Shown piece after piece: positions 1 to 41,461 of a DNA stretch of 41,461 nucleotides. The position numbers and the translations under genes are program-made. The stretch covers positions 1 through 41,461 of the forward strand of contig RGUL01000012.1 of the NCBI GenBank assembly GCA_010027845.1, written 5' to 3'. Numbering within the stretch: position 1 is the stretch's first letter; each line of letters begins with the position of its first letter. The DNA comes from Gammaproteobacteria bacterium (GTDB lineage: Bacteria; Pseudomonadota; Gammaproteobacteria; Steroidobacterales; Steroidobacteraceae). The notes under the pieces are model-generated. The model searched no databases. It had not been told where the DNA came from and was given only the letters and a program-made list of their open reading frames with translations.

Positions 1-24
1 AATTGTTGTTAAAATACAACAATT
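1..24 (-). terminator. AT-rich perfect hairpin downstream of the iron-permease gene
   Basis: Bases 1-9 (AATTGTTGT) and 16-24 (ACAACAATT) are exact reverse complements around a six-base AT-only loop. It lies 30 bases past the stop of the minus-strand gene at 55-465, so it may end that transcript. There is no GC-rich stem, and the downstream flank lies outside the window, so terminator is a guess. It could equally be part of a palindromic repeat cut by the window edge. Confidence 0.4.
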
Positions 25-54
25 AAAGCGCCATCAGCCTTAGCGCCGGATGCG

Positions 55-465
55 TTAAGCCTCCGGCGTGTCGGTATCGAAGTCGCCCTGCGCCCGACGC
101 GCGCGAGCAGCCTGCGCGAGCGCGATGTAGCGCGCCCGGAATTCGTCCAAGGTGCGCTCCTCGAGCTCCTCGAGGTCGAGCAGTGCGTTGTGCGCGCCTT
201 GGGTCGCACGGATCAACTCGTCGAGTTTGATGTGGATCGCCTCGGTGTCGCGGTTCTGGGTGTTCTGAATCAAGAACACCATCAAAAAAGTCACGATCGT
301 GGTGCCGGTGTTGATCACCAGCTGCCACGTGTCGCTGAAGCCGAACAGCGGACCGGTCACCGCCCACACGATCAGCACCGACAAGGCGAGCACGAAGGTC
401 GCCGGACGACCGGAAGTCTTCGCCGCAATTTTGGCCAGACGGGAATACCACGCTCGGGTTCGCAT
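55..465 (-). CDS. Low-affinity iron permease family membrane protein
   Basis: A protein of 136 residues matching the bacterial low-affinity iron permease (Iron_permease, PF04120) family by recall. Two hydrophobic spans (about residues 22-42 and 47-66) are followed by the family's conserved stretch FLIQNTQNRDTEAIHIKLDE and a charged, probably coiled-coil cytoplasmic tail rich in Glu and Arg. The family is named after yeast Fet4, but bacterial members are much smaller and iron transport is not proven for them. It is a monocistronic minus-strand gene, divergent from the DUF3598 gene with a 34-bp gap, so the two must share a promoter region. Family assignment is firm; substrate is unknown. Confidence 0.8.
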   Translation of the reverse strand: MRTRAWYSRLAKIAAKTSGRPATFVLALSVLIVWAVTGPLFGFSDTWQLVINTGTTIVTFLMVFLIQNTQNRDTEAIHIKLDELIRATQGAHNALLDLEELEERTLDEFRARYIALAQAARARRAQGDFDTDTPEA

Positions 466-499
466 CGTTCACTCCTGTGTCGGAAATTGGCGGCGAGCT

Positions 500-976
500 A
501 TGATCGTACTGATGTCAGCGCCGAGTCGCACACTAACTCTATTGCAGCGGCACGCCGGTGTTTGGGAAGGTCGCTACACGCACGTTGCGCCACCCGATTG
601 GCGAGTCGTCGGCGCACAGGATTACCGCATCGAAGTCGAGGTGTTCGCCGCCTCGCCCATCGCCTATCGCCAGACGAGTCACTACCGCCACGCCGATGGC
701 CGAACCGAAACGCTGCGCTACGAGGGTGTGCTGCGCCCCACGGACGATCACGTGGTATTCGACGACGGCCGTATTGGCGGCGAGTGCTGGGCGATCGAAA
801 CGGACACGTTATACATGTGGTTCACGTACGCCTCGGCGCCGACCAATCGCATCACCGAAATGATTCAACTCTCGCGCGATGGGCAACATCGTGCGCGAAC
901 GTGGCATTGGTTCGAGTCCGAACGTTTGGTGAAACTGACCCTAGTCGACGAACGACGTTTGAACACCGGTCACTAA
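500..976 (+). CDS. DUF3598 family protein
   Basis: About 158 residues. The opening LLQRHAGVWEGRYTHV is typical of DUF3598, a lipocalin-like beta-barrel domain of unknown function found in cyanobacteria and proteobacteria. I chose the ATG at 500 because GGCGAG lies just upstream; a second in-frame ATG at 512 has no ribosome site. The reading frame stays open further upstream, but that part overlaps the divergent iron-permease gene antisense and is not family-like. There is no signal peptide. It ends in a 4-bp convergent overlap with the SDR gene (CTAA). No function can be assigned; small-ligand binding is possible from the fold. Confidence 0.7.
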   Translation: MIVLMSAPSRTLTLLQRHAGVWEGRYTHVAPPDWRVVGAQDYRIEVEVFAASPIAYRQTSHYRHADGRTETLRYEGVLRPTDDHVVFDDGRIGGECWAIETDTLYMWFTYASAPTNRITEMIQLSRDGQHRARTWHWFESERLVKLTLVDERRLNTGH

Positions 977-1770
977 CGCAGCGGATCGTCCCGAAAACGC
1001 CGGACGCGCTCGCGCTGAAAATTTTCCGGATCGGCACGTACGGCGTTCAAAATTTCGCGCGCGCCGAGACCCGCGTAGATGTCGGCCTCGTCGCGCTCGA
1101 CCGCATCGAGCACTTCGCGCGCATGATCGGGCGGTGAGGTTTTAGCGTGCGGATTGCGCGCTGAGATGCGAGTGTCGACCGAACCGGTGTAGACGCCGTG
1201 CACGCTAACGCCCGACGACTCGAATTCGGCGCGCAGTCCGATGGTCGCGAACGCGAGCGCGACTTTTGCCGCGCTGTAAGTCGAATATTCGACCACGCAA
1301 AACAGCGCGCCGACCGACAAAATATTGACGATCGCCGGACGTCGGCCTCGTCGCGCGCCTTGCTGCAGCGCCGTGGCAAAGCCGCGGCACATTTCGATCT
1401 GCGCCCAAAAATCGGTCTCCATCACCAGCCGCGCGTCTGCTAGCGACGTTGCGGCGAGGAACCGTCGCTCGGCGGGTTCTTCGCTACCGCCGATACCGGC
1501 GTTGTTGATCAATAGATCGACGTCGGGCGCTGCCGCGAACGCCGCCACACGCTGGGTCGCGATCGTGATGTCGAGCGGCAAGGCGACGACGCGCGCGGAG
1601 TCGAGCGCCGTCAAAGATTCTAGGGTTTCGGGTCGACGTGCAGCCGCATAGATTTTTTTTGCGCCGCGTTCGAGCAGCACTTCGACGAAACCTTTGCCGA
1701 TACCTTGGTTCGCGCCGGTGACGAACGCGGTGCAGCCCTCGATGCGGGCGTTACGGTCTACGGTGTTCAC
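973..1770 (-). CDS. Short-chain dehydrogenase/reductase (classical SDR)
   Basis: About 265 residues, from a GTG at 1770 that begins 20 bp inside the end of the sterol-desaturase gene. The Rossmann motif TGANQGIG sits near residue 18 and NNAG near 90. The catalytic Ser (ILSVGA) and YSAAK (Tyr and Lys) are present, so it should be an active NAD(P)-dependent oxidoreductase. An ATG far upstream in the same frame would bury the gene in its neighbour and is rejected. It is the last gene of the response regulator-kinase-desaturase-SDR operon, which suggests that it and the di-iron enzyme act on the same lipid or sterol-like substrate. The substrate itself cannot be read from sequence. Confidence 0.85.
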   Translation of the reverse strand: MNTVDRNARIEGCTAFVTGANQGIGKGFVEVLLERGAKKIYAAARRPETLESLTALDSARVVALPLDITIATQRVAAFAAAPDVDLLINNAGIGGSEEPAERRFLAATSLADARLVMETDFWAQIEMCRGFATALQQGARRGRRPAIVNILSVGALFCVVEYSTYSAAKVALAFATIGLRAEFESSGVSVHGVYTGSVDTRISARNPHAKTSPPDHAREVLDAVERDEADIYAGLGAREILNAVRADPENFQRERVRRFRDDPLR

Positions 1771-2602
1771 TAGACGATGATAACGCCGAAGCGGTGCGCG
1801 ACGAGCGTAGCAGCGGGAACAAAAATTGCGGCGCCCAACCTTCGTTGCCGTAGAGACGGTCGTCGGCGAGCCCGAAAGCCGGTGGATAGCGACGCGTGAT
1901 GCGCGCGGTACCGAACAACACATCCCAAAGAAAAAGTAGATTGCCGTAATTGCCCGTGTAATGCCCGATGCCGTCGTCCTGTGAAAGGGCGTGATGCGCA
2001 TAGTGCGTGGCGGGTGTCGAGATGGTGCGTTCGAGCAGCCACATCAGCGGGTGCAATGTACGGTGGCGATACAGCGCTTCGTCCCAACGCACCGCGGAGT
2101 GTGCGCCGATGATCACAGCTAGCTTGACGATCGCGTAACCGACGTAGAACCAGCCGAAGCCGAGGTACAGCAGCGTTCCGCTAATCCACAGACCCGGCAT
2201 GAGGAGGTAATAGAAGAAATTATTGCGATAGACGACTCGCACGCTCATGTAAGCGGCCGAATGATGTGCGCGGTGCAAGGGCCAGAGTACGCTGGTGTGA
2301 GACAGTCGGTGCCAAAGATATTGCGTCAGATCGTCACCGATCAAAAGTGTCGCGAGCATCGCCCACCACGGCCAGTCGGCGAACGCTCCGCGGGCCGCAG
2401 GCGCCACGAATTCGCACAGTATGTTGGCGAGCAGTAACACTAGCCCCGAGGTCAACGGGAAGGTGAGCGTGATCACGATGTCGAGACGGTCGTCCTCGCG
2501 GGTCGCCTCGCGAGGGAAAAATCGGCCGCGCCACAATTCGGCGCAGGCGAACGCGATGAACACCGAACTCGCTGCGAGTACTTGTACGAGCTGCATGCTC
2601 AT
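1751..2602 (-). CDS. Sterol desaturase / fatty acid hydroxylase family di-iron membrane enzyme
   Basis: 283 residues with at least four hydrophobic spans. The histidine clusters that bind the two irons are visible: HRLSH (HxxxH), HRAHH (HxxHH) and, near the C-terminus, HYAHH. This is the fatty acid hydroxylase superfamily (PF04116), which uses O2 to hydroxylate or desaturate lipids, sterols or carotenoids in the membrane. Its ATG overlaps the stop of the sensor kinase gene (ATGA), so it is translationally coupled to it, and it overlaps the following SDR gene by 20 bp. Hydroxylation followed by SDR oxidation of the alcohol is a plausible pair. Substrate unknown. Confidence 0.85.
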   Translation of the reverse strand: MSMQLVQVLAASSVFIAFACAELWRGRFFPREATREDDRLDIVITLTFPLTSGLVLLLANILCEFVAPAARGAFADWPWWAMLATLLIGDDLTQYLWHRLSHTSVLWPLHRAHHSAAYMSVRVVYRNNFFYYLLMPGLWISGTLLYLGFGWFYVGYAIVKLAVIIGAHSAVRWDEALYRHRTLHPLMWLLERTISTPATHYAHHALSQDDGIGHYTGNYGNLLFLWDVLFGTARITRRYPPAFGLADDRLYGNEGWAPQFLFPLLRSSRTASALSSSSEHRRP

Positions 2603-4470
2603 GCGCGTAGCGCCACTCGATCAGGGTTTGCCACGGCGCCCGCTGCCGGATTTGGTGCGGGAATCGAAAACGAAAACGTCACGCCGCGATCCTCCCCGGC
2701 GGTCACCCAGATGGTGCCACCATGCGCCTCGACGATCGATCTTGCAATGGCGAGTCCTAGCCCCAGCCCTTCGGGCTTGGTGGTGTAGAACGGCTCGAAC
2801 AAGGTTTCGGCGCCGTCGCGTAAACCAACGCCTATATCTTTGACGCTGACCACGACACCGAACGGCGCGCGCACCAGCGTCAGAGCCAGCACCCGGTCCC
2901 CAGGGGCATTGGCGCTCATGGCATCACAACCGTTGACGATGAGATTGACGAGCACTTGGTCGAGACGCACGGGATCATAGGCGACGCGATAGTCCGTATC
3001 GTCGGACGGAAACTCATCCGGCGGAAATTCGACACGCACGCCGCGGCGTTGCAACTCGCTGCGCAGGAACGTGAGCACTCCCGTGATCGCGGTGCGTAAG
3101 TTCAGCGATTGCAATTGTGGGTCACGGTGCTGCAACAAACCGCGGAAGCGTTTCACGATCGCGGCGGCGCGCGCATCGGCGGCGACGACTTCGTCGAGCA
3201 CCATGCGTACTTCGTGCAAATTCGGATTCGCATCGGCGAGCAACATCTGCGCCGTCTCGGCATTGCTCAACACAACCGCGAGCGGTTGGTTGATTTCGTG
3301 TGCGACTACCGCGGCGAGTTCGCCCATGATCGCGAGCCGACTGAGGCGCTCCATCTGCTGCGCACGTCGTAAGCGCTCCTCTTCGCTGCGTTTGCGCTCG
3401 GTGATGTCGATGGTCACGCCCCACAACGCTGTGCGGCCATCGTCGTCACCGACGACGCGCCTGCCGTGCGACGAATACCAGCGAATTTCACCACCCGGCA
3501 GCACGACCCGAAATTCCAGGCTCGCGTCGACTCGATAGCCGCCCGCATCGTCACGGAACATGTGCATGAAGCGTCGGCGATCGTCCGGGTGAACGATGGC
3601 GACGAAATCTTTGAATTGCGCCGATTCACCTAAGCGCAGATTCGCGAGTTCGTGAGTGCGAGCATTAGCCCAAATTTCGCCCGTCTCGACGTCGATCTGC
3701 CAAAGGCCGGCCTTTGCGGAGTCCACCGCCAACGAAAGTTGGCGTTCGGACTCGCGCAACCGCGACTCGAGCTGGTCCGTTCGGAGTAGATTCGCGCTCA
3801 ACTCGACGCCAACGAGTAGCACGATCGGCACGAAAACCGGCATGACGACGTAGGGTATTTGCGCATCGTGCCACAAGGAAAAATGACTCCAAATGATGCC
3901 GAGGGCGAATAGCAATGCAAACGCGCCGACGAGCCGCGCACGTTGTACGAAGCCGGCCCGCCACGCGCACCGCGCTGCGTCGACGAGATAGATGGTGAAC
4001 AGTGCGAGCGAGGCTTGACCGACGTATACCAAAGGTCCGGTCGTGGTCGAGACCACCGCGAGCGGCTGACCGAAGAATTCGGGTTTCCGTAGTGCAGTGA
4101 TTTCGAAGTAGAGTCGTGTACTGCCGTCGAAAAACAGAATCAACATCAACGGTACGCGCAGACTGATCGCAAGCCAACCGAGCCAGTGTTTGGCGGCGGG
4201 CATCGAACGCCGGGTGTAGAGCAACAACGCGACCAGCAGTAAAAAAACCGGGACCATGTAGAGACGCAGCCAAAACGCGTACGCGTCGATCGAATCCGAG
4301 TTGAGCAACCGCTGTTCGGTGAGCGCGAGCGTCGCTGCGACCACCGCGATCAGCGAGAACAGGCCGTTCAACACGGCCTCGCGGCGACGCCACCAGACGA
4401 GACCGTGAACGATCGCGAAGGTGCAGCACGCACCGGCGACCGCGGACCAAACGACGTCTATCCAACGCAC
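2599..4470 (-). CDS. Membrane sensor histidine kinase (7TM-PAS-HisKA-HATPase)
   Basis: 623 residues from a GTG at 4470, two bases after the stop of the response regulator. Seven hydrophobic spans fill residues 1-225. A PAS/PAC domain follows (about 240-358, ending in the usual GVTIDITERK). HisKA carries the phospho-acceptor at His391 (AHEINQPLA). The HATPase shows the N-box (NLIVNGCDAM, about 509-518), a DIGVG G1 box and GLGLGLAIARSIVEAHGG. The HEINQPL box and layout resemble FixL/DctB-type kinases. The N-terminal membrane domain is not one I can name; it may sense a membrane or small hydrophobic signal. There is no receiver domain of its own. It should phosphorylate the adjacent FixJ-like regulator and is coupled by ATGA to the desaturase gene. 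Confidence 0.9.
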   Translation of the reverse strand: MRWIDVVWSAVAGACCTFAIVHGLVWWRRREAVLNGLFSLIAVVAATLALTEQRLLNSDSIDAYAFWLRLYMVPVFLLLVALLLYTRRSMPAAKHWLGWLAISLRVPLMLILFFDGSTRLYFEITALRKPEFFGQPLAVVSTTTGPLVYVGQASLALFTIYLVDAARCAWRAGFVQRARLVGAFALLFALGIIWSHFSLWHDAQIPYVVMPVFVPIVLLVGVELSANLLRTDQLESRLRESERQLSLAVDSAKAGLWQIDVETGEIWANARTHELANLRLGESAQFKDFVAIVHPDDRRRFMHMFRDDAGGYRVDASLEFRVVLPGGEIRWYSSHGRRVVGDDDGRTALWGVTIDITERKRSEEERLRRAQQMERLSRLAIMGELAAVVAHEINQPLAVVLSNAETAQMLLADANPNLHEVRMVLDEVVAADARAAAIVKRFRGLLQHRDPQLQSLNLRTAITGVLTFLRSELQRRGVRVEFPPDEFPSDDTDYRVAYDPVRLDQVLVNLIVNGCDAMSANAPGDRVLALTLVRAPFGVVVSVKDIGVGLRDGAETLFEPFYTTKPEGLGLGLAIARSIVEAHGGTIWVTAGEDRGVTFSFSIPAPNPAAGAVANPDRVALRA

Positions 4471-4472
4471 GC

Positions 4473-5144
4473 TTAGGCCTTCGCTCCACCGTCGCCCAAA
4501 GAATCGTTGAATTCGATCAACGCGACCAGCGAATCGAGTGCGAGCTTGCGCATCACTTCGGATTTGTATTGCTTGGCGGTCGGCAGCGAGATGTCGAGGG
4601 CGGCGACGATCTGGGCGTTGTTCGAACCCCGCGCGAGCAGATGAAAAACCTCGCGTTCGCGGGGCGACAGAGATTTTAGACGTTGCGTGGCAAGTTGATG
4701 GGCATCGCGTTGCGCGCGCAGCGCCGCGTGACGTGCGAGCCCGGAGTCGATGGCGGCAGTCAAAGTTTTTGCTCGGACGGGCTTGGCGAGAAACTCGTGT
4801 GCACCTGCCTTCATGGCCAGCACGGTCTCCCGCGTACTGCTCTCGCCGCTGATGAAAATCACCGGCATGACGCAAGACTCGTCGCGCAACAGGGTTTGCA
4901 CGGCGAGCCCCGATTCACCATTGAGACGCATGTCGACCACCGACACCGCCGGGACCTCGTCGCGTGGTGCTCGGCGATATTCGGTGACGCTGGCGTACGG
5001 GTGAACGGTGTACCCGAGCTGGCGCAGCATTCTCGTCAAAGCGCGCAGCGTCGGTAGATCGTCGTCGATCAAATGGACGTGGCGCGCGTCGTGCTCGATC
5101 GCTGCGCATCCTGCGTTCGCAGGATATTCCGTGACTGTGCTCAT
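4473..5144 (-). CDS. FixJ/NarL-type response regulator
   Basis: 223 residues. The receiver domain (about 20-135) has the acidic pair DD in HLIDDD, phospho-acceptor Asp71 (VVDMRL), a Ser in FISGES and Lys121 (AKPVR). A LuxR-type helix-turn-helix follows (about 155-215; LSPREREVFHLLARG). The order and the alpha-5 motif place it in the FixJ/TodT/StyR group, matching the PAS kinase next door. The ATG at 5144 has GGCGGA-like purines upstream (CCGCCGAT on the plus strand). It is first in a four-gene operon, so its likely targets include its own promoter and the lipid enzymes downstream. The promoter must lie inside or next to the divergent gene that starts 18 bp away. Confidence 0.9.
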   Translation of the reverse strand: MSTVTEYPANAGCAAIEHDARHVHLIDDDLPTLRALTRMLRQLGYTVHPYASVTEYRRAPRDEVPAVSVVDMRLNGESGLAVQTLLRDESCVMPVIFISGESSTRETVLAMKAGAHEFLAKPVRAKTLTAAIDSGLARHAALRAQRDAHQLATQRLKSLSPREREVFHLLARGSNNAQIVAALDISLPTAKQYKSEVMRKLALDSLVALIEFNDSLGDGGAKA

Positions 5145-5162
5145 CGGCGGATAATTTTGAGC

Positions 5163-5561
5163 ATGGCAACGCGCGCAAAAAAATCCGGCTCCACCGCGAC
5201 AGCACTCGACGTCATCGCGGCACTCGGTAAGGTCGACGCCGTTCGCCGCAAGATGTTCGGCGACGTGGTGGTCGCGCAAACGAAGTGGGCGTTGTTGAGT
5301 GCGCTGTACGCGGCACGGTTGCAGGGTGTAGAGCTCGACATGCTCTCGACCACGGGCGCCTCGGGCGCACCGTACGCCTCCGCGCGTCGCAATCTCGACG
5401 AACTGATCGCTGCGCAGCTCGTGCGAGTACGATTTTTTCCGGGCACTCGGCGGCGCAAACGCGTCGAACTGACGCCGCGCGGCTTTGCCACGGTACAGCG
5501 CGCGTTGCGCGATATCGGTCGGCAGATCGTCACTCGCGCACCACGCGGAAACCGAACGTAA
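5163..5561 (+). CDS. Small winged-helix (MarR-like) transcription regulator
   Basis: 132 residues, basic. A helix-rich N-terminus is followed by a helix-turn-helix (about 45-85, GAPYASARRNLDELIAAQLV) and a beta-wing rich in Arg (FFPGTRRRKRVELTPRGF), the pattern of MarR/PadR-type winged helices. There is no ligand domain beyond this. It starts 18 bp from the divergent response regulator, so it probably regulates that operon or is co-regulated with it. The last 32 bp overlap the convergent SUMF1-fold gene. Family level is reasonably sure; exact subfamily is not. Confidence 0.7.
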   Translation: MATRAKKSGSTATALDVIAALGKVDAVRRKMFGDVVVAQTKWALLSALYAARLQGVELDMLSTTGASGAPYASARRNLDELIAAQLVRVRFFPGTRRRKRVELTPRGFATVQRALRDIGRQIVTRAPRGNRT

Positions 5562-6480
5562 ACCGTCGATCGGTCGCGTTCATCTTCAGCCGAAACGCCG
5601 GCCGCGTGCTCGACGCGTTGGCCGTCCAACCCTGACCGCGCATCGCACGTAAACCGCAGTCCGCGCCGACGAGACGCGCCGCGCCGTCCGCCGGCGCCGT
5701 GCGGTAATCGTCGTTCCAGCAGTCCGCGACCCATTCGTTGGCGTTACCGAGTAAACCGAAGACGCCAAGCGGATTCGCAACCGTCGCGTGTACCGGCGCA
5801 AGGGTCGGATAGCCGTCGTGACATGGCTGGCCTTTCCAGTCGCCGAGCGCGTCGTATTTGATGTGCGTGCGATCCCAGCCGAATTTATCTTGCGCGTCGA
5901 GATCACCGAGATTCACGTAACGGCAAACGTCCGCGACATCGTCGCCCCACCAATACGCCGTTTGGGTACCGGCGCGGGCGACGTATTCCCATTCGGCCTC
6001 GCTCGGTAGTCGGTAGTGCGCCTTGGTTTTTCGACTCAACCATTCGACGTAGGCGACTGCGTCGTGCCAATTGATGCAGGTGACCGGATGATCGTCGCTC
6101 TGATCGATTTTCGGATCGGCCCACGATCGCTCGCCGTCGAACAACCATTCGGTGCCGACGAAATGCCAACAACCCGGCGCAGGCGCGTAGCCGGTCTCGG
6201 ACACGAACACGGCGAACTCGCCGCGCGTCACCTCGTATTTGCCGATCGAGAAGCCGCGCGCAATTCGCACCCGATGTTTCGGCTGTTCACGTTTCGCCCA
6301 AAATTCCGGCAAACCGAGTCGTCGTGGCTCTTCGATGTCGGCGCCCATGAGGAACGTGCCGGCAGGAATCCGCACCAATTCCGGGCATTGCGCGCAATCG
6401 CGCATCGCGGCGGCACCCGCCGCGATGGCCGACCAACCGCTAAACATCACCATCAAAAATATCGCTACGCACCGGCGCAT
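5530..6480 (-). CDS. Secreted SUMF1/FGE-fold protein, catalytic cysteines absent
   Basis: About 316 residues with a cleavable-type signal peptide (MRRCVAIFLMVMFSGWSAIA). The ATG at 6480 is chosen because AGGGG lies six bases upstream; an ATG at 6486 would leave no spacing. SUMF1 landmarks are clear: IPAGTFLMGAD, KYEVTRGEFAVFV, HPVTCINWHDAVAYVEWLS, YRLPSEAEWEYVARAGT, GLLGNANEWVADCW. The C-terminal region where formylglycine-generating enzymes carry the active-site Cys pair reads SSTRPAFRLKM, without Cys. It is therefore unlikely to be a sulfatase activator; no sulfatase gene is near. Other SUMF1-fold roles (sugar or lipid binding, oxidoreductase) are open. It is divergent from the DUF1838 genes with a 70-bp gap. 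Confidence 0.8.
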   Translation of the reverse strand: MRRCVAIFLMVMFSGWSAIAAGAAAMRDCAQCPELVRIPAGTFLMGADIEEPRRLGLPEFWAKREQPKHRVRIARGFSIGKYEVTRGEFAVFVSETGYAPAPGCWHFVGTEWLFDGERSWADPKIDQSDDHPVTCINWHDAVAYVEWLSRKTKAHYRLPSEAEWEYVARAGTQTAYWWGDDVADVCRYVNLGDLDAQDKFGWDRTHIKYDALGDWKGQPCHDGYPTLAPVHATVANPLGVFGLLGNANEWVADCWNDDYRTAPADGAARLVGADCGLRAMRGQGWTANASSTRPAFRLKMNATDRRFTFGFRVVRE

Positions 6481-6550
6481 GGTCATCCCCTGCTTTCCAC
6501 CCTGCCGATTAACCGCCAAAATCGACCGGAACCGCAACCTCGGAGACCCT

Positions 6551-7474
6551 TTGATCCACACCTTGCACGCGCTATTCGGGCCCGAGGACCCCTCCCGCCG
6601 CCAGTGGTTGCTCGGTGCTGCCGCGCTCGGCGCTGCGGCCGCGACCGCTGCCGCAGGGGCGAGCGCAACCGCGCCCGCCGACCCGACCGCGCGCCCCGCC
6701 GAGGGCATTCTGAAATTCGCTAACGCACGCGAGCGGTTTCGCACGCTGTTTCGTTTCGAGCGGGATTGGCGCGACGAAGGTACGGCGCTCTCCTGCTATC
6801 AATTTTTGATGTATGCGCTGCCCGACGGCGAGCGACCGCAACCCGTGGTGCGCTTCGAGGGAATGGAGTTTTCGTATTTTCGTCGCGTCGGCGACGACGT
6901 CTGGCGCATCCACGCGCACAACGTCAGTTACCCGCGCGATCTCGGCAACGGTGACTTCGTCACGCAGGTCGCCAACCCGTTCGGCGGTGCGGCGCTCGAC
7001 GTTGTGCCGATGAAATTATTGGGCGACCCCGGCGTGCTGCACGGACCGCGTGGATATCTGCCACTCGACGCGCCAGCGGTGCGTTGGCTCGATACTCATT
7101 TCGTCGTGCGCTACGAAGACGATCTCGTGAAAGCCGAACACATACGGCCGACGCCGGACGGTTGGCCGCGACAATTCATCGAAAGCTCGGTGAGCAGCGT
7201 CGCGCGCAAAGATTTCGACGATCCACGCGTCACGTCGTTGCGTTATCAAACCTCCGGCTTCTACGTGTTCCCGTTTCCGAAATGGATGAACATGGCTGAC
7301 CGCGCAGGTCACATGCTCGGCGCCTGGAGCGGTCGTAAACTCGCAGGACCCGAGCGTCTGCCGCGCGAATTCGCCGCGCGACTCGCACGCGAAAATCCCG
7401 AACTGCTGCGCCCGCGCTGGCAAGAATTCGACCGCCCCATACGACCGGAGCTCGCCCAATGGACCGACGCGTAA
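6551..7474 (+). CDS. Tat-exported DUF1838 protein, copy 1
   Basis: About 307 residues. A twin-arginine signal (SRRQWLLGAAALGAAAATAA) lies near residue 15. I take the TTG at 6551, which has GGAG five bases upstream; all ATGs before it lie inside the divergent SUMF1-fold gene. The mature part matches DUF1838, a family of unknown function. It is a paralogue of the next gene: both share a VVRxEGxE block, an RxHxHNxSxPR block and a YVFPxPxWMNM block. Tat export suggests folding, possibly with a cofactor, before secretion. The stop overlaps the next gene by 16 bp, so the two are co-translated. Function unknown. Confidence 0.75.
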   Translation: MIHTLHALFGPEDPSRRQWLLGAAALGAAAATAAAGASATAPADPTARPAEGILKFANARERFRTLFRFERDWRDEGTALSCYQFLMYALPDGERPQPVVRFEGMEFSYFRRVGDDVWRIHAHNVSYPRDLGNGDFVTQVANPFGGAALDVVPMKLLGDPGVLHGPRGYLPLDAPAVRWLDTHFVVRYEDDLVKAEHIRPTPDGWPRQFIESSVSSVARKDFDDPRVTSLRYQTSGFYVFPFPKWMNMADRAGHMLGAWSGRKLAGPERLPREFAARLARENPELLRPRWQEFDRPIRPELAQWTDA

Positions 7475-8322
7475 CTTTAAAAACCTTGCTCGCCGGCTCG
7501 ATCGCAGCGACGAGTTCGACCGTCGACGCGCTCGCTGCACCACACAAAACGACGCACTGGACGTCGAATTTTTTGGAGTTCGACCCGATCACACGGTTTC
7601 GTCAAGGCTTACGCGTACAACGCAGCCTCGCCGACGAGGCGGACGTACTGCATTGGTATCACTTCACGATGGTCGCAATTCCGGTCGGCAGCGCGCCCGT
7701 GCCAGTCGTACGTTGGGAGGGTATCGAGCTCTCGCATCACCGACGCATCGGTACCGACCGCTATCGCATGCACGGCCACAATCTTTCGTTTCCGCGCGCA
7801 CTCGACTCCGGCGCGTTCGTCGACGACGTGCTGAATCCGCTCACCGGCGAGCGCGTCAAAGTTCCGCCGATGGCGCTCACCTCCGACCCGGGCTCGGTGA
7901 TTTCGCCGAGTGGCATCATTCGACTCGACGCGCCGGGTGTCGCACCACGACCCGAATATCGCGTCTTCCGTCGTGAAGGTGATTACGTGAAGCTCGATGC
8001 GATTCGCGTCGCACCGGCAGGCTGGCCAGTGACCTTTATAGAAATGGGCTGCGAATCGACACCTGCGAAATCGTTCGACGACTCGCGGCTCGAGTGGTTA
8101 CCGGCGGAGGTCTCCGGTGGCTACGTGTTCCCGTGGCCGGCATGGATGAACATGGGCAAAACGCCCGGCCACATGTTCGCGATCTGGCGCGGCTATAAAT
8201 TGCGCGATATCGACGAACTACCGCTCGAGTTCCGCCGACGCGCAGCCAGCGAATTCCCGCAACTGTTGCAAGTGGATCGCAAGCAGTTCGATACTCCGAT
8301 CCCCGGACTCCACCCGGGGTGA
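7459..8322 (+). CDS. Tat-exported DUF1838 protein, copy 2
   Basis: 287 residues starting MDRRVTLKTLLAGSIAATSS, a probable Tat signal (RRVTLK). Shared landmarks with copy 1 are VPVVRWEGIELSHHRR, YRMHGHNLSFPRAL, GYVFPWPAWMNMGKTPGHMF and a C-terminal FDTPIPGL corresponding to FDRPIRPE. Identity looks moderate, so the duplication is old and the copies may have diverged in role or form a heteromer. The ATG lies 16 bp inside copy 1. Twenty-two bases after its stop the peroxiredoxin begins, so all three probably share one transcript. Function unknown. Confidence 0.8.
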   Translation: MDRRVTLKTLLAGSIAATSSTVDALAAPHKTTHWTSNFLEFDPITRFRQGLRVQRSLADEADVLHWYHFTMVAIPVGSAPVPVVRWEGIELSHHRRIGTDRYRMHGHNLSFPRALDSGAFVDDVLNPLTGERVKVPPMALTSDPGSVISPSGIIRLDAPGVAPRPEYRVFRREGDYVKLDAIRVAPAGWPVTFIEMGCESTPAKSFDDSRLEWLPAEVSGGYVFPWPAWMNMGKTPGHMFAIWRGYKLRDIDELPLEFRRRAASEFPQLLQVDRKQFDTPIPGLHPG

Positions 8323-8344
8323 CTTTTTGAAACGGAGATTCGAA

Positions 8345-8899
8345 ATGGCTTCACGTCTCACTCGCTTCGCACTCACACTCGCCGTCGCGGTGCTCGCAGC
8401 CCGCGCCGGTCACGCCGCCACCGAAACGCCGACCCCGGCAGTCGGCACGCCAGCACCGGCTTTCACTTTGCAGGATCAGAGCGGCAAGTCCGTGTCGCTC
8501 GCCGATCAAAAAGGCAAGTGGGTCGTGCTCTACTTCTACCCGAAGGACTTCACGCCGGGCTGCACCACGCAGGCTTGCGGCTTCCGTGACGATATCTTCG
8601 CCTTTCGTAAAGCCAACGCAGTGATCCTGGGCGTCAGCGTCGACGAGGTCACTTCCAAAAAAGATTTCGCGGAAAAATATAGCCTGCCGTTCCAGGTGCT
8701 GTCAGATGCGAAGACCGAGGTCACCAAGTCGTACGGCGCGCTGGTCGACTATCCGCAATTCAAGATTTACAACGTCGCGCGACGCGATACCTTCATCATC
8801 GACCCGCAAGGCAAGATCGCGAAGTACTACCGCGCCGTGAATCCTGACGGTCACTCGAAGCTCGTGCTCGCCGATCTCGCTGCACTGCAGGGCAAGTGA
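8345..8899 (+). CDS. Exported thioredoxin-dependent peroxiredoxin (Bcp/PrxQ type)
   Basis: 184 residues. A signal peptide (about 1-24, ending AGHA) precedes an AhpC/TSA domain. The peroxidatic Cys73 is in FTPGCTTQACGFRD, and Cys78 five residues on is the resolving Cys, the PrxQ/Bcp arrangement. It should reduce H2O2 or lipid hydroperoxides in the periplasm. The ATG at 8345 has GGAG seven bases upstream; an ATG at 8327 gives a charged, non-signal N-terminus and is rejected. It sits between the DUF1838 genes and the acyltransferase fusion. The reductant is not evident nearby. Confidence 0.9.
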   Translation: MASRLTRFALTLAVAVLAARAGHAATETPTPAVGTPAPAFTLQDQSGKSVSLADQKGKWVVLYFYPKDFTPGCTTQACGFRDDIFAFRKANAVILGVSVDEVTSKKDFAEKYSLPFQVLSDAKTEVTKSYGALVDYPQFKIYNVARRDTFIIDPQGKIAKYYRAVNPDGHSKLVLADLAALQGK

Positions 8900-8922
8900 G
8901 CCGCGTACTTTTGAGTTGATTT

Positions 8923-11268
8923 TTGCCACCCGTGCAGACGGTGGCGGCCGACGACTCGCGGCGCCTGCCAGGCCTAGACGGCCTGCGGGCGCTCGCGGTC
9001 GTGGCGGTGATGTTCTTCCACGCCGACTTCGCGTTCGCGCGCGGCGGCTACCTCGGCGTCGATCTGTTTTTCGTGCTGTCGGGTTTCCTCATCACCCGAC
9101 TTTTGATCGACGAAGTCGAACGTAGCGGCACGGTCGCACCGCTCGCGTTCTACGCCCGCCGGGCACGGCGCTTGCTGCCCGCGCTCTTCATGATGGTCGC
9201 GGCGGCGACCATCCTCGCCTGTGTCGCCGCACCGGATGCGCTCGGTCGGTTGCGCGACGATACGTTCGCCTCCGCGCTTTTTTTGACCAATTGGCACTTC
9301 ATCGCCCAGCAAACCACTTACTTCGAATTCACCGGTCGCCAACCGTTACTACAACATCTTTGGTCGTTGGCGATCGAGGAGCAGTTCTATCTACTCTGGC
9401 CGCTGGTGGTGCTCGGATTTCTGCGCGTCGGAGGCCGCATCGCACTCGGCTATGCCGCGATCGTGCTCGCCATCGCTTCCGCACTCTGGATGCACACGCT
9501 CGCAACGCAGCTCGGCTATCCCGAACGCGTCGACGTAAGTCGTGTTTACTTCGGCACCGACACCCACGCGCTAGGCTTGCTCGCCGGCGCTGCGCTCGCT
9601 GCGTTCGCGCGTCGAATCACCGACGACGCGGTGCTGCGCACACGGCTCGCGCATGCCGCGGGCTTCACGGCCGGTTCGGGTGCTCTGCTCGCGACGCTCG
9701 GTCTATTTGCGACCCTCGGCGAGAACAGCGGCTGGCTGTACCCTTATGGCTTCGCTGCCGCCGCACTCTGCGGCGTGCTGTTGATCGTCGCCTGCATTCA
9801 GCCGGGCGGCAGCTTCGGCGCGCTACTCGATCTGCAGCCCTTGCGCTGGCTGGGTGAGCGCTCGTACGGCATCTATCTTTGGCATTGGCCGATCTATCTG
9901 TTCACGCGACCCGAGATCGATCTGCCACTCGATCCCTGGCCGGCGTTCGCGCTGCGTATTTCTTTGACGCTCGGCGTCGCCGCGCTCTCGTATCGCTACG
10001 TCGAAGCACCGATCCTCGGTCGCGCGACGACCGGTCGAGTACTCGCACCGCGTTACGCCATCGGGCTCGTGGTCGCTGCGATCGCCGTCGCGCAGGCGTT
10101 CGCGCTGCGCACCGACTACGCCGCCGCACAGGCGGCACGCGCCGCCGCCGAAGCAGCCTTGCTTGCGAAGATCGAGCCGCCGCGCGCACGCGAAGACACC
10201 GTACTGCTCGAGCGTGGCGTGCGCTACGCCGGCGGCGTGACGGTGGTCGGCGACTCGGTCGCGCTAGGCGCTCGCGCGACTGTAGAGGCGACGCTGGACG
10301 ACGCCGTCGTTTACGCCCAAGTCGGCTGGCAGGCCGCGGACATGCTGCAACTTTTGCAAGGCATCCAGGCGGCCGGCGAGCTACGGCCAAAAGTTTTGAT
10401 CCACCTCGGCACCAACGGCTACGTCACCGAACAGCAGTTGCGCAAGATGCTCGATCTGCTGCGCGATCGCGAGCAAGTGCTGTTCATGAACTCGCGCGTA
10501 CCGCGACGCTGGATGACCGCGAACAACGCGCTGCTGAAAGAAGTCATTCCCCGCTATCCGAACGCCGTGCTGATCGATTGGGAGCGCGCGTCGGCGAACA
10601 AACCGGAGTTTTTCGTCACCGACGGCATCCATCTCTCGAGCGCGGGTAAACGCGCCTACGTCGCCGGCATCGTGAAAGCCGGACGATTTCGCAAGTTGAC
10701 CGTCGACGTCGCCGTACCCGCCGATTTGCGCGACGCACTGCGGCCGGTGGAACCCGAGCCGTCCGAACCACAAGATTATTCACCGACGCTGGTGCGCTAC
10801 CCCGAACCGATCGCAGCCGATTCTTTTTGGCGCGAAATGGCACGCTGCGAGTCCAACTCCAATTGGAGTGATGGTGGCGAGTTCGCGGGTGGACTCGGAA
10901 TTTATGTCGGCTCGTGGCGTGAGTGGGGGGGTGGCGAATTTGCCGAGACGCCCGACAAAGCTACACCCGAGCAACAAATCGTCATCGCCAATCGGATCTC
11001 AACCCAAGGCTGGCTACGGCCGGACGGCAGCATGCAAGAGCCCGTGGGATTTTTCGGTTGGGGTTGTCTGCGCGTCATCGGCCGACCGACGCTGATGATG
11101 TTCACGCCCGACAGTTTGCTCAAACAAAAATTCCGGCCCGGCCAACGCGGGCAGGCGGTGCGCGATTTGCAAACTTTGCTCGAACTACCCGCCACCGGTG
11201 TCTATGACACCGCGACCGCGGCGGCCACCGCTGCAGCGACCGCAGCCCCGATCAAACCGGCGACATGA
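8923..11268 (+). CDS. Acyltransferase_3-SGNH-Rpf-like muralytic-PG-binding fusion protein
   Basis: 781 residues from a TTG at 8923; GTG codons at 8932 and 8941 are alternatives and no ribosome site decides. Residues 12-385 are an OafA/Acyltransferase_3 membrane domain (His33 in MFFHADF, RRARRLLPAL, WSLAIEEQFYLLWP, ERSYGIYLWHWP) that moves acyl groups across the membrane. Residues 435-590 are an SGNH domain with GDS (Ser445), GTN (496-498) and DGIH (Asp567, His570). Residues 634-718 match the resuscitation-promoting-factor lysozyme-like domain: FWREMARCESNSNW with Glu643, GGLGIYVGSWREWGG, QQIVIANRISTQGW and a second Cys in GWGC. Residues 738-770 look like a peptidoglycan-binding repeat. Expected role: O-acylation of peptidoglycan or a periplasmic glycan, with wall cleavage in the same chain. 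It overlaps the next gene (ATGA). Confidence 0.85.
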   Translation: MPPVQTVAADDSRRLPGLDGLRALAVVAVMFFHADFAFARGGYLGVDLFFVLSGFLITRLLIDEVERSGTVAPLAFYARRARRLLPALFMMVAAATILACVAAPDALGRLRDDTFASALFLTNWHFIAQQTTYFEFTGRQPLLQHLWSLAIEEQFYLLWPLVVLGFLRVGGRIALGYAAIVLAIASALWMHTLATQLGYPERVDVSRVYFGTDTHALGLLAGAALAAFARRITDDAVLRTRLAHAAGFTAGSGALLATLGLFATLGENSGWLYPYGFAAAALCGVLLIVACIQPGGSFGALLDLQPLRWLGERSYGIYLWHWPIYLFTRPEIDLPLDPWPAFALRISLTLGVAALSYRYVEAPILGRATTGRVLAPRYAIGLVVAAIAVAQAFALRTDYAAAQAARAAAEAALLAKIEPPRAREDTVLLERGVRYAGGVTVVGDSVALGARATVEATLDDAVVYAQVGWQAADMLQLLQGIQAAGELRPKVLIHLGTNGYVTEQQLRKMLDLLRDREQVLFMNSRVPRRWMTANNALLKEVIPRYPNAVLIDWERASANKPEFFVTDGIHLSSAGKRAYVAGIVKAGRFRKLTVDVAVPADLRDALRPVEPEPSEPQDYSPTLVRYPEPIAADSFWREMARCESNSNWSDGGEFAGGLGIYVGSWREWGGGEFAETPDKATPEQQIVIANRISTQGWLRPDGSMQEPVGFFGWGCLRVIGRPTLMMFTPDSLLKQKFRPGQRGQAVRDLQTLLELPATGVYDTATAAATAAATAAPIKPAT

Positions 11269-12509
11269 GAGGCCGAGCGAGTTTTTTGATCGTGGCGCTG
11301 ATCGCGAGTGTTTTCGCCTCCTTGCCGCCGATCGCATTCGCTGCAGACGATCCGCTCGTTTGTCCTGCCGACGCGCATCGCCCGCTACGAATGCGAGACG
11401 ACGAACTTCGGCCGACGATCATCGCCCGCGCCGCCGATGCACGACCGCTTCCGCGCAGTGTCGCCTTATGGGGCGACAGTCACCTTGCTGCACCGACGTT
11501 CGCAGCCGAACTGCAGCGCGTACTCGAGGCGCGCGGCCTCGCGGTACGGCGTAACTTCATCGCACCCTACTTCGACCGCCCGGGCGTCGGGATCGCCGTG
11601 CGAAACTTTTGTGCCAGTCGCAACTGGCGCTTCGTCGCCGCGTACACAACAAAAAAATCCGACGGCAGTGCCGATCTCGGTCCGGCGCTCGCCAAATTCG
11701 AGACCAACACACCCGACGCCTATCTTTGGTTGGACTTGCGCGACGCGGACGGCGTAGCCGACGCCTTCGGCCTACGGCTCGCCTTCGAAGCACACGCGGC
11801 CGACGACGGCACTGCGGCGACCATCGAACTCGTGTTCGACGACGACGCGCCCCGTCGCATCTCACTAGAAGGTGATGCACAGGGCGTCGGCGAGCTCACG
11901 CTCGCACAAGACCGTGCGATCGGCACACTGCGCTTACGCGTTCTCACGGGGCGGGTCGCGCTGCGCGGTATCGCGCCTTGGCGCCCCTCGCTCTCGCCAC
12001 AAACGGTGCGACTCGACGTGTTCGCGATTCCCGGCGCGACGGTCACGCCATGGTCCGAGCTCGATCCTGCGATTCTCGCGGCTGCGCCGGGCATCGCGTC
12101 ACCGGAATTGGTGGTGCTCGAGTACGGCACCAACGAGGCGAACAATGCCTTCGAACCGCGCAACTATCGCGCTGCATTATCGAAAGCGGTGACGAATTTA
12201 CGCGCGGCGTTTCCGCAAGCCGAATGCGTCTTACTCGGCCCACCCGATCGCGGCGTTCGCGCGCGCAAAGGTCGCGTCGATCGACTGCGTCATGCGCGCT
12301 TGCATGTGCGAATCAACGAAATTCAAGCACAGATCGCGGTGGAGCGCGGCTGTCGCCACTTCGATTGGCAACGGTTCATGGGTGGTGCGGGCAGCGCGTA
12401 CGAGTGGGCGCGTGCAAGGCCAGCTTTGATGTCGGGCGATCTCACGCACTTGAGCCGCGACGGTACACGTCGCAGTGCCAACGCCTTCGCAAATTTTTTG
12501 GGTTGGTGA
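11265..12509 (+). CDS. Secreted SGNH/GDSL hydrolase
   Basis: 414 residues with a signal peptide (about 1-27, ending AFA). The nucleophile motif is GDSH (Ser72), an EYGTNEANNAF block stands for block III, and the C-terminal DLTHLSRDG gives Asp392 and His395. Between them, about residues 145-240, is a beta-rich insertion. SGNH enzymes with such a jelly-roll insertion are often cell-wall or glycan esterases or acyltransferases, for example Ape/PatB types; that comparison is from memory. ATGA coupling to the acyltransferase fusion suggests they add, transfer or remove the same acyl group. It could be an esterase that reverses the modification. Convergent with the monooxygenase gene, one base apart. 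Confidence 0.82.
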   Translation: MRGRASFLIVALIASVFASLPPIAFAADDPLVCPADAHRPLRMRDDELRPTIIARAADARPLPRSVALWGDSHLAAPTFAAELQRVLEARGLAVRRNFIAPYFDRPGVGIAVRNFCASRNWRFVAAYTTKKSDGSADLGPALAKFETNTPDAYLWLDLRDADGVADAFGLRLAFEAHAADDGTAATIELVFDDDAPRRISLEGDAQGVGELTLAQDRAIGTLRLRVLTGRVALRGIAPWRPSLSPQTVRLDVFAIPGATVTPWSELDPAILAAAPGIASPELVVLEYGTNEANNAFEPRNYRAALSKAVTNLRAAFPQAECVLLGPPDRGVRARKGRVDRLRHARLHVRINEIQAQIAVERGCRHFDWQRFMGGAGSAYEWARARPALMSGDLTHLSRDGTRRSANAFANFLGW

Positions 12510-12510
12510 G

Positions 12511-13683
12511 TTAGACCGCGACGGCGTGTGCGTCGTACGCAAACAGCCCCAAAGAATCTTCCGAAACTTCTTGTGTGCGGCCGAAGGAATCCGGGTCGTG
12601 CGACATCAAACGCAGTCCACGGCGCGCGGACTCACGCTGCACGAAGCTCGCACGTTCGTGACGCGCGCGTTCGAACGCGACCAGCGCGGAGCCGACCTCG
12701 CCATGCGTAGCGAGCGCGCGGGCGAGCACCACGCCGTCCTCGATGCCGAGTGCTGCGCCCATACCCATGAACGGCACCATAGGATGTGCCGCATCGCCGG
12801 CGACCACGACGTTGCCTTGCTGCCAACGTGGGAGTGCTTGTCGAACGTGGATCGCCCACTTGAAGCATTGCGCCGGCGGCAGATGCAAAATGGTGTCTGC
12901 AATATCTTCGTGCCAACCGTCGTACTGCGCGCGAAGTTCTTCGATGGTCGACGGAATCATCCAGCCTTCGTCGGTCCAACCGTCCGAACGTGCGACCGCG
13001 ACGACGTTCACGAGCGAGCCGTGGCGCACGTGATAGCGCATGAACATCCGCTCGATACCGATGAAAAGTTGCGCGGGCGGTTCGAGCGGTCGCGCGAGCA
13101 CGCTCTGCGGCACGAGTCCGCGCCACGCGATGTAGCCGCTGAATTCGGCGGGCGTCACACCGAACAAAGCGTGACACACGGCTGATTTCAAACCGTCGCA
13201 ACCGAGCACGGCGTCCGCGAGGACACGCGCACCGTTCGCGAAGGCGAGTTCGGTCGCGTCGCCGCGCGATTCCAAACCGACTAAGGCATGCGCCGTATGC
13301 AGTTCGATCGAGGGTTGACGAGCGACCGCTCGCACGAGCATGTCGAGCAGATCGGCGCGATGAATTTGAAAATACGGCGCGCCGTAACGCGCGCGGATCG
13401 CAGCGCCACGCTCGCTGCGTGTGAGTATCGCAGCGCTGCGCCAATGCCGGGTGAGGCCGGTGTGCGGCTCGTCGCAGTCACGCTCGAGGTCGTCGCCGAG
13501 CCCGAGGCCGATCAAGGCGCGGGTGGCATTCGGGCTGAGCGTGAGCCCAGCGCCGACCTCGCCGAGCGCGGCGCTGCGTTCGAACACGGAAATTCTCTTG
13601 AATCCGCAGCGCGCGAGCGCCAAGGCGGCGGTCATACCGCAAATCCCCGCACCCACCACGGCGATTCTCGCCTCGCGATCCAT
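12511..13683 (-). CDS. FAD-dependent aromatic-type monooxygenase (group A flavoprotein)
   Basis: 390 residues. VVGAGICGMTAALALA (GxGxxG) begins at residue 9, a DG motif is in LGCDGLKS, and the GD motif is GDAAHPMVPFMGMGAALGIEDG-like near residue 285. This is the PHBH/salicylate hydroxylase/3-hydroxybenzoate 6-hydroxylase group, which uses NAD(P)H and O2 to hydroxylate a small aromatic. The ATG at 13683 directly precedes the FAD motif; the longer open frame upstream is out of character and rejected. The gene is alone on its strand and divergent from cytochrome c5, so its substrate cannot be inferred from neighbours. Confidence 0.85.
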   Translation of the reverse strand: MDREARIAVVGAGICGMTAALALARCGFKRISVFERSAALGEVGAGLTLSPNATRALIGLGLGDDLERDCDEPHTGLTRHWRSAAILTRSERGAAIRARYGAPYFQIHRADLLDMLVRAVARQPSIELHTAHALVGLESRGDATELAFANGARVLADAVLGCDGLKSAVCHALFGVTPAEFSGYIAWRGLVPQSVLARPLEPPAQLFIGIERMFMRYHVRHGSLVNVVAVARSDGWTDEGWMIPSTIEELRAQYDGWHEDIADTILHLPPAQCFKWAIHVRQALPRWQQGNVVVAGDAAHPMVPFMGMGAALGIEDGVVLARALATHGEVGSALVAFERARHERASFVQRESARRGLRLMSHDPDSFGRTQEVSEDSLGLFAYDAHAVAV

Positions 13684-13776
13684 GCGCTCGATTGTCGCCG
13701 ACCGACGCCGCTGCGCACGTCGCACCGCCCACGGACGGCCACCCCGTGGCGGCGGGCCCGAGCGCGGCCGAGCGAC

Positions 13777-13806
13777 TTGGGAGCGCGCGCGACGAGCGGC
13801 TATACT
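13777..13806 (+). promoter_or_regulatory. Sigma-70-type promoter for cytochrome c5
   Basis: TTGGGA at 13777-13782 and TATACT at 13801-13806 are separated by 18 bp, giving a leader of about 33 bases before the GTG at 13846. It lies in the divergent gap with the monooxygenase gene. Prediction from sequence only. Confidence 0.5.
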
Positions 13807-13845
13807 CCCGGCCCTCCGAATTACACGTTGACGCGGGAAAACATA

Positions 13846-14361
13846 GTGGCCACCTCGGACTCCAAGTTCTTCAACATCTTCAGCCTCGTCATCGGGCTGC
13901 TCGTGCTGATCACGATCCTCATCTTCGCGTTCGCGCGCGCGGTCGGTCACGACCTCCAAACTGCGAAGCGTACCTCCGAGGCTCGCTATGTGAGCGAGGT
14001 CGATGCGCGCGTCACCGGCGCCCGCGTCGCCGTCGCCGGACAAGACAACTCGGCGCTCACCATCCAGCCCGCTGCCGGCGCCGCCGTGACCGCGGCACTC
14101 ACGCTGCCGACCGACGGCTTGTCAACCTATGAAACCGTCTGCGGTGCCTGTCATGCGCAAGGCATCGGTGGTGCGCCGAAGGCCGGCGACAAGAGTGCAT
14201 GGAGTGCGCGCATCGCCCAAGGGCAAGCGACTCTCTATAAGCACGCGCTCGAAGGCTACAACGGCAAAGGCGGCGTCATGCCGGCCAAGGGCGGTCGCAC
14301 CGATCTGACCGACGAGCTGGTCAAGTCGGCAGTCGATCACATGGTGGGGCTCGCGAAGTAA
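13846..14361 (+). CDS. Membrane-anchored cytochrome c5
   Basis: 171 residues from GTG at 13846, preceded by GGGAAA. An uncleaved N-terminal anchor (about 9-31) follows the typical start KFFNIFSLVIGLLVLI. A low-complexity Ala-rich linker leads to one heme c domain with CGACH (Cys99, Cys102, His103) and a distal Met in GGVMPAKGG. It should be a periplasmic monoheme electron carrier feeding terminal oxidases or other acceptors. The family is common in gammaproteobacteria. Convergent with comM, 16 bp apart; no hairpin terminator is visible between them. Confidence 0.88.
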   Translation: MATSDSKFFNIFSLVIGLLVLITILIFAFARAVGHDLQTAKRTSEARYVSEVDARVTGARVAVAGQDNSALTIQPAAGAAVTAALTLPTDGLSTYETVCGACHAQGIGGAPKAGDKSAWSARIAQGQATLYKHALEGYNGKGGVMPAKGGRTDLTDELVKSAVDHMVGLAK

Positions 14362-14377
14362 AGCGTCTGCGATTTTT

Positions 14378-15946
14378 CTAGGCGCGGTCGCTCGCGTCTT
14401 CATCGAGCGCGCTGCGCAAGCGCAACGATTCGGCGACGTTTACGTCGCCGATCGCATTTTTGGCCTCGAGATCGGCGAGCGTGCGCGCCACGCGCAAGCA
14501 ACGCTGCAAACCACGCATGCTGAGCCCACGCAGCGCGCGTGCACGTAGCAAAAGTTGTTGTGCCGACGGTTCGAGCGACGCGTGCTGCTCGAGGGCGGCG
14601 CCGTCCAGCGTGGCATTCAGACAGCCTTGTCGACGCCATTGACGTTCGCGCGCAGCGACGATGCGTGCACATCGCGTCTGCTGGGGTTGACGGTCCGCCT
14701 GCGACGTACGCGCACGGTGCGCGGCGAGATCGGCGTCCGACACGGCAGCGAGCGCAACCCGCAAGTCGATGCGATCGAGTAGCGGCCCCGAGAGTCGGCG
14801 TCGATAACGCTCGACCTCGACGCTCTTGCAGCGACAACGGCGCGTGGCATCGCCGGCGTGTCCGCAGGGGCACGGGTTCATCGCTGCGATCAATTGAAAT
14901 CCGGCCGGATACTCGGCGCGACCACCGACGCGCGCCAAAGAAACCGTGCCGCTCTCGAGTGGCTCGCGCAACGCCTCGAGCACGCGACGTTCGAACTCCG
15001 GCAATTCGTCGAGGAACAATACGCCGCGGTGCGCGAGCGTGATTTCGCCGGGCAGGCTACGCGGTCCGCCACCGATGATCGCGCCGGCCGAGGCCGTGTG
15101 GTGCGGCGCGCGAAACGGTCGCTCGATCTGCGTCGCCGCGATCGCACCCGGACGCAATGCCACCGAAGCGATCATCGCGACCTCCAAGGCTTCGTCCGCA
15201 TGCAAGGGTGGTAACAAGCCCGGCAAACGCTGCGCGAGCATACTTTTGCCACAGCCCGGCGGACCGACGAGTAACAATCCGTGACCGCCGGCGGCGGCCA
15301 CTTCCAGCGCGCGCTTGGCTTCGGCTTGGCCGCACAGATCTTCGAGGGTCGGCGAATGTTCGTCCGTCGCAGCGGCGCGCGGCGCCGGTCCGCTGAACTG
15401 CGCCGCAGAAATTTTTTCTACGCCGGTGAGATGACCACAAACCTCGCGCAACGAGCGTGCGCCATATGCACACACCTCGGGCATGAAACGCAGATCGTCG
15501 AGGTTCGCCGCCGGCAAGATCAACGCGCGACCGGCGGCATGTGCCGCGACCGCAGCGGGTAACGCCCCACGTACCGCGCGCACTTCACCGTCGAGACCGA
15601 GTTCGCCCAAAAGTTCTAAGATTTCGGCGCGTGGTGCGTGGCGATCGCCATCGATTGATAGTTGCCCCGAGGCAAGCAAGATTCCGATTGCGATCGCGAG
15701 ATCGAAGCGGCCGCCGTCCTTCGGCAAGTCGGCGGGTGCGAGATTCACCGTAATGCGGCCGGCGGGAAATTCATAGCCCGAATTCACGAGCGCTGCGCGC
15801 ACTCGCTCTTTGCTTTCTTTGACTTCGGTAGCGGGCAAGCCGACGATGGTGAAACTCGGCAAGCCGGCGCCGAGATGCACCTCGACCTCGACCGCCGGCG
15901 CGGTGAGCCCCTCCTGCGCGCGACATGCCACGCGCGAAACCGCCAT
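14378..15946 (-). CDS. comM: ComM/YifB family AAA+ helicase
   Basis: 522 residues, the usual length. The N-terminal ChlI-like domain has HLGAGLPSFTIVGLP and ESKERVRAALVNSG. AAA+ motifs are Walker A GPPGCGKS, Walker B VLFLDELPEF and RAPHHTASAGAIIGG. The Cys-rich NPCPCGHAGDATRRCRC zinc-like site is present, as is a C-terminal helical domain. ComM is a hexameric branch-migration helicase that helps integrate DNA taken up by natural transformation, but it is also kept in many species not known to be competent. The ATG at 15946 has GAGG upstream. It is directly downstream of ubiK in the same direction with a 10-bp gap, a known gammaproteobacterial pairing. Confidence 0.93.
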   Translation of the reverse strand: MAVSRVACRAQEGLTAPAVEVEVHLGAGLPSFTIVGLPATEVKESKERVRAALVNSGYEFPAGRITVNLAPADLPKDGGRFDLAIAIGILLASGQLSIDGDRHAPRAEILELLGELGLDGEVRAVRGALPAAVAAHAAGRALILPAANLDDLRFMPEVCAYGARSLREVCGHLTGVEKISAAQFSGPAPRAAATDEHSPTLEDLCGQAEAKRALEVAAAGGHGLLLVGPPGCGKSMLAQRLPGLLPPLHADEALEVAMIASVALRPGAIAATQIERPFRAPHHTASAGAIIGGGPRSLPGEITLAHRGVLFLDELPEFERRVLEALREPLESGTVSLARVGGRAEYPAGFQLIAAMNPCPCGHAGDATRRCRCKSVEVERYRRRLSGPLLDRIDLRVALAAVSDADLAAHRARTSQADRQPQQTRCARIVAARERQWRRQGCLNATLDGAALEQHASLEPSAQQLLLRARALRGLSMRGLQRCLRVARTLADLEAKNAIGDVNVAESLRLRSALDEDASDRA

Positions 15947-15956
15947 CGGGACCGCC

Positions 15957-16220
15957 TCAGTCGCGGCGATTGGCCGACGCGCTGGCAGCGATCTGCGCTT
16001 CGAGTTCGGCGATGCGCCGCTCAAGGGTTTCGAGTTGCGCGCGCGTTCGTTCGAGCACTTTGCTTTGCACGTCGAAGTCGTCGCGCGAGACGAGGTCGAG
16101 CTTGCTCAGGTTGGCTCGCAACACGGCACGAAAATTTTCTTCGAGGTCGTGGCGTGCCTCGCGCAAAGCGGGCGGGACGCTGTCACCGAGACGACGCGCG
16201 AGCTCTTCGATTTTGATCAT
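15957..16220 (-). CDS. ubiK: Ubiquinone biosynthesis accessory factor UbiK
   Basis: 87 residues starting MIKIEELARRLGDSVPPAL with GGAGG upstream. The body shows DLEENFRAVLRANLSKLDLVSR and DDFDVQSKVLERTRAQLETL, followed by a C-terminal coiled coil (RRIAELEAQIA). This is the YqiC/BMFP family; UbiK works with UbiJ as an assembly factor of the soluble ubiquinone-synthesis complex. It is divergent from glnK with 280 bp between; that gap contains the glnK sigma-54 promoter and an inverted repeat. Confidence 0.92.
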   Translation of the reverse strand: MIKIEELARRLGDSVPPALREARHDLEENFRAVLRANLSKLDLVSRDDFDVQSKVLERTRAQLETLERRIAELEAQIAASASANRRD

Positions 16221-16275
16221 CACGAACCTCCGACTGCCCCTAATTGACGCACGAGCGAGTGCTAGCGGACCCAAA

Positions 16276-16307
16276 ACGGTGCGTTCGAGGGGGCGAAAAC
16301 GCACCGT
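16276..16307. repeat. Perfect 10-bp inverted repeat in the ubiK-glnK gap
   Basis: ACGGTGCGTT at 16276-16285 and AACGCACCGT at 16298-16307 are exact reverse complements with a 12-bp spacer. They lie 17 bp upstream of the -24 box of the sigma-54 promoter. The half-site orientation (GGTGC...GCACC) is opposite to the usual NtrC dyad, and the distance is shorter than typical enhancers, so it is called only as a possible operator or hairpin. Confidence 0.5.
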
Positions 16308-16323
16308 GCACCCTAAAAAGCGC

Positions 16324-16339
16324 TGGCACGGAATCTGCA
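16324..16339 (+). promoter_or_regulatory. Sigma-54 (RpoN) promoter for glnK-amtB
   Basis: TGGCACG (16324-16330), four bases, then CTGCA (16335-16339). The invariant GG at 16325-16326 and GC at 16337-16338 are exactly ten bases apart, as sigma-54 needs, and only one base departs from the TGGCACG-N4-TTGCA consensus. The predicted start is near 16350, leaving a leader of about 150 bases before glnK. NtrC-activated expression under nitrogen limitation is the established pattern for this operon. Confidence 0.85.
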
Positions 16340-16500
16340 AAACCCGTTTCGGCACGCTGTGGGCGGAGGTAAGGATACCGCGCGGCGTGCACGGCCGGCG
16401 CGTCGTATTCGACGTCCGTACGCACAGTTTCACCATCGACCGTCTCGACCAACGAACCCATCGATTCACTCACATGGAAGCGCCGCTCGCCCTCGCAACG

Positions 16501-16839
16501 ATGAAGATGATCACCGCCATCATCCGGCCGTTCAAACTCGGCGACCTCGAGCTCGCGGTCGCGCATCTCGGCGTGCAGGGCATGACGGTGACCGAGTCGC
16601 TCGGTTACGGCACCGAACGCGGGCATCGCGAGTACTACCGCGGCGCCGATTATTTGATCGATTTCGCGCCGCGGACGCACGTACAAATCGCCGTCGACGA
16701 CGCCATCGTCGAGCCGGTCGTCGATGCGATCGCGAACGTGAGTCGCACCGGTCGCATCGGCGACGGCAAAATTTTCGTGACCGACATCGAACAAGCCGTT
16801 CGCATCCGCACCGGTGAAACCGGTGTATCGGCCACTTGA
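16501..16839 (+). CDS. glnK: Nitrogen regulatory PII protein GlnK/GlnB
   Basis: 112 residues, the standard PII length, starting MKMITAIIRPFKLGDLELAV at 16501. An in-frame ATG at 16474 would add nine residues not seen in the family. The T-loop GHREYYRGADY has Tyr51, the residue uridylylated by GlnD. Near the C-terminus are TGRIGDGKIFV (nucleotide-binding B-loop) and RIRTGETG. PII trimers sense ATP/ADP and 2-oxoglutarate; GlnK blocks AmtB when ammonium is plentiful. The pair with amtB 26 bp downstream and the sigma-54 promoter make GlnK the better name than GlnB. No clear ribosome site precedes the start. Confidence 0.93.
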   Translation: MKMITAIIRPFKLGDLELAVAHLGVQGMTVTESLGYGTERGHREYYRGADYLIDFAPRTHVQIAVDDAIVEPVVDAIANVSRTGRIGDGKIFVTDIEQAVRIRTGETGVSAT

Positions 16840-16865
16840 TTCACGACGTGTACGGAGAGAAGCCC

Positions 16866-18275
16866 ATGACCACCCCGAAATGGATTTACCGCGCGACCGC
16901 AGCGCTCACCGCATTCGCACCCGCGCTCGCGCTCGCCGACGCCACGCCGGTGCCGAACAAAGGCGACAACGCCTGGATGTTGGTCGCGACGTTGCTCGTG
17001 ATACTCATGACCGTACCGGGGCTTGCGCTCTTTTACGGTGGCTTGGTGCGCTCGAAGAACATTCTCTCGGTCCTGATGCAGGTCATGGTGGGATTTTCTT
17101 TGATTGTGGTGTTGTGGTGCCTTTACGGCTACTCGTTCGCCTTCACCGAAGGCAACGCCTTCATCGGCGGCACAGGTCGCTTGTTCATGAACGGTATCTT
17201 TGAACCGTTTAGCGGTACGTTTCCGCTGGCGGCGACGTTTAGCAAAGGCGTCTACATCCCAGAAATTTTGTTCGCCGCTTTCCAAGCTACGTTCGCCGGC
17301 ATCACCTGCTGTCTCATCGTCGGCGCGTTCGCCGAGCGCATGAAGTTTGCAGCGGTGCTGATCGTGATGGTGGTGTGGTTCACCCTCGCGTATCTGCCGG
17401 TCGCGCACATGGTGTGGTTCTGGATGGGGCCGGATGCCTACACTGGCGCCGATGTCGTTGATGCGATGAACGCCAAGGCCGGACTTTTGTGGCAATGGGG
17501 TGCGCTCGATTTCGCAGGCGGCACGGTGGTGCACATCAACGCGGGCGTCGCCGGTCTCGTTGGCGCGTACATGGTCGGCAAGCGCGTCGGTTACGGACGC
17601 GAGCCAATGCCGCCGCACAACGTCGTACACACGATGGTCGGTGCTGCGCTGTTGTGGGTGGGCTGGTTCGGTTTCAACGCCGGTTCGGCACTCGAAGCCG
17701 GCAACTCGGCGGCCCTCGCCTTCCTCAATACGTTCCTCGCCACGGCGGGCGCCGTGTTGGCGTGGTCGGCAATCGAGTGGGCGTTGCGCGGTCACGCATC
17801 GATGCTCGGCGCAGCCTCGGGTGCCGTCGCGGGTCTGGTCGCGATCACGCCCGCAGCCGGTAACGTCGGTGTGATGGGCGCGCTCATCATCGGCATCGCC
17901 GCGGGGCTCGTCTGCTTCTGGGGCGTATCGGGCCTCAAACGTCTGCTCGGCGCGGACGACTCGCTTGACGTGTTCGGCGTGCACGGTCTGGGCGGAATTT
18001 TGGGCGCGCTGCTCACCGGCGTGTTCAACACGCAGGAACTAAGCGGCCCGGGCCTCGTCACCGATTGGGTGACGGTGACAGTCGGCTCGAACCCGATCCC
18101 GACGCAGGTGTTGATCCAGGCCAAAGCGGTCGGCGTCACGATCGTGTGGTCCGCGATTGCCGCCTTCATCGCCTACAAAGTGGCCGATCTGACCGTCGGA
18201 CTGCGCGTCAGCGAGGAAGCGGAACGCGAAGGTCTCGACACGACCGAACACAACGAGCGCGCCTACACGAACTAA
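16866..18275 (+). CDS. amtB: Ammonium transporter AmtB
   Basis: 469 residues; GGAGAG lies six bases before the ATG. A signal peptide (about 1-24) is followed by the eleven-helix Amt core. Family landmarks are the Amt signature DFAGGTVVHINAGVAGLVGA, pore His residues in AHMVWFWMG and GVHGLGGILGALLTG, and the cytoplasmic tail KVADLTVGLRVSEEAEREGL that contacts GlnK. It conducts ammonium/ammonia under nitrogen limitation. It shares the sigma-54 promoter upstream of glnK and is closed by a strong terminator. Confidence 0.95.
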   Translation: MTTPKWIYRATAALTAFAPALALADATPVPNKGDNAWMLVATLLVILMTVPGLALFYGGLVRSKNILSVLMQVMVGFSLIVVLWCLYGYSFAFTEGNAFIGGTGRLFMNGIFEPFSGTFPLAATFSKGVYIPEILFAAFQATFAGITCCLIVGAFAERMKFAAVLIVMVVWFTLAYLPVAHMVWFWMGPDAYTGADVVDAMNAKAGLLWQWGALDFAGGTVVHINAGVAGLVGAYMVGKRVGYGREPMPPHNVVHTMVGAALLWVGWFGFNAGSALEAGNSAALAFLNTFLATAGAVLAWSAIEWALRGHASMLGAASGAVAGLVAITPAAGNVGVMGALIIGIAAGLVCFWGVSGLKRLLGADDSLDVFGVHGLGGILGALLTGVFNTQELSGPGLVTDWVTVTVGSNPIPTQVLIQAKAVGVTIVWSAIAAFIAYKVADLTVGLRVSEEAEREGLDTTEHNERAYTN

Positions 18276-18304
18276 TCGCGCGCTGGCGGTTTTCCCCCCG
18301 TTGG

Positions 18305-18337
18305 GCGGGTCATCGCAAGGTGACCCGCTCTTTTTTT
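18305..18337 (+). terminator. Rho-independent terminator after amtB
   Basis: GCGGGTCA (18305-18312) pairs perfectly with TGACCCGC (18321-18328) around an eight-base loop, followed two bases later by seven T (18331-18337). It begins about 30 bases after the amtB stop. Confidence 0.92.
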
Positions 18338-18380
18338 GCTCTGCGCGTCGCTTTGTACCGCCCCGATGCGCTGCGCCGTT

Positions 18381-18386
18381 TAAAAT
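18381..18386 (+). promoter_or_regulatory. -10 box placed for a leaderless start
   Basis: TAAAAT is followed by only six bases before the ATG at 18393, and no Shine-Dalgarno fits between, so transcription would start at or next to the start codon. A convincing -35 at normal spacing is not seen (TTGTAC at 18353 is 22 bp away). Confidence 0.45.
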
Positions 18387-18392
18387 GCGCGC

Positions 18393-19682
18393 ATGAAAAC
18401 CGGTTTTATCGGTCTCGGGGCGATGGGCGTGCCGATGGCGCGCAATCTGCACAAAGCCGGTCTGCTGCACGGCGTGTGGAATCGCAGCGCCGACAAAGCA
18501 CACGCGCTCGCCGCCGAGCTCGGCTGCACGGCACCGGTGACGCTCGCTGCGCTCGCGAGCGAATGCGATGCACTCGTGATCTGCGTCGCCGCCGATGCTG
18601 ACGTACTCGCCGTGATCGACGCCCTCGTGCCTGCCGTGCGCGCCGGCACGCTCGTCATCGACTGTTCGACGGTGAGCGCGAACACGGCGCGGCGCGCTGC
18701 CGAATTGCTCGCGGCGCGTGGTGCGCATTTTCTCGACTGCCCCGTGAGCGGCGGCACCGAAGGCGCAAAGCACGGCACGCTCGCCGTGATGTGCGGCGGC
18801 GAAGCAGCGACGTTCGAAGCTGCGCGGCCGGTGCTCGAAGCGATGGGCAAGACCGTGCGCTGGTTCGGGCCGAGCGGCGCCGGTCAAAGCACCAAAGCCA
18901 CCAATCAAATCATGTGCGCCGGTATCATTCGCGCCGTCGGCGAGGCGATGGCGTTCGCACGTGCACAAGGTCTGCCGCTCGAGCGTGTAGTCGAGACGCT
19001 AGGCCAAGGCGCGGGCTCCTCGTGGTACTTCGTGCACCGCGCGCCGTTCATGATCCGCGAAGCATATCCACCCGGCTTCCGCATCAAGCTGCACGCCAAA
19101 GATTTGCAGATTTGTCGCGAGATGGCTGCAGCGAGCGGTGCGGCGCTGCCGGTGGTCGAGGACGTGCTGCGCGAATATACGACCTTGATCGATGCGGGTT
19201 ACGGCGACGAAGACATCTCGGCGATCTATCGCTTGAAGAGCGAATTGTTCGCACCGTTCGAAAACCCGAATGCGCAGACCATCGCCGCGCTGCTGCGTCG
19301 CATCCGCACCATCGCGGTCGTCGGCCTCAGTGCCGACCCGTCCCGTCCGAGCCACGGTGTCGCGAAAGCTTTGCAAAATTTCGGCTATCGCATCATCCCG
19401 GTGACGCCGGGCGCGAGCGAAATCTTGGGCGAGCGTTGCGTGCCATCGCTCGATCGTGTGCACGAAGTGCTCGCGCCGGACGAACGTGTCGACCTCGTCG
19501 ACGTATTTCGCAAGTCGGAACACGTTGCAGCGATCGTCGACGATTGCATTCGTCTAAGAATGCCGGCGCTGTGGTTGCAGGACGGTGTGATCGACGATGC
19601 TGCTGCGGCCCGCGCGCGCAACGCCGGCATAGTGACGATTCAAGATCGCTGTCTCTATCGCGACCGAGCCGCGCTCGCATGA
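18393..19682 (+). CDS. 3-hydroxyisobutyrate dehydrogenase-like / CoA-binding domain fusion
   Basis: 429 residues. Residues 1-285 are a beta-hydroxyacid dehydrogenase: GFIGLGAMGVPMARNL (NAD(P) site), DCPVSGGTEGAKHGTLAVM (substrate site), the catalytic Lys in GQSTKATNQIM, and KLHAKDLQICREMA. Residues 300-425 are a separate CoA_binding_2 (YccU-like) Rossmann domain: TIAVVGLSADPSRPSHGVAK, YRIIPVTPG and LWLQDGVIDDAAAARARNAG. Each is normally a stand-alone protein. The dehydrogenase oxidises small beta-hydroxyacids (3-hydroxyisobutyrate, tartronate semialdehyde, similar); the second domain is thought to bind CoA or an acyl-CoA. It is first of an operon with dapF, which it overlaps (ATGA). Confidence 0.85.
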   Translation: MKTGFIGLGAMGVPMARNLHKAGLLHGVWNRSADKAHALAAELGCTAPVTLAALASECDALVICVAADADVLAVIDALVPAVRAGTLVIDCSTVSANTARRAAELLAARGAHFLDCPVSGGTEGAKHGTLAVMCGGEAATFEAARPVLEAMGKTVRWFGPSGAGQSTKATNQIMCAGIIRAVGEAMAFARAQGLPLERVVETLGQGAGSSWYFVHRAPFMIREAYPPGFRIKLHAKDLQICREMAAASGAALPVVEDVLREYTTLIDAGYGDEDISAIYRLKSELFAPFENPNAQTIAALLRRIRTIAVVGLSADPSRPSHGVAKALQNFGYRIIPVTPGASEILGERCVPSLDRVHEVLAPDERVDLVDVFRKSEHVAAIVDDCIRLRMPALWLQDGVIDDAAAARARNAGIVTIQDRCLYRDRAALA

Positions 19683-20527
19683 CGATCGCCTTCACCAAAA
19701 TGCACGGGCTCGGTAACGATTTCGTCGTGTTCGAAACGCGGGACGAAACGAGATTGCCGAGCGCCGCGCAATGGCGCGCACTCGCCGACCGCCACACCGG
19801 CATCGGCTTCGATCAAGCGCTCGTGCTGACCCCGGCGCGGGATGCGAGTACCGCAACGTACTACCGCATCTTCAACGCCGACGGCGGTGAAGTCGAACAA
19901 TGCGGCAACGGCGCGCGCTGCGTCGCCGAATGGTTGCGTCTCGACGGTCGCGCTTCGTCTGGTGAACTGCGCATGCAATGCGCCGGTGGCGTCGTCGCAG
20001 CGCGCTTCGAAGCGCCGGGCATGGTGTCGGTCGACATGGGTGTGCCGGTGTTCGACCCGACAGCGCTGCCCTTCGACACCACCCGCGCACGGATCGTGTC
20101 TGACGGCTACTCGCTCGACGTCGCCGGCAAAGAAATCCACTTCGGCGCGGTGTCGATGGGTAACCCGCATATCGTCATTCGCGTGCCGTCCGTCGCGACC
20201 GCCAGGGTCGCCACCGACGGTGCCGCGCTCGAGCAGCACGCCGCGTTCCCACGTCGTGTGAACGTCGGCTTTCTCGAAATCGTTGATCGTCAACATGGTC
20301 GGCTGCGCGTGTTCGAACGTGGCGTCGGCGAAACGCAGGCCTGCGGCACCGGCGCTTGCGCGGCGATGGCGATCGGTCGGGCCGCGGATCTATTCGATGC
20401 CGAAGTCACCCTGCAGCTGCCGGGCGGCGCGCTGAATCTGCGCTGGGCGGGTCCCGGACAAAATCTTTGGATGACCGGCCCTGCGGCCGTGGCGTTCCGC
20501 GGCGAATTGCCGCGCTGGAGTGAATGA
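19679..20527 (+). CDS. dapF: Diaminopimelate epimerase
   Basis: 282 residues starting MTIAFTKMHGLGNDFVVFE. It converts LL-diaminopimelate to the meso form for lysine and peptidoglycan. The two active-site Cys are in GEVEQCGNGARC (Cys75) and ETQACGTGACA. MGNPHIV and the remaining family blocks are intact and the length is standard. It is coupled by ATGA overlaps both to the fusion gene upstream and to the DUF484 gene downstream, as in Xanthomonas-like and Pseudomonas-like genomes. Confidence 0.96.
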   Translation: MTIAFTKMHGLGNDFVVFETRDETRLPSAAQWRALADRHTGIGFDQALVLTPARDASTATYYRIFNADGGEVEQCGNGARCVAEWLRLDGRASSGELRMQCAGGVVAARFEAPGMVSVDMGVPVFDPTALPFDTTRARIVSDGYSLDVAGKEIHFGAVSMGNPHIVIRVPSVATARVATDGAALEQHAAFPRRVNVGFLEIVDRQHGRLRVFERGVGETQACGTGACAAMAIGRAADLFDAEVTLQLPGGALNLRWAGPGQNLWMTGPAAVAFRGELPRWSE

Positions 20528-21156
20528 CGATGATTTCCGATGCAGAAGTTGCCGACTTTCTCACGCGACACCCCGATTTTCTCGATCGTCACCCGGAGTT
20601 GCTCGAACGTCTCTCGGTGTCGCACGGCACGGCCGGCAATGCGGTTTCTTTGGTCGAGAAACAGGTGAAGTTGCTGCGCGATCGTCAAATCGAGAATCGC
20701 GAGCGTCTGGCTGAACTCGTGCACGTGGCTCGTAGCAACGAAGCTCTCGCAGCGAACGTCCATAAACTCACGCTGCGTTTGCTGCACTGCCATGACGCGG
20801 CGCAAGTGGTGCACGCCGTCGAGGCTTCGATGCGTGACGACTTCGGTGTGCCACTCGCGCGCCTAGTTGCGCCCGCCGATCTGCCCGAGACCATGCAAGG
20901 CATGGTCGGTCACGACCGCGCGCGCTGCGGCCAAATCGGTGAACCGCAGCGCACGTTTTTATTCGCACACGATGCGGCCAACATCGCGTCGGTCGCGCTC
21001 GTGCCGGTCGGCGGTGGTAGTGTGCGCGGCATGCTCGCGCTCGCGAGTCCCGACCCGGCGCGTTTCCACCCTGGCATCAGCACGGAATTTTTGGAGCGTA
21101 TCGGCGAGCTCGTCAACGCGGCACTCGCACGCTTCGGTGTCGGACCCGCGGTGTGA
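20524..21156 (+). CDS. DUF484 family protein (GAF-like)
   Basis: 210 residues with the family opening VADFLTRHPDFLDRHPELLE and VSLVEKQVKLLRDR, a short helical lead-in followed by a GAF-like domain (about 75-205). DUF484 genes sit between dapF and xerC in many gammaproteobacteria; the role is unknown. Translation is coupled on both sides (ATGA with dapF, GTGA with xerC). Confidence 0.9.
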   Translation: MTMISDAEVADFLTRHPDFLDRHPELLERLSVSHGTAGNAVSLVEKQVKLLRDRQIENRERLAELVHVARSNEALAANVHKLTLRLLHCHDAAQVVHAVEASMRDDFGVPLARLVAPADLPETMQGMVGHDRARCGQIGEPQRTFLFAHDAANIASVALVPVGGGSVRGMLALASPDPARFHPGISTEFLERIGELVNAALARFGVGPAV

Positions 21157-22052
21157 CGCCCGACGCACTCGCCTGGATTGATCGCTTCGGCGCCCATCTC
21201 GGTGGTGAACGACGACTCTCGCCGCACACTCGCGACAACTATCTGCGCGAACTCGCGGCACTCGCGAGTTGGTGCGACACACAGCGCATCGACGAGTGGC
21301 GCAAGCTCGACGCCCAACACCTGCGCTTGTTCGCCGCACGCTCACATGCCGGGGGCCTCGCACCGCGTAGTGTGCAACGACGCCTCTCGGCAGTGCGCAG
21401 TTTCATGCGGTTTTTGCTGCGCGAGAAAGTCGTGCGCGACAACCCGGGGCTGGACGTTCGCGCACCGAAGAGCAAACGCCGCTTACCGCGCACGCTCGAT
21501 GCCGACCAAATGGGCAAACTACTCGACTTTCCCGGCGACGATCCGCTGGCGGTGCGCGATCGTGCATTCATGGAACTGTTGTATTCCTCGGGTCTGCGTC
21601 TGGCAGAACTTTGTGGACTCGCGCTCGTCGATCTCGATGTAGGAGATCGCACCGTGCGCGTCACCGGTAAAGGTGGCAAGACGCGCATTCTGCCGGTCGG
21701 TTCGCGTGCACTCGAAGCACTACGCGCTTGGCTCGCGGTACGCGCGACTTACGCGCCCGCCGCCGGTGCCGCGTTGTTCGTCGGTCGCGAAGGTCGCCCG
21801 GTCGCACCGCGCACGATTCAGGCCCGCGTGGCGCGTCGCGCCCGCGAACAAGGCTTGCCGATGCACGTACACCCGCATCTCTTCCGTCACTCCTTCGCCT
21901 CGCATTTGCTCGAGTCGAGCCAAGATCTGCGCGGCGTCCAAGAATTGTTGGGTCACGCAGACATCGCGACCACCCAGGTTTACACCCACCTTGATTTTCA
22001 ACACCTCGCCCGCATCTACGATCTCTCTCATCCACGCGCTAGGAAGAAATGA
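21153..22052 (+). CDS. xerC: Tyrosine recombinase XerC
   Basis: 299 residues from GTG at 21153. The SAM-like N-terminal domain (about 5-95) and the catalytic domain are complete. Catalytic residues are Arg149 (SGLRLAEL), Lys173 (GKGGKTR), His242 and Arg245 ([14 protein letters not shown]), His268 (LLGHADI) and Tyr277 (TTQVYTHLD), within two residues of the E. coli XerC positions. With XerD it resolves chromosome dimers at dif during division. Position between DUF484 and hslV supports XerC rather than XerD. The stop overlaps the hslV start (ATGA). Confidence 0.95.
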
Positions 22053-22356
22053 TGAGCGAAGGTTTCAATCCGCACGGCACCACCATCTTGGGTGTGCGCC
22101 GTAACGGCAAGGTCGCGATCGGCGGAGACGGTCAAGTCACGCTCGGCAACACGGTCATGAAAGGCAACGCCCGCAAGGTGCGTTTGCTCGGTCAAGGCAG
22201 CGCTCGGGCGGTCCGTTCGCGCAAGCAGCTGCCCGAGCGCTCATCGAAAACACCGATCTTTCGGCGCGCGAGATCGTCGAGCGCGCACTCGGCATCGCCG
22301 CCGACATCTGCATCTACACCAACCGCAACGTGTTGATCGAGGAGCTCTCGGCATGA
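22049..22356 (+). pseudogene. hslV: hslV remnant with internal deletion and frameshift
   Basis: HslV is the peptidase of the HslUV (ClpYQ) protease, normally about 175-180 residues. Here the first 45 or so codons read correctly ([20 protein letters not shown] then [20 protein letters not shown]). Near 22196-22204 the sequence jumps to another frame that encodes the true C-terminus: [20 protein letters not shown], then [20 protein letters not shown] and [10 protein letters not shown], ending with TGA at 22354 that overlaps hslU as expected. By comparison with E. coli, roughly residues 42-122 are missing, including the core AGFAGG block. The frame that continues from the start ends at 22336 with unrelated residues. 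Either a real deletion or an assembly/sequencing error; sequence alone cannot say. Confidence 0.88.
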
Positions 22357-23693
22357 CCGATGCGCTCACTCCGCCGCAAATCGTCGGCGAACTCGACAAA
22401 CATATCGTCGGCCAGAACGACGCGAAGCGCGCCGTCGCCATCGCGCTGCGCAACCGTTGGCGGCGTATGCAGCTCGACGAATCGCTGCGCGGCGAAGTGA
22501 CCCCGAAAAATATTCTGATGATCGGCCCGACCGGCTGCGGCAAGACCGAAATCGCGAGGCGACTCGCTCGTCTCGCCAGAGCGCCGTTCGTCAAAGTCGA
22601 GGCCACGAAGTTCACCGAGGTCGGGTACGTCGGTCGCGATGTCGACTCGATCGTCAAAGAGTTGGCCGAAGTCGCCGTCAAGATGGCGCGCGAGGAAGAA
22701 ACCGGGCGGGTTCGCGAGCGTGCGGCGGATGCCGTCGAAGAGCGTCTGCTCGATGCTTTGCTGCCGAAGCCTCGCTTGATGGGCTTTTCGACGGATGAGC
22801 CGATTCAACCGCGCGACGCCGAAACCCGTCAAAAGTTTCGTAAGTTATTGCGCGAAGGGCAACTCGACGAGCGCGAAATCGAAATCGAGTTGCGTAATCC
22901 GATGACGGGCGTCGAGATCATGGCGCCGCCCGGGATGGAAGAGATGCAACAGCAGTTGCAGTCTATGTTTCAAAACTTAGGTGCGAACAAACAGCGGCCG
23001 CGCAAACTCAAGGTGCTTGAAGCGGCGAAGCTGTTGCTCGAAGAAGAAGCGGCCAAGCTCGTCAACGAAGAAGAATTGCGCGCCTCTGCACTGCGCAACG
23101 CCGAACAAAACGGTATCGTCTTCATCGACGAAATCGACAAAGTGTGTCGGCGGCAAGATAGTTACGGCGCCGACGTATCGCGCGAAGGCGTGCAGCGCGA
23201 CTTGCTGCCGCTGGTCGAAGGCTCGACGGTGAATACGAAATATGGGCCGATCAAAACCGATCATGTGCTCTTCATCGCCTCGGGCGCCTTTCACGTCGCC
23301 AAGCCCTCGGATTTGATTCCCGAATTACAGGGTCGCTTTCCGATCCGCGTCGAGCTCGCTGCTCTGTCGGTCGATGATTTCGTGCGCATTCTCACCGAGC
23401 CCGACGCTTCGCTGACCACGCAATATGCCGCGCTGCTGCGTACCGAAGGTGTCGAGGTCAAGTTCCTCGCGGACGGCGTACGTCGACTCGCGGAAATCGC
23501 GTTTCACGTTAATGAGCGCACCGAGAACATCGGCGCGCGGCGTCTGCATACGGTGATGGAACGACTACTAGAAACTTTGTCGTTCGAGGCGAGCGATCGT
23601 CGAGGCAGTACGATCGACATCGACGCCGGTTACGTCGACGAACGGCTGGAACAGCTCTCGCGCGACGAGGACGTCAGCCGCTACATCCTCTAG
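22353..23693 (+). CDS. hslU: HslU (ClpY) ATPase subunit
   Basis: 446 residues, full length. Walker A GPTGCGKT (58-65), pore loop GYVGRD, a complete I domain (about 110-235), Walker [11 protein letters not shown], sensor and arginine-finger region ([14 protein letters not shown]) and the C-terminal docking tail ending SRYIL, which inserts into HslV. The gene shows no damage although its partner hslV is broken. It is the last gene of the dapF-xerC operon and is convergent with the DUF1501 gene, 11 bp apart. Confidence 0.96.
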
Positions 23694-23704
23694 AGCGCGC
23701 CGCC

Positions 23705-25111
23705 TTAGACCATGAAGCCGAGGTTGCGCTGGCTGAAGTTCGCGAGGCTGGGGGCGATCTTGGCGAGATCGGCGTCCTGCACGCCGAACCAATTCGCGAG
23801 CGTGGCCGCATATTGATCGGCCGATGTGGTCGGAATTAAACGCCCCGCGCCAACGTCCTGCGCCGCACCGATTTCGATCAGCGGATATTGGCCGTAGACA
23901 CGCCCACCACGCACGGCGCCACCGGCGACGAACTGCACGCCACCCCAGGCGTGATCGGAACCGTCGCCGTTCGACGTCAGCGTGCGCGCGAAATCCGATT
24001 GCGTGAACAACGTCACCGATTGCTCCATGCCGATTTCGGCGAGCGCGGAGTAGAACGATTTGACCCCGTCGCCGATCTGCGACAGCAACCCCGGATGCTG
24101 CGAGTTCAGATTGTCGTGTAGATCGAAGCCGCCGATCGAGACGAAAAATATTTGGCGCGTCATCGACAACTGCGAACGTACGGCGATCATTTTCGCCACC
24201 GTGCGCAGCTGCGTCGCCAAGGCGGACAAGGCGACGCCGGTGTTCGGCAGCGCGGCGAAATTGTAGGAGCCGGCGAGCGCGGTGTTGATGCGATCGGCGT
24301 ACTGCACAGCGCGTTGCGTAACTTGCGCCTGCGCACGCTCGTACATGGTGTTGGTGCTTGAACCGGTCGCCGACGACAACACCGTCTGCACCGCATTCCG
24401 CCGACCGAGAGCGGTGCCCGTTGTACCGAAACCGGTGAACGTCGTCGCACCCGTCGAGCCCATGACGAACGGCGTGACCACGTCGCCCGCTTGGAAGAAA
24501 GTCTGTCCGGACAAAGAAAGATTCACGGCGAGCTGCTGACCGCCGACTTGCGCGTTCATCACGTCGGCGATGCGGCCCGCCCAACCGGAGCGCACGACTG
24601 CCTTCGCGCGCAAACTGTGCCATTGATCTTGTTGATCGTTGTGCGAGAACAATTGCGGCGGCAGCGGATGGCCGGTGGTGCTCGCGGTGGTGTATTGCGC
24701 TTTGGTCGTCGGCTTGACGAGCGGGCCGACGTTCGCGACCACGGCGAGCTTGCCGGCCGCGAACAAATCGCGCGCACCGCCTAAGCTCGGATGAAAGCCG
24801 TAGGTGGGATCGCCCGCCACCTGACCCGCTTGCGTCACCGACAGCAACGCCGATTTTTCGATCGCGATGCTAGCCGCCGTCCCGCCGGAGCGCGCTTTGT
24901 AATAGGCGTTGAATTCTGCGGTGCTCGTCGGCACGAACATATTCCAAGAATCGTTGCCGCCGAATAGGAACAAACAAACGAGCGCTTTGTAGTCCGGGAA
25001 GCCGCCGACCGCGCTCATTTGCGCTTGGATCGTGCCGGCCGTGCGCCCGAACGCATAAGCGACACCACCGGCTGCTGCGGCACGAAGGAACTGACGACGC
25101 TGAGTGAGCAT
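23705..25111 (-). CDS. Tat-exported DUF1501 protein
   Basis: 468 residues. The twin-arginine signal MLTQRRQFLRAAAAGGVAYA is at the very start and GGAG lies six bases before the ATG at 25111. Typical DUF1501 blocks are ALVCLFLFGGNDSWNMFVP, SHNDQQDQWHS, RQIFFVSIGGFDLHDN, SDFARTLTSNGDGSDHAWGG and a C-terminal NFSQRNLGFM. The fold resembles the alkaline phosphatase/sulfatase superfamily, but the metal-site residues differ and no activity is established. It is co-transcribed with the DUF1800 lipoprotein 16 bp upstream, the usual pairing. Confidence 0.9.
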   Translation of the reverse strand: MLTQRRQFLRAAAAGGVAYAFGRTAGTIQAQMSAVGGFPDYKALVCLFLFGGNDSWNMFVPTSTAEFNAYYKARSGGTAASIAIEKSALLSVTQAGQVAGDPTYGFHPSLGGARDLFAAGKLAVVANVGPLVKPTTKAQYTTASTTGHPLPPQLFSHNDQQDQWHSLRAKAVVRSGWAGRIADVMNAQVGGQQLAVNLSLSGQTFFQAGDVVTPFVMGSTGATTFTGFGTTGTALGRRNAVQTVLSSATGSSTNTMYERAQAQVTQRAVQYADRINTALAGSYNFAALPNTGVALSALATQLRTVAKMIAVRSQLSMTRQIFFVSIGGFDLHDNLNSQHPGLLSQIGDGVKSFYSALAEIGMEQSVTLFTQSDFARTLTSNGDGSDHAWGGVQFVAGGAVRGGRVYGQYPLIEIGAAQDVGAGRLIPTTSADQYAATLANWFGVQDADLAKIAPSLANFSQRNLGFMV

Positions 25112-25127
25112 GATGGTCTCCGTGCGA

Positions 25128-26927
25128 TCAGCGCTGCAGCGCGTACTCAGGCGAGGTGACGACGAGATAGATCGCATCGGCGACGCGCACCGGAAACGCC
25201 GTCGACTGGTTGGTGGTGGTCACCGCAGTACGTTCGATCTGCGCCTTGACCTCACTTTTGAGCGTCGCCGAAATCTGCGAACTGCCGCCGAGCAAACGCT
25301 CGGCGACTCGATTGACGAGCGCCTCGGAATCGGCCGCGAGACCATATTCGTCCGACACGTCGATGTACATATCGTCCGCAGTCAATGCCGCCGCCTGCAG
25401 GTGGGTGCGCGCGAAGGCTTGGGTGTAATAGAAGTTCGCCTGCTGCGCAGCGAAATATTCGGTCGCGATCTGCATTTCGGGCGCGACCAGATCGCCGTTG
25501 GCGATCTCGCCGGGCGGCGCGTAGAACGGGCTGAAGAAATTGAACACCGACGCGGCCTGTTGCGGCCCTTGTCCGAAAGTATTGCTGGCGGTGCCGATGA
25601 AATTGCGCTGTACGCCGAGCTTGCCGCTGGCCGAATTGACGTTATAGGCCCGCCAAAATTGCGTGGCACGCAACAAAGGTTCTTTGACCTTACCAGCTCT
25701 GGCCGCGGCGCTGCCGGTCGCCACGCTGCGCGCTTCCGTATCGAGCAGGATCGCCTTGATCACCGCACCCAGATTGCCGCGCACGCCGGTGCCGTCGTTG
25801 TTGAATTTTTCGGCGACGCGCTGCACGTAGGCCGGCGACGGATTACTGGTGACGAGTTTTTGAATCAATTGTTTGGCGAGGAACGGGCCGACGTTCGGGT
25901 GATTGAAGGCATTGTCGAGCGCGTCCTGTAGATCCTTCTCGCCGGTCTGACCCGCAGGCAACTGACCATTCGGCAAGCTCACGCCGGCGTAATTCAATAA
26001 TTGTTTGGTCCCCGTCTCGTGATATGCGGCGTATTGCACCAACGGTTTGACTTGGTTGTATCCGAACACCGGCGCGAGTTGCGGCGTTGCAGTCGTCCAG
26101 GTGCAAGCGGGTCGCGTCGTCGGGCACGACCAAGACCAACCGGTGAACGCGCGCGCATAGCCCTCGACCACGTCTTGCGTATAACTCGGCAGCGGCTGCC
26201 CGCTCGCGTCTTTTTTCTCGGTTCCGTCGATGTTTAGTTGCACGAGTCCGATCGTGAACAACTGCATCATCTCGCGCGCGTAGTTCTCGTCCGGTCGCAA
26301 ATTGGTCCCGGCGACGGCTTTTTGATTGCCCAGCAGGTTCAAATAAAGGCCCATCGCCGGATGCAACGACACTTGCTCGAGCAAGGAGCGGAAATTGCCG
26401 AAAGCATTGCGCGCCAACACGTCGTAGAAATCGGCGGTGGCGAACGGATAGTTGGTGAGCGTACCGACCTGCGATACGACCATGATTTCGGAGAGCGCGA
26501 ACGCCACGCGCTGTCGCAACTGATCGTCACCGCGCAAGGAGTTGTAGAACCATTGCTCCAGACGGTTTGTGTGCAAGGTCGCGGGGCTGAAGCCGGTCGG
26601 AACGGGGTTCGGATAGCCGAGTTCGACCGCTTGTAATTGCGCCGCGGCGGGCTTGGCGAATTCCGCGTCGAGCCAGCGTGCATACGCGTTCGTCGAATCG
26701 CCGAGCGCGATCAAACGCGACGCTTCGGCTTCGGTCGCGCCGAAAGTCGCTTGGTTAAGGAAGCGGTACGCTTCGGCTTTCGAGACCGGCGGCGCCGCGG
26801 CGGGCCCGGGCAATATCGAACCGATCATCGAACCGGCCGCACCGCCACCGCCACCACCGCAGGCGGCAGTCAGCCCAGCGACAGCCAGTAACAAAGTCAT
26901 GCGCAGCGCGCGCAGCGGACGCATCAT
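25128..26927 (-). CDS. DUF1800 lipoprotein
   Basis: About 599 residues. The lipobox LTAAC at about residue 22-24 is followed by a run of Gly, so the mature protein is probably membrane-anchored in the periplasm or outer surface. DUF1800 blocks are AYRFLNQATFGATEAEA, RLEQWFYNSLRGDDQLRQRV, NFRSLLEQVSLHPAMGLYLN, ENYAREMMQLFTIGL and FTGWSW. The start is one of two adjacent ATG codons (26924/26927) behind GGGAG. DUF1800 and DUF1501 genes nearly always occur together; their joint role is unknown. Confidence 0.9.
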   Translation of the reverse strand: MMRPLRALRMTLLLAVAGLTAACGGGGGGAAGSMIGSILPGPAAAPPVSKAEAYRFLNQATFGATEAEASRLIALGDSTNAYARWLDAEFAKPAAAQLQAVELGYPNPVPTGFSPATLHTNRLEQWFYNSLRGDDQLRQRVAFALSEIMVVSQVGTLTNYPFATADFYDVLARNAFGNFRSLLEQVSLHPAMGLYLNLLGNQKAVAGTNLRPDENYAREMMQLFTIGLVQLNIDGTEKKDASGQPLPSYTQDVVEGYARAFTGWSWSCPTTRPACTWTTATPQLAPVFGYNQVKPLVQYAAYHETGTKQLLNYAGVSLPNGQLPAGQTGEKDLQDALDNAFNHPNVGPFLAKQLIQKLVTSNPSPAYVQRVAEKFNNDGTGVRGNLGAVIKAILLDTEARSVATGSAAARAGKVKEPLLRATQFWRAYNVNSASGKLGVQRNFIGTASNTFGQGPQQAASVFNFFSPFYAPPGEIANGDLVAPEMQIATEYFAAQQANFYYTQAFARTHLQAAALTADDMYIDVSDEYGLAADSEALVNRVAERLLGGSSQISATLKSEVKAQIERTAVTTTNQSTAFPVRVADAIYLVVTSPEYALQR

Positions 26928-27020
26928 CACCACTCCCGACGAGGACTCCCCTGCTTCGAGACTAACTCAAGCCTCGCGGCCTGCGCTACCTCGTCACAGT
27001 CGACGTCCGGGATTAACTCT

Positions 27021-27959
27021 TTATGCGACGTTTTGGGCGGCGAGCAGGTCGAGTCGTTGCTCGAAGTCTTGACCGGTGGGCAGCATCACGCAGCCGTCGG
27101 GCAGGCGCTCGGGGTCGACGAATCGCGCCGCGAAGCCGCCCACCCAAATTTCGCACTTCCCACGCAAGTGGTGCGCGAGCGTTTGGAGTTGCTGCAACGC
27201 AGGCACTTCGTTCTCCGGCATCACCAAAGAAACGAGCACGGCACGCGCATCGACCTCGAGTGCGAAGCGCGCGATTTCTTCGGCAGGGCAGTCGGCGCCG
27301 AGATAGTGGGTGCGGAAGCGGCGCGTGGCAGCGAGCCAACTGCACATCAAAATACCGAGTTCGTGACGCTCGCCCGACAACGTCGCGAGCACGAGGCATG
27401 CGCCGTTCTCGGATCGCAGATAGCCACGGGCGACTGAAATCACGAGTCGCCGCACGATGTCGGTGACCATATGTTCCTGCGCGATCGACACTTCGCCGCG
27501 ATGCCAGCGCTCACCGATTTCGCGCACCAACGGCACGATGACGGTGTGCACCACTTCGTTCGGCGGCAGCAAGGCGATCGCCGAGGTCAAAATTTCTTCG
27601 ACGCCCGAAGGATCGGAGTGTTCGGTCGCATCGATGGCGCGCTCGACGAACGACTGGCCGCGCACCGGGCCCGGTCGCGCCTGGCCGCCGGAGTCGGCGA
27701 CCAACTTCGCAAGTTCGTCCATCGACAGCGGCGCGAGACGACTGATCGTATGACCGAGCTCGGTGGCGGTGCGCAGTAAGCGCAAGCGGGCGACATCGGC
27801 TGCCGAATAGGTTCGCCGGCCGGAGGAATCCCGACTCGGGGCGACGACCTCGTAGCGCCGTTCCCAAGCCCGCAGCGTCTCGACGGACAAGCCGGTCGCT
27901 TGGGCGACCGCCTTGATCGTGAACTGGCCGCTCGACGATTGCGCAAGCTTGTTCATCAT
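27021..27959 (-). CDS. B12-dependent photoreceptor repressor (LitR/CarH family MerR protein)
   Basis: 312 residues. A MerR-type winged helix (about 12-80; FTIKAVAQATGLSVETLRAW and ERRYEVVAPSRDSSGRRTYS) is joined to a B12-binding four-helix bundle and Rossmann domain. The bundle has the Wx9EH motif exactly (Trp152, Glu162, His163), the Rossmann part has GERHELG with His199 as likely lower cobalt ligand, SLVMPE and WVGGFAA. Spacing matches Thermus CarH within one residue by memory. Such proteins bind DNA with adenosylcobalamin in the dark and release it in light. A TGTACA-N9-TGTACA operator sits on its own promoter. A ligand-blind MerR paralogue is the alternative, made unlikely by the complete motif set. 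Confidence 0.88.
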   Translation of the reverse strand: MMNKLAQSSSGQFTIKAVAQATGLSVETLRAWERRYEVVAPSRDSSGRRTYSAADVARLRLLRTATELGHTISRLAPLSMDELAKLVADSGGQARPGPVRGQSFVERAIDATEHSDPSGVEEILTSAIALLPPNEVVHTVIVPLVREIGERWHRGEVSIAQEHMVTDIVRRLVISVARGYLRSENGACLVLATLSGERHELGILMCSWLAATRRFRTHYLGADCPAEEIARFALEVDARAVLVSLVMPENEVPALQQLQTLAHHLRGKCEIWVGGFAARFVDPERLPDGCVMLPTGQDFEQRLDLLAAQNVA

Positions 27960-27960
27960 T

Positions 27961-27981
27961 TGTACAACTATACCCTGTACA
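27961..27981. promoter_or_regulatory. LitR/CarH-type operator TGTACA-N9-TGTACA
   Basis: Two TGTACA hexamers (27961-27966 and 27976-27981) are nine bases apart and extend to a 7-bp palindrome (TTGTACA...TGTACAA). Between them on the minus strand lies TATAGT, a -10 for the regulator gene, and five bases to the right is TTGACA for the fasciclin gene. The layout fits the operator form I recall for class II LitR proteins (T-G/A-TACA, nine bases, TGTA-C/T-A). Confidence 0.75.
27967..27972 (-). promoter_or_regulatory. -10 box of the LitR-like gene, inside the operator
   Basis: Read on the minus strand this is TATAGT, seven bases before the ATG at 27959, so the mRNA would be leaderless. TTGTCA lies 15 bp upstream as a poor-spacing -35. 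Repressor bound to the two hexamers would cover this box, giving autorepression. Confidence 0.5.
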
Positions 27982-27986
27982 AGATC

Positions 27987-27992
27987 TTGACA
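27987..27992 (+). promoter_or_regulatory. -35 box upstream of the fasciclin gene
   Basis: A consensus TTGACA begins five bases after the operator. The matching -10 is weak (TCCTAC-like near 28012), so only the -35 is clear. A repressor on the adjacent operator could touch polymerase here. Confidence 0.4.
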
Positions 27993-28062
27993 ACAGCCCT
28001 TTTTGCCTTCATCCTACGGCTCATCAACCCGGCCCCCGGGTCGAGTAAAGGAGTACGCAACC

Positions 28063-28545
28063 ATGTTCCAGAAAATCGCCGCTAAGACCGCCCTCGCCGC
28101 CCTCATCCTCGGCGCCGCCACGGCCTCCGCGGACGCGGGCAAGGACGTGCTCGCCGTCGCCAAACAGAAGGGTAACTTCAGCACCCTGACCAAGGCCATC
28201 GAGGCCGCCGGTCTGCAGGACGCGTTGTCGCAGGGCACGGTCACCGTGTTCGCGCCGACCGACGAAGCGTTCGCGAAGTTGCCGCCGGGTCAGCTCGAAG
28301 CGCTGCTGCGCCCCGAGAACAAGGACCAACTGGTCAAGATCCTCACCAACCACGTGGTGCCGGGTAAGGCCCTCGAAACCGACGACCTCAAGCGCACCCG
28401 CAGCGCCAAGACGGTCGGCGGCGAAGAAGTGAAGTTCGAACTCGTGCGCGGTCGCGTGCGCGTCGATAACGCCCGCGTCACCGGCGACTACAAAGCGTCG
28501 AACGGCGCCGTCGTGGCCGTCGACACCGTGTTGATGCCGAACTGA
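28063..28545 (+). CDS. Secreted fasciclin (FAS1) domain protein
   Basis: 160 residues with AAGGAG upstream of the ATG at 28063. A signal peptide (about 1-23, ending ASA) precedes one FAS1 domain with both family boxes: TVTVFAPTDEAFAKLP (H1) and a C-terminal GAVVAVDTVLMPN (YH/H2 region). FAS1 proteins act in adhesion or surface binding, or unknown extracytoplasmic roles. It is divergent from the LitR-like regulator across a 103-bp gap containing that regulator's operator, so light control is a reasonable inference. Confidence 0.92.
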   Translation: MFQKIAAKTALAALILGAATASADAGKDVLAVAKQKGNFSTLTKAIEAAGLQDALSQGTVTVFAPTDEAFAKLPPGQLEALLRPENKDQLVKILTNHVVPGKALETDDLKRTRSAKTVGGEEVKFELVRGRVRVDNARVTGDYKASNGAVVAVDTVLMPN

Positions 28546-28607
28546 CCGATCGGAAATTTCCGGATCAAGGACGGTCCGGCGCAAGGACGCACATCATCCA
28601 AGGATCT

Positions 28608-28635
28608 CGACGGGGCGGCACACACCGCCCCGTCG
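28608..28635 (+). terminator. Perfect 11-bp GC hairpin after the fasciclin gene
   Basis: CGACGGGGCGG pairs with CCGCCCCGTCG around CACACA. No T-run follows at once, but a second hairpin with a T-run lies 30 bases on (28668). It could be a terminator or a 3'-end stabiliser of the fasciclin mRNA. Confidence 0.6.
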
Positions 28636-28667
28636 CGGATGATCGATCGGTGATCGACTGAGTTACG

Positions 28668-28693
28668 ATGCCCCCTCTTCAGGGGGCATTTTT
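28668..28693 (+). terminator. Intrinsic-terminator-like hairpin at the start of the MetE-like gene
   Basis: ATGCCCCC (28668-28675) pairs with GGGGGCAT (28682-28689) around TCTTCA, followed by five T (28689-28693). The right arm contains AGGGGG, the apparent ribosome site of the TTG start at 28692. It may end fasciclin transcription, act as an attenuator for the gene that follows, or hide its ribosome site. Confidence 0.65.
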
Positions 28694-29708
28694 GTTCACC
28701 ACCACGACCGTCGGCAGTCTGCCCAAACCGGACTGGCTCGCCGAACCCGAAAAACTTTGGCCAGCGTGGCGACTCGAAGGCGAAGCGCTACAACAAGGGA
28801 AACGACGCGCCGCACTCGAGTGGCTGCGCGAGCAAGAAGCTGCCGGCATCGACGTGGTCGGTGACGGAGAACAGTTCAGAATCCACTTCGTACACGGCTT
28901 TCTCGAATCCTTGTCGGGTATCGACTGGAATCGCAAGACGCGCATGGGCATCCGCAACAATCGTTACGAAGCGGACGTGCCGACCGTGACGGCGCCCCTA
29001 CGACGCATGCAGTCGGTGCATCTCGCCGATGCGCAGTTCATGCGCGCCCAGACCACCCGCCGCTTGAAGGTCACGTTGCCCGGCCCGATGACCATCTGCG
29101 ACACGCTCGCCGATGCCCATTACGGTCGTCGCGCAGATCTCGCGATGCGGTTCGCCGAACTTTTGAATGCCGAAGCCCTGGAACTCGAAGCAGCCGGTGC
29201 CGATGTCGTGCAATTCGACGAACCGGCTTTCAACGTGTTCTTGAACGAAGTGCGCGAATGGGGCTTGCCCGCTCTCGAGCGCGCAATGCGAGGACTGCGC
29301 GCCACCACCGTCGTGCACGTTTGTTATGGCTACGGCATCGAAGCGAACGTCAAATGGAAAGCGACGCTCGGTGATCTTTGGCAACAGTACGAAACGATTT
29401 TCCCGTGGTTGAACGCCAGCAGCGTGCGGCAAGTGTCGCTCGAATTCGCCGGTTCGCGCGTGCCACACGAGGTACTGCGCTTATTACCGGACAAAGAATT
29501 ATTGGTCGGTGCAATCGAAGTACTGCCCGGTAAACTCGAAACGCCCGAGGAAGTCGCACACAACATCCTCGAGGCGACTCGGCACGTCGACAGCGCGCGG
29601 CTCTTACCGTGCACCAATTGCGGCATGGCACCGCTGTCGGCCGAGCTCGCACGCGGTAAGTTGCGCGCACTCGGCGCAGGTGCCGCACTCGCACGATCCA
29701 AAATATGA
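28692..29708 (+). CDS. MetE C-terminal-domain-like (cobalamin-independent) methyltransferase
   Basis: About 338 residues. TTG at 28692 is preferred: AGGGGG is five bases upstream and the protein then opens FTTTTVGSLPKPDW as relatives do. An ATG at 28668 is the alternative. It has only the zinc barrel of MetE (full MetE is about 750 residues). Zinc ligands are visible: His and Cys in VVHVCYG, Glu in QVSLEFAG and Cys in PCTNCGM. VVQFDEPAF is the substrate block. Members are core methionine synthases or other thiol alkyltransferases. Stop overlaps the SDR start (ATGA), and the context is catabolic rather than methionine synthesis, so the acceptor is uncertain. Confidence 0.8.
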   Translation: MFTTTTVGSLPKPDWLAEPEKLWPAWRLEGEALQQGKRRAALEWLREQEAAGIDVVGDGEQFRIHFVHGFLESLSGIDWNRKTRMGIRNNRYEADVPTVTAPLRRMQSVHLADAQFMRAQTTRRLKVTLPGPMTICDTLADAHYGRRADLAMRFAELLNAEALELEAAGADVVQFDEPAFNVFLNEVREWGLPALERAMRGLRATTVVHVCYGYGIEANVKWKATLGDLWQQYETIFPWLNASSVRQVSLEFAGSRVPHEVLRLLPDKELLVGAIEVLPGKLETPEEVAHNILEATRHVDSARLLPCTNCGMAPLSAELARGKLRALGAGAALARSKI

Positions 29709-30493
29709 ATCTACAGTTGAAAGACAAAAACGTTTTGCTCACCGGCGCAAGTGGTCTCATCGGTCACGCAATCGCCCGTGCCTTCGCAACCGAGGGTGCA
29801 CGTCTCGCTCTACTCGCGCGACGCCCGTCGGCGCTCGCCGCGCTATGCGCGGACGTCGTCGCCACCGGCGCAGCCGCACCGCTCACGATCGAATGCGATC
29901 TCTCGAGCGCCGCGGCTACCGATGCAGCTTTTGCCACCGCGGCACAACAACTCGGCTCGTTAGACGTGGTGGTGCTCGCCGCAGGTGCCGCACAAGGCGG
30001 TGTATTTTGGGAGATCGACGATGCGGCGTGGCAGCGCAATCTCGAGGCGAAATTGTTCGGCGGCATTCGTAGCTTGCGCGCGGCGCTTCCGACCATGATC
30101 GCGCAGCGTGCCGGACGCATCGTCGTCGTCGCCGGTAACTCTGCGCGTCAACCCGAGCCGCGTATGTTGCCCGGTGCGGTCGCGAACGCCGGGCTCATCG
30201 CCCTAGTGCGCGGACTGGCCGAAGAGCTCGGTCCGCACGGTATCGCGATCAACGCCGTCAATCCCGGACCGGTCCGATCGCCGCGCTGGGAGCAGATGAT
30301 GCAGACCGCAGCGACGCGCGACGGTATTTCCGTCGAGGCGGCCGAGGCGCCGTTCATCGCCAAAAGTGCGCTGCGGCGACTCGCGACCGCCGAAGAAATC
30401 GCGCAGCACGTGTTGTTTTTCGCCTCGTCGCGCGCCGCGCACCTCACCGGCACCGCACTCACGATCGACGGTGGCAGCATCAAGTCCGTCTGA
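29705..30493 (+). CDS. Atypical short-chain dehydrogenase lacking the Tyr-Lys pair
   Basis: 262 residues. The cofactor motif TGASGLIGHAIARAF and the downstream NAVNPGPVRSPRW and AAHLTGTALTIDGG are standard SDR. The place of YxxxK reads PRMLPGAVANAGLIAL, without the Tyr or Lys, though a Ser remains in VVAGNSARQ. It may bind NAD(P) with a changed mechanism or serve as a non-catalytic partner. Some SDR subgroups are known to lack the Tyr. Translationally coupled to the MetE-like gene and 25 bp before the decarboxylase-like gene. Confidence 0.82.
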   Translation: MNLQLKDKNVLLTGASGLIGHAIARAFATEGARLALLARRPSALAALCADVVATGAAAPLTIECDLSSAAATDAAFATAAQQLGSLDVVVLAAGAAQGGVFWEIDDAAWQRNLEAKLFGGIRSLRAALPTMIAQRAGRIVVVAGNSARQPEPRMLPGAVANAGLIALVRGLAEELGPHGIAINAVNPGPVRSPRWEQMMQTAATRDGISVEAAEAPFIAKSALRRLATAEEIAQHVLFFASSRAAHLTGTALTIDGGSIKSV

Positions 30494-30518
30494 CCGGATC
30501 TTTTTTGGAGCGTACGCA

Positions 30519-31262
30519 ATGACCGATCAACTCGGCTACCGCGGTCGCATCGCGATCGTCGTGCCCTCGACCAACACGAGTTGTCAGCCCGAGTGCGAAG
30601 CGCTGAGACCCGCGGGTGTGACCAATCACACCGGTCGGATCAGCATCAAAGAGCGACCGCTCACCACCGAACAAGCGTTCATGGAACACGTGCAGGCGAT
30701 GCGTGACGGCATGCGCACGGCGATCGATCAGGTCGTCACCTGCCAACCGACGCACGTGATCATGGGTGTCGCACTCGAAGCTTTTTGGGGCGGTGTCGCA
30801 GCGGCCGCCGAGTTACAAGCCGAACTCACCGCGCGAGCCGGTATCGGTGTCTCGATGGGATCGACGGCCACCGTCGCGGCCCTGCAAAAATTCGGCGCCC
30901 GACGCATCGCCGTGCTCACGCCGCACCAACCGCGTGGTGACGAGCAAGTACGCCGCTATTTCGAGGAAGCGGGTTTTACGATTCCGCGCCTCATCGGCCT
31001 CAAATGTCCGTCACCCGTGCAAATCGCTCACACGCCGCAAGCGGCCATCGTCGAGGCGCTGCGTACACTCGACGGCGACGACGTCGACGCGATCGTGCAA
31101 GTCGGCACGAATCTCGCGGCGATCGGCGTCTGCGCCGAGGCCGAGCGTTGGCTGCACAAACCGGTGCTCGCGATCAACGCCGTGACCTACTGGGATGCGC
31201 TGCGCCGCTCGGGTGTCGACGATCGCGTGACGGGTTTCGGTTCCGTACTCGAACGGTTCTGA
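30519..31262 (+). CDS. Arylmalonate decarboxylase / maleate isomerase superfamily protein
   Basis: 247 residues; GGAG lies eight bases before the ATG at 30519. The fold signature of the Asp/Glu racemase superfamily is visible: VVPSTNTSCQPECEALRPAG at the start, VSMGSTATVAALQKFGARRI and VLTPHQPRGDEQVRRYF in the middle, and IVQVGTNLA near residue 200. The two active-site Cys positions of maleate isomerases read VIMGVALEAF and QVGTNLA here, without Cys. The reaction is therefore not the standard two-Cys proton transfer; decarboxylation or another reaction on a 1,3-diacid is possible. It sits in the middle of a co-directional catabolic-looking run. Confidence 0.7.
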   Translation: MTDQLGYRGRIAIVVPSTNTSCQPECEALRPAGVTNHTGRISIKERPLTTEQAFMEHVQAMRDGMRTAIDQVVTCQPTHVIMGVALEAFWGGVAAAAELQAELTARAGIGVSMGSTATVAALQKFGARRIAVLTPHQPRGDEQVRRYFEEAGFTIPRLIGLKCPSPVQIAHTPQAAIVEALRTLDGDDVDAIVQVGTNLAAIGVCAEAERWLHKPVLAINAVTYWDALRRSGVDDRVTGFGSVLERF

Positions 31263-31283
31263 ACGCGACGAAGCGCCTCGCGC

Positions 31284-31289
31284 TACAAT
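31284..31289 (+). promoter_or_regulatory. -10 box before the paraoxonase-like gene
   Basis: TACAAT is followed by exactly six bases and the GTG at 31296, the same geometry as at 18381. There is no convincing -35. If used, the gene has an internal, leaderless transcript in addition to any read-through. Confidence 0.35.
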
Positions 31290-31295
31290 GCAGAG

Positions 31296-32384
31296 GTGAC
31301 TTTCGGGGGTGTGTCGATCGTGATCTGGCTCAAACGCGCGGGCTGGCTACTCGCGGCGCTGATCGCGTGTGTGGTCGTCGTGTTGCTCGACTTCATGCGC
31401 CACGGTGGTCAGTTTCGTACCTTGAAGCCGCACGCACCCGGCATCTGCAGCCCGATTCCACTCACCGCCAGCGCCGAAGACATCCAGATCGATCGCGCGC
31501 GCGGCATCGCCTATCTCTCGCTCCTCGATCGTCGCGCCGGCATGCAAGGCGTCGAGACCCACGGCGATCTGTACGCCCTCGATCTCAACACCGAGCCGTT
31601 GCAAGGCAACTCCGCGCTCGCGCGCGTGCCACCCGGCTTTCATCCGCACGGTCTGTCGCTCTATCGCGTTGGCGACGGTAGCCTGCGTCTGTTCGCGATC
31701 TCACATCCGAAAGGGCAGCCACACACAGTGGAGATCTTCGAGCAAGGCACCGAGGGCGGCTTCCGACCGGTCGCCACTATCACCGACCCTGCGCTACGCT
31801 CACCGAACGCGGTCGCCGCAATCGGCGCGCGTCAGTTTTACGTCGCGAACGATTCCGGGGCGCGAAACATCTGGCAACGCTTCGGTGAGCTAGTGCTGCG
31901 CCGCGGGCTTTCCGAGGTGCTGTATTTCGACGGCGAAACCATGCGTGTGGTCGCGCACGGCCTCAAAAGTGCGACCGGTATCGCCGTCAGCGGTGACGGT
32001 CTGCGGGTCTACGTCAGCGAAACGCTCGGTCGACGCGTGCGCGTCTACGCGCGCAATGCCGGCACCGGCGAGCTCACGCCGCTCGAGGACATTGATTTGG
32101 CGAGCGCACCCGACAATCTCAATTTCGACGCTGACGGAAATCTTTGGATCGCCGCCCATCCGAAGACCTTCGAACTCGTCCGTCATTTCATCTCGGCGAC
32201 ACACCCCTCGCCGACGCAGATTTTCCGCTGGTCACCGAACGCCGTCGGCGTACCACGTCTTGAGGAAGTGTTGCTCGACGACGGTCGTGCCTTGTCGGCG
32301 GGCAGCGTCGGCGCAGTGGTCGGTCGGCGCTTGTTCATCGGCTCGATCACCGAAAAGAAACTACTATCCTGCCGCTTGCCCTAA
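31296..32384 (+). CDS. Paraoxonase/SMP-30-like lactonase or arylesterase, membrane-anchored
   Basis: 362 residues. A single N-terminal span (about 16-32, WLLAALIACVVVVLLDF) anchors a six-bladed beta-propeller facing the periplasm. Paraoxonase-type landmarks are AEDIQID (calcium Glu), HPHGLSLY (His of the active site), SPNAVA, YVANDSG and DNLNFDADGNLWIAAHPK (Asp-Asn calcium pair). Such enzymes hydrolyse lactones and aryl esters with calcium. The GTG at 31296 is uncertain; GTG at 31311 or 31320 keep the anchor. It follows the decarboxylase-like gene by 33 bp. Confidence 0.8.
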   Translation: MTFGGVSIVIWLKRAGWLLAALIACVVVVLLDFMRHGGQFRTLKPHAPGICSPIPLTASAEDIQIDRARGIAYLSLLDRRAGMQGVETHGDLYALDLNTEPLQGNSALARVPPGFHPHGLSLYRVGDGSLRLFAISHPKGQPHTVEIFEQGTEGGFRPVATITDPALRSPNAVAAIGARQFYVANDSGARNIWQRFGELVLRRGLSEVLYFDGETMRVVAHGLKSATGIAVSGDGLRVYVSETLGRRVRVYARNAGTGELTPLEDIDLASAPDNLNFDADGNLWIAAHPKTFELVRHFISATHPSPTQIFRWSPNAVGVPRLEEVLLDDGRALSAGSVGAVVGRRLFIGSITEKKLLSCRLP

Positions 32385-32443
32385 AGCAGGTCCGCAGGTA
32401 AAAACTGCTCACTAATATAACGATCATCACCGGGGTCAATACC

Positions 32444-33967
32444 ATGCCGTTTTCACGTCGCGAATTCGTCGCCTCCACCGCAGCGGGTGCTGCGCTCGCC
32501 GGTCTCGGCTCCACCGCCTTCGCCGCCGGATCAGGCGAGCCGGACGTCATCGTGATCGGCGCCGGTCTCTCGGGTCTCGAAGCAGCGCTGACGCTCGAAG
32601 AGAACGGCCTCAAAGTGTTGGTACTCGAAGGACGCAAGCGGGTCGGCGGTCGTGTGTATACGCTGTTCGACGTCCCGGGCCATCCGGAAGTCGGCGGCAA
32701 TTCGATCGCCAACGCCTACGGCCGCTGCATCGCAGCAGCAAAGAAATATGGCGTCGAAATCGTCAATCTCGCGCCACTGCTGATGGCCAACCGCGCCGGC
32801 CAAGAACTATTTCTCGACGGCGCACACATCGCGCTCAAAGATTGGGCCGAACATCCACGCAATCCGTTCGTCGGCGATGCACGCAAACTGCCGCCGTGGG
32901 CTTGGGCGGATTCGATGTTCAAGCAACACATGCCATTCAAAGATTTGGAGAACTGGTACGACACCAATCACGCGCAGTACGACATCTCGGTGCACGACTT
33001 CCTCGCCTCGAAGGGTGCGAACGAGGCGATGATCCGCCTCGGCTACGACACGAACATTTCCTACGGCACCACCTCGCACGACGTGTCGCTACTGCAGCAG
33101 GCGTTCTCCGACCATTGGCAGAACGTTAATCGAGGCGCGGTGATGGGCTTCTCGCGGACCGGCGCAGCACCGGCGACCGGGGCCGCGCCATCGGGCGGTG
33201 CAGCAGCCAATCCGATGGCCAATCTTTTGGTTGGCGTCTTCAAAGACGGCAACCAAAATCTGCCGATCGCGATGTCGAAGAAAGTCAAAGGCGACATCCT
33301 GCACGGTCGCCGCGTCGTCGCCATCAACACCAGTGAATCCGGTGCGAGCGTGACCTGCAGCGATGGCAAGGTCTATCGCGCCAAAGCGGTCGTCTGCACC
33401 ATGCCGTTCGCCACGCTGCGCGACGTCGCGATCGATCCGTTGCCGCCGTCGCTGCAATGGAAGGCGATCCGCACGCTCGGTCACATCCCCATCACGCAAT
33501 TCCACGTCGTGCCTAAGAAACCGTTCTGGGAAACGGACGGCCTTTCGCCGTCGATGTGGACCGACGGCCCGCTCGGTGTGGTGCTCGCACAGCGACCGGC
33601 CGACGATCCGAAACGCGTCACCAGCTTGACCGTTTGGTGTCGTGGCCAGAACGGCCTGTTCATCGATCGCTACGGCGTCGAAGAAGGCAAGCGGATGATC
33701 ATCGCGGAATTCGAACGACTGCGTCCCGCCTCGAAAGGTCAGCTCACGGTCGCCGCGTCGCACTCCTGGACGACCGACCCGTTCTCGGGCGGCGATTGGG
33801 CGATTTTCCAGCCGGGCCAGGTGCGCGAATTGCGCGCTGCGATCGCGGTGCCGCACAAACGTCTATTCTTTGCCGGCGAGCACACGGCGATCGGCAGCCG
33901 CGGCATGGAAGGCGCGCTCGAGTCGGGCGAACGCGCGTCGCTCGAGGTGATGAACGCGATCGGTTGA
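32444..33967 (+). CDS. Tat-exported flavin monoamine oxidase family protein
   Basis: 507 residues. MPFSRREFVASTAAGAALAG is a Tat signal. The FAD motif VIVIGAGLSGLEAALTLEE starts near residue 35, followed by RKRVGGRVYT and, at the C-terminus, RLFFAGEHTAIGSRGMEGAL. This is the amine oxidase (PF01593) family. FAD is loaded in the cytoplasm and the holoenzyme exported, which explains Tat use. Residues around 240-255 are a Gly/Ala/Pro-rich insertion (GAAPATGAAPSGGAA). The substrate could be an amine or, as in some exported members, another electron donor; not readable here. Possible last gene of the run starting at 28692; the 59-bp gap has an AT-rich TATAAC that may be its own -10. Confidence 0.87.
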   Translation: MPFSRREFVASTAAGAALAGLGSTAFAAGSGEPDVIVIGAGLSGLEAALTLEENGLKVLVLEGRKRVGGRVYTLFDVPGHPEVGGNSIANAYGRCIAAAKKYGVEIVNLAPLLMANRAGQELFLDGAHIALKDWAEHPRNPFVGDARKLPPWAWADSMFKQHMPFKDLENWYDTNHAQYDISVHDFLASKGANEAMIRLGYDTNISYGTTSHDVSLLQQAFSDHWQNVNRGAVMGFSRTGAAPATGAAPSGGAAANPMANLLVGVFKDGNQNLPIAMSKKVKGDILHGRRVVAINTSESGASVTCSDGKVYRAKAVVCTMPFATLRDVAIDPLPPSLQWKAIRTLGHIPITQFHVVPKKPFWETDGLSPSMWTDGPLGVVLAQRPADDPKRVTSLTVWCRGQNGLFIDRYGVEEGKRMIIAEFERLRPASKGQLTVAASHSWTTDPFSGGDWAIFQPGQVRELRAAIAVPHKRLFFAGEHTAIGSRGMEGALESGERASLEVMNAIG

Positions 33968-33988
33968 TTTGCGGTCGATCGAATCGGG

Positions 33989-34480
33989 TCAGTACGCCGC
34001 GCCGGAAACGGCGCGGCCACGCCACGCGATCAACCACACGAAACCGAAGAACGAAATCGTCATCCAACAAAATTCGTGCATGCCCCACTGCTCGACGCCG
34101 TGGCGCGCCAGTTGCTCGAATAAGATGAACACCACGGTGAAGACGATGGCGCTCGCCATCGCACCGAGTTTCCAGAGCATGCTACGCGACTTACCGCGTA
34201 CCGTGAGCCACCACCAGCTCGTCAAAAAAAATACCGTGTACAGATTGATCAAGATCAACCAAACGGGTGACGGTGCGCGCAGCCAATAATGGTTGACCCA
34301 AAACGCGCCGGCGCCAAGAAACGTGAGCATCGCGTAACGCCACTCGGCGAGTGGTTCGCGTAGCACACGCTCCCACAACGACACCAAAAATACATAGACG
34401 AGCCAAGTGCCGAAAATGAGTTCGTAGAACTCGACCTTGCCCTGCCAAGACGATTCCAGCGGCGGCATCCACATCGGCAT
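33989..34480 (-). CDS. Small integral membrane protein of unknown function
   Basis: 163 residues with four predicted spans (about 20-37, 47-65, 70-92, 103-125) and a fifth weaker one near the end; rich in Trp and aromatic residues. GAGGAG lies upstream; the ATG at 34480 and another at 34474 are both possible. I recognise no family. It is convergent with the amine oxidase gene (21-bp gap) and divergent from the KAS III-like gene (170-bp gap). Confidence 0.65.
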   Translation of the reverse strand: MPMWMPPLESSWQGKVEFYELIFGTWLVYVFLVSLWERVLREPLAEWRYAMLTFLGAGAFWVNHYWLRAPSPVWLILINLYTVFFLTSWWWLTVRGKSRSMLWKLGAMASAIVFTVVFILFEQLARHGVEQWGMHEFCWMTISFFGFVWLIAWRGRAVSGAAY

Positions 34481-34587
34481 TCACTCCTCGCAACTCCCGG
34501 GGCTCGTAGCAACATAACCACGGCCGACCGCCGCGTAGACCGTCCACTGCATCGTTGGCCGATGCGTGGAACGAGGCTGCGGCAGGG

Positions 34588-34608
34588 GTTATGCTCCGCG
34601 AGCATAAC
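34588..34608. promoter_or_regulatory. 9-bp palindrome with TATGCT -10, upstream of the KAS III-like gene
   Basis: GTTATGCTC (34588-34596), CGC, GAGCATAAC (34600-34608) is a perfect dyad. The left arm holds TATGCT, a plausible -10 about 55 bases before the ATG at 34651. Dyads of this kind are typical operators of dimeric repressors such as TetR proteins; no regulator gene adjoins it. Confidence 0.5.
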
Positions 34609-34650
34609 GGTCCGGCAAAGCATCGCGGCCGGCCATAGGGGGACGAAATC

Positions 34651-35730
34651 ATGCCGAATGCCGGCATCACGGGCTGGGGTCGTTGCCTGCCGCCCGCTGC
34701 ACTCACCAATGCGGACATCGCGACCTTCCTCGACACCACCGACGACTGGATCACCAGTCGCACCGGCATCCGCGAACGCCGCATCAGCCATGTCTTGTTG
34801 CAAGACATGGCCGAAGTTGCAGCGAAGCGCGCGCTCGCCTGCGCGGGTCTGACCGGTCGCGACATCGACCTCATCGTCTTCGGTTCGACTACGCACGACG
34901 ATCAATGTCCGAACATGGCATCCGGTCTGCAAGCTCGCATCGGCGCCGAGGGTTGCGCGGCGATGGACGTCAATACGGCCTGCACGAGTTTTTTGTACGG
35001 GCTCTCTACTGCGACCGCGATGATCCGCAGTGGTGTCGTGCGCTCGGCACTGGTGATCGGTGGCGAACGCATTGCGCCGTACATGGACTGGAACGATCGC
35101 AACGTCGCCGTGCTGTTCGGCGACGGTGCGGCAGCCGTGGTTTTGCAAGCGACCGAACGCGACGAGGGCGTCCAACTCGAGAAACTCGGCTGCTACGGTG
35201 ATGCCCGCGAGATCCTGCGGATTCGCGGCATCGGCGGCGCTTACGTGCATCAAGGACGCCTACTCGGGGCGACCGAGTGGCAGTTCGAAGGTCAAGAAAT
35301 ATTCAAAAAAGCGGTCAACGGCATGGGCTCGGCTTGTGAAGACGTGTTGCGACGCGCCGGCATCGGACCCGACGACATCGACCTCGTGATTCCGCACCAA
35401 GCGAATTTGCGGATCATCGAATTCGTCGCCAAGCGCGCCGGAGTGCCGATGGAGCGCGTGTTCGTGAACGTCCAGCGGTACGGCAACATGTCCGCGGCGA
35501 CCGTACCGGTCGCGCTTTGCGAAGCGCTCGAACAAGGTCTCGTTAAACCTGGGGCGAAACTTTTGATGCCTGCGTTCGGTGGTGGTCTGACCTTCTGCGC
35601 ACATCTCGTCCGCTTCGGTGAACGCGTCACGCCCATTGCGACTAGCGATGCCGAACTACCACCCGCCACGCACAGCGCGCTCGAAATGGTCCTCGCGTGG
35701 CGCGCCGCTAAAGGAGCCGCGCTCGCATGA
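34651..35730 (+). CDS. 3-oxoacyl-ACP synthase III (KAS III)-like enzyme
   Basis: 359 residues. GGGGGA lies upstream of the ATG. The Cys-His-Asn triad is complete: Cys111 in DVNTACTSFLYGL, His in VIPHQANLRI, Asn in VQRYGNMSAATVP (usual FabH reads GNTS). DDWITSRTGIRERR and FGDGAAAVVL are standard. It condenses an acyl-CoA starter with a malonyl thioester or another acyl chain. A C-terminal tail of about 30 residues extends beyond typical FabH. It is not in a fab cluster; instead it is coupled by ATGA to an exporter gene, which points to a special lipid or secondary product rather than the housekeeping fatty acid start. Confidence 0.87.
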   Translation: MPNAGITGWGRCLPPAALTNADIATFLDTTDDWITSRTGIRERRISHVLLQDMAEVAAKRALACAGLTGRDIDLIVFGSTTHDDQCPNMASGLQARIGAEGCAAMDVNTACTSFLYGLSTATAMIRSGVVRSALVIGGERIAPYMDWNDRNVAVLFGDGAAAVVLQATERDEGVQLEKLGCYGDAREILRIRGIGGAYVHQGRLLGATEWQFEGQEIFKKAVNGMGSACEDVLRRAGIGPDDIDLVIPHQANLRIIEFVAKRAGVPMERVFVNVQRYGNMSAATVPVALCEALEQGLVKPGAKLLMPAFGGGLTFCAHLVRFGERVTPIATSDAELPPATHSALEMVLAWRAAKGAALA

Positions 35731-36956
35731 CACAAACCGATCCGCGTCGACGCATGCTGCCGATCGTCGCGATGGCGCTGTTCATCGACTCCATGGGCAT
35801 CGGGATCATTTTGCCCGTCGCGCCAAAACTGGTGATGGAATTGACCGGCTTACCGCTCGCCGAAGCAGCGCCGATCGGCGGTTGGCTCACGTTCGCATAC
35901 GCGATCATGCAGTTCGTGTTCTCACCCGTACTCGGCAACATCAGCGATCGCTACGGCCGCAAACCCGTGTTGATGTGTTCGCTCGCCGCGCTGTCGGTCG
36001 ATTACGTATTGATGGGCTACGCGCCGACGATCGCTTGGCTGTTCATCGGCCGCATCATCGCCGGCATCGCCGGTGCGACGTTCGCGACGGCGAACGCCGT
36101 GGTCGCCGACGTCATCCCCGCCGACCAACGCGCTAAATTCTTTGGTATGAACGGCGCGGCCTGGGGCATGGGCTTCATCGTCGGTCCGGTGGTCGGCGGC
36201 TTGCTCGGTCAATATGGCTCGCGGGTCCCGTTCTTCGCCGCTGCGGCCTTCACGGCTCTGAATTTCACGCTCGCCTTTTTGGTCTTGCGCGAAACGCTAG
36301 GCAGCGAAAATCGTCGCAGCTTTTCTTTGCGTCGCGCCAACGTGGTCGGTGCGATCCGCGCCTTGCGGGTGATCCCCGGTGCGTTGTTCTTGTTGTGCAC
36401 CTTGTTCATGTACCAGATCGGTCACGACACGCTGCCGTCGACTTGGGCTTGGGTGACGATGGGCAAGTTCGGCTGGGCGGAGCGTGAAGTGGGTCTTTCG
36501 CTCGCCGTACTCGGTCTCGGCACGGCCGTCGTGCAAGGCGGCCTCGTCGGTCTCGTCACTCGAAAATTCGGCGAACGTCGCGCCGCGCTCGTCGGCCTAG
36601 TCGGCGGGGCCTGCGGATTTTTGGGTTATGCGTTCGCCACGACACCCACGATGTTGTTCGCGAGCGTGCCGTTCGCCTGTCTCATCGGACTCACCATGCC
36701 TTCGATCCGCGCGATCTTGTCGCGCGCCGTGCCGCCGAACGCACAAGGTGAGTTGCAAGGTGCGATCGGCGGCATCGTGAGCTTCTCGTCGATCGTGGTG
36801 CCGTTCTCGATGACGCACCTCTTCAGCATCGCGACCACCGGGGGCCTGCAGATGCCGGGTGCACCCTTCTTCGCCGCCGCGATCGCGTTGCTGGCGGGGG
36901 CGCTGTTGTTCTCGGGTGGGGCGGGCAAAGTCGGCGCCGCCCGCGCCGGAGCCTGA
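35727..36956 (+). CDS. TetA-like MFS exporter (DHA1, 12 TM)
   Basis: 409 residues and about twelve spans. Motif A of drug:H+ antiporters is present (SPVLGNISDRYGRKPVLMCS), and motif C-like GFIVGPVVGGLLGQYG lies in TM5. The overall order matches the Tet/TCR group. Tetracycline resistance should not be assumed; the group exports many small compounds. The start overlaps the KAS III-like gene stop, so the cargo may be that enzyme's product. Convergent with the THX gene, 6 bp apart. Confidence 0.87.
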   Translation: MTQTDPRRRMLPIVAMALFIDSMGIGIILPVAPKLVMELTGLPLAEAAPIGGWLTFAYAIMQFVFSPVLGNISDRYGRKPVLMCSLAALSVDYVLMGYAPTIAWLFIGRIIAGIAGATFATANAVVADVIPADQRAKFFGMNGAAWGMGFIVGPVVGGLLGQYGSRVPFFAAAAFTALNFTLAFLVLRETLGSENRRSFSLRRANVVGAIRALRVIPGALFLLCTLFMYQIGHDTLPSTWAWVTMGKFGWAEREVGLSLAVLGLGTAVVQGGLVGLVTRKFGERRAALVGLVGGACGFLGYAFATTPTMLFASVPFACLIGLTMPSIRAILSRAVPPNAQGELQGAIGGIVSFSSIVVPFSMTHLFSIATTGGLQMPGAPFFAAAIALLAGALLFSGGAGKVGAARAGA

Positions 36957-36962
36957 CGGCCC

Positions 36963-37076
36963 TTATTTCTTCGCGGCGGCGCGCTTCTTGGTGCGCGCCG
37001 GGCTCTTCGGACGGCTCTTGCCGAACGACCCGGCGTAAATCTTGCCTCGACGGCTTCTGCGGTCTCCCTTACCCAT
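36963..37076 (-). CDS. 30S ribosomal protein THX
   Basis: 37 residues: MGKGDRRSRRGKIYAGSFGK followed by a Lys/Arg/Pro/Ala-rich tail. The start is the diagnostic GKGDRRxRRGK of the bTHX peptide, which sits in the head of the small subunit and is found in Thermus and some proteobacteria. AGGAG is placed well for the ATG at 37076; the ATG three bases earlier is too close to it. It lies downstream of the 2-oxoacid oxidoreductase genes, same strand, with its own gap of 55 bp. Confidence 0.9.
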   Translation of the reverse strand: MGKGDRRSRRGKIYAGSFGKSRPKSPARTKKRAAAKK

Positions 37077-37131
37077 CATCCTCTCCTGCGCTGACCTACC
37101 CGCCGTTCGCGGGCGCGCAAGTGTAGGGCAC

Positions 37132-38190
37132 TCAACGGTATCGCGCCAACAACTTGCCGAGCGTCGCCGCACCCGGGTTAAGTTTGGCGTACGGCAATTC
37201 GTTGAGCGGCACGTCGGGCGTGCGATTGAGTCCGTGAAATTCCGTATCTTCCGTCGGACGGCAATGCAGCAAGCCGGTCAGATGTTCGCCGCGCGCCAAA
37301 TGCTCCTGCACATACGCATGCGCCTTATGTGCATCGGTCGGATCGTAATCGGTCGCGAGTTTGCGCAGCACCACGCGACTGCCGTCGTGCATCATCACGG
37401 GCAAAGCTTCGCCCGGTGAATAATCGGCGACGATCTCGCGCGCGAAGGGCACGTAATCTGCTTCGACCACCGGCTCCATGTGCTCGCGAGTGTAGGCGTA
37501 ACTTTTGGTCGAGCCTTCGTGATCGTTGAAGGTGACGCACGGCGACATCACGTCGATAAAGGCGAATCCTTTGTAGCTGAGTCCGGCTTGGATCAACGGT
37601 ACGAGTTGTCGTTTGTCACCCGAGAAACTTCGCGCGACGAACCCGGCACCGAGATTAAGCGCGAGCAACACCGGATCGATCGGCGGCTGATGGTTCACCT
37701 CACCCTTCTTCGCCTTCGTACCGACGTCGGCCGACGCCGAGAACTGCCCTTTGGTGAGGCCGTACACACCGTTGTTCTCGATGATGTAGAGCATGTCGAG
37801 ATTGCGGCGGATCGCGTGACAAAATTGTCCGAGACCGATCGACAAAGAATCGCCGTCACCGGAGATGCCGATGTAATGCAGACGATGATTGGCGGCGTTG
37901 GCCCCCATCGCGATCGACGGCATACGACCGTGCACGGAGTTGAAACCGTGGCCGCCGCTGACGAAATACGCGGTCGTCTTCGACGAGCAACCGATGCCCG
38001 AAAGTTTGACGACGTTTTCGGGTTTGGCGGAAATGCCCCAGCAAGCCTCGACGATCGCCGCCGTGATCGAATCGTGGCCGCAACCGGCGCACAGCGTCGA
38101 TAACGCGCCTTCGTAATCGCGTCGCGTGAGGCCGAGCTCGTTGCGCGGCAGATTCGGGTGCGTGACTTTTGGTTTCGGGATGAAGGTCAT
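37132..38190 (-). CDS. korB: 2-oxoacid:acceptor oxidoreductase beta subunit
   Basis: 352 residues. Thiamine diphosphate site: GDGDSLSIG, and about 25 residues later IIENNGVYGLTKGQFSAS. Fe-S-linked Cys are in CAGCGHDS and IGCSSK near the start and another in MSPCVTFND, as in pyruvate/2-oxoglutarate:ferredoxin oxidoreductase beta chains. It forms an alpha-beta pair with the next gene upstream, which overlaps it by four bases. With the GltD-like subunit this matches 2-oxoglutarate:NADP+ oxidoreductase of Azoarcus-type aromatic degraders by recall, hence Kor; pyruvate or another 2-oxoacid is not excluded. Confidence 0.88.
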   Translation of the reverse strand: MTFIPKPKVTHPNLPRNELGLTRRDYEGALSTLCAGCGHDSITAAIVEACWGISAKPENVVKLSGIGCSSKTTAYFVSGGHGFNSVHGRMPSIAMGANAANHRLHYIGISGDGDSLSIGLGQFCHAIRRNLDMLYIIENNGVYGLTKGQFSASADVGTKAKKGEVNHQPPIDPVLLALNLGAGFVARSFSGDKRQLVPLIQAGLSYKGFAFIDVMSPCVTFNDHEGSTKSYAYTREHMEPVVEADYVPFAREIVADYSPGEALPVMMHDGSRVVLRKLATDYDPTDAHKAHAYVQEHLARGEHLTGLLHCRPTEDTEFHGLNRTPDVPLNELPYAKLNPGAATLGKLLARYR

Positions 38191-40016
38191 GACGCTTCTC
38201 CGGCCACCGCACGCCGCCCTTCGGCGCGATCGGCTAGCACACCGTCGACGATGAACGCCGAGGACACCGGCAGGCCGCTGTAATGCAACAGCGAGCGCAG
38301 CTTCGATTTCTCGACGCGGGTTTCGAGCGTGAGTAACGAGCGCAGTTGCGCGTCGCGATTTTGTTCGACGACGTAGACGACCGCGTGTTCTTCTAAAAAT
38401 TTTTCGACCTCTTCACCGAACGGAAAGCCGCGAACACGTAGGTAATCGAGTCGTACACCGCGCGCGGCGAGCATGTCTAACGCTTCGCGTACCGCGCCAT
38501 CGCAACTGCCGATCGAAACGATCGCCGCATCGTTACGCGTGTCGCGTTCGATCACGGGTTTCGGCACGAGTCGCTTCGCCGTCGCGAATTTTCGTAGCAG
38601 ACGATCGAGCACGCGCTGATATTCGACGGCATCTTCCGTATACGTGCCGAGCTGGGTGTGGCCCGAGCCGCGGGTGAAATACGCGCCCTTCGGATGTACG
38701 CCGGGGAACGTGCGATACGGAATGCCGTCCTCATCCTTATCGAGATAGCGATAGAACTTGTCGATTTTCTCCAGTGCCTCACGGTCGAGCACCTTGCCGC
38801 GATCGGGCACGTAAGAGTCGTCCCACTTCAAATCACGACACATCCAATCGTTCATGCCGATGTCGAGGTCGAGCAACACCAGCACCGGCGTCTGCAGGCG
38901 CTCAGCCAGATCGAAGGCCTGCACGGCCATGTAAAAACATTCTTCGGGATTCGCCGGATAGAGGCAGACGTGCTTCGTATCGCCATGCGAAGCGTATGCG
39001 GCGGCGAGCAGATCGCACTGCTGCGTGCGCGTCGGCATGCCGGTCGACGGGCCGACGCGCTGTACGTCGAACACGACCGCCGGAATTTCGGCGTAGTAAC
39101 CGAGGCCCAAAAATTCGTTCATCAGCGAGATGCCAGGCCCGGAGGTGGCGGTGAACGAACGCGCGCCGTTCCAACTCGCACCCAACACCATACCGATCGC
39201 GGCGAGTTCGTCTTCGGCTTGGATGAAGGCGAAATTCGCTCGCTTGGTTTCCGGATCGATGCGCAGCTTATCGGCGAAACTTTTGAAAGCATCCATCAAC
39301 GATGTCGATGGTGTGATGGGGTACCAACCCGCGACCGTCGCGCCGGCATACACCGCACCGAGCCCGGCGGCAGTGTTGCCGTCGATCATCACGTGCCCGG
39401 CAGTCGAATTCATCTTCTCGACCCGTAGCGGCAGCGGACAGGTGTAATTGGCTTTGGCGTAGTCGTAGCCGAGTTGGATCGCCTGCATGTTCGAGTCGAT
39501 GAGCGCGGGTTTTTTCGCATAGGTTTCGGCGAGCAATTCGCGGATGCGCTCGACGTCGAGATCGAGCAGCGCCGCGAGCACCCCCGCATAACAAATGTTC
39601 TTCATGAGGATGCGCGTGCGCACACCTTTGAAGTTTTCGTTACAAAGACGCGCCAGTGGCACGCCGATCACCGTCACGTCATCACGCTTGAGCAGCGCCG
39701 GCCGCGGCCACGTCGAGTCATAGATCAAATATCCGCCGGCTGCCACTTCGCGCACGTCACGGGCGTAGGTTTCGGCATTCATGCACACCATGATGTCGAC
39801 CTTGCCCGATCGCGCGACGTAGCCGTCCTTGGAGACGCGAATCTCGTACCAAGTCGGCAACCCCTGGATGTTGGATGGGAAATAGTTCTTGCCCATCACC
39901 GGAATGCCGCTTCGAAAAATGGATTTCATCAGCAGCGTGTTGGCGCTCGCCGAGCCCGTGCCGTTGACGGTGGCGATCTTGATCACGAAGTCGTTGATAC
40001 GAGTCGCAGCGGACAT
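38187..40016 (-). CDS. korA: 2-oxoacid:acceptor oxidoreductase alpha subunit (gamma-alpha fused)
   Basis: 609 residues; GAGAGG precedes the ATG at 40016. The N-terminal gamma domain (about 10-190; KIATVNGTGSASANTLLMKS) is fused to the alpha chain (about 200-600; GNTAAGLGAVYAGATVAGWY, then ITPSTSLMDAF, and TATSGPGISLMNEFLGLGYY). This is the KorA/OorA-type fused layout. It binds the 2-oxoacid and CoA side of the reaction, making acyl-CoA, CO2 and reduced Fe-S carrier. Stop overlaps the beta gene (ATGA); the GltD-like gene ends 11 bp upstream, so three genes form one operon. Confidence 0.9.
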   Translation of the reverse strand: MSAATRINDFVIKIATVNGTGSASANTLLMKSIFRSGIPVMGKNYFPSNIQGLPTWYEIRVSKDGYVARSGKVDIMVCMNAETYARDVREVAAGGYLIYDSTWPRPALLKRDDVTVIGVPLARLCNENFKGVRTRILMKNICYAGVLAALLDLDVERIRELLAETYAKKPALIDSNMQAIQLGYDYAKANYTCPLPLRVEKMNSTAGHVMIDGNTAAGLGAVYAGATVAGWYPITPSTSLMDAFKSFADKLRIDPETKRANFAFIQAEDELAAIGMVLGASWNGARSFTATSGPGISLMNEFLGLGYYAEIPAVVFDVQRVGPSTGMPTRTQQCDLLAAAYASHGDTKHVCLYPANPEECFYMAVQAFDLAERLQTPVLVLLDLDIGMNDWMCRDLKWDDSYVPDRGKVLDREALEKIDKFYRYLDKDEDGIPYRTFPGVHPKGAYFTRGSGHTQLGTYTEDAVEYQRVLDRLLRKFATAKRLVPKPVIERDTRNDAAIVSIGSCDGAVREALDMLAARGVRLDYLRVRGFPFGEEVEKFLEEHAVVYVVEQNRDAQLRSLLTLETRVEKSKLRSLLHYSGLPVSSAFIVDGVLADRAEGRRAVAGEAS

Positions 40017-40027
40017 TTCGAACCTCT

Positions 40028-41461
40028 CTACGCGATCGCGCGATCGTCGGCGTGCGGCCAGCCGACCTGCGATTTCTGCATATCCCACGCGGCCGTCGGA
40101 CACCGCTCAGCACACAGGCCGCAGTGCACGCAAACGTCTTCGTCTTTCACCATCACGCGCCCGGTGTGTTTGAGCGGTGTGCTGACATACAAGGCCTGCG
40201 CCGGATTATTCGCCGGCACTTTCAACCGACCCCGTAATTCGGCCTCGGTGCCCGCCGGTGTCATCGTCAAACAATCGACCGGGCAGATGTCGATGCAAGC
40301 ATCGCACTCGATGCACAATTTCGCTTCGAACACCGTCTGCACGTCGCAATTGAGACAGCGCTGTACTTCTTCGGCCGCCTGCTCGGCCGTGAAGCCGAGT
40401 TCTACTTCGATGTCGATGTTTTTGAAGCGCTCCTTCAAAGATACGTGCGGCACGAGCCGGCGCTCGGTGGCGCTGTAATCGTTCGAATATGCCCACTCGT
40501 GCATGCCCATCTTGCGACTATGTAGGGCGATTGCGCGCGGCGGACGCTCCTGTACCGCAAGACCACGGCAATGCAGGTCGATCGAAATCGCGGCTTGATG
40601 GCCGTGCTCGACCGCCCAAATGATGTTCTTCGGGCCGAAGGCCGCATCGCCGCCGAAAAATATGCCGGGTCGCGTGCTCTCGAAGGTCGCGGAGTCGATC
40701 TTCGGCACGTCCCACTTGTCGAACTCGATGCCGAGGTCGCGTTCGATCCAGGGAAAGGCGTTCTCCTGGCCGATGGCGAGTATCACGTCGTCCGCCGCGA
40801 TGAACTCTTCACCCGTGACGCGCTCGGCGACGATCTGGCCGTGCGTGTCGAAATCATATTCCATGACGTCGAACGTCATGCCTTGGAGGCGACCGTTTTC
40901 GACCACGAAATTCTTCGGCGCGCGATTGATGACGATCTGCACATTTTCCGCTTCGGCGTCCTCGAGTTCCCACTCCGAGGCTTTGAAGAACTGTCGCGGC
41001 TTGCGCGCCATCACCTTCACCTCGCTGGCACCGAGTCGCAGCGAGCTGCGACAACAATCCATCGCCGTGTTACCGACGCCGATGATTAGCACGCGCTTGC
41101 CGATTTCTTTGACGTGATCGAAGGCGATCGATTCTAGCCACGCGATGCCGATGTGCACGTTGGCGGCGGCTTCGCGACGGCCCGGCAGATTCAATTCTTT
41201 GCCTTTCGGCGCGCCCGACCCCACGAACACCGCGTCGTAACCGCCCTGCTCGAGAAGTTTGCGCATCGAATCGACACGCTGCCCGAGTTGCAAATCGACG
41301 CCCATACCGATGATCGCGCCGATCTCCTCGTCCAACACTTTTTGTGGCAAACGGAACGAGGGGATGTTGGTGCGCATCAAGCCACCGGGCTCACCCCATT
41401 GCTCGAGGATCGTCACCTCGTAACCTAGCGGCATCAAATCGTTGGCGACCGTGAGCGACGC
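40028..41461 (-). CDS. korC: GltD-like FAD/NADP oxidoreductase with ferredoxin domains (partial)
   Basis: At least 477 residues; the N-terminus lies beyond the window, the frame being open to its last base. What is visible starts inside the first FAD-binding fold (YEVTILEQWGEPGGL) and shows the NADP fold (VLIIGVGNTAMDCCRSSLRL), the glutamate-synthase small-subunit pattern FFGGDAAFGPKNIIWAVEHG, and a C-terminal ferredoxin part with CIECDACIDICPVDC and CVHCGLCAERCP (two 4Fe-4S clusters). It should pass electrons between NAD(P)H, FAD and the KorAB Fe-S centres or ferredoxin. The three-gene set resembles a 2-oxoglutarate:NADP+ oxidoreductase; the gene symbol is tentative. Confidence 0.85.
   Translation of the reverse strand, partial: ASLTVANDLMPLGYEVTILEQWGEPGGLMRTNIPSFRLPQKVLDEEIGAIIGMGVDLQLGQRVDSMRKLLEQGGYDAVFVGSGAPKGKELNLPGRREAAANVHIGIAWLESIAFDHVKEIGKRVLIIGVGNTAMDCCRSSLRLGASEVKVMARKPRQFFKASEWELEDAEAENVQIVINRAPKNFVVENGRLQGMTFDVMEYDFDTHGQIVAERVTGEEFIAADDVILAIGQENAFPWIERDLGIEFDKWDVPKIDSATFESTRPGIFFGGDAAFGPKNIIWAVEHGHQAAISIDLHCRGLAVQERPPRAIALHSRKMGMHEWAYSNDYSATERRLVPHVSLKERFKNIDIEVELGFTAEQAAEEVQRCLNCDVQTVFEAKLCIECDACIDICPVDCLTMTPAGTEAELRGRLKVPANNPAQALYVSTPLKHTGRVMVKDEDVCVHCGLCAERCPTAAWDMQKSQVGWPHADDRAIA

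Follow-up and report, generated by a model that had tools for sequence, protein, structure and literature searches.

In the window, which is the whole stretch of 41,461 nucleotides analysed here, a single open frame probably encodes an OatA-type O-acetyltransferase fused to a lytic transglycosylase module of phage or actinobacterial type. It would work together with the Ape1-type esterase of the overlapping gene, so that peptidoglycan is acetylated, cut and de-acetylated at the C6 oxygen of MurNAc in these Gram-negative Steroidobacteraceae. The protein runs from an Acyltransferase_3 (AT3) domain over an SGNH domain and an Rpf-type transglycosylase domain to a short tail (Table 1). This domain order, proposed in an earlier note on the sequence, is real, as it is complete in the genomes G004, G006, G015 and G218, the last of another genus, and recurs in G020, where the contig ends after the tail. 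The OatA-like character of the SGNH part, the Ape1-like nature of the next gene and the kinship of the Rpf variant with proteins on viral contigs go beyond that note. Alignments of the fusion comprised six sequences, namely the window protein and five relatives.

Table 1 Features of the fusion gene and the adjoining gene. Positions refer to the window, residues to the encoded protein.
Feature	Position	Strand	Basis and remarks
AT3-SGNH-Rpf fusion CDS	8923..11268	+	One open frame, 781 aa, called with a TTG start; alternative start possible at a GTG three codons downstream
Acyltransferase_3 membrane domain, residues 16-357	8968..9993	+	Pfam and residues; R22-X10-H33, RXXR (R79/R80-R82/R83)
Hydrophobic stretch, residues 371-398	10033..10116	+	Corresponding hydropathy peak present in 6/6 aligned sequences
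OatA-type SGNH O-acetyltransferase domain, residues 440-586	10240..10680	+	Ser445, Asn498, Asp567, His570; chains 6vjp/6wn9
Pro/Glu-rich linker, residues 591-629	10693..10809	+	Sequence; identity to G006 64%
Rpf-type transglycosylase domain, residues 630-716	10810..11070	+	PF06737, RpfB 1xsf, HHalign, invariance; Cys642, catalytic Glu643, Cys715
Catalytic Glu643 codon	10849..10851	+	Sequence
Tail, residues 717-781	11071..11265	+	PG_binding_1-like, below cut-off; common to proteins on viral contigs
Stop/start codon overlap, 4 bases	11265..11268	+	Fusion and Ape1-like genes
Ape1-like peptidoglycan O-acetylesterase, 414 aa	11265..12509	+	4k3u match, Foldseek; Ser72, Asn290, Asp392, His395

The AT3 core, which the earlier note had placed at residues 12-385, was recovered by the Pfam search as Acyl_transf_3 (E 9.4e-31, residues 16-357). 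Its motifs R22/H33 and R79-R83, named after the definitions of R-X10-H and RXXR in the accessible part of PMC9833829, show no variation across the six-sequence alignment. The hydrophobic stretch behind this domain is predicted to form an eleventh membrane helix, which would probably place the C-terminus of the fusion in the periplasm. The SGNH part matched the OatA chains 6vjp and 6wn9 as a single sequence (E 1.8e-18 and 4.8e-18) and with a six-sequence profile (E 2e-26 and 1.2e-26), while the Pfam match to Lipase_GDSL_2 stayed below the cut-off. Ser445, Asp567 and His570 form the triad at the positions originally proposed and are invariant in 6/6 fusions. The matches to the OatA chains assign the SGNH part to the peptidoglycan O-acetyltransferase (OatA) type. 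Like OatA of Gram-positive bacteria, the fusion combines an AT3 domain with a probably extracytoplasmic SGNH domain of the same type, with shared motifs and triad, but it has a Gram-negative host and an additional C-terminal Rpf module. None of the NCBIfam equivalogs was reached by the fusion (best SucT with 92 bits against 1275 and RpfC with 26 against 200), and the acyl group or the acceptor could be other than acetyl or MurNAc.

The assignment of the Rpf-type domain rests on HMMs and HHalign, since the structure model of the SGNH-Rpf-tail part, derived from a two-sequence alignment, was poor (pLDDT 45). In agreement with the Rpf-like domain of the earlier note, the Pfam search placed Transglycosylas (PF06737) at residues 631-697 with E 1.6e-12 and 48.3 bits against a cut-off of 27. 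This family also exceeded the cut-off in all five aligned relatives, and in a control scan of 14 known genomes it matched only one, that of Corynebacterium glutamicum. Furthermore, the Rpf part matched RpfB (1xsf) with E 5e-7, and profile-profile comparison of the fusions against a classical set of five Rpf domains (four from actinobacteria, one from a phage; a sixth, Gordonia locus L053, gave no motif row) reached a probability of 99.4% (E 8e-22). The catalytic Glu643 and the cysteine pair Cys642 and Cys715 had been placed correctly and are invariant in 6/6 sequences; the first Cys and the Glu are retained even in the fragment from G008, and the two cysteines would form a disulfide. Neither the lack of an HMM match nor the loss of Glu643 in close homologues, which the earlier note had named as refuting its reading, was thus observed. 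Hydrophobic residues occupy the mappable pocket positions, as in Rpf domains. However, all six fusions carry Gly or Ala where the classical GGLQF motif has Gln, and their TGNG loop is shorter by two residues, whereas both features are intact in the five classical sequences, from which we drew this criterion ourselves. These changes suggest that binding or rate may differ. The fusion domain is further set apart by an insert of about 13 residues before GWGC and by the attached membrane acyltransferase. The Rpf part was the most conserved segment of the fusion in all five comparisons (for instance 93% identity compared to 78% for AT3 in G006, and 51% compared to 44% in G218). It also showed the lowest omega (0.06-0.07 compared to 0.17-0.18 for AT3) in two of three pairs, those in which an Rpf omega could be computed. 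According to the accessible part of PMC11356341, RpfA, B, C and E of S. coelicolor function as lytic transglycosylases. We do not class the fusion as a resuscitation factor.

Stand-alone proteins on the viral contigs L067-L072 match the C-terminal module of the fusion, and the protein on L069 shares 46% identity over 158 amino acids with its Rpf and tail end. They contain the same Rpf variant and a tail of similar kind, but differ in standing alone and, in L067 and L069, in a second SLT-type domain above the cut-off. The AT3 motif was found in none of the 80 viral frames read. According to tblastn coordinates, all 80 viral loci that were kept have Gly at the position of the GGLQF Gln and all 80 have the Glu, although one of the two search patterns already presupposed the Glu in part. 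By its motifs, the Rpf part is a variant that lacks the classical Gln and is shared with viral contigs. In a tree of the Rpf domains of six fusions, 80 viral loci and five classical proteins, the fusions stood beside L067-L072 with a support of only 0.23 and with four of the 80 viral rows in the wrong frame. The peptidoglycan-binding repeat suggested for the tail was not borne out at family level: PG_binding_1 (PF01471), the sole Pfam match in the window tail, scored 20.4 bits, short of the cut-off of 23, which was exceeded in none of five tails (14.6, 14.8 and 12.9 bits and no match in the other four), and comparison of the tail with solved structures gave no match below E 0.2.

The gene following the fusion probably encodes an Ape1-type peptidoglycan O-acetylesterase, which would remove acetyl groups. 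The protein matched 4k3u with E 4e-9, and the five best Foldseek matches of its model (pLDDT 64.7) were all Ape1 chains (E 3e-14 to 2e-13; next match 2e-8). S72, N290, D392 and H395 are invariant in 5/5 aligned sequences. With Ape1 (4k3u; 8gkd/8gld of C. jejuni) it shares the SGNH triad, a beta-rich block that the model places within the SGNH fold, and an adjoining O-acetyltransferase gene; it differs in being only 18-20% identical in structural alignment and in having an OatA-type fusion rather than PatA/PatB as its partner. The pairing of transferase and esterase genes follows the logic of the PatA/PatB/Ape cluster of Gram-negative bacteria, as far as described in the part of PMC1199599 available. 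Here, in contrast, the lytic transglycosylase domain lies within the transferase and PatA-type MBOAT (PF03062) had no match in the window's own genome, which is approximately 91% complete. The four-base overlap suggests translational coupling of the two genes. A similar overlap is present in G006 (L009) and G015 (L037) and absent in G218, where the genes adjoin in swapped order, 123 bases apart.

Both genes occur in the identical 6 of 24 genomes of the genus, some of which are incomplete, and the pair therefore appears to be an accessory trait. Of 217 genomes of the family, those with an OatA-type SGNH domain and those with an Rpf domain are the same 7, a count that is not independent of those for class, phylum and order as the draws overlap. 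The rarity in proteobacteria that the earlier note had supposed holds, and the literature search gave no AT3-Rpf protein among the matches listed.

A mechanism can be proposed from what was observed, namely the identities of the domains, the conservation of their catalytic residues, the pairing of the two genes, the co-distribution and the relatives of the C-terminal module. Acetyl groups taken from acetyl-CoA would be carried through the inner membrane by the AT3 part, and the SGNH part in the periplasm would then attach them to the MurNAc C6 hydroxyl. On the same chain, the tethered Rpf part would cleave the MurNAc-GlcNAc bond, a reaction that requires the same hydroxyl to be free, and Ape1 would free it again and re-open sites. 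The accessible parts of PMC6174289 and PMC7083599 describe both the requirement of lytic transglycosylases for a free C6 OH and its restoration by Ape. Acetylation would therefore restrict both the sites and the extent of cutting by the attached domain. We infer peptidoglycan as the acceptor, a real cutting activity, competition on one strand and coupling of the activities. Going further, we tentatively suggest, at somewhat less than even likelihood, a self-limiting peptidoglycan cutter: two enzymes in one membrane protein compete for the MurNAc C6 oxygen, by acetyl cap or by cut, and the esterase removes the cap. This would combine a captured phage or actinobacterial-type transglycosylase with a Gram-positive-type O-acetyltransferase and a Gram-negative-type esterase.

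Alternatively, the Rpf-type domain could be a non-cutting anchor that grips the glycan and holds the O-acetyltransferase on peptidoglycan, with Ape1 setting the level of acetylation. The lost Gln and the shortened loop fit this reading, binding could persist in a domain whose subsites have changed, and the fusion already has one enzymatic job. Nevertheless, we regard it as rather unlikely, because the Glu and the cysteine pair remain invariant down to 42% overall identity, the omega values of the Rpf part are the lowest in the protein in two pairs, and the viral relatives share the Gly while keeping the Glu, with the restriction given above. Having no other job, these stand-alone proteins are likely enzymes. 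Conservation and viral relatives thus favour cutting by the Rpf domain, and the altered GGLQF and TGNG motifs caution against assuming it.

It is less likely still that the fusion modifies and binds another envelope glycan, such as an exopolysaccharide, O-antigen or secondary polymer, with Rpf and Ape-like parts that drifted likewise. AT3-SGNH proteins act on many glycans according to the accessible part of PMC9558356, and the corresponding part of PMC1199599 states that, in a bacterium that degrades xylan, Ape-like proteins may act as esterases on this polymer. We set this role aside because all three parts point to peptidoglycan, the best solved relatives of each being peptidoglycan enzymes, and because no polysaccharide gene cluster was found among the scanned neighbours of the fusion. 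That the fusion arose from misassembly or contamination, or is a degenerate passenger, might be suspected from draft genomes in which the copies of G008 and G021 are fragmented and the AT3 frame of G021 continues into an RND transporter. This is very improbable given the four complete copies elsewhere and the one cut by a contig end alone, the purifying selection on the fusion and the long neighbourhood that the window has in common with a contig named Steroidobacteraceae. The fusion was found in at least three genomic settings; of 15 window genes, only the pair was matched in stretches from G015, G004, G008 and G218.

Lytic transglycosylases are believed to be controlled through the O-acetylation of their substrate. 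Transferase, cutter and esterase are separate proteins in the systems that the literature covered here describes, whereas here the first two lie on one chain and the third is encoded by the adjoining gene, which makes this idea of control testable on purified pieces. The usual split assigns OatA to Gram-positive bacteria and PatA/PatB with Ape to Gram-negative bacteria; the pair of fusion and Ape1-like genes breaks this split and brings an Rpf-type domain into a Gammaproteobacterium. Judging from these genomes, a few Gram-negative bacteria appear to possess one membrane protein that would both acetylate and cut the cell wall.

The gene pair at the centre of this analysis lies on contig C14 of a 182-contig, 2.6 Mb genome that is ~91% complete. 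In Pfam searches, the 781-residue fusion protein matched Acyl_transf_3 at residues 16-357 (E 9.4e-31), the membrane acyltransferase domain (AT3). The Rpf-like domain that an earlier note had read from the sequence was borne out by a match of Transglycosylas (PF06737) to residues 631-697, above the cut-off (E 1.6e-12). Lipase_GDSL_2 gave only a weak match, and none of the NCBIfam equivalog cut-offs was attained by the fusion protein. Compared with solved structures, the SGNH part matched 6vjp (E 1.8e-18) and 6wn9 (E 4.8e-18), whose printed entry name is 'Acetyltransferase' and which we take to be S. aureus OatA; the other two acyltransferase chains matched, 5ug1 and 5ufy, were much weaker (E 0.009). 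The Rpf part matched RpfB, RpfC and RpfE. A profile of six aligned fusions gave 2e-26 for 6vjp, 1.2e-26 for 6wn9 and 4e-11 for RpfB.

Coordinates of the features in the window and in fetched loci
Feature	Location	Strand	Length	Remark
AT3-SGNH-Rpf fusion ORF	8923-11268	+	781 aa	
Ape1-like gene	11265-12509		414 aa	4-base overlap with fusion stop codon
Tandem overlapping DUF1838 genes	6239-7474, 7459-8322	+		
3-Hydroxyisobutyrate-dehydrogenase-like + CoA_binding_2	18393-19682	+		one frame
AT3-RND transporter frame in G021	L040 2-2125	-		
Miltoncostaea oceani plasmid	L052 4520-9832			
Sub-threshold PF06737 match, L044	G1015:C1:73501-73617			211-aa frame

We regard the fusion as known parts in a new combination and in a new host group. 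AT3 fusions named in passages of PMC9833829 are those with SGNH and with alanine racemase, and with other domains in Eukarya, and the AT3 review PMC9558356 nowhere uses the word 'transglycosylase' in its main text. In the open-licence literature, no described AT3-Rpf protein was found among the matches listed, nor any mention of PF06737 together with PF01757; the one paper listed for Rpf, acyltransferase and SGNH together concerns a Corynebacterium proteome. An early survey held the Rpf family to be confined to actinobacteria (PMC1084345). As passages of a 2025 paper allow that it potentially occurs in other phyla (PMC12090717), its presence beyond actinobacteria is no novelty in itself.

To the window protein we aligned five relatives with identities of 76, 60, 58, 58 and 42%; the row of one of them, G020, ends after the tail, at the contig end. 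Residues R22, H33, R79, R80, R82, R83, W147 and E152 of AT3 did not vary in any of the six sequences. The same was true of the proposed SGNH triad Ser445, Asp567 and His570 together with N498, and of C642, E643, W648, L658, I660, I686, W713 and C715 in the Rpf domain, so that Glu643, whose loss in close homologues would have spoken against the earlier reading, is retained throughout. The RpfC pocket is described in a passage of PMC4648573 as Val12, Trp21, Leu33, Phe35, Ile58 and Trp73 around Glu16, with a Cys15-Cys76 disulfide. By numbering offset minus a two-residue loop deletion, the first four correspond to M639, W648, L658 and I660; from a motif we infer that Ile58 and Trp73 would correspond to I686 and W713. 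Simple counting estimates (87 codons) gave an omega for Rpf of 0.073 between G020 and G004 (AT3 0.18, SGNH 0.17) and of 0.061 between G015 and G004 (AT3 0.17, SGNH 0.15). Between the window and G006 synonymous change in Rpf was saturated and omega not computable; its dN, 0.057, was the lowest of five segments.

The domain is nevertheless a variant one. In HHalign it aligned, with 99.4% probability and E 8e-22, to a classical set of five Rpf domains, one of them from a Rhodococcus phage and the other four actinobacterial. The TGNG loop, invariant in all five, is two residues shorter in all six fusions, and the Gln of GGLQF, likewise invariant in the classical set, is Gly in five fusions and Ala in G218, a genome of another genus. 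It is these two changes that weigh most against reading the domain simply as an 'active Rpf'. The peptidoglycan-binding repeat proposed for the tail did not hold up as well: PG_binding_1, the sole family found, scored 20.4 bits in the window against a cut-off of 23, and in four other tails 14.6, 14.8 and 12.9 bits, with no match for G218. A nine-tail profile matched no solved structure under E 0.2. We describe the tail as PG_binding_1-like, an assignment that is not established.

A search of viral contigs with the fusion profile turned up 125 relatives, and the 80 best were retained. These are mainly short frames. All 80 carry Gly at the Gln position (GGLGI for GGLQF), none of the frames has the AT3 motif, and Cys, Glu and Trp are present in every locus, a count biased by the fact that one of two search patterns contains them. 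Five loci were scanned further, and two of them (L067, L069) showed a second SLT-type domain above the cut-off; by eye, the N-termini of these two proteins look like signal peptides. A terminase (L068), a prohead protease (L070), and a primase with ThyX (L067) as neighbours make these three loci look like phage, while L072 has a nucleotide-sugar epimerase neighbour. L069 lies beside a DUF932 protein and owes its viral label to the source collection. The L069 protein is 46% identical to window residues 623-768 over 158 columns, tail included, 43% to the G015 fusion over 182 and 41% to the G218 fusion over 183. It matched 103 entries of a phage-record collection, almost all Mycobacterium or Rhodococcus phages; the best-covered was Actinomycetia phage DSL-LC01 (31%, tail-SLT part). 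These matches mark the whole C-terminal module, Rpf and tail, as phage/actinobacterial in type. In the window fusion the module has a lower third-position GC (0.61) than AT3 (0.77) and SGNH (0.79), which weakly fits a foreign origin.

The C-terminal 170 residues of the window protein were found in six of 60 genomes including its own, all of the same genus (G000, G004, G006, G008, G015, G020). The Ape1-like protein occurred in the same six among 24 genus genomes, and in five of the 12 that are >=90% complete and <=5% contaminated. PF06737 scored above the cut-off in 6/296 genomes of the order, 6/217 of the family (G008 additionally, under the cut-off), 1/369 of the class and 1/398 of the phylum, the last two being its own genome; these draws overlap, and 1/14 known genomes was positive in the control. 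One further match in the phylum draw, from a different genome within the same class, stayed sub-threshold at 22.8 bits. The OatA-type SGNH profile matched 7/217 family genomes, the same seven with an Rpf match, and 1/274 class genomes.

All 15 window genes are common to G006, and a MAG contig named Steroidobacteraceae, a family of the Gammaproteobacteria (L009, JAFMJH010000002.1), has the window's gene order; the DUF1838 genes, immediately upstream of a peroxiredoxin gene, are together in L009 and the G006 locus too. Matches in the G015, G004, G008 and G218 stretches are confined to the fusion and Ape1-like genes, which sit among neighbours including an SSF symporter, FGGY kinase, dehydroquinase, ADP-ribosylglycohydrolase and DUF817. 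Since the pair alone matches among differing neighbourhoods, it behaves as a unit. The overlap recurs in G006 and G015; in G218 both genes share a strand, with the Ape1-like gene upstream of the fusion and 123 bases between them. Only the fusion matches in the stretches from G020 and G021. The G020 contig stops right after the tail, and an Ape1-like match begins another contig. G021 has the AT3 part alone, and its reading frame continues into the C-terminal portion of an RND transporter (ACR_tran), which may be a misassembly; genome searches found no SGNH, Rpf or Ape1-like match there. The top-ranked plasmid match, from Miltoncostaea oceani (Actinomycetota), is a 599-aa AT3-SGNH protein without Rpf (42% identity over aligned parts). 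Two genes past it lies a GDSL-like protein, below the cut-off; this is possibly another transferase/esterase pair. Elsewhere in the window, one frame joins NAD_binding_2 and NAD_binding_11 to CoA_binding_2.

The partner's sequence best matched 4k3u (E 4e-9), then 8gkd and 8gld. In its structural model, of moderate confidence (pLDDT 64.7), a beta-rich block sits between two SGNH-fold parts; the top five structural matches were five Ape1 chains titled peptidoglycan O-acetylesterase (E 3e-14 to 2e-13; sixth match 2e-8). S72, N290, D392 and H395 did not vary in five of five aligned sequences.

Passages of PMC9558356 and PMC6174289 describe a relay in which AT3 takes acetyl across the membrane and the SGNH domain performs the transfer. 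Lytic transglycosylases, which include S. coelicolor RpfA, B, C and E according to a passage of PMC11356341 citing other work, form 1,6-anhydroMurNAc via the MurNAc C6 hydroxyl; because this hydroxyl is needed, C6 O-acetylation blocks them, and Ape lifts the block (passages of PMC6174289 and PMC7083599). In N. meningitidis, full Ape1 activity requires the transglycosylase LtgA, so a link between esterase and transglycosylase activities has a precedent (PMC7083599, in part). The AT3 of the fusion would bring acetyl across the membrane and its SGNH domain would then transfer it. Taken together, the fusion and its Ape1-like partner would set, use and release one same MurNAc C6 hydroxyl, with the domains possibly working on one strand.
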